From the NCBI GenBank assembly GCA_014859275.1, contig JACUUO010000004.1, forward strand, positions 1 to 46,773: a stretch of 46,773 nucleotides of DNA. Reading direction: 5' to 3'. The DNA comes from Actinomycetota bacterium (GTDB lineage: Bacteria; Actinomycetota; Aquicultoria; Aquicultorales; Aquicultoraceae). Positions within the stretch are counted from its first letter, which is position 1, and every line of letters begins with the position of its first letter. The position numbers were made by a program, and so were the translations under genes. Positions 1 through 46,773 of this stretch are shown here, one piece after another. A model generated the notes under the pieces. It was not told the DNA's origin. It saw only the letters and a list, made by a program, of their open reading frames with translations, and made no database searches.

Positions 1-190
1 ATTAAAGATGACACCAAAAGCGAATAACAGCCAGCGGCTATTGATATCTGAGAGGATTATTGATATCTGAGAGGACATAATAGAGCCACACCCGGCGTAA
101 TTCTTACTTACCAATTGATCTGTGATGGGGCAGACCGTCATTGGATCCCGATCTGTACGGCATTTTGCGGGTTCGTACGGAATTCCTGCC
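1..190. other. Left-edge intergenic stretch with a 17-bp direct repeat
   Basis: No gene is recognisable. A 17-bp sequence beginning ATTGATATCTGAGAG occurs at 40-56 and again at 59-75 (period 19), a perfect short tandem duplication. The stretch lies downstream of the minus-strand exporter gene; I see no clear terminator. Confidence 0.5.
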
Positions 191-3100
191 TTACCCCACA
201 TCCTCAACCAACTCTCTGGATACGAACGACGAATCGGCGACGCCGATTCGCTCGCGTAAAGAATCAAAAGTCATGTAAAGCACTGGTATAACAAGCAGTG
301 TGAGCAAAGTGGATGTTAGTAGCCCTCCGATTACGACCGTGGCCAATGGAGCGGATATGATGCCGCCTTCAGTGCTTCCTACAGCCATTGGGACAAGCGC
401 TAGAATTGTCGCTATCGCTGTCATTAGAATTGGCCGCATCCTGGTTGAGCCTGCTTGGATTATTGCATCATAAGCTGAATACCCCTTAGCTCGCAACTGC
501 TGAACGAGGTCCAGAAGAACGATGGCATTAGTTACGACAATTCCAACGAGCATTAATACACCGATAAGTGATGGCATGCCCAGCTCGCGTCCGGTTACAT
601 ACAGCGCCATCACCGCACCGATAACGGCTAATGGAAGGGAAAACATCATGGTGAACGGGTGCAGGAGCGATCGGAATGTGGCAACCATCACTATGTAGAC
701 AAGCAGTATTGCGACCAACAACGCCATGCTCATCGACGCAAAGCCTTTGTCCATCATTGCCGAGATACCCTCGACGGTTGCACCAGCACCCGCTGGGAGT
801 TTTATCGATTTAACGGTCTCCTGTACAGCCCTTGTAGCAGCACCAGTATTTTTTACAATCGGCTCCATTGTAAGCGTTGCTGAGCGCTCCTGATTTATAC
901 GGGTGATATTGACCGGGCCGGTCGCCATTTTAACTCTAGCAATCGTATCGAGGCTGATTGTCCCTCCAAAAGGTGTCACTATAGGAAGTGACGCCAGCGT
1001 CTCCCTGTCTTTTACCTTATTCTTATCAACGCAAACGAAGACATTGGTTGAGACCCCGTTATTTTCAAGTGTGGTAGCACTTTCGCCATTTATCGCACTG
1101 CGTACCGCTGCGGCCACCTGTATAGCCGTAAGCCCCTTTTTCATCGCTAAAACCTCATTCACTTCAACCCAGAGCTCAGGTTTGGATTGAGAAAGATTGC
1201 TCTTAACATTTGCGACCTCTTTAACATTAGAGAGCTCTTTCATAAGCGCCGAATTTGCGATCCTCAAATCATCGTATGAATTGGCAGTGATATTAACCTC
1301 TATCGTATTGCCCATTCCGGCAACTTCTTCCGCCCCTGATACAGCTATTTTAGCTTCTGGATCGATGTGCTCAACCTGCAAGCGGATACCTTTGACAACC
1401 TCCTCCTTTACGGTCTTGTCTCTCACGGTGGCATATATAGTACCTGCATTACTGCCATTGCCACTGGCATACGAGCCCTGTGCCGAGCCTATCAGCGCTC
1501 TAAACTCCTTAATGCGACTGTCCTTTGCAAGAATACTCTCGACCTTGGAAATAATCTTTGATGTCGTCGTAAGCGATGTGCCAACCGGCATCTCCATGCT
1601 TATAATGAATGTGCCTTTGTTAGGTTGGGAGATAAAGTTCCTAGGTATGTACGGCAGTATCGCTAAGCTACTGATGAAAAGCACAATTGATAAGCCTAGC
1701 ACAAAAACTTTTCTCTTGAGGGACCATTTTAAGATCGCCAGGTAATTTCTCCTTAGAAAGCCATCTCCCTTGGAGCGACCAACACTCTTTTTAGACATAA
1801 ATTTAGCGGCAAGGACTGGAACTATTGTAACCGCAACTAGAAGAGATGCAAGGAGAGTTAATGTAACAGTATACGCGAAAGGCCTAAACAATTCACCGAC
1901 AAAACCTTTGATAAACCCGAGTGGTAAAAAAACCGCCACAGTTGTTATTGTAGAGGAGGTAATCGCGCGCGCTACTTCGCTGGTACCGGAAATAACGGCC
2001 GAAAGGCGCCCTTCTTCTGATTGCATATGCCTGAATATATTCTCTAATACAACTATACTGTCATCAACAATCCGGCCGATTGCAATCGTAATACCACCAA
2101 GCGTGAACATGTTAAGGGAGATATCGGCTATATAGAGGAATATAAGGCCTATAATAACCGAGAGGGGAATCGAAATTGCAGAAACGAGCGTTGCCCTAAC
2201 ATTTCTAAGGAAAAAGAAGATGACCAATACAGCGAAGAGCGCCCCAAGAATGCCTTCGCGAGTCATCCCATCCAAGGCATTCTTAATATAATCAGCCTGG
2301 TTACTGGTTATAGTTATTTTAGTTCCATCCCCTGCACGCTTCTCAAGCTCAGCAATTTTTTCAATAACCGCGTCTGCTACTGCCACGGTATTCTGCTTAG
2401 AGCCCTTCTTAATGTCCATTCCTATGCTGGGCTTTTCGTTTGTGCGATATAAAGATGTCCCCTCATTATATGCCTCGGTAACCCTTGCCACGTCGCTTAG
2501 ATAGACAATCTTAAGCGGAACATCCTCGCTTGAACTACCTGCTCCCGATATAGATAATGCTGAAAATGACCCCATCGATCCTCCGTCTGGAGAGCTGAAT
2601 GAGTCCATGCCCTGCGTACTAGCCTGAATTACGCGGGGTTTCGATCTGTAGTTGTACGACCGCTGCTTTTCATCTGTTTGTCCTGGCGTTAGCGTGCTAT
2701 CCTGGTTCGGGTCAATGCCCGGTACCTCCGATATACCACCAGGCGACCGGGGTGCTTGTACATTATCCCCAGGATATGGGTACACTTGCATTTGATCTCC
2801 CGGCGATTGCAAACCTGGCGGGAGCTGTCCACCCGGCAACTGCTTCATCTGGTTCTTCATGGCATCTGCAATTGCACCTTGTATCTGATTCATGATTATC
2901 TTCTGCTGCATTTCAAATGCCTTTTTCATAGCTTTCTCTTGCGCCTTCATCGCCGATATCTGGGCGCTCTTTAAGCTATCAGCCTGCATTTTATTAAATT
3001 TTGCCTGGTCAATGCCGACAGAAACGATCAGCTTTTCGAGGTCCTCTTTTGTCTTAATGCGACTAATAGTCTGTATGGGGATGCTTTTCGTTTCGATATC

Positions 3101-3751
3101 TATTGTGCCGCCAGGCATGGTAAGGTTGTTTGCCTTAAGTACTTGTATAACCTGTGCGCTCGTGAGTTTATGCGCTTTAAGTTCGTCGGGATTGAGGATT
3201 ACCTCATAGCGTTTCTCCGCAAGGCCGCTGATCTCCACCGATGCTACCCCGGGCACCTTCTCTATCTCAGGTTTTATAATATCTTTGACTATCCTGCTCG
3301 TTAACGCCTGCCCGCCTTCCGATGTCACACTCAATGACATGATTGGTGAATCATTTAGGTTATAACGGAAGATTTTTGGCTCAATTATGGTATCTGGGAG
3401 ATCGCCCTTGATCTTATTTATATCGGATGTTATTTTTTCCTCGATCTTTTCCATATCCATGCCATAACTGAAATCAGCAATCACCACTGAGAGATTTTCA
3501 TTTGAGACCGAGCTCAAATTCTCAAGGGAGGACATGGAACCGATTTTTTCCTCAATCGGCTTTGTAACATCATGTGCCACGGCATCAGGCGATGCGTTCG
3601 GGTAAACCGTCACTATAGCGACGACAGGAGGCGCTATCTCAGGTAGGAATTCAATACCAAGTCTTGGGATAGAGTAGGCACCGGCAAGTAGTATCAACAG
3701 AGCAACCAAAACAACAATTGCCACATTCTTAAGAGAAAGTTTAGTCAGCAA
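191..3751 (-). CDS. RND-family multidrug/solute exporter (HAE1/AcrB-like) with a large Met/Gln-rich insertion
   Basis: This is a proton-driven inner-membrane exporter of the RND superfamily. It has an N-terminal membrane helix (about residues 11-32), a porter domain, a central block of transmembrane helices with the conserved intramembrane acidic pair (GRIVDDSIVVLENI), a second porter domain and a second helix block (MVGIVVTNAIVLLD). The protein is about 1186 residues, some 130-150 longer than typical relatives. The extra length is at about residues 249-414, between the strand ending EKLIVSVG and the strand PLKIVYLSDVARV. This segment is rich in Met, Gln, Lys and Ala (predicted helix), then Pro/Gly/Ser. 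GTG at 3758-3760 is the first possible start because an in-frame TAG lies just upstream. TTG at 3749-3751 is preferred because AGAGGGTGA would serve as its ribosome-binding site. No adaptor (membrane fusion protein) or outer-membrane partner is visible in the window. Substrate unknown. Confidence 0.93.
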   Translation of the reverse strand: MLTKLSLKNVAIVVLVALLILLAGAYSIPRLGIEFLPEIAPPVVAIVTVYPNASPDAVAHDVTKPIEEKIGSMSSLENLSSVSNENLSVVIADFSYGMDMEKIEEKITSDINKIKGDLPDTIIEPKIFRYNLNDSPIMSLSVTSEGGQALTSRIVKDIIKPEIEKVPGVASVEISGLAEKRYEVILNPDELKAHKLTSAQVIQVLKANNLTMPGGTIDIETKSIPIQTISRIKTKEDLEKLIVSVGIDQAKFNKMQADSLKSAQISAMKAQEKAMKKAFEMQQKIIMNQIQGAIADAMKNQMKQLPGGQLPPGLQSPGDQMQVYPYPGDNVQAPRSPGGISEVPGIDPNQDSTLTPGQTDEKQRSYNYRSKPRVIQASTQGMDSFSSPDGGSMGSFSALSISGAGSSSEDVPLKIVYLSDVARVTEAYNEGTSLYRTNEKPSIGMDIKKGSKQNTVAVADAVIEKIAELEKRAGDGTKITITSNQADYIKNALDGMTREGILGALFAVLVIFFFLRNVRATLVSAISIPLSVIIGLIFLYIADISLNMFTLGGITIAIGRIVDDSIVVLENIFRHMQSEEGRLSAVISGTSEVARAITSSTITTVAVFLPLGFIKGFVGELFRPFAYTVTLTLLASLLVAVTIVPVLAAKFMSKKSVGRSKGDGFLRRNYLAILKWSLKRKVFVLGLSIVLFISSLAILPYIPRNFISQPNKGTFIISMEMPVGTSLTTTSKIISKVESILAKDSRIKEFRALIGSAQGSYASGNGSNAGTIYATVRDKTVKEEVVKGIRLQVEHIDPEAKIAVSGAEEVAGMGNTIEVNITANSYDDLRIANSALMKELSNVKEVANVKSNLSQSKPELWVEVNEVLAMKKGLTAIQVAAAVRSAINGESATTLENNGVSTNVFVCVDKNKVKDRETLASLPIVTPFGGTISLDTIARVKMATGPVNITRINQERSATLTMEPIVKNTGAATRAVQETVKSIKLPAGAGATVEGISAMMDKGFASMSMALLVAILLVYIVMVATFRSLLHPFTMMFSLPLAVIGAVMALYVTGRELGMPSLIGVLMLVGIVVTNAIVLLDLVQQLRAKGYSAYDAIIQAGSTRMRPILMTAIATILALVPMAVGSTEGGIISAPLATVVIGGLLTSTLLTLLVIPVLYMTFDSLRERIGVADSSFVSRELVEDVG

Positions 3752-3767
3752 AATACTCACCCTCTAA

Positions 3768-3796
3768 ACATTACGACTGCTAAACTACCCTGTCAA
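3768..3796 (-). promoter_or_regulatory. Possible promoter of the RND exporter
   Basis: On the minus strand TTGACA (3791-3796) is followed after 17 bp by TAATGT (3768-3773), a perfect -35 with a poor -10. Transcription would begin about 7 bp later, almost on the GTG codon at 3758-3760. If this promoter is used, a near-leaderless GTG start is the alternative to the TTG start. Confidence 0.35.
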
Positions 3797-3958
3797 TAGA
3801 TATATTTGCTAAGCATTTGCCCGGTAAACCTGTAACCGCGAATGCATCGTGGACTTTAGCCAGGGTTCCTATGGCTTAATCCCACCAAGGCTGTTAAAAT
3901 GATTACAGCTAAAATGTATTCTCACTACTGAGAGAGTTGATGATCTCGGGGGTATGTA

Positions 3959-4744
3959 ATGATAAAAGTTGTCGTGGCGGGAGCCGTAGGGAAGATGGGT
4001 AGAGAGGTCTGCAAAACAGTCCTTGATGATCCGGAGACCGAACTATACGGTGTGGTTGATATGAATGAGATTGGAAAAGATATCGGCGAATTGTTAGGTA
4101 GGCCAGCAGTTGGTATCCATGTCAGTAATTTAAGGCAGGCTCTTTCAGATGGCGAAGCGGTCGTGTTGGTAGATTTTACTCACGCCAGGGTTGTAATGGA
4201 TAACATAAGATTAGCCGTAAAAAGCGGGGTACATATGGTTATCGGAACAACCGGCTTGACCGAGGAGAACATGGCAGAGATCAAAAAGCTCTGCGCTGAC
4301 AATGACGTCAACGCAATCATTGCGCCTAACTTTGCAATCGGCGCAGTTCTCATGATGAAATTTGCCGAGATGGCCGCCCGGTACATGAATAGGGCCGAGA
4401 TTATCGAGCTACACCACGATCAAAAAAGGGACGCCCCATCCGGCACTGCCGTGCAGACAGCTAAGCTTATCGCACCCAAGATCAAAGGCCCGAAAGTGGA
4501 GTCAGAGGAGATACTTGAGGGCTCGCTTGGCGGAAATTACGAAAACGTGAGGGTGCATAGCGTACGCCTACCGGGATTAGTTGCTCACCAAGAGGTGATC
4601 TTCGGTGGGGTTGGGCAAGCGCTTGCCATAAGGCACGATTCCATAGACCGCACATCCTTTATGCCTGGGGTACTTATGGCGGTAAAGGCGGTCTCAGAAT
4701 ATCCGGGCGTCACAATCGGCTTGGATAAGATAATGGATCTATAA
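3959..4744 (+). CDS. dapB: 4-hydroxy-tetrahydrodipicolinate reductase
   Basis: Reduces hydroxy-tetrahydrodipicolinate with NAD(P)H in the diaminopimelate/lysine pathway. The N-terminus has the Rossmann nucleotide-binding loop GAVGKMG (residues 8-14). GTTG (96-99) and APNF (122-125) are the usual cofactor contacts. The catalytic signature ELHHDQKRDAPSGTA (150-164) is intact, including the paired His and the Lys/Asp that bind substrate. At 261 residues it has normal family length. A G-rich ribosome-binding site lies just before ATG 3959. It is divergent from the RND gene, with about 200 bp between. dapF and dapL lie about 20 kb downstream; dapL implies the one-step aminotransferase branch of the pathway. 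Confidence 0.97.
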   Translation: MIKVVVAGAVGKMGREVCKTVLDDPETELYGVVDMNEIGKDIGELLGRPAVGIHVSNLRQALSDGEAVVLVDFTHARVVMDNIRLAVKSGVHMVIGTTGLTEENMAEIKKLCADNDVNAIIAPNFAIGAVLMMKFAEMAARYMNRAEIIELHHDQKRDAPSGTAVQTAKLIAPKIKGPKVESEEILEGSLGGNYENVRVHSVRLPGLVAHQEVIFGGVGQALAIRHDSIDRTSFMPGVLMAVKAVSEYPGVTIGLDKIMDL

Positions 4745-4756
4745 CCGGTTAACGCA

Positions 4757-4776
4757 TTATCAAAGCCCTTTGATAA
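4757..4776. terminator. Hairpin downstream of dapB
   Basis: TTATCAAA, loop GCCC, TTTGATAA forms a perfect 8-bp stem between dapB and the RNase J gene. No T-run follows, so it could be a weak terminator or a processing site. Confidence 0.35.
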
Positions 4777-4893
4777 AGCAGAATCCGGCCGCAAGATTCC
4801 CTTTTGCCGTGCTTGATGAGCGCGGACTCATTATGCGACAATTAAATGACATTTTACGTTCTATTGTATTTAGTTAGGAGTGATTGCGGCCGT

Positions 4894-6567
4894 ATGGCTA
4901 AAAATGATAAGCCCCGGCTACGCCTAATTCCCCTTGGTGGGTTAGGCGAGGTTGGAAAAAACATGTTCGTTGTCGAATACGGTGACGACATGCTTGTGGT
5001 TGATGCTGGGCTAATGTTTCCGGAAGATGAGATGCTCGGCATCGACCTGGTTTTACCGGATTTCAGTTATATCAGAAGAAACAGTGATAAATTAAAAGGT
5101 ATCATACTAACCCATGGTCACGAAGATCATACAGGGGCCCTACCATATCTGCTAAAAGAAATTAACGTGCCGGTTTACGGCACACGACTAACGCTTGGTC
5201 TCGTAAAGGTCAAGCTTGATGAATACCACCTCCTAGAAGCGACCGAGCTTATTGAGATTCACCCCAATAATTCGGTAAAGCTCGGATGCTTCAAGCTGGA
5301 ATTTTTTAGGGTGAGTCATTCCATTCCTGATGGTGTTGGCGTGGCCATTCATACACCTATCGGTTTAATCGTTCACTCCGGCGACTTCAAATTGGACCAG
5401 ACTCCTATTGATGGGCATGTTATAGAGTTTGATAAGCTCTCTGCGCTTCGCGAACTAGGCGTCTTGGCCCTCCTTTCAGATAGCACCAACGCAGAGATGC
5501 CGGGGTATACCCCCTCTGAGAGAATAGTTGGTGATACATTGCAGAAGATATTCGAAAGGGCGCAGGCGAGGATTGTCGTCGCGAGCTTTGCATCGCATAT
5601 CCACCGTCTCCAACAGGTGATCGATACCGCCCATAAATTTGGAAGAAAACTTTCTATTACAGGTCGGACAATGGTGAGCAATGTAGAGATCGCCTCCGAG
5701 CTTGGCTATCTAAAGATACCTAAAAAGATGGTCATCCATCCAGCGGAGATGAAGCGCTTTTCACCAAAGCAGATATGCGTTCTCTCAACTGGCAGTCAGG
5801 GTGAGCCGTTATCTGCGCTGGCGAGGATGGCAAATCATGAACATAAATGGATCGATATTGAAGAGGGAGATACCGTTATTATCTCAGCTAGTGCTGTCCC
5901 TGGTAACGAAAAGTCAATATTCCAAACGATCGACCGCTTGTTTAAATGCGGTGCGGATGTTTATTACGAGTCGGTATCCGGGGTTCATGTATCCGGGCAC
6001 GGAGCGCAGGAAGAGCTTAAGCTCATGATAAATCTGGTCAAACCAAAATATTTTATACCGGTTCATGGCGAGTACCGGCATCTTAAACACCACGCCGAAC
6101 TCGCCTCGGAGCTCGGCGTGTCGAAGGGCAACATTTTCATTGCGGGCAACGGCGATGTCATCGAGTTTGATGACGATAGCAACGCCAGGATGAAAGAGCG
6201 GGTAACCGCGGGTGCGGTGCTTGTCGACGGTTTAGGCGTAGGCGACATAGGGGATGTCGTTCTTCGCGATAGACAACAGCTTGCAAGCGATGGAATATTA
6301 ATTGTAGTTGTTACCATAGACCGCCAGAATGGACAAATAATCGCAGGGCCAGACCTGGTAACCCGAGGGTTCGTTTATGTGAGAGAGTCCGGCGAGCTTC
6401 TAGATGAGGCGAGGGATCGGGTAATTAAAACCCTAGAGAGAACCGCCGCGGACGCCATAACTGATTGGTCAATTCTTAAGGCTGATGTTAGAAGAACCTT
6501 AAGCTCATTTATCTACGATAAGATCAAGCGCAGGCCTATGATTATGCCGATTATTGTGGAAGTATAA
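4894..6567 (+). CDS. rnj: Ribonuclease J (metallo-beta-lactamase/beta-CASP exo- and endoribonuclease)
   Basis: RNase J matures and degrades RNA from the 5' end and is typical of bacteria that lack RNase E. The N-terminal metallo-beta-lactamase motif HGHEDHTG (His74, His76, Asp78, His79) supplies the zinc ligands. SHSIPDGVG, GDFKLDQTP and SDSTNAEMPGYTPSE follow, then the beta-CASP domain and the late motifs SGHG and PVHGEYRHL. The C-terminal domain (about the last 100 residues) is present; total length is 557 residues. ATG 4894 is chosen because homologues begin near this point and TTAGGAG lies 13 bp upstream. An in-frame ATG at 4846 would add 16 residues but has no ribosome-binding site. uppP follows after 10 bp, so the two are probably cotranscribed. 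RNase Y is encoded 10 kb downstream. Confidence 0.95.
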   Translation: MAKNDKPRLRLIPLGGLGEVGKNMFVVEYGDDMLVVDAGLMFPEDEMLGIDLVLPDFSYIRRNSDKLKGIILTHGHEDHTGALPYLLKEINVPVYGTRLTLGLVKVKLDEYHLLEATELIEIHPNNSVKLGCFKLEFFRVSHSIPDGVGVAIHTPIGLIVHSGDFKLDQTPIDGHVIEFDKLSALRELGVLALLSDSTNAEMPGYTPSERIVGDTLQKIFERAQARIVVASFASHIHRLQQVIDTAHKFGRKLSITGRTMVSNVEIASELGYLKIPKKMVIHPAEMKRFSPKQICVLSTGSQGEPLSALARMANHEHKWIDIEEGDTVIISASAVPGNEKSIFQTIDRLFKCGADVYYESVSGVHVSGHGAQEELKLMINLVKPKYFIPVHGEYRHLKHHAELASELGVSKGNIFIAGNGDVIEFDDDSNARMKERVTAGAVLVDGLGVGDIGDVVLRDRQQLASDGILIVVVTIDRQNGQIIAGPDLVTRGFVYVRESGELLDEARDRVIKTLERTAADAITDWSILKADVRRTLSSFIYDKIKRRPMIMPIIVEV

Positions 6568-6577
6568 TGAGGTAGTA

Positions 6578-7399
6578 ATGGATTTAATACAAGCAGTAAT
6601 CCTGGGAATCGTTCAAGGCCTAACCGAATTCCTTCCAATAAGCAGCTCAGCTCACCTTATCTTGCTACCATTCTATATAGGGTGGACGATTGATCCTGCG
6701 CAAAATATACCTTATTACGTAATTGTTCACTTCGGTACACTGGTAGCCGTTCTAACCTTCTTCCGAAAGGATATTAAGGCAATTACCCTCGGTTTTATCA
6801 AAAGCATCTCCGAGCGCCGCATCGGAGATGACCCGTATAGGCGCCTTTCCTGGTTCATAGTCATCGGAACCCTACCGGTTGGTATAGTTTACCTCTTAAT
6901 CAAGGAATTACTCGAGAATACTCTTGAAACACCTGGAATGGTCGCGTTTTTTCTCCTAATAACAGGAACATTGCTTGTTGTTAGCGAAAGATTAGGCGCA
7001 AGAGATTTGTCCGCTGAAAAGATGCGAGCGTCAGATGCCGTATTTATAGGCTTTGCACAGGGGCTCGCCCTGCTTCCCGGTTTGTCGAGGTCGGGAAGCA
7101 CGATCGCAGCTGGCCTTTTTAGGGGATTAACCAGAGAATCAGCTGCCAGATTTTCATTCCTGTTATCGATTCCGGTTATAATTGCTGGGACTATAGAAGA
7201 AATGACCGCCCTTACTATTGGGAGCAGTCACCAAACCAGTATAATATTACTAGTTGCTGGGTTTGTAACAGCTACCGTTAGCGGTTACTTTGCAATAAAG
7301 TACTTTATAGATTATCTTAAGAAACATAGCTTATATATATTTGCCCTATATTGTTTTGCCCTGGGAGCTATAACCTTAATCGCATCATCGTTTAAGTAG
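6578..7399 (+). CDS. uppP: Undecaprenyl-diphosphatase (BacA/UppP family)
   Basis: Membrane phosphatase that recycles undecaprenyl diphosphate to the monophosphate lipid carrier for cell-wall synthesis; overexpression of relatives gives bacitracin resistance. The family motifs are both present: GLTEFLPISSSAH near the N-terminus (Glu17, Ser-Ser-Ser at 22-24, His26) and GLSRSGSTIAAGLFRG in the second half. At 273 residues with about eight hydrophobic helices it has normal length. The start at ATG 6578 follows GAGG at 6569-6572; an upstream in-frame ATG (6554) lies inside the RNase J gene and is unlikely. ftsK begins 8 bp after the stop, in the same operon. Confidence 0.96.
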   Translation: MDLIQAVILGIVQGLTEFLPISSSAHLILLPFYIGWTIDPAQNIPYYVIVHFGTLVAVLTFFRKDIKAITLGFIKSISERRIGDDPYRRLSWFIVIGTLPVGIVYLLIKELLENTLETPGMVAFFLLITGTLLVVSERLGARDLSAEKMRASDAVFIGFAQGLALLPGLSRSGSTIAAGLFRGLTRESAARFSFLLSIPVIIAGTIEEMTALTIGSSHQTSIILLVAGFVTATVSGYFAIKYFIDYLKKHSLYIFALYCFALGAITLIASSFK

Positions 7400-7407
7400 G
7401 GGGAATT

Positions 7408-9567
7408 ATGGCAAGGACGACTAAAGCAACGAAGCGCCAGTCCGAGCCTCTTCAGGAAGTCTACGGGATTGCCATGATAACCGTCGGCGTCCTTTTTCTT
7501 GTTAGCCTTTACTCGGCCTCATCGGGGATCGCTGGTCGTTTCGTACAACAGGTATTAATATGGCTCTTTGGCATAGCCAGACATGCGGTTCCACTCATTA
7601 TGATCGGTGCAGGGCTCGGCTTGATTGTACGCAAGGTCGAAGTAAAATCCGAGACGATGGCCGTAGGCGGCACTCTTACATTTTTAGGTGCATTATCGAT
7701 AATCCATCTCAGCGTTCCTCTCCCAAAACATTTTGCAAAAGAGAGCTTATCTGAATATGGAGGCGTTTTTGGGGCAAGTATATCCTATGTGTTTAGGCTA
7801 CTCTTTGCTGATTTAGGCTCCTATATTATATTTGGAAGCGCTATCTTAATCGGTATAGTTATGGTTACTGGAGTATCGTTGGGTAATTTATTTAATTCCA
7901 TGGCCGAGAAAGGACAATTAGCCAGGCGCAAGCTCGATGATAAGATAAAAGGGAGAAAAGGCGGCATACTATTAAAATTGGTAAAGCCAACGAAAGGTAT
8001 GCCTACTGAGATTAGTACACCTATCATGGTGGAAACCGAGCCAAAATCCACTCCACAGCCGGTCGCTATAGACAATACCCTTCTCACTAAACCGACAACA
8101 CAGCTTAAAATCGATATAGATAAGGAACTCGCGGGGGCAACCGCATATGTGCTTCCACCAATCAATTTGCTAAAGAGAACCTCTGGGGGTGGCTTAAAAT
8201 CCAGTAAGGACGTCAAGGAAAATAGTCAGGCACTCGAGAAAGTATTAAGTGATTTTGATGTAGACGCCCATGTGGTCAAGGTAATAAAAGGGCCAACGGT
8301 TACCAGGTACGAGCTTCAGCTTGCTTCAGGGGTTAAAGTGAATAGCGTCCTTAGCCTTTCTGACGACATAGCGCTTGCACTGGCGACGGCGGATGTGCGC
8401 ATTCTCGCGCCAATACCAGGCAAATCCGCGATCGGTATTGAGATACCAAATCAATACCGTGAAATAGTAACCCTCGGCGATATTATGAACTCACCTCAAG
8501 CACAGGGGCACGATGGGGTTCTTATAGTTGGTATCGGAAAAGATATTGCCGGCAACTCCATTCTTGCTAATATAGGGGATATGCCGCATCTCCTCGTCGC
8601 AGGAGCGACCGGTGCCGGAAAAAGTGTTTGCATAAACACCATCCTCATGTCGGTATTGACCCGGGCAAGGCCCGATCAGGTTAAAATGGTCCTCATCGAT
8701 CCAAAAAGAGTTGAGCTAAACCTCTACGCTGATATCCCCCATCTAATAACCCCGGTGGTGACGAACCCAAAGCAGGCGGCAACTGCGCTAACCTGGGCTG
8801 TTGGCGAGATGGAGGATAGATTCCAGTTCTTGTCGGAGATCGGAGCGCGAAACATAGACCAGTGTAACGACATAATCGCGAAGGAAAAAGACCCGTACAT
8901 ACAACCCATGCCCTATATGCTTATAGTCATAGATGAATTGGCAGACCTGATGATGGTAGCGGCAGGTGAGGTAGAGGATGCGATATGTCGCATCGCACAG
9001 CTGGCCCGTGCCGTAGGAATCCATCTTATCATCGCAACACAGAGACCTTCAACCGATATCATCACTGGCTTAATCAAGGCAAATATCACACACCGCATCG
9101 CATTTGCGGTCTCCTCACAGATCGATTCGAGAGTTATTCTTGATACTCCCGGTGCTGAGAAGCTTGTTGGTAAGGGAGATCTGCTTTACTCAACACCCGC
9201 GGTTTCCAAACCAATGCGCATACAAGGTGCATTCGTAACGGATCAAGAGATCGAATTGGTTACGACCTATTGCAAGAAGCAGGCAAAACCGGAGTATAGG
9301 CAGGAGATACTCGAAGATAAGCGTTCGCAATACGGTTATGATTATGATGACCCTATGCTAAACGATGCAATAAAAATAGTGGTCAATGCAGGCCAGGCAT
9401 CGGTATCAATGCTTCAAAGAAGACTTCGTCTTGGTTATTCAAGAGCAGCGCGCCTCGTTGATATGATGGAGGCAAAAGGTATAGTCGGCTCATATGAAGG
9501 AAGCAAGCCCCGTGCAGTTCTTATCTCGCCGGAAGAGTTCGATGAGTTGGTGGGAAAAGAGAGGTGA
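7408..9567 (+). CDS. ftsK: DNA translocase FtsK/SpoIIIE
   Basis: ATP-driven DNA pump that clears chromosomal DNA from the division septum and helps resolve dimers. The first about 160 residues hold four membrane helices. A linker (about 165-260) is followed by the alpha/beta motor with Walker A GATGAGKS (399-406) and Walker B LIVIDELAD (Asp509, Glu510), plus the FtsK motif TGLIKANITHRIAFAVSS. The C-terminal winged-helix gamma domain (about 650-713, GQASVSMLQRRLRLGYSRAA) would read oriented KOPS-like sequences. At 719 residues it is a compact FtsK/SpoIIIE of the Gram-positive type. The ribosome-binding site GGGGG directly precedes ATG 7408. Confidence 0.97.
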   Translation: MARTTKATKRQSEPLQEVYGIAMITVGVLFLVSLYSASSGIAGRFVQQVLIWLFGIARHAVPLIMIGAGLGLIVRKVEVKSETMAVGGTLTFLGALSIIHLSVPLPKHFAKESLSEYGGVFGASISYVFRLLFADLGSYIIFGSAILIGIVMVTGVSLGNLFNSMAEKGQLARRKLDDKIKGRKGGILLKLVKPTKGMPTEISTPIMVETEPKSTPQPVAIDNTLLTKPTTQLKIDIDKELAGATAYVLPPINLLKRTSGGGLKSSKDVKENSQALEKVLSDFDVDAHVVKVIKGPTVTRYELQLASGVKVNSVLSLSDDIALALATADVRILAPIPGKSAIGIEIPNQYREIVTLGDIMNSPQAQGHDGVLIVGIGKDIAGNSILANIGDMPHLLVAGATGAGKSVCINTILMSVLTRARPDQVKMVLIDPKRVELNLYADIPHLITPVVTNPKQAATALTWAVGEMEDRFQFLSEIGARNIDQCNDIIAKEKDPYIQPMPYMLIVIDELADLMMVAAGEVEDAICRIAQLARAVGIHLIIATQRPSTDIITGLIKANITHRIAFAVSSQIDSRVILDTPGAEKLVGKGDLLYSTPAVSKPMRIQGAFVTDQEIELVTTYCKKQAKPEYRQEILEDKRSQYGYDYDDPMLNDAIKIVVNAGQASVSMLQRRLRLGYSRAARLVDMMEAKGIVGSYEGSKPRAVLISPEEFDELVGKER

Positions 9568-9582
9568 TGTTCTTACGCTTTT

Positions 9583-9598
9583 GGTGCCGTTGGGCACC
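9583..9598. terminator. Hairpin after ftsK
   Basis: GGTGCC, loop GTTG, GGCACC, followed some bases later by CTTTTTG. Weak candidate for the end of the RNase J-uppP-ftsK operon. Confidence 0.35.
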
Positions 9599-9640
9599 TA
9601 CTACGAACTTTTTGTCTTCGAACACATAGCAGCTGATAAT

Positions 9641-9670
9641 TAGATAAAGGTTTCCTTTAACCAATATAAT
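9641..9670 (+). promoter_or_regulatory. Candidate promoter for the rodZ-like gene
   Basis: A perfect -10 TATAAT (9665-9670) lies about 75 bp before the start codon. The best -35 is TAGATA (9641-9646) at 18 bp spacing. It supports a new transcription unit after ftsK. Confidence 0.4.
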
Positions 9671-9745
9671 TTTTGTGCTAAGTTATAAAAGAATATGTAA
9701 CTTTTAAAGTTCAGTGTAACCTATAGCTCTCCTATGGGGGTAGTT

Positions 9746-10582
9746 ATGCATACAGAGCCGATCGGGAAAGTACTAACCGAAGCCCGAAGCAAGCTAGAAA
9801 AGAGCATAAAAGAGGTCGTATTGGAAACAAAAATAAGGGCTAAATATATAGAGGCTCTTGAGCGGGACGATTTCGAATGTCTGCCTGGTGATGTCTATAC
9901 CAGGGGATTTATTAAAACCTATGCGACTTATCTCGGACTTGATCCCAAACCCCTAGTCGATCAGTACAAAGAGTTACATGAACAGCAAAATGACTATGAC
10001 ATATCCCATATGTCATCTAATATGCGGATTGCAACGAAGAAGAGACCGCGCTGGTTAAAGATCGCCATCGGGCTTAGCGTTATTACTGCAGTATTCGTCG
10101 GTTTGATTGCGTGGGGCGCCTATGTCTCAAATACATCCAAGGGGCAACAATTTCCCGTGCAGTATATTAAAACTGGAGGAAACACCGGCACAACCGTAGC
10201 TGCTGCAACAACAAGCACAACTGATAAAGAAGCCATGGCCGGAGATAGAGAATCCGACCAAGAGCATAGTTTGAAGACGACCACCACTGAACCTGATAAC
10301 AAATCGCAAGGTGATGGAAAGGTTAATGTCACAGTGAAGCTTACCGGCATAGATAGCGGTTCGTGGGTAAGAGTTAAGGTGGATGGGGAAAAAGTATTCG
10401 AAGGATTAATCTCAGATGGCGAATCGAAGCTTTTTAAAGGTAATGAAACAATCTATATCTTAGTCGGAAATGCGTCTGGCTTAGAGGTAGTGCATAACGG
10501 CAAAAAGCTTCCACAGCTAGAAACAGTTAATGGGGTTGCCAAAAAAACATTCAAAAAGGAGAGTTCAAATGGCGAAAGATAA
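9746..10582 (+). CDS. RodZ-like HTH membrane protein (HTH_25 plus DUF4115)
   Basis: Likely a cytoskeleton/cell-shape protein of the RodZ type, which links MreB to the membrane in other bacteria. A cytoplasmic Cro/C1-like helix-turn-helix (about residues 5-80) contains the family pattern KYIEALERDDFECLPGDVYTRGFIKTYA. One membrane helix follows at about 104-128, then a Thr/Ser-rich linker and an extracytoplasmic DUF4115 beta domain (about 190-265). ATG 9746 is chosen over ATG 9734 because GGGGG (9736-9740) lies 5 bp before it. The 3' end overlaps yajQ by 14 bp, showing tight coupling. The position between ftsK and rimO matches the HTH gene often found here in Actinomycetota. RodZ is assigned by architecture only; mreB is not in the window. 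Confidence 0.8.
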   Translation: MHTEPIGKVLTEARSKLEKSIKEVVLETKIRAKYIEALERDDFECLPGDVYTRGFIKTYATYLGLDPKPLVDQYKELHEQQNDYDISHMSSNMRIATKKRPRWLKIAIGLSVITAVFVGLIAWGAYVSNTSKGQQFPVQYIKTGGNTGTTVAAATTSTTDKEAMAGDRESDQEHSLKTTTTEPDNKSQGDGKVNVTVKLTGIDSGSWVRVKVDGEKVFEGLISDGESKLFKGNETIYILVGNASGLEVVHNGKKLPQLETVNGVAKKTFKKESSNGER

Positions 10583-11066
10583 CTCATTTGATATCGTCTC
10601 AGAGGTAAACTTGCAAGAGATTGACAATGCCGTCAACCAGGCAAATAAAGAGATTTCGACGAGATACGATTTCAAGAACACCAAAAGCAAAATCACTTGG
10701 AATAAGAACGACTCTCAGATCATCATCAATGCTGATGATGATTATAAACTAAGAAGTGTTCAGGATGTGCTCCACACAAAGCTTGTTCGCCGCGGCATTG
10801 ATCTTAAGGCGCTCCATTATAAGAAACCTGATGCGGCAATAGGCGGCACACTTCGCCAAACGGTCGATGTCCAGCAGGGCATAGATCCGGACAAAGCGCG
10901 CGAAATAAACAAGTTTATCAAGAACGCAAAACTTAAGGTACAGGTTGCAATAGAAGGTACAAAGCTTAGAGTTAGCGGAAAAAGCAAGGATGATCTCCAA
11001 AAGGTAATCCAGATGGTCAAAGAGCACGACTTCGGTTTACCGCTCCAGTTTGTTAACTACAGATAG
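10569..11066 (+). CDS. YajQ-family nucleotide-binding protein
   Basis: Small soluble protein (165 residues) of the UPF0234/YajQ family. Some relatives bind cyclic-di-GMP and others nucleic acid, so no specific role can be given. The family start MAKDNSFDIVSEV, the RYDFKN box near residue 27 and the ending HDFGLPLQFVNYR are all present, so the gene is full length. The ribosome-binding site AAAGGAGAG precedes ATG 10569. The gene begins inside the end of the rodZ-like gene. Confidence 0.93.
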   Translation: MAKDNSFDIVSEVNLQEIDNAVNQANKEISTRYDFKNTKSKITWNKNDSQIIINADDDYKLRSVQDVLHTKLVRRGIDLKALHYKKPDAAIGGTLRQTVDVQQGIDPDKAREINKFIKNAKLKVQVAIEGTKLRVSGKSKDDLQKVIQMVKEHDFGLPLQFVNYR

Positions 11067-11288
11067 GCGATGTGTAAGGGATGAGAAGCATTTTCAGCAT
11101 ACTGAAAGAAATTCTTTTTCGGTTTATTCCCCTCAATTTGCGCCAATAACAATGAAGATGATTGAAAAAACCGTCTTTGCCAATAGTAAGGGGTACAAAC
11201 TCGTTTTGGGCTCCAGCCCTGGTCCCTGAACCCTGGACCCTGTATAATTCTATTCTGAGAGTTACTCTATAAGGAGGAAAATCGCAGT
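11067..11288 (+). promoter_or_regulatory. rimO upstream region with a TATAAT box
   Basis: This gap holds a low-complexity run of CCCTGG/CCCTGAACC units (about 11211-11242) directly followed by a perfect -10 TATAAT at 11243-11248. No good -35 is seen. The ribosome-binding site AAGGAGG is at 11272-11278. Confidence 0.4.
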
Positions 11289-12620
11289 TTGTCTAAAAAA
11301 GCCACAGTTGTTACTTTAGGGTGCGCAAAAAATTCCGTAGATAGCGAGCACATTAAAGGATCGCTGGTTAAAAACGGTATAGCTTTGACCGAAGCCCCTG
11401 AAGATGCGGATTATGTTATCATTAATACCTGTGGGTTTATCGAGGCGGCCAAGCGTGAATCTATCAATGCCATACTAGAGGTAGTTGAGCTTAAGAACTG
11501 CGCACAACCGAAGAAGGTTATAATTACCGGTTGCCTTGCTCAGAGGTATCACGATGAACTCGCTGAGGAAATCCCCGAGATCGATGTATTGGTAAGCTTA
11601 GCTAGAGAATGGGATATAGCTGAAATGATCAATACCGGAGAATTTAAGAGCGATAGGGCAACGCAGCCATCCCGTAATTTCTTGGATTATCCGGAACGGT
11701 TGCTTTCAGGGTTGCCTTACGCCTACCTGCAAATAGCAGATGGTTGCGATAATAGATGCTCTTATTGTGCAATTCCTCTAATACGGGGCAGGTACAAAAG
11801 TAAGCCTCTAGAAAGGATAATTATGGAGGCGCGTCAGCTCGATAACAGCCAGGTAAGAGAGATCAACCTCATCGCTCAGGATACCGGTAGGTATGGTTAT
11901 GACCTTTATGGAAGGAAGAGGATGATCGACTTGCTTGATTCGCTTACGGGTCTTAATAACATAAAGTGGATACGACTGCTTTACCTCCAACCATACACCA
12001 TAGATGATGAGCTAATCAATGCGATAAAAAGGAACAACCTTATCGTGCCATACCTTGATATCCCGTTCCAGCATGCAAGCCATAGAGTATTAAGGGCAAT
12101 GAACCGGAATGGGGCAGGATCGGATTATCTTGCCCAGATTGCCTGGCTCCGCCGGTCCATTCCCGAAATAACGCTCAGGACAACGATAATTGTCGGCTTT
12201 CCTGGCGAGACAGATAACGATTTTGGCGAGCTAATCGAATTCGTCAAAAATGCCCAATTGGATTACCTTGGCGTTTTCGAGTACTCGGCTGAAGAGGGAA
12301 CTGCAGCGGTAAATTTGGGTAATCAAGTTCCTAAAGATACCATAAAAGAGAGATATCACCAACTAACTGCTTTGCAGGATTTAATAAGCCAGAGTCGAAG
12401 TGAGAATAGAATCGGTAGAACTTTTGATGTACTTATCGAGAGGGAGGTAGATTCAGAGAGAGCCCTGTTTGAGGGTAGGGCCTGGTGGCAAGCGCCAGAG
12501 GTAGATGGTTTTACCTATGTAACCGGCGAATTAAAACCTGGTGAGATAGTCAAGGTTACCCTAGATAAATTTGATGGTTGTGACTTCTATGGGAGGTTGG
12601 TGAGTGGGCTTAGCAAATAA
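11289..12620 (+). CDS. rimO: Ribosomal protein S12 methylthiotransferase
   Basis: Radical-SAM enzyme of the MTTase family that adds a methylthio group to an Asp of ribosomal protein S12. It has the N-terminal MTTase domain with three cluster cysteines (Cys12, Cys48, Cys82), the radical-SAM motif CDNRCSYC (Cys153, Cys157, Cys160) and a C-terminal TRAM domain (about 375-440). RimO rather than MiaB is indicated by the N-terminal TLGCAKNSVDSE and by the second family member, a clear MiaB, at 20.9 kb. Translation starts at TTG 11289 with AAGGAGG 10 bp upstream. The stop overlaps the pgsA start by 17 bp. Position next to pgsA and cinA is typical. Confidence 0.95.
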   Translation: MSKKATVVTLGCAKNSVDSEHIKGSLVKNGIALTEAPEDADYVIINTCGFIEAAKRESINAILEVVELKNCAQPKKVIITGCLAQRYHDELAEEIPEIDVLVSLAREWDIAEMINTGEFKSDRATQPSRNFLDYPERLLSGLPYAYLQIADGCDNRCSYCAIPLIRGRYKSKPLERIIMEARQLDNSQVREINLIAQDTGRYGYDLYGRKRMIDLLDSLTGLNNIKWIRLLYLQPYTIDDELINAIKRNNLIVPYLDIPFQHASHRVLRAMNRNGAGSDYLAQIAWLRRSIPEITLRTTIIVGFPGETDNDFGELIEFVKNAQLDYLGVFEYSAEEGTAAVNLGNQVPKDTIKERYHQLTALQDLISQSRSENRIGRTFDVLIEREVDSERALFEGRAWWQAPEVDGFTYVTGELKPGEIVKVTLDKFDGCDFYGRLVSGLSK

Positions 12621-13158
12621 AATTACAATTGCTCGCATACTCTTAGTCCCCATATTTATGGGATTTTTACTTGCAGCCCCTCAGCCAATAGGATCCTATA
12701 TCGCAGCGGCCATTTTTACAATTGCCGCTATTACCGACACGGTAGACGGCTATATTGCAAGGAGTCAGGCGCAGGTTACTATCTTTGGGAAGCTGCTCGA
12801 TCCGCTTGCTGATAAATTGCTGGTATCAGCGGCACTAATCTCCCTGGTTCAACTAGGGCAGCTTTCAGCCTGGGTTGCGGTGTTAATTATAGCCCGTGAG
12901 TTTGCCGTCACCGGATTGCGATTATTGGCCCTAGCGGAGAACAAAGTCATTCCAGCAAGCTGGTGGGGACGGGCAAAAACCGTCTCCCAGATAATTGCTA
13001 TTATAATTATTATGATCGGTACCCCGATTTACATATTCGGCAAATCTTTAGGCTGGTTACTTATATCGATCGCCCTAATACTAACGATTTTATCAGGAGT
13101 AGATTATTTCGCTAAGTCATGGAAGATTTTATATCAACCACGTGAACTAAGAGGTTAG
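12604..13158 (+). CDS. pgsA: CDP-diacylglycerol-glycerol-3-phosphate 3-phosphatidyltransferase
   Basis: Membrane enzyme that makes phosphatidylglycerophosphate, the committed step to phosphatidylglycerol. The CDP-alcohol phosphotransferase signature is complete: Asp45, Asp48-Gly49, Ala52-Arg53, then Gly62, Asp66 and Asp70 with standard spacing. At 184 residues with about five or six membrane helices it has the usual length. It starts at GTG 12604, inside the end of rimO, with GGGAGG upstream. cinA starts 4 bp after its stop. Other CDP-alcohol transferases share the motif; the PgsA call also rests on sequence style and gene order. Confidence 0.93.
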   Translation: MGLANKITIARILLVPIFMGFLLAAPQPIGSYIAAAIFTIAAITDTVDGYIARSQAQVTIFGKLLDPLADKLLVSAALISLVQLGQLSAWVAVLIIAREFAVTGLRLLALAENKVIPASWWGRAKTVSQIIAIIIIMIGTPIYIFGKSLGWLLISIALILTILSGVDYFAKSWKILYQPRELRG

Positions 13159-13162
13159 GACC

Positions 13163-14431
13163 GTGCAGTATCAGATCATAACGGTCGGTTCCGAGCTAAC
13201 ACTCGGCTTATCGATAAATACAAACGCGCCATTCATCTCTAAAAGGCTAGGGCAGGAGGGTTTCACCTGTAGCCGGCATATAAGCGTACCTGATGATATA
13301 AGATCAATTGCCAGATCAATTACCGAATCGCTTGGGCAGGGAGATGGTGTCATAGTTACAGGGGGACTAGGACCGACTGTGGACGATGTAACGAGGGAGG
13401 CTATCTGCGAGTCCGCAGGCTGCCAACTTGAATACCAGCCATGGCTGGCGCGGGTTATCGAAGAAAGATATGGCAAACGATCTGTACCGCTTCCGCAAAT
13501 TACATACCGACAAGCCTACCTTCCCACCGGTGCTAAAGCAATAATTCCAACAATAGGGAGCGCACCGGGCATTATTCTAGAAAGAGATGATAAATTTATC
13601 ATCTCCCTCCCGGGAGTGCCCAGGGAGATGGGATCAATGCTCGAGTATGACATCGTGCCCTGGCTGCGCTCAAAATTCCAGCGAGATGAGGCCTACAAGG
13701 TAAGGGTTTTAAGGACTACCGCAAAATCAGAAGCATCGCTTCAGGAAGCGGTCGGGGATATAGTAGACTCCTTGCACAATATATCTGTCGGAATCTTGGC
13801 ATTTCCGGGCGAAATACAGCTTCAACTTCTTGCAAAGGGTCCGGACGAAAGAATAGTTGATCAAATTATAAAAGAAGCAGAATTGCAATTTCTCGATCGT
13901 TTGGGTAATATCATTTTCGGATTTGATGAACAGACTATTGAGGAGGTTGTCGGGCGCCTCCTTAGAAAGAATGAACTCACACTCTCCCTAGCAGAATCAT
14001 GCACGGGTGGCCTAACAGCCAAGAAAATAACAGATATACAAGGTAGTTCAGATTACTTTTTTGGGGGCGTTATATCCTATAACAATGATGCAAAAAGATC
14101 GTTGCTGAACGTATCCAATCAAACCCTGCTCAGGCATGGAGCGGTAAGCGCTGCAACAGCTCTCGCAATGGCTTTCGGGGTTCGGGAGAAGTTCGGCTCG
14201 GATATCGGATTAGGCATAACAGGAATAGCCGGACCTACCGGGGGCACACCCGATAAGCCGATCGGCTTAGTCTATATAGGTTTATCGCACCAGACAACTA
14301 GTTATAGCAACAGGTATGTCTTTTTTGGCTCCCGTGATATCGTAAGGCTTAAAAGTTCACATGCAGCCCTTGATATGCTCCGTTATTATATCCTCGATAA
14401 CTTCGAGCAAGTAGGAGGAGATGTGTCCTGA
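13163..14431 (+). CDS. cinA: CinA family protein: molybdopterin-binding (COG1058) domain plus nicotinamide-nucleotide amidase domain
   Basis: Two-domain protein of 422 residues. The N-terminal MoCF_bind-like domain (about 1-170, VTGGLGPTVDDVTREA) is associated with ADP-ribose pyrophosphatase activity in characterised members. The C-terminal CinA domain (about 260-415, SLAESCTGGL and GITGIAGPTGG) is the NMN deamidase fold involved in pyridine-nucleotide salvage. Start is GTG 13163 with a weak GAGGTTAGG site. It is translationally coupled to thpR by a 4-base CTGA overlap. The cinA-recA neighbourhood is conserved in many Gram-positive bacteria. Confidence 0.94.
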   Translation: MQYQIITVGSELTLGLSINTNAPFISKRLGQEGFTCSRHISVPDDIRSIARSITESLGQGDGVIVTGGLGPTVDDVTREAICESAGCQLEYQPWLARVIEERYGKRSVPLPQITYRQAYLPTGAKAIIPTIGSAPGIILERDDKFIISLPGVPREMGSMLEYDIVPWLRSKFQRDEAYKVRVLRTTAKSEASLQEAVGDIVDSLHNISVGILAFPGEIQLQLLAKGPDERIVDQIIKEAELQFLDRLGNIIFGFDEQTIEEVVGRLLRKNELTLSLAESCTGGLTAKKITDIQGSSDYFFGGVISYNNDAKRSLLNVSNQTLLRHGAVSAATALAMAFGVREKFGSDIGLGITGIAGPTGGTPDKPIGLVYIGLSHQTTSYSNRYVFFGSRDIVRLKSSHAALDMLRYYILDNFEQVGGDVS

Positions 14432-14991
14432 TACTGCGTCTCTTTGTCGGCATTGAGCCATCCCTCCGGGTTAAGCATTCGCTTTATGATATATCTACAA
14501 TACTTAAGTCCAGCCTGGATGGCGCTCGATGGATATCTCCGCACAATATACACCTCACGCTTAAGTTTTTAGGCCCAACACCCGTAGAAAAGATCGATGA
14601 TATTATGAACGCGATAGAAAGGGGAACCTTGGGCTTTAGGAAGTTTTCCTTTTCGCTTGGGCAGCTTGGCGGATTTCCCAGCGTTAACCGGGCGCGGGTG
14701 CTCTGGGTCGGTGTACGGCACGGAGAATCGGAGTTGATACAGTTAAGCCAGACTATCGATAAGGCTCTCGCACCCCTGGGGTTTAAACCTGAGGATAAGC
14801 AGTTTAAACCCCACATAACCCTTGCCCGATTAAAAGCTCCGAAATCGATTGCAGACGCCATATCCAGCGTACCTACCGATTCATTTTTCGGTAGGTTTGT
14901 GAATGTTGACGGTATAACGATATATCAAAGCCGGTTAAAGCGCTCTGGAGCCGAATACGAATCGCTAAGATATATACCGCTACAAGGATAG
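14428..14991 (+). CDS. thpR: RNA 2',3'-cyclic phosphodiesterase (2'-5' RNA ligase family), probable CTG start
   Basis: 2H phosphoesterase of 187 residues. Both catalytic motifs are present: His42-x-Thr44 in IHLTLKFLG and His129-x-Thr131 in PHITLARL. The first motif and the whole N-terminal strand (LRLFVGIEPS) lie upstream of the first ATG in frame (14605), so a start there would delete half the active site. No ATG, GTG or TTG exists in frame between the cinA end and 14605. CTG at 14428 lies 7 bp after the strong site GGAGGAG (14414-14420) and overlaps the cinA stop in a CTGA arrangement, exactly like a usual ATGA coupling. ATA 14431 or CTG 14434 are less well-placed alternatives. A sequencing error is possible but the overlap geometry argues against it. 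Confidence 0.88.
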   Translation: MILRLFVGIEPSLRVKHSLYDISTILKSSLDGARWISPHNIHLTLKFLGPTPVEKIDDIMNAIERGTLGFRKFSFSLGQLGGFPSVNRARVLWVGVRHGESELIQLSQTIDKALAPLGFKPEDKQFKPHITLARLKAPKSIADAISSVPTDSFFGRFVNVDGITIYQSRLKRSGAEYESLRYIPLQG

Positions 14992-14995
14992 CTAC

Positions 14996-15021
14996 AAGGA
15001 TAAAATTTATATTTTATCCTT
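14996..15021. terminator. Inverted repeat after thpR
   Basis: AAGGATAAAAT, loop TTAT, ATTTTATCCTT is a perfect 11-bp stem five bases after the thpR stop. The AT-rich right arm could act as a terminator for the rimO-pgsA-cinA-thpR operon, although no separate T-run follows. Confidence 0.55.
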
Positions 15022-15148
15022 GCTATATTGGCGCCTATATGTTAAAAGATTAATAGTTTTGTGCTTTTGCACATTTCAATAATGCGAGCTCACGCACAGC
15101 TTCGCTGCTAAGGTACATCATTATGGTGAATAGTTTCTACATAATATC

Positions 15149-15177
15149 TTGACAGCGAACACTTGTTTGTGTAGCCT
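15149..15177 (+). promoter_or_regulatory. recA promoter
   Basis: TTGACA (15149-15154), 17-bp spacer, TAGCCT (15172-15177), about 45 bp before the recA start. The spacer contains a LexA box, so LexA would block RNA polymerase directly. Confidence 0.75.
15156..15169 (+). promoter_or_regulatory. LexA box (SOS operator) of recA
   Basis: CGAACACTTGTTTG matches the Gram-positive LexA (Cheo/DinR) consensus CGAAC-N4-GTTYG. It sits between the -35 and -10 of the recA promoter. The same CGAAC-N4-GTTTG form recurs upstream of lexA in this window. Confidence 0.85.
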
Positions 15178-15221
15178 AGAAAAGAAGTCTTCTTTATTTA
15201 CCGAGAGCCATAGGAGGATAC

Positions 15222-16244
15222 ATGGACCGTGATAAGGTAATTGAGATAACTAAGGAGCAGATAGAGCGAAAATATGGAAAGGGTTCACTGATGAGACTTG
15301 GCGAGCATCCAGCAAGGATGGATGTTTCAATTATTCCAACAGGAGCGCTCGCAATCGATATCGCGCTTGGCATAGGCGGAGTTCCAAGAGGCAGGGTAGT
15401 AGAAGTATATGGTCCTGAGTCCTCCGGTAAAACAACACTCGCCCTTCATATCATAGCAGAGGCCCAAAAAACGGGGGGCGTAGCGGCGTTTATCGACGCC
15501 GAACACGCACTAGACCCGGTCTATGCCAAAAAGCTCGGTGTAAGCACGGAGGACCTTCTTATCTCCCAACCAGATACCGGCGAGCAGGCTCTAGAGATTG
15601 CTGAGATGCTCGTGCGATCAGGTGCGATAGATGTGGTCGTAATCGATTCGGTTGCAGCACTCGTCCCAAGGGCAGAGATTGAGGGGGAGATGGGCGATTC
15701 ACATGTTGGCCTGCAGGCGAGGCTTATGAGCCAGGCCTTAAGAAAATTGGCCGGGTCGATAAACAAATCGAGAACCACGGCAATATTCATTAACCAGTTA
15801 AGGGAAAAGATCGGTATTATGTTTGGTAACCCCGAGACTACCCCTGGTGGTAGGGCGCTTAAATTCTACTCCTCAGTCAGGATTGATGTTCGTAAGGTTG
15901 ATTCAATAAAGCAGGGCACAGAGATTACCGGCAACAGGATTCGTGCAAAAATCGTAAAGAATAAAATGGCGCCGCCATTCAGACAGGCCGACTTCGATAT
16001 AATGTTTGGCGAGGGGATATCAAAAGAAGGAAGCATCCTTGATCTGGCGGTGGATAACAGTATCGTTCAAAAAAGCGGCTCGTGGTATACATATGATGAG
16101 GAACGGCTTGGCCAGGGTCGTGAGGCAGCAAAGCAGACGCTAGCCGATAACCTAGAGCTTACCGCTGAGATAGAAACAAAAGTAAGGGAAAAAGTCGGTT
16201 TGATAAAGAGTGAAGCTAATAACCAGGCGGAGGGTGACATATAG
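15222..16244 (+). CDS. recA: Recombinase A
   Basis: DNA strand-exchange protein and co-protease for LexA. Walker A is GPESSGKT (64-71); [14 protein letters not shown] (Walker B region) and the L2 loop region [28 protein letters not shown]-type sequence are all standard. At 340 residues it is full length. AGGAGG precedes ATG 15222. The promoter carries a LexA box, so SOS induction is expected. Immediately after the stop, in the same frame, is a short stretch that looks like decayed recX, the regulator normally encoded here. Confidence 0.98.
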
Positions 16245-16250
16245 ATCCCA

Positions 16251-16412
16251 GGCCAATGCGACCAACTAGACTATTTACTATTACATCCCTCACCAAGCAG
16301 GAGAAGAGGCCGTGGCGGACCTCAATCTTCATTTCGTAAGCTTAGTCAATTTTTACTTAGACGCGGATTTAGTCCTTCTACCGTCTATGATGTGTGCAAG
16401 AGAATACTGTAG
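16251..16412 (+). pseudogene. Probable recX remnant
   Basis: Reading on from recA in the same frame gives about 54 residues without ATG, GTG or TTG start. They contain QLDYLLLHPS and end KLSQFLLRRGFSPSTVYDVCKRIL before TAG 16410-16412. The pattern of a helix, then FLxRRGFSxxTVxxV, is that of a RecX three-helix repeat. RecX normally has three such repeats and about 150-270 residues, so only a fragment remains, with a low-complexity Ser/Arg/Gly stretch inside. Position directly after recA supports the call. It is a short match by eye and could be chance. Confidence 0.5.
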
Positions 16413-16445
16413 CGATACATGTTCATCCGCTGGACATCAAATTCC

Positions 16446-16474
16446 TTGACACCAAATTTTCGTAACTATAGTAT
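16446..16474 (+). promoter_or_regulatory. Strong rny promoter
   Basis: TTGACA (16446-16451), exact 17-bp spacer, TAGTAT (16469-16474). Transcription would start near 16481, giving an RNase Y leader of about 205 nt. Confidence 0.7.
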
Positions 16475-16480
16475 GGTATT

Positions 16481-16686
16481 GTACTTTGTTGTTATTGGCA
16501 AAAATGCTGCACTTTGCTAAAAACTTTTAGTTTTTACATAAATTGTCAAAAAACTAAAGACGGTTTTTTCTGTTTGCGATCAATCCAGCTTTAATTTTTG
16601 ATTGGGTTGACTGATTCTATCTAGCTTAGTGCGGGATTTTTGCCGAGCGATAGCTCGGCATTTTTATTTGTGGGAAGGAGGCAGCA
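16481..16686 (+). promoter_or_regulatory. Structured 5' leader of rny
   Basis: About 200 nt with no gene. TTTAGTTTTT (16526-16535) can pair with AAAAACTAAA (16549-16558), and the same first arm can instead pair with CTAAA at 16517-16521, so two mutually exclusive hairpins are possible. A GGTTTTTTC run follows at 16562-16570. Near the end is a terminator-like hairpin (16642-16669). The layout resembles an attenuation or autoregulatory leader. Confidence 0.5.
16642..16669 (+). terminator. Intrinsic-terminator-like hairpin just before the rny ribosome-binding site
   Basis: GCCGAGC, loop GATA, GCTCGGC (perfect 7-bp stem) followed by ATTTTTATTT. It ends only about 17 bp before the rny start codon, between the rny promoter and its gene. 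Confidence 0.75.
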
Positions 16687-18228
16687 ATGGATCCAGTGAT
16701 CGTATTTGTTATAGCTGTAATAGCAGCTGCAGTCGGCGTCGCAGGCGGATATTTAATGCGGCGTATGTCTGCAGAAGCAAAAATTGCCTCCGCCGAGGAA
16801 GCTGCAGAACGAATATTATCTGAAGCAAAAAAGGAAGCAGAGTCAAAGAAGAAAGAGGCTTTAATTAATGCCAAGGATGAGATTCATGCGCTCCGCTCAG
16901 AGGCTGAGCGAGAGTTGCGCGACCGGCGGAACGAACTTCAGCGAACAGAGAGACGCCTCAGTCAAAAAGAAGAGTCTCTCGATGCAAGATCAAACGCTCT
17001 AGACAAGAGAGAGCGGTCACTAGTCGACCGCGAGAAGGATATGTCCAGAATTGAGAGCGAACTTACCGAGATCTATGAGAAAGAGTTGAGGCTGCTAGAG
17101 CAGATAGCGGGTCTTTCGGCAGATGAAGCTCGTCAATTACTCTTTAAGAGGATTGAAGACGAGACAAAACACGAAGTAGCGATGATGATTCGAGATATTG
17201 AATCTAAAGCGAAGGATGAGGCAGAGAAACGCGCAAGAAACGTTATCACACTTGCCATCCAGCGCTGTGCAGCTGATCATGTCGCGGAAACCACCGTCTC
17301 AGTTGTACCATTGCCAAATGATGAGATGAAGGGGAGAATAATCGGAAGAGAAGGCCGTAACATCAGGACCTTTGAGAACCTCTCGGGTATCAATCTGATA
17401 ATAGATGATACGCCGGAGGCAGTAATTCTTTCCAGCTTTGATCCGGTCAGAAGAGAAATTGCAAGGCTTGCGCTAGAAAGATTAATCGCAGATGGGCGTA
17501 TACATCCAGCAAGAATTGAGCAGATGTATGAGAAAGCACGTGAAGAAGTAGAAGCACATATCAGGGAAGTCGGCGAACAGGCAACGTTCGATACCGATAT
17601 CCATGGCCTACACCCTGAACTTGTCAGGGTGCTCGGAAGGCTCAAGTACAGAACGAGTTATGGTCAGAATGTATTGCAGCATTCTATCGAGGTAGCGCAC
17701 TTGGCTGGCATAATGGCGGCCGAGCTGGGTGCAGATGTAAAGCTCGCGAGAAGGGCGGGGTTACTGCACGATCTTGGCAAGGCCATCGACCATGAAGTTG
17801 AAGGGCCGCATGCCGTTATCGGCGCAGAACTCGCTAAAAGGCTTAGTGAGCCGAGTAACGTTATGCACGCTATAGAGGCACACCATGGTGATGTGGAACC
17901 TAACTCAATTGAGGCGGTCCTAGTGCAGGCGGCCGATGCCGTCTCGGGTGCCAGACCAGGGGCTAGAAGAGAGACGCTTGAGAGTTATATTAAGCGACTG
18001 GAAAAGCTCGAAACCATCGCAGAGTCTTACTCTGGAGTTGAAAAATGCTATGCGATGCAGGCCGGACGAGAGCTACGCATAATGGTTAAACCAGAGGATC
18101 TCGATGACCTTAATGCTAATATGTTGGCCCGCGATATAGCAAAGAAGATTGAAAGTGAACTAGAATACCCCGGCCAGATCAAGGTGATTGTAATAAGAGA
18201 ACATAGAGCTGTCGAATATGCTAAGTAA
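16687..18228 (+). CDS. rny: Ribonuclease Y
   Basis: Membrane-anchored endoribonuclease that initiates mRNA decay in many Gram-positive bacteria. Domains in order: one N-terminal membrane helix (about 3-20), a long charged coiled coil (about 25-180, many Glu/Lys/Arg heptads), a KH RNA-binding domain ([19 protein letters not shown], about 217-235) and an HD phosphohydrolase domain with [12 protein letters not shown]. At 513 residues it has normal length. The site GGAAGGAGG precedes ATG 16687. It is expressed from its own promoter with a long leader and ends at a strong terminator. RNase J is also encoded in this window; the two are known partners in RNA turnover. Confidence 0.97.
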
Positions 18229-18256
18229 CCTTAAGTTACTCGAGTGAAACAAAGGC

Positions 18257-18289
18257 AAAAATTGGAGGTCTTTTGACCTCCAATTTTTT
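18257..18289 (+). terminator. Strong intrinsic terminator of rny
   Basis: AATTGGAGGTC, loop TTTT, GACCTCCAATT with a T-run at 18284-18289; the complementary A-run on the left makes it usable from both strands. Confidence 0.93.
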
Positions 18290-18456
18290 CCGGAGCAATA
18301 GAATATCGAACCACCACCCATTTACCGCTGTTGAGTAACACTATTTGTAGGCGATAATCAATAAACTAACAAATTAGGAATACTAATGTTTGACAAATAG
18401 GGCTTTCCATAGAAGAATATACCTAGAATATGCAATGTTAGCGCTAGGTTTTAATA

Positions 18457-19545
18457 ATGTTAGAGAGTGAAAATAACCCTTTGCTTAACTTCGTAGCGAA
18501 CCTAACCGGCAATCAGTACCTAAAAGTCGAGGAAGACCTTGGACAGGGATTTGTCCGCCTCAACGTAAGCGAAGCAGAAAGACGCCAAGCCAAACACGAT
18601 ATCCAATCAATGGAGGATATCGTCCTAGAGATGCTCAGGAATTCCCGCGACGCCGGTGCCTCAAAGATCTTCATCGCCTCCACGAAGGAAGAGAACCTTA
18701 TACGAAAGGTCACGATAATCGATGACGCCGACGGTGTCCCGGCCGAACTCCACGAGAAGATATTTGAACCCAGAGTTACCTCTAAGCTCGAAAATATCAT
18801 AACCGATCGTTATGGTATTCATGGAAGAGGTATGGCGCTCTTCTCTGTAAAACAGGTTGCCGATGAGGTTAAACTGGTTTTTTCTGCCCCGGGTAGGGGC
18901 AGTGTATTTAAAGTTCAGGCGAGCACTGGACTCCTGAATGAAAGAAAAGATCAATCTACGTACCCAGCTATAAAGTATAGGATTGGGGAGCCGATAATAA
19001 TACGAGGACCACACAATATCATAAGGACGGTGCTCGAATTCAACCTTGATCACCGAGAGCTTATGATATATCTCGGATCGCCATCAGAAATATTGACAAC
19101 CATATATCATCTCAGCACTACGGATGGAGACGCTGAGGAGGCCGATGAGATCCAGGATTTGAAAATTTGGCGATGCGTAAAATCGATTAAGTCAGCCACA
19201 GTTCTGGCGGATATTGCTGAACGAAGGCTCGGGTTAAAGGTCTCCGTTAGGAATGCTCAGCGTATAATGAGCAACAGGGTCGGCATTCTTAAAACAATGC
19301 TTGAAACGCTTAGTATGCAGGAAGGGCATAGTGAGCCCGAAAGAAAGAAGGTTGATCTGCTTAAGCCCGAACCGCTTGCAAGGCGGCTATCTCAGGAAGA
19401 TCTTGGACATATTGCAAAACTTTTCAGTAGTGAATTTAGGGCAATAGGCGATAAATATTTCGTTGAAATATCCGGGACGCCCGATGTTCAAGCCGAGAAA
19501 GATTGTTTAAAAGTAACGATTAAGCTACAATCAAAAGGTAATTAA
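18457..19545 (+). CDS. GHKL-type ATP-binding protein (orphan, function unknown)
   Basis: Protein of 362 residues with a clear GHKL/HATPase fold near the N-terminus: N-box EMLRNSRDAGA (about 58-68), G1 box DDADGVP (about 88-94) and G2-like YGIHGRGMALFSV (about 117-129). No histidine-kinase dimerisation domain, receiver, membrane helix or MutL C-terminal domain is visible. The rest (about 150-360) is not recognised. The N-box and lid glycine are more like MutL/Hsp90-type ATPases than sensor kinases. It sits alone between the rny terminator and spoVS. TTGACA at 18389-18394 may be its -35, with a poor -10 (AAGAAT). The ribosome-binding site is weak (TAGG). Confidence 0.75.
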   Translation: MLESENNPLLNFVANLTGNQYLKVEEDLGQGFVRLNVSEAERRQAKHDIQSMEDIVLEMLRNSRDAGASKIFIASTKEENLIRKVTIIDDADGVPAELHEKIFEPRVTSKLENIITDRYGIHGRGMALFSVKQVADEVKLVFSAPGRGSVFKVQASTGLLNERKDQSTYPAIKYRIGEPIIIRGPHNIIRTVLEFNLDHRELMIYLGSPSEILTTIYHLSTTDGDAEEADEIQDLKIWRCVKSIKSATVLADIAERRLGLKVSVRNAQRIMSNRVGILKTMLETLSMQEGHSEPERKKVDLLKPEPLARRLSQEDLGHIAKLFSSEFRAIGDKYFVEISGTPDVQAEKDCLKVTIKLQSKGN

Positions 19546-19648
19546 TTACAATATTTGCAAAATATTAGCAGGAACGAAATGAATAGTGCCCAACTTATAT
19601 ATCACTTGCAACATTAGCACTTACACATACGCCGCTAAGGAGGACTAA

Positions 19649-19909
19649 ATGGAAGTACTAAAAGTTTCATCAAAATCATGCCCAAATTCCGTTGCCGGAG
19701 CTCTAGCTGGTGTTATTAGAGAGCGTGGAACAGCAGAAATGCAGGTAATCGGGGCAGGGGCTTTAAATCAGGCAATTAAGGCTATCGCTATTGCCAGGGG
19801 TTTTGTGGCGCCCGGTGGTATAGACCTCATATGTATACCTGCTTTTACTGACATTGCAATTAATGGTGAGGAGCGGACCGCTATTAGGCTCATTGTAGAG
19901 CCAAGATAG
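19649..19909 (+). CDS. spoVS: Stage V sporulation protein S (SpoVS)
   Basis: Small 86-residue Alba-superfamily protein, almost textbook in sequence (MEVLKVSSKSCPNSVAGALA, GAGALNQAIKAIAIARG, IPAFTDIAINGEERTAIRLIVEP). In Bacillus it affects sporulation and septation; it is widespread in non-sporulating bacteria, so it does not prove sporulation here. The ribosome-binding site AAGGAGG is at good spacing before ATG 19649. It is followed by a 40-bp perfect palindrome. Confidence 0.97.
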   Translation: MEVLKVSSKSCPNSVAGALAGVIRERGTAEMQVIGAGALNQAIKAIAIARGFVAPGGIDLICIPAFTDIAINGEERTAIRLIVEPR

Positions 19910-19959
19910 CAACCGCTAAAAACGCTTAGCATCAACTTCACTACTTTTTATGGAGCTAA

Positions 19960-19999
19960 AAGGCGACTGCGCTATATAATTATATAGCGCAGTCGCCTT
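19960..19999. terminator. 40-bp perfect palindrome after spoVS
   Basis: Two 20-base arms (AAGGCGACTGCGCTATATAA and its exact complement) meet without a spacer. The RNA would form a very stable hairpin. No T-run follows on either strand, so it may stabilise or process a 3' end rather than terminate classically. Confidence 0.6.
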
Positions 20000-20069
20000 A
20001 AACATTCGCCCATAAAACAGGTAGCATCAATAAGGTAAAAGCTTTTAAAACTTAATAAGAGGAGTTGAT

Positions 20070-20897
20070 ATGTCGGCTGATCTACATATACATACAACCG
20101 CTTCTGATGGCAGCATGAGTCCAAAGCAGGTCATAGAGATGGCATTCAAATTACGTTTAAAATCAATTGCAATTTCCGACCATGATACAGTTGACGGGAT
20201 TGATGAAGCGCTGGCTTCCAGTAAGAAACTCGGAATCAAAGTAATACCGGCCATTGAACTCAGCTCAATTTATAATAGCCGGGATATTCATATCCTCGGC
20301 TTTTTAATTAATCACAAAAACCTTAAACTACTGGAATCTCTCAGGAGCTTAAGGGAGGCCCGGCTGGAACGCGCCGAATGGATAGCAGAGTGCCTACAAA
20401 AACAAGGCCTTGATTTAAGCTTTGATGAAGTAATGGAAACAGCAGGTAAAGCATCCGTGGGTCGTCCCCATATCGCAAGGCTACTAGTTGAAAAAGGATA
20501 TGTCTCGGGGTTCTCTAATGCATTCATCAAATATCTGAGGCGCGGTGCGCTATGCTTTAAAGAGAAGTTTGTTTATCCAGTGGATAGATCAATAAGTATT
20601 ATACATGAGGCTGGTGGAATCTCCATCTTTGCCCACCCGGGCCTGGCACACCTGGATGAATATATCGATAAATTTATCGATATGGGACTTGATGGGATAG
20701 AGGCTTTCCACCCTGAACACCCGGCCCAAGATATAGAGCGTTACATAAAAGTAGCGCACGATAAGGGTTTGCTTATCACAGGCGGATCCGATTGCCATGG
20801 CCCTTTATCTACACATGGGCTCAGGTTGGGTACAGTTTTCGTCCCGGATGAGGTTGTCGATAAGTTGGAAGAATACCGAAGAGTTAGTAGATTATAG
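20070..20897 (+). CDS. PHP-domain metal-dependent phosphoesterase
   Basis: Soluble 275-residue PHP hydrolase. It has the HxH motif DLHIHTTASDGS at residues 4-15, the second motif SDHDTVDG, a central His cluster (IFAHPGLAHLDEYI) and the C-terminal GGSDCHG. Relatives hydrolyse 3',5'-bisphosphonucleotides or short RNA 5' ends (YciV/RNase AM), but substrate cannot be assigned by eye. AAGAGGAG precedes ATG 20070. It lies between spoVS and miaB. Confidence 0.9.
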   Translation: MSADLHIHTTASDGSMSPKQVIEMAFKLRLKSIAISDHDTVDGIDEALASSKKLGIKVIPAIELSSIYNSRDIHILGFLINHKNLKLLESLRSLREARLERAEWIAECLQKQGLDLSFDEVMETAGKASVGRPHIARLLVEKGYVSGFSNAFIKYLRRGALCFKEKFVYPVDRSISIIHEAGGISIFAHPGLAHLDEYIDKFIDMGLDGIEAFHPEHPAQDIERYIKVAHDKGLLITGGSDCHGPLSTHGLRLGTVFVPDEVVDKLEEYRRVSRL

Positions 20898-20945
20898 AGT
20901 AGGGCAACCAATCTCTTCCTTTACACTGGCTTTTTAGTGCGCATT

Positions 20946-20954
20946 TGTTACAAT
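20946..20954 (+). promoter_or_regulatory. Extended -10 element for miaB, possibly leaderless
   Basis: TGTTACAAT is an extended -10 (TG-n-TACAAT) ending 8 bp before the miaB ATG. The expected start point is at or next to the A of the start codon, and no ribosome-binding site is present. Confidence 0.5.
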
Positions 20955-20961
20955 AACTGCC

Positions 20962-22287
20962 ATGAAGAAGTTCCATATCACAACGTTTGGATGTCAGATG
21001 AATAAGCATGATTCCGAACGCATGGCCGGGCTTTTAGTCGAGCGCGGGTACTCGCAGAGCGATAGCTCCGACGATGCGGAGATCATCGTATTTAATACCT
21101 GCACCGTCAGGAAACATGCAGAGGAGCGGTTCTTTGGAAACCTCAATAACCTGAGATCAGCTAAGAAAGCCAACCCTAACCTTATAATCGCCGTTGGCGG
21201 TTGCGTTGCGCAGGCGGAACGCGATCGTATATTTAAGAAAGCGCCTCATGTAGACATAGTCTTCGGCACACATAATATGCCGAATCTCGGCCATATGGTC
21301 GAGTCGATAGAGAGCGGGAGAAAGGCGATCTGCGATATTGTGGAAGAGATTGAGATTATGCCGACTGCTGTTCCGAGTATCCGGGAGAAGGCATACCACG
21401 CCTGGGTTCCGATCATAATCGGCTGCAATAACTTCTGTAGCTACTGTATCGTTCCCCATACGCGGGGTAGAGAGACAAGTAGGTATATTGAGGACGTCGT
21501 CGGCGAAGTTGAGCGATTGGTCTCAGGGGGGGTCATTGAGATAACTCTTCTTGGGCAAAACGTTAATTCGTATGGACGTGATATATACGGCAGAAGCTGG
21601 TTCGCAAAGCTTCTTATTATACTAAACGAGATCCCTGGCCTGCGTCGCATTAGGTTTACTACATCTCATCCTAAGGACCTAGCCGATGATACTATTGCTG
21701 CAATTGCCAGCGGGGAGAAAATATGCGAGCATATTCACCTCCCAGTCCAGGCAGGATCAAACAGCATTCTGAAGGCGATGAACAGGAAATATACTAAAGA
21801 GGGATATCTTGAGACTGTTGAGAAGATTTACAAAGCAATGCCTGGGGTAAGTCTTACAACTGATATAATGGTAGGATTCCCGGGTGAGACCGAGGAGGAC
21901 TTTCTGCATACCCTGGATATAGTGGAGAAGGCCAGGTATGATTCGGCTTTTACATTCATATTCTCGCCAAGGGAAGGCACACCGGCCGCCAGAATGGAGA
22001 ACCAGGTGCCGGCGCCAATAAAATCTGATCGGTTTGACAGGCTTATCAAACTTCAAAATAGAACAAGTCTTGAGAAAAACCAGGAACTTACCGGCAAAGA
22101 TGTCGAAGTCTTTATAGAGGGTGCCAGTAGAAAGAACGAGAACGTTTTAACAGGGCGTAGCCGGACGAACAAAGTGATCAATTTTGTAGGATCAAAGGAT
22201 TTAATTCATTCGGAAGCCCTCGTCCATGTAAAAGAGGCGCATACCTGGTATCTGTCGGGTGAAATAAAAGAGGTCTTGGTTAGGTAG
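20962..22287 (+). CDS. miaB: tRNA-2-methylthio-N6-dimethylallyladenosine synthase
   Basis: Radical-SAM methylthiotransferase that converts i6A37 to ms2i6A37 in tRNAs reading UNN codons. N-terminal cluster cysteines are Cys11, Cys47 and Cys81; the radical-SAM motif CNNFCSYC gives Cys155, Cys159 and Cys162. A TRAM domain closes the 441-residue protein. It acts after MiaA, encoded two genes downstream. No ribosome-binding site precedes ATG 20962; an extended -10 ends 8 bp upstream, so the mRNA may be leaderless. Confidence 0.96.
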   Translation: MKKFHITTFGCQMNKHDSERMAGLLVERGYSQSDSSDDAEIIVFNTCTVRKHAEERFFGNLNNLRSAKKANPNLIIAVGGCVAQAERDRIFKKAPHVDIVFGTHNMPNLGHMVESIESGRKAICDIVEEIEIMPTAVPSIREKAYHAWVPIIIGCNNFCSYCIVPHTRGRETSRYIEDVVGEVERLVSGGVIEITLLGQNVNSYGRDIYGRSWFAKLLIILNEIPGLRRIRFTTSHPKDLADDTIAAIASGEKICEHIHLPVQAGSNSILKAMNRKYTKEGYLETVEKIYKAMPGVSLTTDIMVGFPGETEEDFLHTLDIVEKARYDSAFTFIFSPREGTPAARMENQVPAPIKSDRFDRLIKLQNRTSLEKNQELTGKDVEVFIEGASRKNENVLTGRSRTNKVINFVGSKDLIHSEALVHVKEAHTWYLSGEIKEVLVR

Positions 22288-22304
22288 CAAGATTGGGGGA
22301 TAAT

Positions 22305-23693
22305 ATGCCAGTTGTTATCGGTTGCTTGATGCCTCATCCACCGATTATTGTTCCTGAGGTTGGGAGAGGTAGCATCGATCGCGTTGAGTCCACTGTTCAT
22401 GCGATGGAAAGCATATCCGAGGAGGTCATGAGGGCAAACCCAGAAACGCTTGTATTTATATCCCCTCATAGTGCTGGTTTTGCCGATAGCTTCGCGGTTA
22501 AAGCAGACCCCACGCTTGTGGGATCTTTCGCCAATTTTGGCGCAGCTAATATCGCCTTTTCAGTTCAGAACGACCTTCAACTAGTAGAAGCGCTGTTAAT
22601 GGCTGCCAACAGCTACGAGCTATCGATGACCAAAGTTGGTTCAGGTTACGTAAAACTTTTTCAATCCGGTGAGCTTGACCATGGAGCGCTAGTACCGCTT
22701 TATTATCTCAGAAGGCATGTTGACCTTCCAATCATCTTGCTCTCCATAAGCTACGGAGGTTTCGATGAGCATTATTCTCTGGGTGTTGCCATACAGAAAG
22801 CATCGGATTCAATTCCCAAACGGGTAGCGTTTATTGCAAGCGGTGATTTATCCCACAGATTAATTCCGGGGGCACCGGCAGGTTACAATCCAAGAGCGAT
22901 TGATTTCGATGCTAAAATTGATGAAATCTTTGATACCGGCTACTTTAATGAACTTGTTGAGTTAGACCCCTCGCTTATTGATGCGGCGGGCGAGTGCGGG
23001 CTACGCTCTATATATGCGTTAGCCGGGGCATTTAATGGTTTTGATGTGCGAACAAAGATTTACTCCTATGAGGCTCCCTTCGGGGTGGGATACATGGCTG
23101 CCGCCGTGTATCCTGGCGAGCCCTCTCCCGAACGTGACCTCTACACCATTGAGGTCGAGGATCTCCCACCGGTCGCGCCTAGCCCAAGCGAGCCGGTAAA
23201 GCTTGCCATGTACAGCCTCGACCAATACTTTAAGCAGGGGCATCCAATCACACCGCCCGTCGATACGGCGGCCGAGCTCCTTGAAAAACGAGCTGGTGTA
23301 TTCGTCTGTCTTAAAGTAGATGGTAACTTGAGGGGTTGTATAGGCACAGTACAGCCTACTCAGGCAAATGTAGCCGAGGAGATCATAACCAATGCTATTC
23401 AAGCGGCCGAGGCTGATCCCCGATTCCCTCCGATATCAATAGATGAGTTACCGCTACTCCAATTCATCGTCGATATATTAGAAGAGCCGGAAAAGGTAGA
23501 ATCTAAGGGTCAGTTAGATCATAAAACGTATGGGGTTATTGTCAGGCGTGGCTATAAAGCCGGGCTGCTCCTGCCCGATGTTGAAGGCATTAATTCGGTA
23601 GAAGAGCAGCTCGCGGTTGCAAAGCGTAAGGCTGGAATTTTACCCCATGAAGAGGCTGAGATTTTCAGGTTTAGGGTAACGAGATATGAATAA
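22305..23693 (+). CDS. AmmeMemoRadiSam system fusion: MEMO (system B, LigB-like) plus AMMECR1 (system A)
   Basis: Single 462-residue protein with an N-terminal MEMO/LigB-like domain (about 1-265: CLMPHPPIIVPEVG, FISPHS, ASGDLSHRL, GECGLRSIYAL) and a C-terminal AMMECR1 domain (about 285-460: GVFVCLKVDGNLRGCIGT, ADPRFPPI). In the AmmeMemoRadiSam set these two partner with a radical-SAM protein, and the joint function is unresolved. That third gene is not nearby. Start ATG 22305 follows GGGGGA by 4 bp; an earlier TTG (22293) is less likely. It sits between miaB and miaA, 17 bp after miaB, so probably in the same operon. Confidence 0.92.
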   Translation: MPVVIGCLMPHPPIIVPEVGRGSIDRVESTVHAMESISEEVMRANPETLVFISPHSAGFADSFAVKADPTLVGSFANFGAANIAFSVQNDLQLVEALLMAANSYELSMTKVGSGYVKLFQSGELDHGALVPLYYLRRHVDLPIILLSISYGGFDEHYSLGVAIQKASDSIPKRVAFIASGDLSHRLIPGAPAGYNPRAIDFDAKIDEIFDTGYFNELVELDPSLIDAAGECGLRSIYALAGAFNGFDVRTKIYSYEAPFGVGYMAAAVYPGEPSPERDLYTIEVEDLPPVAPSPSEPVKLAMYSLDQYFKQGHPITPPVDTAAELLEKRAGVFVCLKVDGNLRGCIGTVQPTQANVAEEIITNAIQAAEADPRFPPISIDELPLLQFIVDILEEPEKVESKGQLDHKTYGVIVRRGYKAGLLLPDVEGINSVEEQLAVAKRKAGILPHEEAEIFRFRVTRYE

Positions 23694-23718
23694 TTGAGAC
23701 CGAAAAACAACAGCGGTG

Positions 23719-24675
23719 ATGGATATTTCAAAAACAAAACTCGTGGCGATTGTCGGGCCGACCGGGGTCGGCAAAAGCGATGTGGCGATAGAGCTTGCAA
23801 CGCAAATCGGCGGGGAGGTGATTTCCGCAGACTCGATGCAGGTCTATAAGGGTATGGATATCGGCACGGCCAAGGTAACACCGGACGAGATAGGAGGCGT
23901 GCCGCACCATCTTATCGATATCATCGACCCCGCTGAGCCTTTTAGTGTCGCCGAATATCAAAAAATGGCCAGACAAACAATAGATAAGATAACTATGCGG
24001 GGGAAGATACCCGTTCTTGTTGGTGGCACCGGCTTATATATCAGAGCCACAATCGATAAGCTAGAATTCCCAGCGGGAGATATATCATCAGAGGTTAGAA
24101 AAAGGCTTGAGCAAAGGGCACGTGACGAGGGACCGGCTGAATTATATAAAGAGCTGGTGGAAAAAGACCCGGCCGCCGCCGGGATCGTTCATCCCAATAA
24201 CACGCGACGCATTATTAGGGCGCTTGAAGTTATCGAACTCACGGGGCGCCCATTCTCCGACGTGCACCGTTCTTGGAAAGAACGCAAATCGATCTATAAC
24301 CTGGCGATGTTTGGCCTGATCATGGATCGGGAGAAGTTACGCAAGCGGATCAACCAGCGGGTGGATTTGATGATTGAGGCTGGTTTGCTTGATGAAGTGA
24401 AGGCTTTAGTATCGGCAGGGTATGAGGGATTTTTGACATCCCAGCAGGCCATAGGGTATAAAGAATTGATTGGATATCTAAAGGGTGAGATATCATTAGA
24501 AGAAGCGACCGATGCCATCAAGGCCTACACAAGGCAATATGCTAAGCGACAGCTAACATGGTTTAGGGCTGATCCCCGGGTGAAGTGGATCGATGTTACT
24601 GATAAGTCGGTTGATGCAGTGGTCGAGGAAATATTGACTGAGCTAAAGAAGACCGGCTTTATCCCGAAAGGATAG
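23719..24675 (+). CDS. miaA: tRNA dimethylallyltransferase
   Basis: Adds a dimethylallyl group to A37 of tRNA, the substrate step for MiaB. P-loop GPTGVGKSD (13-21), SADSMQVYKGMDIGTAK and GGTGLYIRA are all present; the C-terminal part (TRQYAKRQLTWFR) contacts the anticodon stem. At 318 residues it has normal length. ATG 23719 is preferred over the adjacent GTG 23716; the ribosome-binding site is poor. dapF follows after 2 bp. Confidence 0.96.
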   Translation: MDISKTKLVAIVGPTGVGKSDVAIELATQIGGEVISADSMQVYKGMDIGTAKVTPDEIGGVPHHLIDIIDPAEPFSVAEYQKMARQTIDKITMRGKIPVLVGGTGLYIRATIDKLEFPAGDISSEVRKRLEQRARDEGPAELYKELVEKDPAAAGIVHPNNTRRIIRALEVIELTGRPFSDVHRSWKERKSIYNLAMFGLIMDREKLRKRINQRVDLMIEAGLLDEVKALVSAGYEGFLTSQQAIGYKELIGYLKGEISLEEATDAIKAYTRQYAKRQLTWFRADPRVKWIDVTDKSVDAVVEEILTELKKTGFIPKG

Positions 24676-24677
24676 CG

Positions 24678-25517
24678 ATGCTACTTAACTTTGCTAAATA
24701 TGAAGGGCTCGGCAACGATTTCATCATTATAAATGATATGGGTGGTGCAATTTCACTTAGCCCAGATCAAATCGCACGGCTTTGCAATCGTAACTTTGGA
24801 ATAGGTGCCGACGGGTTGATTTTCGCTCGCCCATCAGCTTTAGCCGATTTCTTCATGGATTACTATAACTCAGATGGCTCGATAGCTGAGATGTGTGGCA
24901 ATGGCATACGCTGTTATGCCAAGTATCTCACAGATGAATGGCTGACAAACAAATCAACGATAAGTATTGAGACAAGGGCTGGGGTCAAAACCATAGATCT
25001 CGTAGTTGATAATGGCAATATAATCGGTGCAAGGGTAGACATGGGCGAGCCGATCCTTGAGGCATCAAGGATTCCGCTAGTATCAAACGAGGAACGATTT
25101 ATCAACCAACCTCTAACGATTGATAGCTCTACCATTTATGCAACCTGTGTTTCTATGGGCAATCCCCACTGTATCATATTTGTAGAAGACCTTAGGAAAG
25201 CGCCTGTGCTCATCCTAGGGCCCAAGATTGAGGGAAGTGAGCGCTTCCCCCAGAGAACAAACGTAGGGTTCGCCCAGGTTGTCGGGGAAAACGAGATCGC
25301 GCTTCGCGTCTGGGAGCGCGGCTGCGGTGAAACTCTAGCTTGCGGCACCGGCGCCTGCGCAACCCTTGTAGCGTGCGCCCTAAACAACAAGACCGATCGA
25401 ACGGCCACCATCCACCTACCGGGCGGAGATCTTAGTATCACCTGGGGTGAAGATAACCATATAATAATGCAGGGACCGGCAGCCAGGGTATTTACCGGAT
25501 CCATTGATGTCAAGTAG
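24678..25517 (+). CDS. dapF: Diaminopimelate epimerase
   Basis: Converts LL-DAP to meso-DAP by a two-cysteine racemisation. Both catalytic cysteines are present: Cys73 in AEMCGNGIRC and Cys222 in ACGTGACA. The N-terminal KYEGLGNDFI is standard, and the protein is 279 residues. It is followed 30 bp later by dapL, which makes LL-DAP, so the last two steps of DAP synthesis are encoded together. Start ATG 24678 lies just after AAAGGA. Confidence 0.97.
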   Translation: MLLNFAKYEGLGNDFIIINDMGGAISLSPDQIARLCNRNFGIGADGLIFARPSALADFFMDYYNSDGSIAEMCGNGIRCYAKYLTDEWLTNKSTISIETRAGVKTIDLVVDNGNIIGARVDMGEPILEASRIPLVSNEERFINQPLTIDSSTIYATCVSMGNPHCIIFVEDLRKAPVLILGPKIEGSERFPQRTNVGFAQVVGENEIALRVWERGCGETLACGTGACATLVACALNNKTDRTATIHLPGGDLSITWGEDNHIIMQGPAARVFTGSIDVK

Positions 25518-25547
25518 GCGCATATAATTAGAGGAGGATAAAGCGTA

Positions 25548-26705
25548 ATGAAACTTGCAAGGCGGATTGATAACCTTCCACCATATGTATTTGCAGAGAT
25601 CGATAAGCGAGTTGCTGAAAAAAGGGCTCAAGGTATTGATGTCATAAGCTTAGGAATCGGTGATCCCGTTGAGCCAACCCCTAAAAATATCATCGATAAA
25701 CTATGCGAAGAAGCCAACAATCCTGCGAATCACCGCTATCCATCTTATTTTGGGCTGTCTGCATTCAGAAGAAGCATAGCCGACTGGTATAAGAAACGCT
25801 TTAACGTAGATCTTGATCCTAACACCGAAGTATTGCCGCTCATTGGATCGAAAGAAGGTATCGCTCACATAAACCTCGCCGTTCTTGATCCAGGCGATAC
25901 CACTCTTATCGCGGATCCTGGATATCCGGTTTATAACACTGGCACAATTCTTGCGGGGGTTAGCCCGGTTCACGTGCCACTGCTTGAGGAGAATGGTTTC
26001 CTGCCGGATCTCAGCGCTATCGATTCGAAAACGGTGAAAGATGCCAAGATGATAATGCTGAACTATCCCAATAACCCGACTTCGGCAACCGCAGACGACG
26101 CTTTCTTTAAAGACTTGATCGACTGGGCCCAGAAGAACCAGGTTATTATCGCGCACGATAACCCATACTCGGAGATAACCTTCGACGGCTACGTTGCACC
26201 TAGCTTTCTTCAGTTCCCCGGGGCAAAAGAAGTGGGTGTTGAGTTTCATTCCCTCTCCAAGACATATAACATGACCGGGTGGCGTATCGGTTGGGCATGC
26301 GGCAATACAAGGGTTATCGAGGCACTTGGCAGGGTAAAGACCAATATTGACTCGGGCATATTCAATGCCATCCAGTATGCCGGAATCGAGGCACTAGAAG
26401 GACCGCAAGATATTATCGATGAAATGTGCGGCATCTACCAGAGGCGACGCGATCTTATTATGGAAGCGCTTAATAAGATCGGGTTAAAAACACGCAAGTC
26501 ACTGGCTACGATATACGTATGGGCCAAAGTACCGGATGGCTACACATCGGCAAGCTTTGCGACCTACGTTCTTGATAAGGCAGGTGTTATAGTATCGCCC
26601 GGCAATGCATATGGCCCATCGGGCGAGGGCTATATAAGAATATGCCTGAGCGTAAAGGATGATAGGTTGGTTGAGGCGCTCGATAGAATCGAAAGTTTAA
26701 TATAG
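25548..26705 (+). CDS. dapL: LL-diaminopimelate aminotransferase
   Basis: Class I/II PLP aminotransferase of 385 residues. The PLP lysine is Lys238 in SLSKTYNMTGWRIGW; NYPNNPTSA and the Tyr/Asp pocket (DNPYSEI) are intact. The N-terminus (RRIDNLPPYVFAEIDKR, then LGIGDP) and placement directly after dapF support DapL, which makes LL-DAP from tetrahydrodipicolinate in one step. Aspartate-type aminotransferases of this subgroup look alike, so specificity rests partly on context. GAGGAGG precedes ATG 25548. Confidence 0.92.
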   Translation: MKLARRIDNLPPYVFAEIDKRVAEKRAQGIDVISLGIGDPVEPTPKNIIDKLCEEANNPANHRYPSYFGLSAFRRSIADWYKKRFNVDLDPNTEVLPLIGSKEGIAHINLAVLDPGDTTLIADPGYPVYNTGTILAGVSPVHVPLLEENGFLPDLSAIDSKTVKDAKMIMLNYPNNPTSATADDAFFKDLIDWAQKNQVIIAHDNPYSEITFDGYVAPSFLQFPGAKEVGVEFHSLSKTYNMTGWRIGWACGNTRVIEALGRVKTNIDSGIFNAIQYAGIEALEGPQDIIDEMCGIYQRRRDLIMEALNKIGLKTRKSLATIYVWAKVPDGYTSASFATYVLDKAGVIVSPGNAYGPSGEGYIRICLSVKDDRLVEALDRIESLI

Positions 26706-26916
26706 TCAGGAAAATTTCGCCAAATGTTGCAGATCCTGGTATGCGACCATCATTTGCTGGGTGTTATACTCCCCATTGGTCTTATACGTTGGTGCTAAGT
26801 GTCATGATTCGACTTATTCTACAGCGGTTTTAATTTATCGCTGAAGCTACTGCAATATCCAGATTGAAGGTATAATAATTTTATTATCATAACTTCGGCC
26901 ATCACAGAGATTAACG
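26706..26916 (+). promoter_or_regulatory. hflX upstream region
   Basis: The 211-bp gap has a perfect TATAAT at 26871-26876, 40 bp before hflX, but no convincing -35. A short AT-rich inverted repeat overlaps it. Nothing else is recognised. Confidence 0.4.
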
Positions 26917-28230
26917 ATGGCTTATTTGATAGGAGAGGGAACAGGCATTAAGGAGATAGCAGCAAGTAATATAAGGAAAGCTGAGAGGGCCGTTATCGTT
27001 GGAATCCAGCTTGGGGCCGAATCGGATTGGGAAGCTGAACAATCCCTCAACGAGCTCGAACAACTCGCCTCAACCGCAGGTGCAGAGGTGATAGCCCGGG
27101 TAAGACAGCACATGGAAAAACCTCATGTTCGGACTTATATCGGACCTGGCAAGGCTGAAGAGATCTGGCAAATCGCAAGGGCAGATGGTGCCCAACTTGT
27201 CATTTTTGATGTAGACCTCTCACCATCCCAACAAAGGAACCTTGAAGATATTACGCCAAAGCTTAAGATCATCGATCGCACCGGTATAATACTGGATATA
27301 TTTGCACAGCACGCCCACTCCGCTGAAGGAAAACTCCAGGTTGAACTGGCACAGTTAAATTATCTTCTACCTAGATTGAGGGGTATGTGGCAACACCTCG
27401 AAAGACTAGGCGGCGGCATCGGCACCAGGGGGCCGGGTGAGACCCAGCTCGAATCAGATAAGCGTATGATGAGGAAGCATATACAACGGCTCACAAAAGA
27501 GATCGAAGAGTTGAAGAAGAATCGATCGGTGCGGCGGAAAAGGCGTCAAAAGCAGGGCGTGTTTAATGTTGCCCTAGTGGGATATACAAATGCGGGTAAA
27601 TCGACGCTTTTGAATGCACTTACCGGATCAGACGTGCTGGTTGAGGATAAGCTGTTTGCAACGCTTGATTCAACAACACGACGCCTAAATACAGACCATA
27701 TAAAAGAGATCGTTATCTCAGATACCGTGGGCTTTATTAAAAAATTGCCACATCAATTAATTGCCGCATTCAGATCGACTCTTGATGAGGTAAGAATGGC
27801 CGACCTGCTTCTTCATGTTGTAGATGCAAGTCATCCTCAAATGGAAGAGCAGATAAAGGCAGTTGAAGATGTTCTAAAAGCCCTGGAGATCGATAACAAA
27901 CCACAGATTCTGGTCTTCAATAAGATAGACCTTATTGGCGATATTGATCGCGCAAGATTGCGCAAGGTTTATGCAGATAGCGTACAAGTATCTGCGGCAC
28001 AGGGCATGTGGCTCGATAGCGTTCGGGCGGCAATTGAGAAAGCAATTCGTAAGAAATTCGTCCGCCTGCGCCTCATAGTTCCATATTCAAGAGGTGCGAT
28101 GCTCCGGAGAATCTATAGCTCAGGGATTGTTATCTCGGAAAGCCACACCCCTGAAGGCACCGATATCATCGCAGACATCCCAGAGGCAGATGCAGAAGAG
28201 TACATGGCTTTTACGGTGACAAGTAGCTAA
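26917..28230 (+). CDS. hflX: Ribosome-associated GTPase HflX
   Basis: GTPase that splits stalled or stressed ribosomes. The N-terminal HflX domain (about 20-205) contains YIGPGKAEEI and the GGGIGTRGPGETQLE loop, followed by a helical linker rich in Lys/Arg. The G domain has GYTNAGKS (222-229), DTVGFIKKLP, and the NKID specificity loop. A short C-terminal domain follows. At 437 residues it is full length. The ribosome-binding site is weak (AGAGA). Placement between dapF/dapL and lexA matches actinobacterial order. Confidence 0.96.
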   Translation: MAYLIGEGTGIKEIAASNIRKAERAVIVGIQLGAESDWEAEQSLNELEQLASTAGAEVIARVRQHMEKPHVRTYIGPGKAEEIWQIARADGAQLVIFDVDLSPSQQRNLEDITPKLKIIDRTGIILDIFAQHAHSAEGKLQVELAQLNYLLPRLRGMWQHLERLGGGIGTRGPGETQLESDKRMMRKHIQRLTKEIEELKKNRSVRRKRRQKQGVFNVALVGYTNAGKSTLLNALTGSDVLVEDKLFATLDSTTRRLNTDHIKEIVISDTVGFIKKLPHQLIAAFRSTLDEVRMADLLLHVVDASHPQMEEQIKAVEDVLKALEIDNKPQILVFNKIDLIGDIDRARLRKVYADSVQVSAAQGMWLDSVRAAIEKAIRKKFVRLRLIVPYSRGAMLRRIYSSGIVISESHTPEGTDIIADIPEADAEEYMAFTVTSS

Positions 28231-28234
28231 GTCC

Positions 28235-28256
28235 GTATCACCCAAAAGGGTGATAC
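28235..28256. terminator. Hairpin after hflX
   Basis: GTATCACCC, loop AAAA, GGGTGATAC: a perfect 9-bp stem 5 bp after the stop. It lacks a clean T-run. Confidence 0.5.
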
Positions 28257-28343
28257 TTACATATTCCTGATGGTTAAGCAGGACATATCTGTGGTGCTGT
28301 TAATCTAATTGCTTATTTAAGGTTGATTAGTGCAGCTAAACTA

Positions 28344-28373
28344 TCTAGTATATTCTAGTATATAATAGTACAC
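28344..28373 (+). promoter_or_regulatory. 10-bp tandem repeats at the BlaI-type gene promoter
   Basis: TCTAGTATAT occurs twice in perfect tandem (28344-28353, 28354-28363), followed by a diverged third copy AATAGTACAC (28364-28373). A TATAAT (28361-28366) overlaps them. One-turn spacing suggests an autoregulatory operator for the downstream repressor. Confidence 0.55.
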
Positions 28374-28398
28374 TCACCACACGCAGATGGAGGTTGCG

Positions 28399-28806
28399 AT
28401 GGCAAAAAAACAGAAAGTAAAGAACGACTCGTCAATCAAAGGTGTCGGCCTTGGAGAACTTGAGGCATGTATAATGCAGATTATCTGGCAGCGAGGAAGG
28501 GTTACAGTAAAAGATGTTTTCATCGATATATACCCTAAACGCCGTCTTGCTTACACAACGATCATGACAGTAATGCGCCGTCTTACCGAAAAGGGTATCC
28601 TCGAGCAGGATAGAAGCACAAGGACCTACTTTTACACCCCGAAGGTCGACCAAGAGAAAATGGCGTTGGTCATCGTTGAAAACGTTCTCAATAAGGTCGT
28701 GAGCGGATCACCTGTCGACCTTCTCATCAGCATAATCGATAGTAGCAAACTATCGAAGAGCGAACTCAAGGCATTTGAGCTGGAGCTAGCTAATTCTACC
28801 ATCTAG
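28399..28806 (+). CDS. BlaI/MecI/CopY-family transcriptional repressor
   Basis: 135-residue winged-helix repressor. The N-terminal DNA-binding domain (about 15-85: GLGELEACIMQIIWQRGRVTVKDVFIDI, TTIMTVMRRLTEKGIL) is typical; the C-terminal part would dimerise. BlaI and MecI are inactivated by cleavage by a BlaR-type protease and CopY by copper; no such sensor protease, copper pump or beta-lactamase lies beside it. No metal-binding Cys cluster is present in the C-terminus, so CopY-type sensing is unlikely. ATG 28399 is chosen because GGAGG at 28390-28394 precedes it; ATG 28387 lies in front of that site. Tandem 10-bp repeats lie in its promoter. Confidence 0.9.
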   Translation: MAKKQKVKNDSSIKGVGLGELEACIMQIIWQRGRVTVKDVFIDIYPKRRLAYTTIMTVMRRLTEKGILEQDRSTRTYFYTPKVDQEKMALVIVENVLNKVVSGSPVDLLISIIDSSKLSKSELKAFELELANSTI

Positions 28807-28930
28807 GCTCTTTTATCTTAACGATAGCACACTAGGAGATAGGGCCATCCGGTCAGTAAGTTAGCGTATAAGCTAAAACCTTAACCGCGAAAATTTTCGC
28901 TGAACGATGGGCAGGAGAGAGATCGTTTGA
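28807..28930. other. Convergent gap between the BlaI-type gene and lexA
   Basis: Contains two small inverted repeats: TTAGC...GCTAA (28861-28876) and the perfect 14-bp palindrome GCGAAAATTTTCGC (28887-28900). They could serve as weak bidirectional terminators. Confidence 0.4.
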
Positions 28931-29551
28931 CTAAAATTTTCTCATCAGGCCAATAACCTTCCCTAGGATGGTTACATTGGGGATGATTATCGGCTCCATT
29001 GATTTATTCTCCGGCTTTAGGATGATGCGATCGTCCTTCTTATAGAATTTCTTTACCGTAGCCTCATCACCTACAAGCGCAACAACAATATCGCCGTTAT
29101 TCGCCACTGGCTGCTGACGGACTATCAGGTAATCTCCATCAAGAATGCCAGCATCTACCATACTCTCGCCCTTTACCCTGAGCATAAATGCTTTCTCGCC
29201 AGCAATCTCAGCAGGAAGGGCAAAGCTGTCTTCAATGTTTTCTTGGGCAAGAAGGGGTGTGCCGGCCGCGACTCGGCCAACCAAGGGCACATTCCGAACC
29301 TTATCCGGATTTATACCCTTGTTGTTGAGGCGAAAGTCGAGAATTTCAATGGCCCTTGGTTTAGTCGGATCACGCCTTATATATCTCTTTTTCTCAAGGG
29401 CCGCAAGGTGACTGTGGACAGTAGAACTTGATGTTAGACCAACCGCATATCCTATCTCCCTAACCGATGGCGGATAACCTCTCCTGCTGATCTCTGCAAG
29501 GATGAAGTCTAAGATTTGCTGCTGGCGCTTCGTCAAACCGCTACGTGACAT
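28931..29551 (-). CDS. lexA: LexA repressor
   Basis: SOS repressor, 206 residues. The N-terminal winged helix (about 1-70, [11 protein letters not shown] and [21 protein letters not shown]) recognises LexA boxes. The self-cleavage site is Ala96-Gly97 in GRVAAG, and the catalytic dyad is Ser130 (GESM) with Lys167 (ATVKKF). AAGGAGG precedes the ATG at 29549-29551. Its own promoter carries two LexA boxes, and recA has one, so the SOS circuit can be read directly from this window. Divergent to nrdR as in Actinomycetota. Confidence 0.97.
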
Positions 29552-29640
29552 ACCTTCCTCCTTAAAACCGGATTAAAATACCTGCATTAAAGCCATTACT
29601 GATACCGGTGGGCAATGGCCTAATCGGTATGAATATATCA

Positions 29641-29671
29641 CAAAAACACGTTCGACGCAAACACAGGTTCG
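29641..29671 (-). promoter_or_regulatory. Tandem LexA boxes upstream of lexA
   Basis: On the minus strand CGAACCTGTGTTTG (29658-29671) matches the recA box form exactly. CGAACGTGTTTTTG (29641-29654) is a second copy with one changed core base. The second lies in the spacer of a lexA promoter with -35 TTGCGT (29655-29660), 17-bp spacer and -10 TATATT (29632-29637), the same geometry as recA. Confidence 0.8.
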
Positions 29672-29787
29672 CTTGGTTCAGAAGTGGGGCAATGCTATGA
29701 AAGATCGGTTAAGCAACCGGTTAAAATTTTTTAACTGTTCTAACCAGGGATTATTTTATCTACGCAAAACTTTCTTCCAATTTTGGG

Positions 29788-29815
29788 TTGAACCTACCAT
29801 ATATAGTGGTATACT
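29788..29815 (+). promoter_or_regulatory. nrdR promoter
   Basis: TTGAAC (29788-29793), 16-bp spacer, TATACT (29810-29815). The spacer coincides exactly with an NrdR-box-like sequence. Confidence 0.7.
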
Positions 29816-29841
29816 TAAGGTACGCACTCAATATGTTGTGT
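29794..29841 (+). promoter_or_regulatory. Pair of NrdR boxes
   Basis: CTACCATATATAGTGG (29794-29809) and ACTCAATATGTTGTGT (29826-29841) match the 16-bp NrdR consensus (ACACWATATATWGTGT) at about 13 and 14 positions. Their starts are 32 bp apart, three helical turns, the arrangement known for cooperative NrdR binding. Confidence 0.8.
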
Positions 29842-29877
29842 ATAAACCTGTGGATAACCGGTTAGTAAGGTGTAAGC

Positions 29878-30324
29878 GTGAAGTGCCCATACTGCGGTTT
29901 TACCGATTCGAAGGTTATTGATTCGAGGTTAAATGAGACTAGCAATATAACCAGAAGAAGACGTGAGTGCCTTGAGTGCAGTAGCCGATTTACTACCTTT
30001 GAAAAGGTAGAAGAAATACCGCTTACTGTAATTAAGAAAAATGGGGAGCGCGAACCATTCAGCAGGACAAAGCTGCTCGAAGGCATCTTAAGAGCGCTCG
30101 TTAAAAGACAGGTATCCAGGGAGCGAATAGAGCAAATTGTTGATGACATTGAAGGCAACTTAAGAAATGAGTTTAAGTATGAAGTAGCTTCGATAGAGTT
30201 AGGCGATCAAGTTCTTAGAGCACTGAAAGAGATAGATAAAGTAGCTTATATTCGCTTTGCCTCTGTTTACAGAGAATTCAAGGACCTAGAAGAATTTACC
30301 CAGGAATTGAAGAGGTTGAAATAA
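29878..30324 (+). CDS. nrdR: Transcriptional repressor NrdR
   Basis: Zinc-ribbon plus ATP-cone repressor of ribonucleotide reductase genes, 148 residues. Zinc ligands are Cys3, Cys6, Cys31 and Cys34; the ATP cone follows (about 49-139), sensing ATP versus dATP. It starts at GTG 29878 with AAGG upstream. Two NrdR boxes in its own promoter indicate autoregulation. nrdD follows 161 bp downstream and has no NrdR box of its own, so it is probably controlled by read-through from this promoter. Confidence 0.97.
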   Translation: MKCPYCGFTDSKVIDSRLNETSNITRRRRECLECSSRFTTFEKVEEIPLTVIKKNGEREPFSRTKLLEGILRALVKRQVSRERIEQIVDDIEGNLRNEFKYEVASIELGDQVLRALKEIDKVAYIRFASVYREFKDLEEFTQELKRLK

Positions 30325-30485
30325 TTAAAGCAGCAGCGAGGTTGAGATCATTACCATAATAATCAAATAACGGCCGTAGAGGTGGTAGAAATTAATGTAT
30401 TCTGCTTCGCAGCACCGTACGTAGCTTAAACAGAGGCAAGGCGAGTTTAAAACTATTGGCGGTCTTAGAGGAGGTAGAATAAGGT

Positions 30486-32684
30486 ATGCCCAAATTCATC
30501 ACAGCAGCAGAAGCTGAGGTAGAAGTTGAACCGGATAGTAGAATTAAGCCTGAAAGAATAATCAACGTAGTCAAAACCCACCGCGAAGAGGGCGACGCGA
30601 CCGACATAGCCCTCCTTGTTAGTACCACATCAAAATCCGAGATTAATATCTGGGATAAGTCCAAAATTGTCGATTCCCTCATCAAAGAGACGGGGGCTAG
30701 CGAGAGCTTAGCTAGCGAGATTGCCAATACCGTGGAGCGGAAGATATTTGACAGTAACTTCAGTTCTATTACAACCAGCATTATCAGGGAGCTTGTAGAC
30801 CTCGAGCTTCTACAGAGAAACTTGACGATAATGCATAAAAAGCATTCCCACCTTGGTTTACCTATGTTCGACGTCGAGGAGATCATTAAGAATGCGAATA
30901 AGGAGAACAGCAATACAACCCATAACCCGGAATCAATCAACCTAACCCTTGCTGAGACAATCCTTAAGGAATTCGCGCTCAGGAAGGTATTTTCCGAGGA
31001 TGTATCCCTTGCACACCTCATGGGCGATATACATCTACACGATTTAGGATTCATTATAAGGCCTTACTGCGGCGGCCATTCTCTTGAATACATCAAGAAA
31101 TATGGATTGGCGCTACCCAACATAACCAGTACTTCAAAACCGGCGAGGCATCCGGAGGTTTTAATCGGGCACATGGTGAAGATGGCCTCAAGCCTGCAGG
31201 CGCACTATGCCGGTGCTGTGGGCTGGGAAGCGGTAAACATGTTCTTTGCACCTTATCTCATCGGTAAGAGCTACAAAGAGATTAAACAACTTGCACAGAT
31301 GTTAATCTACGAGTTCAACCAGCTTGCCGGGGCCAGGGGCTCGCAAGTCACATTCACCGACTTCAACCTCTACTGGAATATTCCGAAGCATTTTACCGAT
31401 ACCCCAGCTGTTGGGCCAGGAGGCAAGCACACCGGAAAAACATATAGGGATTATGAGAAGGAAGCCCAGGCATTCCTTAAGGCAATGTTTGAGGTCTACC
31501 TCGAGGGTGATGCAAACGGGAAGACGTTTGTATTTCCAAAACCGCTACTTCATATCAGTGAAGACTTCTTTAAAACCGAAGGCTGGGAAGAATTTCTCGA
31601 GCTGGCATGTATTGTCGCATCTAAACAGGGTATCACCTACTTCGTCTTCGACCGCGGCGACGAAGTCACCGTTAGCCAATGCTGCCGCTTAAAGTTAAAA
31701 CTTGGCGAGCAAGACCTAGAAGAGGCAAAGGCGCCTGAGAAGATGAGGTTCTCGGCGCTGCAAAACGTAACGATTAACCTGCCGAGAATCGCGTATAAAG
31801 CGCACGGCAACGATGAATTGCTTTTCGCCGAACTAAATAAGACGATGGAGCTCGTCGCCAAGGCGCATATCCAGAAGAAAGTGTTCATCGGTGAACTCAT
31901 GGACCTTGGTGCAAGCGGTCCGCTGGCGATGCTGTGCTCAGCAAAAGATGGAGAATCATACCTCAGAATGGATAGGCTAACCTATCTCTGTGGGCTTTTA
32001 GGCCTGAACGAGATGGTGCAGGCCCATAAGGGCATGGAATTGCATGAATCCGATGAGGCGCTGAAGTTCGGTCTAAAGGTCGTTTCGCATATGAATCTAA
32101 AATGCAGGCAATTATCGGATCAATATGGCATAAAAATGGTTCTCGAGGAATCGCCGGCGGAGTCATCCGGCTATCGGCTTGCAAAGCTGGATATGAAATA
32201 CTACCCGGAACAGACAAAGCGCGTTATAAAAGGAAATATCAGGACCAGCGAATACTACTACACAAACAGCATCCATGTATCGGTTGAGGCTCCTGTCGAT
32301 TACGTTGACAGGGTGAGAAAACAGAGCTTGTTCCACCCATTGATTGAGGCCGGCGCCATCATACATATATGGCTAGGTGAAAAAGAGCCCTCACCAAAAT
32401 CGATCGAGAGCTTCGTTCTTAAGACATTTAAAAATACATATGCGGAGCAGATAGCGTTCAGCCCTGAATTTACCGTTTGTGATTCTTGCAGGCGCACTTC
32501 AAGAGGTCTCTCCGTTGCCTGCCCGAGCTGTGGATCCGAGGATGTCTACGGCTTAACGCGCATCGTAGGTTATTACTCAAAAGTCCCTACCTGGAATAAA
32601 GGTAAAACGGGTGAGCTTACAGACAGGATCAGAACCGGACTGATTGTAGAGACGGGCGCCCCCGGCAACGGGTGCGGATGTTAA
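30486..32684 (+). CDS. nrdD: Anaerobic (class III) ribonucleoside-triphosphate reductase
   Basis: Glycyl-radical enzyme that makes dNTPs under anoxia, 732 residues. An N-terminal ATP cone (about 20-115) gives allosteric control. The core includes SQCCRLKL and the conserved LCSAKDG region. Near the C-terminus are four zinc cysteines (665, 668, 679, 682) and the radical-bearing loop RIVGYY, with the glycine at about 695, followed by WNKGKTGELTDR. The tail ends GCGC. The radical is installed by the SAM activator encoded at 33.1 kb. GAGGAGG lies upstream of ATG 30486. Confidence 0.97.
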   Translation: MPKFITAAEAEVEVEPDSRIKPERIINVVKTHREEGDATDIALLVSTTSKSEINIWDKSKIVDSLIKETGASESLASEIANTVERKIFDSNFSSITTSIIRELVDLELLQRNLTIMHKKHSHLGLPMFDVEEIIKNANKENSNTTHNPESINLTLAETILKEFALRKVFSEDVSLAHLMGDIHLHDLGFIIRPYCGGHSLEYIKKYGLALPNITSTSKPARHPEVLIGHMVKMASSLQAHYAGAVGWEAVNMFFAPYLIGKSYKEIKQLAQMLIYEFNQLAGARGSQVTFTDFNLYWNIPKHFTDTPAVGPGGKHTGKTYRDYEKEAQAFLKAMFEVYLEGDANGKTFVFPKPLLHISEDFFKTEGWEEFLELACIVASKQGITYFVFDRGDEVTVSQCCRLKLKLGEQDLEEAKAPEKMRFSALQNVTINLPRIAYKAHGNDELLFAELNKTMELVAKAHIQKKVFIGELMDLGASGPLAMLCSAKDGESYLRMDRLTYLCGLLGLNEMVQAHKGMELHESDEALKFGLKVVSHMNLKCRQLSDQYGIKMVLEESPAESSGYRLAKLDMKYYPEQTKRVIKGNIRTSEYYYTNSIHVSVEAPVDYVDRVRKQSLFHPLIEAGAIIHIWLGEKEPSPKSIESFVLKTFKNTYAEQIAFSPEFTVCDSCRRTSRGLSVACPSCGSEDVYGLTRIVGYYSKVPTWNKGKTGELTDRIRTGLIVETGAPGNGCGC

Positions 32685-32890
32685 ACTGGTTACCGGATTG
32701 CCAGGTGACCGGTTACCAGGGGACCGGGGAATGTGGGTAGAAGACGTGGGAGTAGTTACCCAGTGCTGTAGGGGCCGAGCCTGTCTCGGCCCTAAGGAAT
32801 AGCACATAAGCTAAGATGTGGGTAAGAGATATGGCACTATCCTATGAATCACTAACTATGAACTACTAACTTTTGTATGATTGAGTAGGT
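32685..32890. repeat. Intergenic palindromic elements between nrdD and the thioredoxin-fold gene
   Basis: GGGCCGAG (32772-32779), loop CCTGT, CTCGGCCC (32785-32792) forms a perfect 8-bp stem flanked by TAG and CTA, like the short GTAGGGGC palindromic repeats scattered in many genomes. Just upstream, GGTTACC and GGTGACC/GGTTACC units repeat (32690-32725). No second full copy is seen in the window. Confidence 0.45.
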
Positions 32891-33148
32891 GTGGATGCAC
32901 TGGTGTCTGAGAAGATAAAAGTATTCTGGAAAACAGATTGCCCAAAGTGCCCAGCGGCTAAGGTGCTTGTGGCAGGCAGTTTAAACGCGGAGCTTTTTAA
33001 CCTGGACGAGGTGGATGGTTTAGCAGAAGCGGCTTTTTATGGCATAATGTCGACGCCCTCCATCATCATAACCGATGATAGCGGCCAAGAGGTGGCATCT
33101 TGGAGAGGCGAGGTTCCCAGTAAGCAGGCTATAGAAAAATGGCTGTAA
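32891..33148 (+). CDS. Thioredoxin/glutaredoxin-fold protein (possible reductant for NrdD)
   Basis: 85-residue thioredoxin-fold protein with the redox pair Cys17-Pro-Lys-Cys20 in KTDCPKCPAAK and the cis-proline motif STPSIII. It is encoded between nrdD and nrdG and overlaps nrdG by 10 bp, so it probably serves anaerobic ribonucleotide reduction as an electron donor, as glutaredoxin or thioredoxin do for some NrdDs. Start GTG 32891 is uncertain; GTG 32903 is possible. Confidence 0.85.
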   Translation: MDALVSEKIKVFWKTDCPKCPAAKVLVAGSLNAELFNLDEVDGLAEAAFYGIMSTPSIIITDDSGQEVASWRGEVPSKQAIEKWL

Positions 33149-33870
33149 AGATTTTTAAAAGTTTTGGAATTAAGGGCATAGTGCCTCTTAGCATGCTCGA
33201 TTGGGAAGGGCGCCTGGTGACGACAATCTTTTTGGGCGGGTGCAACTTTCGCTGCCCATTCTGCCATAATGCCCAGCTTGTTACCGGATATAAAGACCTT
33301 CCAGATATCCCTTGGGCCAACCTAAACGATACCCTTGCATCAAAAAGGGGGTGGGTAGATGGAGTTTGCATTACCGGAGGGGAGCCGACAATTAGCAGTA
33401 GTCTCGTCGATCTTGCACGCCATATTGTAAACCTCGGTTTCCAGGTAAAACTTGATACTAACGGGACCAGACCGGAAGTCCTTGAGAACCTAATCGATAA
33501 CCAGCTTATCGGTGCGATTGCGCTCGATATAAAGACCAGCTTTCCGAGATATGCTGAAGCCACCCGAGTTCCCGACCTTTCGGGAAAGATAAGAAAGAGC
33601 ATTAAGCTTCTCATAGAAGCCGAGGCAGAGGGAAAACTCGAGACAGAGTTTAGAACCACGGTAGTTCCGACAATAGCCGGACGCGAGGATGTGTTGTTCA
33701 TAGCGGAATACCTCAGCGAAGCAGGAGCAAGGCACTATAGCCTGCAGCAATTCAATCCTAAGACAGTGATGCTGCCTTCTATTGCCACTATAAAACCATT
33801 TAGCCAAGATTTTTTGACCGATTTGGCGCAGGAAGTATCCCAGTTAGTGCCGACTTATTTCCGCGGTTAA
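33139..33870 (+). CDS. nrdG: Anaerobic ribonucleotide reductase activating enzyme (NrdG2-type radical SAM)
   Basis: Radical-SAM activase, 243 residues, with CNFRCPFC (Cys35, Cys39, Cys42) and the GGEPT motif. The N-terminus (GIKGIVPLSMLDWEGRLVTTIFLGGCNFRCP) is that of the NrdG2 subfamily, larger than Escherichia coli NrdG. It generates the glycyl radical on NrdD encoded two genes upstream. It overlaps the thioredoxin-fold gene by 10 bp, so the two are cotranslated. Confidence 0.93.
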   Translation: MAVKIFKSFGIKGIVPLSMLDWEGRLVTTIFLGGCNFRCPFCHNAQLVTGYKDLPDIPWANLNDTLASKRGWVDGVCITGGEPTISSSLVDLARHIVNLGFQVKLDTNGTRPEVLENLIDNQLIGAIALDIKTSFPRYAEATRVPDLSGKIRKSIKLLIEAEAEGKLETEFRTTVVPTIAGREDVLFIAEYLSEAGARHYSLQQFNPKTVMLPSIATIKPFSQDFLTDLAQEVSQLVPTYFRG

Positions 33871-34026
33871 TTACCTCTACAGGTTAAACCAATTTCTGAA
33901 TTACTGAGTCTGTAAATACATAACCATTTATAAGACAACCATTTCTGGATAGCTTTAGAGGTGAAATATTCCCTAGAGTATGCTACCATTGCATTAAATA
34001 CTGCCAGCTAACGGAGTTGGTTATAG

Positions 34027-34407
34027 TTGGATGACTTAGATATGCCTATCCGCTATATGGAACAGCTCTCAGGTGAAGAGCAGCGCAGGCTTCATAAGAT
34101 CACAAAATCGTGCTCAGAAGCCAATTACTGCCTGAATTGTTGTGTGCAGAAGTGCGCCGTCGCCGACTTCTTGCAATTGTTAAGCAAGAAAGCATCAAAA
34201 GAGAGAATCTTAAAATTTCTACACAACGCCAGCGACGAGAAGAAGGATGAACTCAGAGATAAACCCCTCTATTGCATGGAGCAAGGATTCTGCGCTCTCT
34301 ACTGCATATCTGACTGCCCGATCGGTAAATTTGTAAGGGCATTAACTAGAGAACGTGCGCTCGGGCGCGATAATACAAGCGACCTTTACAGTAACGTTAT
34401 CTCCTAA
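34027..34407 (+). CDS. Cysteine-rich small protein of unknown function
   Basis: 126-residue soluble protein with ten cysteines, most in two matching clusters: YCLNCCVQKCAVADF and YCMEQGFCALYCISDCPIGKF. The internal repetition suggests two similar metal or Fe-S binding lobes. I do not recognise a family. Start TTG 34027 has GGAG 10 bp upstream; ATG 34042 is an alternative. It stands alone between the nrd genes and the convergent minus-strand operon. Confidence 0.75.
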   Translation: MDDLDMPIRYMEQLSGEEQRRLHKITKSCSEANYCLNCCVQKCAVADFLQLLSKKASKERILKFLHNASDEKKDELRDKPLYCMEQGFCALYCISDCPIGKFVRALTRERALGRDNTSDLYSNVIS

Positions 34408-34508
34408 AGCCCATTTTCAGACAAGCTTAGTTTCCGAGATTGAGCACACTTCCTATGGCTTTAAGGAACTACAGCCCGCAAAGAATGCTGATTGGCAATT
34501 TACTATCC

Positions 34509-34925
34509 CTATCCGCGCGATCTTTTAGGTAACCAGCCAACAAATGCAGCAACTATTAATGCTGCACCGGAAGTAGTTAGAATTGTTTTAGTGGTATGAC
34601 ATGCCATTGCTGGATTCTTGCATACACCGATTCCTAGATGTGTAGGTATTATTATGACAGCTATGCCCAGTGCCCCAAGCATTAGCGAAAGACTGCCCCA
34701 TCCATTTTTAGCTAATATAATTAAGAGACCATTAAAGGCTATCAGCAGTCCAAGAAACACCTCAGCAACTCCCATCCAATTGCACTTCATAGCAGCTGGC
34801 ATCCCACTTTTCATTTCCATCATACCCGTGCAAACGTGAGCTAAATTAAATGGCGTTAACGCAATTACAATGCCAACAAGCACACCTACCGCTCCTACTA
34901 ACTTCCAGACCCTTTCATTTCCCAT
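34509..34925 (-). CDS. DUF4418 family membrane protein
   Basis: 138-residue protein with four hydrophobic helices. Between helices it has conserved Cys/His/Met features of DUF4418: AHVCTGMMEMKSGMPAAMKCNWMG and GVCKNPAMACHTTK. The Met/Cys/His pattern could bind a soft metal such as copper, but this is inference. ATG at 34923-34925 is chosen because GGAGGG precedes it; an ATG at 34940 would lie before that site. It is the last gene of the minus-strand operon that begins with the DeoR/NosL-like regulator. Confidence 0.85.
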   Translation of the reverse strand: MGNERVWKLVGAVGVLVGIVIALTPFNLAHVCTGMMEMKSGMPAAMKCNWMGVAEVFLGLLIAFNGLLIILAKNGWGSLSLMLGALGIAVIIIPTHLGIGVCKNPAMACHTTKTILTTSGAALIVAAFVGWLPKRSRG

Positions 34926-34952
34926 CTGTTTACCCTCCATGTGTAAGTATTT

Positions 34953-35168
34953 TTATCTTTTTTTAATAGCCACTTTACTTAAAACAATCCCTGCTGCCAA
35001 TAGCAAAGTAGCCCCGCAACCGCCACAAGAAGTACAGGCTCCCGCGCATGATCTAGTTGAAAAAACTAGAAAAGAACCACTAAGCAATCCTATGGCTATG
35101 CCATAAAATCGCTGGTGGATGCCGATTACCATTTTGCTTAACTGATTGATTATTTCTTTTACTATCAA
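34953..35168 (-). CDS. Small cysteine-rich membrane protein
   Basis: About 71 residues, with two hydrophobic helices separated by the loop RSCAGACTSCGGCGA, which holds four cysteines with redox or metal-binding spacing. No family recognised. TTG at 35166-35168 is preferred, with AGAGGGTG six bp upstream; GTG at 35175-35177 would sit inside that ribosome-binding site. It lies between the membrane ferredoxin gene and the DUF4418 gene and is surely part of the same transcript. Confidence 0.7.
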   Translation of the reverse strand: MIVKEIINQLSKMVIGIHQRFYGIAIGLLSGSFLVFSTRSCAGACTSCGGCGATLLLAAGIVLSKVAIKKR

Positions 35169-35182
35169 GTTAAGCACCCTCT

Positions 35183-36085
35183 TTAATCCTTACCAGTCGC
35201 CTGAACAACCCCTGGAACCAAAAGCGTCATCTCGCTATCTACCCCGCGTGCATAACTGATCGCCCTATTGGGGCAAGCGGCTTTACACTCCCGGCAACCT
35301 ATGCAAGCGTGATAGTTTCGATTGGGCCCTGGGTTCATCTTGATGGCCCACATGGGACAGCGCTCAGCGCAGGTGCCGCATTCGATGCATTTTTCAGGAA
35401 TAAACCGCATTTTGTAAGTAAAGCCAAATTTGGCACCAACCCAGTGAAAGATGGATTGGGATGCCCCTACTGGGCAGACGTAGTTGCACCAACCACGACC
35501 GCCCTTGGTGAAAAGGCCAAAAATAACAAACCAGGTTAAGAAGGTTATTAACCCCGCACTAAAGGTCAGGTGATTAATCCCGCCGAAATTCCCAGCCATA
35601 AATGCTGTAGTTATGTCTTGAAGGGTAGCATATTGGCAATAGGCGCAGCTGATGTGCAGGCCGTAAAAGGAACTTGCAACAAAGCCAACCAGGAAACCAT
35701 ACCTGATGGCTGAAGGTTCGGTACTATTGCGCAAGTCAAGCTTAAACCGGTTGGGAATAATACGCCCTAAGAATTCAGGAACACCTCCGGCTGCGCACAA
35801 CCAGCCACAGAATAGAGGTCCGAACAAAAATGCAACGAATACCAACACAAAAGTAGTGAGAAGTAGCGGGTTTTCCAAAAACCTGATCCAGTTAGCCGGT
35901 TGGACAGTCCACTCTACCGGGTGCAGCAAGCAGGTATCGCCACATGAAGCCTTTTGAGTGGCTAAAGATCCTGGCTTTCCCGTTACCCAAAAGCTCAACC
36001 GGGTCAATAAAGCAAATGGAGTAAAGAAAAGGATAAAACCCAGAAAGATGGTGCTTAGTCGCTTAAACCAGTGAAAAGATCTCAA
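35183..36085 (-). CDS. NapH/NosR-like polytopic membrane ferredoxin
   Basis: 300-residue membrane protein with about five helices, two conserved loop motifs (FCGWLCAAGG and WCNYVCPVGASQ) and a C-terminal domain with two 4Fe-4S motifs (CIECGTCAERCP and CIGCRECKAACP). This is the NapH/NosR/CcoG-type layout, which passes electrons from the quinone pool across the membrane to periplasmic or assembly partners. It begins at TTG 36085, overlapping the upstream stop codon in a TTGA arrangement, with GGAG upstream. Neighbours suggest a role in delivering electrons to an outer-face metalloprotein. Confidence 0.9.
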   Translation of the reverse strand: MRSFHWFKRLSTIFLGFILFFTPFALLTRLSFWVTGKPGSLATQKASCGDTCLLHPVEWTVQPANWIRFLENPLLLTTFVLVFVAFLFGPLFCGWLCAAGGVPEFLGRIIPNRFKLDLRNSTEPSAIRYGFLVGFVASSFYGLHISCAYCQYATLQDITTAFMAGNFGGINHLTFSAGLITFLTWFVIFGLFTKGGRGWCNYVCPVGASQSIFHWVGAKFGFTYKMRFIPEKCIECGTCAERCPMWAIKMNPGPNRNYHACIGCRECKAACPNRAISYARGVDSEMTLLVPGVVQATGKD

Positions 36086-36675
36086 CGATCACACACTCCT
36101 TCACCGTGGCCTTCTGTAGACATCTCGCTATTTGATGTTTTAGAATTAGATATTTTAGAATTGGTTAACTTAATAGGGACATAAGCCAAAATACGTCCAG
36201 TATTCACATCGCTTATCTCCAATCCCCCGTTGTAAATGATCGCCTGTTGGCGATACTTCTGGGGTATGTGAAAGTATATTGAGAGCGGATACTTCATGCT
36301 CTCACCCGGTAAGAAAGGCCTGGCCACGGTTTTTGCGTTCTTATCCCAGGCTAGTTGCCGTGAATCCCAGGTAACTGGCAGTGAATTGTTTGCCAGAGAA
36401 AACTTTAGTTGTACCGGTTCGTTTCCCTCGTTAGTGATAGAGTTTGCTCTAACATGAATTGTCCAAGGCCGTAATACCTTCTTGGTAAAACCAAGGTCGG
36501 ACAGGTCAACTGTTAGCGGCCAGCTTTCAGCTGCTTCTTCTGCCGCCGAATTCAAGCTGACCATAAAATTCGGCGCCTCCTTTTTCATCGTGGATTCGCG
36601 ATAATAACCCGCCGTGATTATTAGCACAAAGCCCACGATCATGCTTAAAATGGTTATGGCTACTTTTGACTGCAT
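36082..36675 (-). CDS. Membrane-anchored extracytoplasmic protein of unknown function
   Basis: 197 residues: an N-terminal signal anchor (about 4-24), then a beta-rich domain. No cysteine occurs in the mature domain before the extreme C-terminus. The tail KLTNSKISNSKTSNSEMSTEG comes from an imperfect 15-bp direct repeat (about 36136-36166) and looks like recent slippage. Family not recognised. ATG 36675 is preferred over GTG 36681 because AAGGCGG lies 5 bp before it. Coupled by 4 bp to the membrane ferredoxin gene. Confidence 0.75.
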   Translation of the reverse strand: MQSKVAITILSMIVGFVLIITAGYYRESTMKKEAPNFMVSLNSAAEEAAESWPLTVDLSDLGFTKKVLRPWTIHVRANSITNEGNEPVQLKFSLANNSLPVTWDSRQLAWDKNAKTVARPFLPGESMKYPLSIYFHIPQKYRQQAIIYNGGLEISDVNTGRILAYVPIKLTNSKISNSKTSNSEMSTEGHGEGVCDR

Positions 36676-36714
36676 ACACACCGCCTTTACAATTTTATAA
36701 GTGACCCCTTTTTC

Positions 36715-37305
36715 TTAAACCGTTGGTGGCGACTTGTCGGTCCCACAACATTCCATTTTTACGTGGACTCTTTCCAATGCTTCGGAAAACGACAAAACTA
36801 AGCCGCCAAAACCTTTAACAAACCCTTCCGCATGCTCCTTTTTCCCAAAGGTGAGAACCTGCGGTTGGCAACAGCCGATATCTAACAACGCGTCCATAAC
36901 AAAATAAGCCATCGGCGCACTGATGGTTGTATGAAATAAGAAATCATGACAGATCGCTTGGATTGCTTTATCCCCTAACTGCTGGTGACGAAGAAGACCG
37001 CAATGAGCACAACAAGTAGCTTCTACCTTGTTTTCTGGTAAAATCAGCCGGTATGACAGCCTACGATCGATCTTTCGGTGACAGAAGACGCAATCATTGC
37101 TTCCTGGTGCATGTTCAGGCTCCTTTCTGGCAATTGTGATTCCACCGAATGTTTTAATCACTATTCCTTCTTCAACCAGTGGTTTTATATCACGGTGAAT
37201 CGTCATCTCGGAGACACCGAAAAGTTCGCTTAGTTCAGAGATCTTTATATTGTGCCGGGATCGGATCAGGTTTTTAATTCTTTCTCTACGCTCATTCGCT
37301 AACAT
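36715..37305 (-). CDS. DeoR-type regulator fused to a cysteine-rich NosL-like domain
   Basis: 196 residues. The N-terminal DeoR helix-turn-helix (about 5-60: RRERIKNLIRSRHNIKISELSELFGVSEMTIHRDIKPLVEEG) is clear. The expected sugar-phosphate sensor domain is absent. In its place is a domain with CVFC (72-75), CCAHC (98-102), Cys119, Cys145-Cys146 and CC at 186-187. Its second half, DFLFHTTISAPMAYFVMDAL then AEGFVKGFGGLVLSFSEAL, follows the pattern of NosL, the copper chaperone of nitrous-oxide reductase. A metal-sensing repressor is the simplest reading. It is the first gene of the minus-strand operon, and a phased repeat array covers its transcription start. Confidence 0.8.
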   Translation of the reverse strand: MLANERRERIKNLIRSRHNIKISELSELFGVSEMTIHRDIKPLVEEGIVIKTFGGITIARKEPEHAPGSNDCVFCHRKIDRRLSYRLILPENKVEATCCAHCGLLRHQQLGDKAIQAICHDFLFHTTISAPMAYFVMDALLDIGCCQPQVLTFGKKEHAEGFVKGFGGLVLSFSEALERVHVKMECCGTDKSPPTV

Positions 37306-37340
37306 CTTTTTTCACCAACCTGAGAAACAATGTTCTAACC

Positions 37341-37390
37341 CTAACAACCTATAACATACTGTAACAAACTATAACTAGCCGTAATCTATA
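37341..37390 (-). promoter_or_regulatory. 10-bp phased TAAC repeat array, likely operator
   Basis: Five successive 10-bp units read CTAACAACCT, ATAACATACT, GTAACAAACT, ATAACTAGCC and GTAATCTATA, each with TAAC or TAAT at positions 2-5. One more unit (TTCTAACC) lies just before. The array spans the expected start of the minus-strand operon. Helical phasing suggests cooperative repressor binding; TTCTAAC resembles half of the classical DeoR operator. Confidence 0.65.
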
Positions 37391-37412
37391 GTATTCCGGT
37401 AGGACTTGTCAA
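37385..37412 (-). promoter_or_regulatory. Promoter of the DeoR/NosL-like regulator operon
   Basis: On the minus strand TTGACA (37407-37412), 16-bp spacer, TATAGA (37385-37390), about 80 bp before the regulator gene. Confidence 0.65.
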
Positions 37413-37528
37413 TAGGCGATTGCGATAAATATTATGAATTGTTGATTAATTTAGGGCCCCAATTGCTTATGCCTTATAACAAGTGGTTTAGGATAAGCAT
37501 TAGGTTTTTTGGTGGATCAATTCACAGC

Positions 37529-37557
37529 TTGACAACAAAATAGGCAGTTGTTACAAT
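37529..37557 (+). promoter_or_regulatory. Promoter of the DsrE-like operon
   Basis: TTGACA (37529-37534), exact 17-bp spacer, TACAAT (37552-37557). The sequence just upstream, ATCAATTCACAGC, is shared with promoters at 42.4 and 44.6 kb. Confidence 0.75.
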
Positions 37558-37871
37558 TCAGACAATTGAAACAATTGTTACGATGTTAAAAATTCCTATT
37601 GAAACTATATGTAATCTAGCTATACTTTAAATAGTAGAAGATATAAGCGTAATGTGCCAGCAGAGACTATCATATCCCGTAAGAGGACTTCTATAATATC
37701 CGAAGGAACGGCATACTAAGCCATTATTATGACCAGCAATCTCTGTGCATCTGGAAGTCCCAACGCAGGTAGTACAGAAAATCAGAGTTGCTATACATTC
37801 AGTTAATCAAGGGAGTGGGATGGTCAAGACATGAGCCATGGAAATAAGTTCTGAGAGGAGGATAAACGCTT

Positions 37872-38213
37872 ATGGGAAGTTTGTTTATTGTACTGAAAGC
37901 AGCGCCAGAGCAAGAAGAGCACGCGCATTTTGCTTGGAATCTGGCCCAGGCGGCGGAGGCACAGGGGCACAAGGTTACGATCCATATGTTTGGAGACGGG
38001 ATATTCTACCTGGTGCCCCATATGGAAGGAGTAGGGCCTGAGGGGTTAGCTGAAACCGAGGGTAGGGAGAACCTGAACCTAATGTATTGTAACCATAACG
38101 TGATACAGAGGGGTCTGGAAAATAAAGTCCTGGAGAGCGCAAGGAAAGCATCGACTCCTGATGCGTCCATGGAATTTTTAAATCACGACCGGACTCTTAT
38201 ATTTACAAGGTGA
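37872..38213 (+). CDS. DsrE/TusD-like sulfur-relay protein
   Basis: 113-residue DsrE-fold protein. It has the family turn FGDGIFYL and a Cys in LMYCNHNVIQRGL at the position of the sulfur-carrying cysteine of DsrE/TusD (CxxxxxRG pattern). It is first of three consecutive DsrE-superfamily genes, arranged like dsrE-dsrF-dsrH or tusDCB, which pass persulfide sulfur to or from TusA. AGAGGAGG lies upstream of ATG 37872. Sulfur-oxidation and tRNA-thiolation roles are both known for such trios. Confidence 0.82.
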   Translation: MGSLFIVLKAAPEQEEHAHFAWNLAQAAEAQGHKVTIHMFGDGIFYLVPHMEGVGPEGLAETEGRENLNLMYCNHNVIQRGLENKVLESARKASTPDASMEFLNHDRTLIFTR

Positions 38214-38224
38214 GGTGATTGATC

Positions 38225-38596
38225 TTGTCTGAGCCAATAAAGTTTTGCGCCGTTGTTAGCCAACCCCCGATTGGAACCAGGGACTCGTTAGAGATCCTAC
38301 GCTTCTCATTGGGACTGACGCTTCTGGGTAGCCACGTTGTTGAGATTCACACTGTTTTGGAGGGCGACGGTGTATACCACGCCCTAAACGAATTGCCGGA
38401 AAAAGTTCGTGGCAGGGACACATCCCGGTTAAGTGTAGTGGATGGTATAGATTTTGACATGCTCGTTTACGTTGTGCAGGAAGACCTGGCTGCTCGTGGC
38501 CTGGGTGAAGAAGACTTGGTTCCTGATGTGAAGGTCGTCCCGGCGCAACAGGTAGTGGAGATAGTAAGTCAGGCGAATACAACTCACTATCTGTAA
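38225..38596 (+). CDS. DsrF/TusC-like protein
   Basis: 123-residue DsrE-superfamily protein: LEGDGVYHAL is the shared GDG turn and DMLVYVVQEDLAARGL the second signature. The cysteine that carries sulfur in active members is replaced (VQEDLAARG), as in the structural DsrF/TusC and TusB subunits. Start TTG 38225 has GAGG 9 bp upstream; TTG 38219 is too close to that site. It begins 11 bp after the DsrE-like gene. Confidence 0.8.
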   Translation: MSEPIKFCAVVSQPPIGTRDSLEILRFSLGLTLLGSHVVEIHTVLEGDGVYHALNELPEKVRGRDTSRLSVVDGIDFDMLVYVVQEDLAARGLGEEDLVPDVKVVPAQQVVEIVSQANTTHYL

Positions 38597-38626
38597 GGCT
38601 GATTTAATGAGAGGAGGATTGGTTTT

Positions 38627-38944
38627 ATGGCAACAGTATGTGTAAGTGCTTTGCCATCCGGTGATGTTGGGCGCCGGAATCGCTTACTAAATTTAGTAAG
38701 CAGCTTGGCTGGAGCCGATGAAAACATTTCGCTTGTGCTCTATGGCGATGGTATTTACAGCCTGGTGAGCGGTAGCCAGGCGGCGGCAGAGTTGGCTGGT
38801 GCTCCAGTAAAAATATATGCCGTTGCAGGCGATGCCGAGGACCGGGGGCTGGCAGGGAGACTTATTCCTCAGGCGCAAGTGATTGATTATACACAGGTCG
38901 TTGAACTGATCATGGAGGCTGAGCATACAATCACTGGCGTCTGA
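38627..38944 (+). CDS. DsrH/TusB-like protein
   Basis: 105-residue third member of the trio, with YGDGIYSLVSG and a short C-terminal helix (VVELIMEAEHTI) similar to that of the preceding gene. A single cysteine near the N-terminus (Cys5) is the only candidate sulfur carrier. AGAGGAGG lies upstream of ATG 38627. With its two neighbours it could form a DsrEFH-type hexamer; stoichiometry is inference. Confidence 0.78.
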   Translation: MATVCVSALPSGDVGRRNRLLNLVSSLAGADENISLVLYGDGIYSLVSGSQAAAELAGAPVKIYAVAGDAEDRGLAGRLIPQAQVIDYTQVVELIMEAEHTITGV

Positions 38945-39000
38945 TGTCTGATAGCTAGCCATGCTCGGCGTGCGGGCAGTAATCGCACAAAGATGCATGG

Positions 39001-39037
39001 CTGGCACCTGAAATCCAATTAGGATTTTAGGTGCCAG
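39001..39037 (+). terminator. Long hairpin between the DsrH-like and lipoprotein genes
   Basis: CTGGCACCTGAAATCC, loop AATTA, GGATTTTAGGTGCCAG: a 16-bp stem with a single G-U pair. No T-run follows, so partial termination or RNA processing within the operon is more likely than full termination. Confidence 0.55.
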
Positions 39038-39137
39038 AAGGCACATTGAGGAAGGGGGGATAGGAAAGCAATTAAGGCAGCAGGAATCGTATTCTCGAAA
39101 AGCTCAAGTATGGGTTTAAAAAGAGAGGGTGAAAAAT

Positions 39138-40313
39138 TTGGGAAGCCTGAAAAAACTAAGCATTATAGTGATGGGGTTATTCCTGGTAATGATGTTGCTG
39201 GTAGCTGGTTGTGGTGGATCAACACCAGAGGGCAAAAAAGAAGGTACAACCCCCAAACCTGAAGAAGGGGGAGCATTGCTCAAAGGCACTGTTTATCTCC
39301 CCGGGATGGGTGGTCACATTGCCGTAGCCAACGTCGAGATCGATCCTTCGAATTCAGACGAACCGATAAAGATCGTTGGAAAGCTGGATAAGATCCACTT
39401 AGGCAACAAGGAAGAATGGGCAACTCACGATGTAAGAGTTGATAAGGAGGACAACAATGTTGCCTACTCGTCTTCTTATGTTAAAGACTCCAATGGAAAA
39501 ATTCGCGTAGCCAAAATTGATCTCGCCAACTTAGAAATGACACAAGAGGAACTTCTTGATGTCCACGAAAGACTTATCGAGCAACCCATGTACTGCGCCT
39601 CGGGCCAGAGTAAAGACATGTTTCTCCCGGTAATGATGGGATACGAGGGATGGATTGATGTTGTCAATAAAGAGTCGCTGGAGTTAAAGCACAGGGTCTT
39701 CTTTGATGACGATCAGATTACCAAGGACTACATCTTTGCTCACGGAGTCCACACGCCCGATATGAAACACTTTCTTCTATCGTTAAATGAAACCAGCAAG
39801 AACTTAGCAAAGAAAGCGCCACCTAGGGGTAACCCGAACTTCCTCTTGTACTTGCTGGATATGGATGAACTTACGCAAGGAAAGATAAAGATTGTAAAGA
39901 GCAGTTCTGTTGAGGCAGATCCTAATTCATCAATCGCTTTCCGCCAGCACTTCACCACCGATGGTAAGTACCTCCTCCAGTCGGGCAGGGACAGAGCTCT
40001 GGTTATCGATGCTGATACTCTAGAGACCGTTCGTAAGATTGACCTTCCGAAGGAATTTGATACCCAATATGAGTGCCACGATGTCATCGCAACCGCAGAC
40101 AATAAGTACGCCGTCCTGGCAGTACGCGTACCGCTCATGGTGGAAGGGGTAAACGACCCGATAATGGACGGAAAGATATTCCTCGTGGATATCGAGAAAG
40201 GAACGCTCATCGGTAACGGAACCTCGGTCTGTAGAGGCTGCCACGATGAATATCCGAGCCTAAAGACAAAGACCTCTGTTCTTTGTGGTATCGATGCTGT
40301 TTGGGAGAAGTAG
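39138..40313 (+). CDS. Beta-propeller lipoprotein with one CXXCH haem motif and recurrent histidine loops
   Basis: About 391 residues (numbers below count from GTG 39129). The signal peptide ends in the lipobox LVAGC with Cys28, then a Pro/Gly/Lys linker, so it is tethered outside the cytoplasm. The rest has repeated short beta segments like a six- or seven-bladed propeller. Histidines recur at blade starts: GGH63, TH100DVR, AH205GVH208, RQH274FTTDGK, CH317DV. CRGCH (368-372) near the C-terminus is a c-type haem motif. This pattern recalls metal-binding propellers such as nitrous-oxide reductase, cytochrome cd1 or methanethiol oxidase, but overall identity is not recognised and no cupredoxin domain is present. 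TTG 39138 is chosen because AGAGGGTGA (39123-39131) is its ribosome-binding site. A terminator follows. Confidence 0.8.
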   Translation: MGSLKKLSIIVMGLFLVMMLLVAGCGGSTPEGKKEGTTPKPEEGGALLKGTVYLPGMGGHIAVANVEIDPSNSDEPIKIVGKLDKIHLGNKEEWATHDVRVDKEDNNVAYSSSYVKDSNGKIRVAKIDLANLEMTQEELLDVHERLIEQPMYCASGQSKDMFLPVMMGYEGWIDVVNKESLELKHRVFFDDDQITKDYIFAHGVHTPDMKHFLLSLNETSKNLAKKAPPRGNPNFLLYLLDMDELTQGKIKIVKSSSVEADPNSSIAFRQHFTTDGKYLLQSGRDRALVIDADTLETVRKIDLPKEFDTQYECHDVIATADNKYAVLAVRVPLMVEGVNDPIMDGKIFLVDIEKGTLIGNGTSVCRGCHDEYPSLKTKTSVLCGIDAVWEK

Positions 40314-40340
40314 GCATATCGCAAGCAGGACATAACTTCT

Positions 40341-40378
40341 GACCCATTCCAGGTCTAAGCCTGGAATGGGTCTTTATT
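40341..40378 (+). terminator. Intrinsic terminator of the propeller gene
   Basis: GACCCATTCCAGG, loop TCTAAG, CCTGGAATGGGTC (perfect 13-bp stem), then TTTATTCTT. A diverged duplicate lies at 44267-44298. Confidence 0.92.
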
Positions 40379-40441
40379 CTTAAGTAAGATCTTAAATAAA
40401 AGGCGCAGCAACTAAAGACTATTTGATAAAAGATGATTTAA

Positions 40442-42205
40442 ATGAAGATGCTAGCGGATAGAATAAGGGATTTTGGCCTTCTCCGGGAGATTAAGGCAGA
40501 GCATGTTTTGATTTCTCTGCTTACTCTAGTAGCATACCTAGCGCTTGTTGTCTTTCGTAGTCTGGATGATAACAAGCTTACCTCCTGGCATTGGGTATTT
40601 CTCGGTATGGACCCGAATAAGTTATTGTTAGTTCTTGTTATAGGTATCATCGCTGCCTACTTGTTCTCTAAAGCTTCATTGCCAGAGCGTTACTCTGCCC
40701 CCTTTCTTTTTATCTCATCGTTTATTATCGCTGCTATCTTTTGGAGGATGCCGGAGGTTGTCGTAGATACCTCCAGGTACTTTACACAGGCCAAGCATCT
40801 AGAAGTATATGGAATCGGATATTTCTTCAGGGAATGGGGTCAGAGTATTGTTGCCTGGACCGATCTGCCACTTATTCCTTTTCTTTACGGCCTGATCTTT
40901 AAGTTTCTGGGAGAATCCAGGCTTTACATCCAGATCTTTACAACCCTTCTCTTCTCCGCTACGGTTGTGCTCACCTACCGGATTGGAGAAACACTATGGG
41001 GCGAAGACATTGGCTTATTTGGAGGCTTGCTGCTGCTCGGTATCCCTTATATTTTTACGCAAATACCGCTTATGCTAGTTGATATACCAACGATGTTCTT
41101 CTTTACGCTTGCTATTTTTACCTTCATCAAAGCACTTGATCAAGGTGGGGCTGGGATGATCATAATCTCAGCTATCTCCATATTCCTTGCTTTCTTCTCT
41201 AAATACTCGACATGGTTAATGCTCTCCGTCTTAGCGGTCATATTTATTGTTTATTTTATCGAGGAGAGAAGACAAGGAAGAATGCTCATTGAAAGGTTGT
41301 TCCTTTTTGGACAAGTGAGGCAACGTAAGATTTTATACAGGGGTGTTGCTGTGGTCTTAATCTCCGCTTCTCTCATAGGGACCATGGTTTTTTTAAAGCT
41401 TGGTATCATTTCAGAACAGATTGAACTGTTGGTAAGTTATCAGCAGCCCGGTCTAAAACGGTGGGGAGAGAGTTTTTATTCAACCTTCTTCTTTCAGATA
41501 CATCCTTTTCTTACCCTGGCGGCACTGTACTCCGCCTATGCTGCTCTGAAGAAAAAGGATTTAAGGTATGCGATAATTAGCTGGCTGGTACTCCTTGTAT
41601 TCTTGCTGCAGATTGAGAGGATACGGTATATCATCATGGTATTTCCGATGCTCGCCTTGATGGCTTCCTATGGGCTACAGGAGATCAGAGACAGAGACCT
41701 GAGGAAATTTGTCGCTCTTTGTGCTATAGTCTCATCACTCACCGTCGCAGTCTTCGCCTACTATCCATTCTTGCAGCGCATGAGCACCGTAAACCTGAAA
41801 AGTGCTGGCGAGTATTTGAACTCCATCGGCGCAGAAGACATTGAAGTCTTTACAGTACTTTCAAAGGATTTTATCGAGGTCAACCCAGCTGTCTCCGTTT
41901 CAATTCTGGACCTCTTTTCTAACCAGAATATCACTTATCGCTATAACCATCCTTCGCCGCCTTGGGAAAAGATTCAAACATCATCCCTCAGGTTCACATG
42001 GGATTACAAGAACCCGCAGTACTATACCTTCAACAATAATTTGAAGGAAAATACAATGGTTGTGGTAATATCAGGGGCTGAAGATGAGGTCCTACCAAAT
42101 AAAATCGCCCAAAGGCTAAAGGATTACCGCCTGTTAAAAGTATTTAAAACCTCTGTGGGAATCTTCCGTCATCAAACCCTTGTCAAGGTATACCAACCGA
42201 TGTAG
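40442..42205 (+). CDS. GT-C glycosyltransferase, PMT/ArnT-like (GT39/GT83 family)
   Basis: 587-residue polytopic membrane protein with about 11-12 hydrophobic helices and a C-terminal soluble part (about 450-587). The first outer loop contains MPEVVVDTSRYFTQAKHLEVYG, with the acidic residue expected for catalysis, and the helix motif QIPLMLVDIPTMFFFTLAIF matches the PMT_2 family. Such enzymes move a sugar from a polyprenyl-phosphate donor to proteins or lipids outside the cytoplasm. Start ATG 40442 has no clear ribosome-binding site. It follows the propeller gene terminator and may glycosylate an exported product, but no link is proven. Its last 32 bp recur at 44378-44409. Confidence 0.85.
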   Translation: MKMLADRIRDFGLLREIKAEHVLISLLTLVAYLALVVFRSLDDNKLTSWHWVFLGMDPNKLLLVLVIGIIAAYLFSKASLPERYSAPFLFISSFIIAAIFWRMPEVVVDTSRYFTQAKHLEVYGIGYFFREWGQSIVAWTDLPLIPFLYGLIFKFLGESRLYIQIFTTLLFSATVVLTYRIGETLWGEDIGLFGGLLLLGIPYIFTQIPLMLVDIPTMFFFTLAIFTFIKALDQGGAGMIIISAISIFLAFFSKYSTWLMLSVLAVIFIVYFIEERRQGRMLIERLFLFGQVRQRKILYRGVAVVLISASLIGTMVFLKLGIISEQIELLVSYQQPGLKRWGESFYSTFFFQIHPFLTLAALYSAYAALKKKDLRYAIISWLVLLVFLLQIERIRYIIMVFPMLALMASYGLQEIRDRDLRKFVALCAIVSSLTVAVFAYYPFLQRMSTVNLKSAGEYLNSIGAEDIEVFTVLSKDFIEVNPAVSVSILDLFSNQNITYRYNHPSPPWEKIQTSSLRFTWDYKNPQYYTFNNNLKENTMVVVISGAEDEVLPNKIAQRLKDYRLLKVFKTSVGIFRHQTLVKVYQPM

Positions 42206-42388
42206 GGAAAGAATGACTCACATATCACCTATATGATATGGCTATCACAATCGCACGCTATGCTTACGGCAGCTGTGTGATAGTATGCAACAGCCATGCG
42301 ACAGTATACTTTACTGTATGGCCATACTTATCCGGGTACTATCCTTTGTTAAAGGATAGCATATTACTATAGCAGGTTAATCCGCAGC

Positions 42389-42417
42389 TTGACAGGGCAG
42401 CAGAAAGCTGGTAAAGT
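42389..42417 (+). promoter_or_regulatory. Promoter upstream of the rhodanese gene
   Basis: TTGACA (42389-42394), 17-bp spacer, TAAAGT (42412-42417). Preceded by TTAATCCGCAGC, closely matching the element at the DsrE-operon promoter. Confidence 0.65.
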
Positions 42418-42471
42418 AGTTTAAAAGAAATCCTTTAATTACTATAGGAATACTTGCCATAATCAATTGAT

Positions 42472-42651
42472 TTATACAGCATCGATATCTACCATTAATA
42501 TTTTAATATTGCGATATGTCTCTTTTATGAGTTTGTCAAGCAAGCATACCCTGAAGACTTGCTCCTTGACATAAGTACTTGCCATAACGTATCTGTACTG
42601 GCAAGAGACGACCAAAGATGACTTTTCAAGGCGTTTAGCACCAGAGCGCTT
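42472..42651 (-). pseudogene. Possible IS200/IS605-type transposase (TnpA) fragment
   Basis: The minus strand reads 59 residues without a start codon, including SSLVVSCQYRYVMAS and LIKETYRNIKILMVDID before TAA 42472-42474. The order of an aromatic YR block, a helix and I-x-I-L-x-V-D-x-D resembles the start of Y1-type TnpA before its HUH motif, which is missing here. Short and decayed; low certainty. Confidence 0.28.
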
Positions 42652-42952
42652 CTAGTACTCCACCAGAAACACTTAAACCTGTCAAAAATAATGCTCCAGT
42701 TTAATGAAGTTCGCACTCGCCCAGCCGATATACCCATCCTTTCTAAAATAAAAGGCCAGGCTTAGACACAACCACCATCCGTTTGATGAGAAGGCATGAT
42801 AACAGGATTCCAACCAGAAATGAAGGGAGGTGGAATTTAAGGTTTATCAAAAAGGCTCTAACAGAGCTTTAAATCAAGAGAGGAGTGATGCGATGAGGGC
42901 TGGATGGTACGAGAGAAGTTGTATTGGTAGAAAATATAAAGGAGGAGAAACG

Positions 42953-44074
42953 ATGAAGCGACGGCGACTCTGGTTGATCGTTCTTCTAGCGGTATACTTA
43001 ACTGCAGTGTGGGCGAGTGTCGCTATTGGGGAATCGACACATCCGTTAGCAGTGAGCGTAGAGAGCTTAAAGCAAAATCTAGATAAACCTGGTGTTATTA
43101 TAGTTGATATTCGTCCGGCTGAGGACTACCAGGCAGGTCATATTGCTGGTGCGATTAACATTGAGGTTGATAAGCTGCAGACGAAGTCCAACGCTATTCT
43201 TCATCCGGTTTCTAAGGTTGAGGAAATCCTGGGCAGTAGTGGTATTGACGGCTCGAAAGAGTTAGTGCTTTACGGTGAGGGTAAAGAGAAGGCCTTTCTG
43301 GCACTCTGGATGCTAGATCATCTTGGAACGTCCAATGTCCGTGTCCTGGACGGCGGCATTGAGGCATGGAAGGCGGCCAACGGCAAGATGACTTCTGACG
43401 CCAGGGCGCTCCCGGCAACAACCTTCCGCGCTAATCCAGACCCAGCCCGGTACGCGACCACGCAACAGGTACTTGATAGCACAAAGGATCCCAACGTGCA
43501 GATCGTGGACGTGCGTACCCCGGATGAGTTTAAAGGAGAAGATATTCGCAGCCTGCGGGGCGGCCACATCCCAGGAGCTATCAACATACCCTACGAGGAG
43601 AACTTCCAGGGTGAAGGGACTGTCCTCAAGCCCCTAGACGAGTTGGAAAAACTATATGCTGCCAAGCTCGATAAGAGCAAGAATATCGTAGTATACTGCC
43701 AGACCGGCACGCGCTCAACCAACACCTACTTCATCCTACGTGAACTCGGCTATAACGTTCGAAATTACGATGCTTCATGGATCGAGTGGGGGAGCAATTT
43801 CAGCCTACCGATCGAAAACGCGACATACTATAATTTCGCCAAGGTCAATAAAACCTTAAAAGAACTCAGTGCGCCCGCAGCGGGCAGCAGTGCTCCTTCT
43901 CCGGAAGCTGGTAAGGCTGAACCAATTGCCCAAGAGTCGGGTACTACTAGAACATCGGGAGTCGGACCCTATATACTAGCCTTTATTGCTTTGGCGGTGG
44001 CGGTGGCGGCTTTGCTTCGCCGACCTATTTCTGAGGTCAAGATGCCGAGAACGTCATCCGCGAAGGTATCTTGA
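42953..44074 (+). CDS. Membrane-anchored, exported two-domain rhodanese (thiosulfate sulfurtransferase type)
   Basis: 373 residues. An N-terminal signal sequence (about 5-26) is followed by an inactive rhodanese domain (about 33-145; ELVLYGEGKEKA lacks the catalytic Cys) and an active one (about 165-285) with Cys249 in VVYCQTGTRS and the WIEWGS signature of SseA/TST enzymes. A Pro/Ala/Ser linker, a C-terminal membrane helix (about 337-356) and a short basic tail follow. It would move sulfane sulfur from thiosulfate or polysulfide to a thiol acceptor outside the cytoplasm. Start ATG 42953 has GGAGGAG 5 bp upstream; in-frame ATG 42893 also has a site. It lies directly before the yeeE-tusA unit. 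Confidence 0.9.
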   Translation: MKRRRLWLIVLLAVYLTAVWASVAIGESTHPLAVSVESLKQNLDKPGVIIVDIRPAEDYQAGHIAGAINIEVDKLQTKSNAILHPVSKVEEILGSSGIDGSKELVLYGEGKEKAFLALWMLDHLGTSNVRVLDGGIEAWKAANGKMTSDARALPATTFRANPDPARYATTQQVLDSTKDPNVQIVDVRTPDEFKGEDIRSLRGGHIPGAINIPYEENFQGEGTVLKPLDELEKLYAAKLDKSKNIVVYCQTGTRSTNTYFILRELGYNVRNYDASWIEWGSNFSLPIENATYYNFAKVNKTLKELSAPAAGSSAPSPEAGKAEPIAQESGTTRTSGVGPYILAFIALAVAVAALLRRPISEVKMPRTSSAKVS

Positions 44075-44167
44075 TGCGGTGACGCTTCTAGACCAGATCG
44101 TTAACTGATATAAGATTCATTCCTGACAGAATCTAATACCAAGTGAGAGGCATATTGCATCAACTAG

Positions 44168-44298
44168 GAACACCTAAACCTAAAGACTAAGTCCTCCGTT
44201 CTCCGCGGCTCGATGCTGCTTGGAAGAGGCAGGTATATCGCAAGCAGGACATAACTTCTGCATATTCCAGGTCGCCTAGGCGACCTGGAGTGGTTTCT
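44168..44298 (+). pseudogene. Decayed duplicate of the propeller gene 3' end and its terminator
   Basis: From about 44168 to 44298 the sequence aligns with 40248-40380 (end of the propeller lipoprotein gene plus terminator) at roughly 75-80 percent by eye, including the shared run TATCGCAAGCAGGACATAAC. The copy has lost one base in the codon for Ile and its stop is CAG instead of TAG, so it is not coding. Its terminator arm has become the perfect 22-bp palindrome at 44267-44288. Confidence 0.85.
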
Positions 44299-44377
44299 TA
44301 CAACCTTGGGGGCTGGATAAAAAGCGATGTGAAGACCTTATTTTAAGCGATTTGCACATTTCTAAAGCTTCACTGTT

Positions 44378-44409
44378 AAACCCTTGTCAAGGTATACCAA
44401 CCGATATAG
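44378..44409 (+). pseudogene. Duplicate of the last 32 bp of the glycosyltransferase gene
   Basis: Identical at 31 of 32 positions to 42174-42205, the end of the glycosyltransferase gene including its stop codon (AACCCTTGTCAAGGTATACC is shared). The rest of the gene is absent here, so this is a duplication scar. Confidence 0.88.
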
Positions 44410-44833
44410 ACAAAAGATAGCACCCTTATTAAGTGGCAGAGCTATTTCAACTGCATATAGCAGTATCTAGCTGCTACGTAATGGTATATAGCTGTTGTGC
44501 AACAGCACAGCTCACTGTCCGGTTATACTTACCCGGGTATTGCAACCTTACTGCACCTGTGTTACGGATATTATATTACTATCGCAGGTCAATCCGGTAT
44601 CTTAATAAGGCAGCGGGCAATTGCTAAAGGACTACCATTTCCTAGTAATTCTATATGCATATTATCGTGTATCGTATTGACTTTGCTTGATCTTTTACTA
44701 TACGATGACTTACAAATATCTAACAAACTAACCAACAGGGAGGGATAAAATAGGGAATTAAAATAGGGAATATAAGCTTTATAAGAAGCAGTTGCGACAG
44801 GAAGGAAAACTTAAAAGGGAGGGATATATAAGA
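44410..44833 (+). promoter_or_regulatory. Leader of the yeeE-tusA unit, a diverged copy of the rhodanese leader
   Basis: 44521-44540 aligns with 42320-42339 (16 of 20) and 44573-44596 with 42361-42384 (22 of 24). The copied promoter is TTAATA (44602-44607), 17-bp spacer, TAAAGG (44625-44630), weaker than its counterpart. No gene in this stretch; GGGAGGG (44817-44823) is the ribosome-binding site of the transporter. Confidence 0.65.
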
Positions 44834-46309
44834 GTGGAAACGATCGACAAAGTAAGCGCTAAAACGAATAACAAGGTGGGCTTGGGATCAACTGACAAGC
44901 GTAGTCTATTCTGGGTTTTTTTCATTTTAGGTCTCCTTATTCTTACTAGTCTGGTGTATGCTCAAGCCGACAGGTATTACATGTATTTAGTCGTATATAT
45001 GTGGTTTGGTTTGACTTACGGGATGATGCTTCAATATGGTCGGTTCTGTATGGCGTCGGCCTCGCGAGATCTCTTTGCCGCTGGAGTCCCGAGGATGGCA
45101 GTAGGTATTATGGTGGCGCTTGTATTTTTCAGCCTGGTGCAAGCAATACTACATGCTACTGATATGAGTACCTTCACCCCAGCACCTTTCGGTATTCACA
45201 TGCCAATTGCGGGGATGATCTTCGGTATTGGAATGGTGCTTGCCGGTGGTTGTGCTTCAGGTACACTGTATAAGGTCGGTGAGGGAAATGGAACCTCTTT
45301 CCTAGCGCTTTTGGGGATTTGCTTTGGCCAGGCAATCTTTGCAATTGCAGGTGGGCCATTAAGGTCTCTCCTTCCCCAATCCTGGATAGAGTCATCAGCC
45401 GCAAAAGGCCTTCCCCCCGAGATGGTAAACTCTTGGTTTGATGTATATCTTACCGGCTATGTATGGAATCAACCAACAATTCAAATATCTAAGACGAAAT
45501 TTATAGAAAATACCTTTCCCGGGGCATCCGCGTACTTTGTGGGCGATGCGCTACTAAATGCTATTATACCGGCAATATTATTACTAACGCTGATTTATAT
45601 TGCTGTAGTCAGAAAAGGCTTTATTAAGAAAATAAAGAAAGCCAAGGGCAGCAGCAGCTTGCGTGATGACCTTGCCGGGTTCTGGAGCATGATTACCGCA
45701 TCCAAGAGAACGACCATAATGGGTGTACTGATCGGCATCACAGCCGGACTTCATATCTGGGTATTAGCTGGGATGCAAAAGAAATTTGCAATTAGCAATT
45801 TCGGTGAGCTTCTGACGAGGATGGGACATGCAGGAGATGTTTCCATAAGAGGCACGGTCTTTGATCCTGGATACTGGTATATCACCACGCAGGAGGCCCA
45901 GTTTGCCGCCTGGATAATGGAGAAATTTGGCATTGATATGCGATCCAATGTTTTCTTTGGCGTCGTGAACGGTATCCCTGAACTCTGGCGTAACCCAGCA
46001 CTCTGGATGTCGATAGGCATTATATTTGGCGCAGCGATCATTGCTCTGATAAATAAAGAGTTCAAGCTTAAATTACCAAAAGGCGAGCTTATCGCTCTTG
46101 GAATCATCGGTGGACTATTGATGGGAATGGGTTCCAGGCCCTCTCTTGGATGTAATATTGGTGCTTTCTTTATCCGTGCAGCCGGAGGGGACCCTAATGG
46201 CTGGCTATATTTATTGGGTATGGCAGCCGGTGCATTTGTAGGGGTTAAGTGGCTCAACTGGTATACGGAACGGAAGATGGAAAAGCAAATGCAAGCCTTT
46301 GACATATAG
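44834..46309 (+). CDS. YeeE/YedE family sulfur (thiosulfate) transporter, TsuA-like
   Basis: 491-residue polytopic membrane protein, about nine or ten helices. The conserved cysteine motifs of the family are present: YGRFCMAS (Cys72), LAGGCASGTLYKVGEG (Cys140) and RPSLGCNIGAFF (Cys440), which in characterised TsuA relay thiosulfate through the pore by S-S/S-H interactions. Start GTG 44834 follows GGGAGGG by 10 bp; TTG 44792 is possible but poorly supported. tusA follows 30 bp downstream, the classic transporter plus sulfur-carrier pair. Confidence 0.93.
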   Translation: METIDKVSAKTNNKVGLGSTDKRSLFWVFFILGLLILTSLVYAQADRYYMYLVVYMWFGLTYGMMLQYGRFCMASASRDLFAAGVPRMAVGIMVALVFFSLVQAILHATDMSTFTPAPFGIHMPIAGMIFGIGMVLAGGCASGTLYKVGEGNGTSFLALLGICFGQAIFAIAGGPLRSLLPQSWIESSAAKGLPPEMVNSWFDVYLTGYVWNQPTIQISKTKFIENTFPGASAYFVGDALLNAIIPAILLLTLIYIAVVRKGFIKKIKKAKGSSSLRDDLAGFWSMITASKRTTIMGVLIGITAGLHIWVLAGMQKKFAISNFGELLTRMGHAGDVSIRGTVFDPGYWYITTQEAQFAAWIMEKFGIDMRSNVFFGVVNGIPELWRNPALWMSIGIIFGAAIIALINKEFKLKLPKGELIALGIIGGLLMGMGSRPSLGCNIGAFFIRAAGGDPNGWLYLLGMAAGAFVGVKWLNWYTERKMEKQMQAFDI

Positions 46310-46339
46310 TAAGAGAATTTATTTAGGAGGATGAGGTTA

Positions 46340-46591
46340 ATGGCAATGAAATTCGAAAAAACAGGTGAGGGGACTTACATGCTTGATGTTTGCGGGTATG
46401 TCTGCCCGCATCCGCAGATCTATACTAAAAAGTCCCTGGAAAAGATGGGCGAAGGTGATGTCGTAGAGGTAATAATGGATAATCCGTCATCCGCCGAAAC
46501 TATCCAGCAGATGTGCGATCAGGCGGGTCACGATATTTTAGATAAGAAACACGAGGATGGCAAAATTATAATGAAAATCGAAAAGGGTTAA
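46340..46591 (+). CDS. TusA-family sulfur carrier protein
   Basis: 83-residue TusA/SirA-like protein with the CPxP motif (Cys22-Pro-His-Pro25) in DVCGYVCPHPQIYTKKSLEKM; Cys22 carries the persulfide and an extra Cys18 lies before it. It would accept sulfur entering through the YeeE transporter and pass it to the DsrE-like proteins or cytosolic sulfurtransferases. ATG 46340 is chosen because AGGAGG (46325-46330) leaves no room for the ATG at 46331. Confidence 0.94.
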   Translation: MAMKFEKTGEGTYMLDVCGYVCPHPQIYTKKSLEKMGEGDVVEVIMDNPSSAETIQQMCDQAGHDILDKKHEDGKIIMKIEKG

Positions 46592-46609
46592 GCGAGGAGG
46601 TAATCTGCT

Positions 46610-46773
46610 GTGCCTACGGAGGCAAGTACGAATAAAGCACTGGTAGCTGTATTTGCTATAGTGGTAGTTGTGTTAGCTGTGCTGATGGTTTATAGCTTCT
46701 CGGGTATTGACAAAATGGTAATTTCTCCTAAGCCATTAGACGGAAATGGTTATGGTTCTTCGGGTGGCTATGG
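46610..46773 (+). CDS. Truncated membrane-anchored protein at the window edge
   Basis: Open frame from GTG 46610 to the window end, 54 residues seen. GAGGAGG (46594-46600) gives a good ribosome-binding site. A hydrophobic helix (about 10-30) follows a short polar N-terminus, then SGIDKMVISPKPLDGNGYGSSGGYG, a Gly/Tyr/Ser-rich stretch. It is cotranscribed with tusA (18 bp gap) and probably exported. Family not recognisable from the part present. Confidence 0.75.
   Translation, partial: MPTEASTNKALVAVFAIVVVVLAVLMVYSFSGIDKMVISPKPLDGNGYGSSGGY

Follow-up and report, generated by a model that had tools for sequence, protein, structure and literature searches.

Introduction

The ycnKJI operon of Bacillus is a copper-uptake operon, in which YcnJ is a CopC-CopD protein and YcnI a DUF1775 protein. 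Its first gene product in Bacillus subtilis, YcnK, has been reported to act as a repressor in a Cu-dependent manner (PMC8424229, PMC12154828), and the papers disagree on the direction in which the metal acts: copper is reported to activate YcnK (PMC8424229), whereas one recent paper uses the opposite wording, that copper antagonizes YcnK (PMC13344008). Two other described systems bear on the locus studied here, namely NosL, a Cu(I) chaperone (PMC7558416), and CcoG, a cupric reductase whose C-terminal domain is of the Ig type (PMC7558416). The title of a study cited in the latter source (Taubner 2006) describes apo-NosL via its structural homology to MerB.

Here we describe a predicted regulator encoded in a stretch of 46,773 nt (hereafter, the window) of contig JACUUO010000004.1 from an Actinomycetota bacterium (GCA_014859275.1; this genome is referred to as G000). 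A first-pass annotation of the window had described the protein as a DeoR helix-turn-helix in which the usual sensor is replaced by a cysteine-rich domain patterned like NosL, and had proposed that it is a metal or redox sensor.

Results

A predicted NosL-fold domain follows a DeoR winged helix

The gene is the following:

36715..37305, minus strand: YcnK-type regulator ORF of 196 aa with an ATG start; DeoR winged helix at residues ~6-60 and predicted NosL-fold sensor at ~68-188

A Pfam profile search placed HTH_DeoR (PF08220) at residues 6-60 (7e-14), in agreement with the helix-turn-helix previously assigned to the N-terminus. The replacement of the usual DeoR sensor was also borne out: a profile search for a C-terminal DeoR sensor domain returned no match at E<=1, and the ~125 residues that follow the winged helix contain ten cysteines, at positions 72, 75, 98, 99, 102, 119, 145, 146, 186, and 187. 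The regulator shares its N-terminal winged helix with DeoR/GlpR family repressors but is without their sugar-phosphate-binding sensor domain. Alignment of 22 homologues revealed that seven of the cysteines (C72, C75, C98, C99, C102, C145, and C146) are invariant, indicating that the ten-cysteine pattern is not due to chance.

When the regulator alone was searched with the NosL family profile (PF05573), it scored below the curated threshold (E=0.0027, 18.5 bits; cut-off 24), and the NosL assignment therefore needed a stronger test. The same profile matched 21 of the 22 homologues at E<=0.01 (best 1.8e-7), and two close relatives of the regulator exceeded the cut-off. Profile-profile comparison (hhalign) of the 22 homologues with four NosL lipoproteins gave a probability of 95% over 108 columns and aligned the CxxC of the regulator family with the CxxC of NosL. 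In a Foldseek search with the AlphaFold model of the regulator (pLDDT 90), the top PDB match was NosL of Shewanella denitrificans (7og7; E=6.6e-6, TM 0.67 over target) and the next was NosL in the NosDFYL complex, with MerB structures ranking after the NosL structures. Of the checks that had been proposed, the structural comparison upheld the NosL-like patterning, and the family profile search did so for the homologues and, for the regulator by itself, only below the cut-off. Taken with the conservation and the profile-profile result, the C-terminal domain is, as judged from model and profiles, a NosL fold.

The sensor domain has the fold of the NosL copper chaperone and the position of its CxxC. 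In contrast to NosL, which is an exported lipoprotein with a CxxCxM Cu(I) site, the regulator is predicted to be cytosolic, is without a lipoprotein signal and without a methionine after its CxxC, carries additional CCxHC and CC motifs, and is fused to a DNA-binding domain. The fold, together with the Cu(I) chaperone function of NosL (PMC7558416), could also fit a NosL-type protein that chaperones or stores copper, bears a DNA-binding domain, and is not mainly a regulator. We regard this as highly improbable, given that no signal peptide or lipobox was found in the protein, that the DeoR winged helix is intact, that YcnK repressors have been characterised (PMC8424229), and that a predicted repeat operator lies at its own promoter and before a second gene (see below).

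The regulator has the architecture of YcnK

By sequence comparison, the regulator has the architecture of YcnK of B. subtilis, so that its sensor design is one already known. Both combine a DeoR winged helix with a NosL-fold, Cys-rich domain bearing the same invariant cysteines, and both are encoded by the first gene of an operon, which the regulator probably autoregulates. A genome scan for homologues returned mostly Bacillales, in which the homologues are 37-62% identical with the same cysteines; the NosL family search gave a match in the B. subtilis control genome too. Homologues from Brevibacillus massiliensis (L037; 57% identical) and Bacillus massiliglaciei (L044; 54%) are followed by a CopC-CopD fusion and then by a DUF1775 gene, which is the ycnKJI order, and CopC-CopD is encoded downstream of the Bacillales homologues L060 and L067, in L067 as the next gene. 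The cysteine set CxxC, CCxHC, and CC is common to the regulator and to homologues in ycnKJI-type operons (including L037, L044, and L067), and the sequence flanking the seven invariant cysteines is also kept when compared to YcnK proteins of copper operons. Sco and YtkA genes neighbour the homologues L035, L036, and L052, DsbD-like and cupredoxin genes neighbour L032 and L045, and many Bacillales homologues are also found without the CopC-CopD and DUF1775 operon context.

The novelty that the first-pass annotation implied for the DeoR-NosL fusion did not hold up, since the fusion is known as YcnK and Bacillales homologues head ycnKJI-type operons. The new element is apparently the context and the predicted regulon of the regulator. 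As for the proposed metal or redox sensor, the metal part was retained on the basis of profile, structure, and conservation, and kinship to the YcnK copper repressors narrows the signal to probably copper; we infer copper as the signal from homology to these relatives.

In the course of this comparison, we observed that L032 (CP031730.1), a Stenotrophomonas plasmid record, groups a DeoR-NosL gene with DsbD-like and cupredoxin genes in a cluster that hardly differs from the one in Lysinibacillus (L045), a sign of contamination or transfer.

Distribution and copper machinery

Among 296 genomes of the phylum, a full-length homologue of the regulator was present in two, G000 and G191 (same family); the other listed matches covered the winged helix and little beyond. 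No relatives were found in a scan of viral contigs. In a phylogenetic tree that included few non-Bacillales sequences, the G000 and G191 proteins were nested, with modest support, among the sampled Bacillales, a placement that suggests transfer of the regulator.

We then searched G000 and G191 for copper machinery: no CopD importer was detected in either genome, and neither a heme-copper oxidase nor L-NosZ was found. The usual Bacillus target of YcnK therefore appears to be missing from both, and, since heme-copper oxidase and L-NosZ are absent, a need for copper is unproven.

A 10-bp GTTA repeat at the promoter

The following elements were predicted upstream of the regulator gene:

37383..37412, minus strand: predicted sigma-70-type promoter (TTGACA ... 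TATAGATT)
37342..37375, minus strand: predicted operator of four GTTA units in a 10-bp register (GTTATAGTTT GTTACAGTAT GTTATAGGTT GTTA), shortly after the -10

The promoter of the G191 gene is alike in its -35, spacer core (TACCGGAATA), and -10, and has three GTTA units at the same place. Three GTT at exact 10-bp steps were present upstream of 9 of 34 ycnK genes, all nine in the clade that includes the window protein. In 500 shuffles the mean was 0.24 and the maximum 3; these figures somewhat overstate the case, as the pattern was picked post hoc and the promoters are related. In the same 34 regions, the repeat was found once on the opposite strand, and no other single period tested gave more than one case. 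Since ycnK genes of the B. subtilis-like clade are without the repeat, we rejected it as a general YcnK operator, and it distinguishes the present regulator from YcnK of those genomes.

A second site precedes a split-Soret cytochrome c-like gene

We searched the whole of G000 for triplets of GTTA units, allowing one mismatch and using the reversed pattern as control. This gave 14 matches in comparison to 10 for the control, which is chance frequency and renders single three-unit matches meaningless. One such site in the related genome (G191:C33:1773-1796) was rejected as a target, as no gene lies downstream in the right direction. Overlapping in-register matches occurred at only two places in G000, the window operator and C167:6404-6437. 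The latter has four in-register units and is identical to the window operator in 34 of 40 positions, and the next independent match within the window and C167 reaches 24/40. The C167 site lies ~100 bases upstream of a gene that resembles split-Soret cytochrome c, and a homologue of this gene is located directly 3' of the regulator gene in G191. The link between regulator and split-Soret gene was thus found twice, as a DNA site in G000 and as operon order in G191. The predicted second target is a homologue of the split-Soret cytochrome c of Desulfovibrio (1h21; 2.6e-42); it differs in a score of 199 bits, below the NCBIfam equivalog cut-off of 400, and in its predicted TAT signal, actinobacterial host, and predicted YcnK-type control.

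The chance frequency of the three-unit matches (14 vs 10) raises the question of whether the second operator arose by coincidence, and with it the link to a regulon, so that the regulator would control its own operon only. This appears improbable to us, as the C167 site consists of four units with 34/40 identity and stands before the gene whose homologue comes directly after the regulator gene in G191, and as no operator was found upstream of the split-Soret gene of G060, a genome without the regulator.

G000 also contains a second, shorter or partial split-Soret cytochrome c-like ORF of 153 aa (L104; G000:C105:6118-6492), before which no operator was found.

Two downstream genes resemble a split CcoG

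The regulator gene heads a putative operon. The next four genes run in the same direction and either overlap or are separated by short gaps:

36082..36681, minus strand: membrane-anchored, Ig-like protein of 199 aa (best fold match 2r39, low-confidence model)
35183..36085, minus strand: NapH/CcoG-like membrane polyferredoxin of 300 aa with two 4Fe-4S motifs, overlapping the end of the Ig-like gene
34953..35177, minus strand: small Cys-rich membrane protein (RSCAGACTSCGGCG), with a homologue at the same position in G191
34509..34940, minus strand: DUF4418 membrane protein with a Cys/Met-rich stretch (CTGMMEMKSGMPAAMKC)

Fer4_5, Fer4, and NapH-type profiles matched the polyferredoxin. For the 199-aa protein, an Ig-like domain as in CcoG was expected before the fold search, in which the FixG-related Ig domain 2r39 was the sole match below 1e-3 (pLDDT of the model, 60). 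This protein was present in only 2 of the 296 phylum genomes, the same two that have the full-length regulator. In G191, the Ig-like gene is followed by a NapH-like gene and a small Cys-rich gene on a contig without the regulator, and no clear repeat operator was found before this module. The NapH-like gene of G191 (L096:1828-2634, G191:C37) is interrupted by frameshifts, which may reflect a MAG assembly error or a real pseudogene.

Given the match to 2r39, the NapH-like polyferredoxin, and the presence of an Ig domain in CcoG, the pair looks like a CcoG whose parts are encoded by two genes. Together with the Cys-rich peptide and DUF4418, it would plausibly form a cupric reductase accompanied by an accessory membrane protein. 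The pair shares with the CcoG/FixG cupric reductase a membrane polyferredoxin of the NapH-like kind that carries two 4Fe-4S motifs; an extracytoplasmic domain of the Ig type may be a further common feature, going by the fold match of the low-confidence model. Unlike CcoG/FixG, the pair is encoded by two genes, with that for the Ig-like protein placed ahead of that for the polyferredoxin, the genome is without a cbb3 oxidase, and the FixG C-terminal Pfam model (FixG_C) did not match the Ig-like protein. In contrast to YcnK, whose operon encodes CopC-CopD and DUF1775 proteins, the operon of the regulator is without these, and its predicted targets are the split CcoG-like module, DUF4418, and the split-Soret cytochrome c.

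Such targets could also be expected of a YcnK-family sensor that has been retuned to another thiophilic metal (for instance Hg, Ag, Zn, or Cd) or to the redox state of thiols and controls anaerobic electron-transfer proteins instead of copper uptake. The polyferredoxin and the split-Soret cytochrome c are redox proteins, the genome is without CopD, heme-copper oxidase, and L-NosZ, the organomercury lyase MerB is similar in structure to the NosL fold, and sulfur-handling genes lie nearby. Retention of the seven invariant cysteines and their flanks as in YcnK proteins of copper operons, together with the copper linkage of the nearest relatives, argues against retuning, which we consider unlikely.

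Proposed mode of regulation

On sequence and model evidence, the regulator is likely to be a YcnK-family repressor that acts in the cytosol, senses copper, and controls its own gene, with the CcoG-like module and the split-Soret cytochrome c as its predicted regulon. The NosL-like domain would bind Cu(I) via the CxxC, CCxHC, and CC cysteines, and metal loading would set the affinity of the winged helix for the tandem GTTA sites. These sites follow the -10 closely and would share one DNA face. When copper is sufficient, transcription would be blocked; when it is scarce, the Ig-like protein, the NapH-like polyferredoxin, the Cys-rich peptide, and the DUF4418 protein would be made, as would the secreted split-Soret cytochrome c. 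In Bacillus, YcnK controls the CopC-CopD/DUF1775 uptake system, which appears to be missing from G000; the CcoG-like module and the cytochrome would take its place.

More tentatively, a YcnK copper repressor that was brought into an actinobacterial lineage without CopD-type importers or heme-copper oxidases could control a two-protein CcoG-like cupric reductase module, DUF4418, and split-Soret cytochrome c, a reading that is possible and in which we place restrained confidence. If true, these poorly understood proteins would serve to acquire copper or take part in redox chemistry that responds to copper. Such a regulon would provide a first regulatory clue to the function of split-Soret cytochrome c and DUF4418, the CcoG-like reductase would suggest itself as another kind of partner in the uptake of copper, and the 10-bp GTTA repeats would serve as a simple DNA signature for finding further YcnK-type targets.

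Other genes of the window

A 126-aa Cys-rich ORF (CLNCCVQKC, CALYCISDC) is present at 34027-34407 (plus strand), for which profile searches gave no credible family match. At 39129-40313 (plus strand), we observed a putative lipoprotein, perhaps a beta-propeller, with a C-terminal CxxCH. Its match to L-NosZ was 4e-4 with 19 bits (cut-off 700), and it was rejected as an N2O reductase, as it has no PDB relative and the genome has no L-NosZ. The window also contains a sulfur-handling neighbourhood (37872-38944, 42830-44074, and 44792-46309; plus strand), comprising three DsrE/DsrH-like (TusBCD-like) ORFs recognised by profile matches and, as read from the sequence, an apparent protein with two rhodanese domains and a YeeE/YedE-like transporter.
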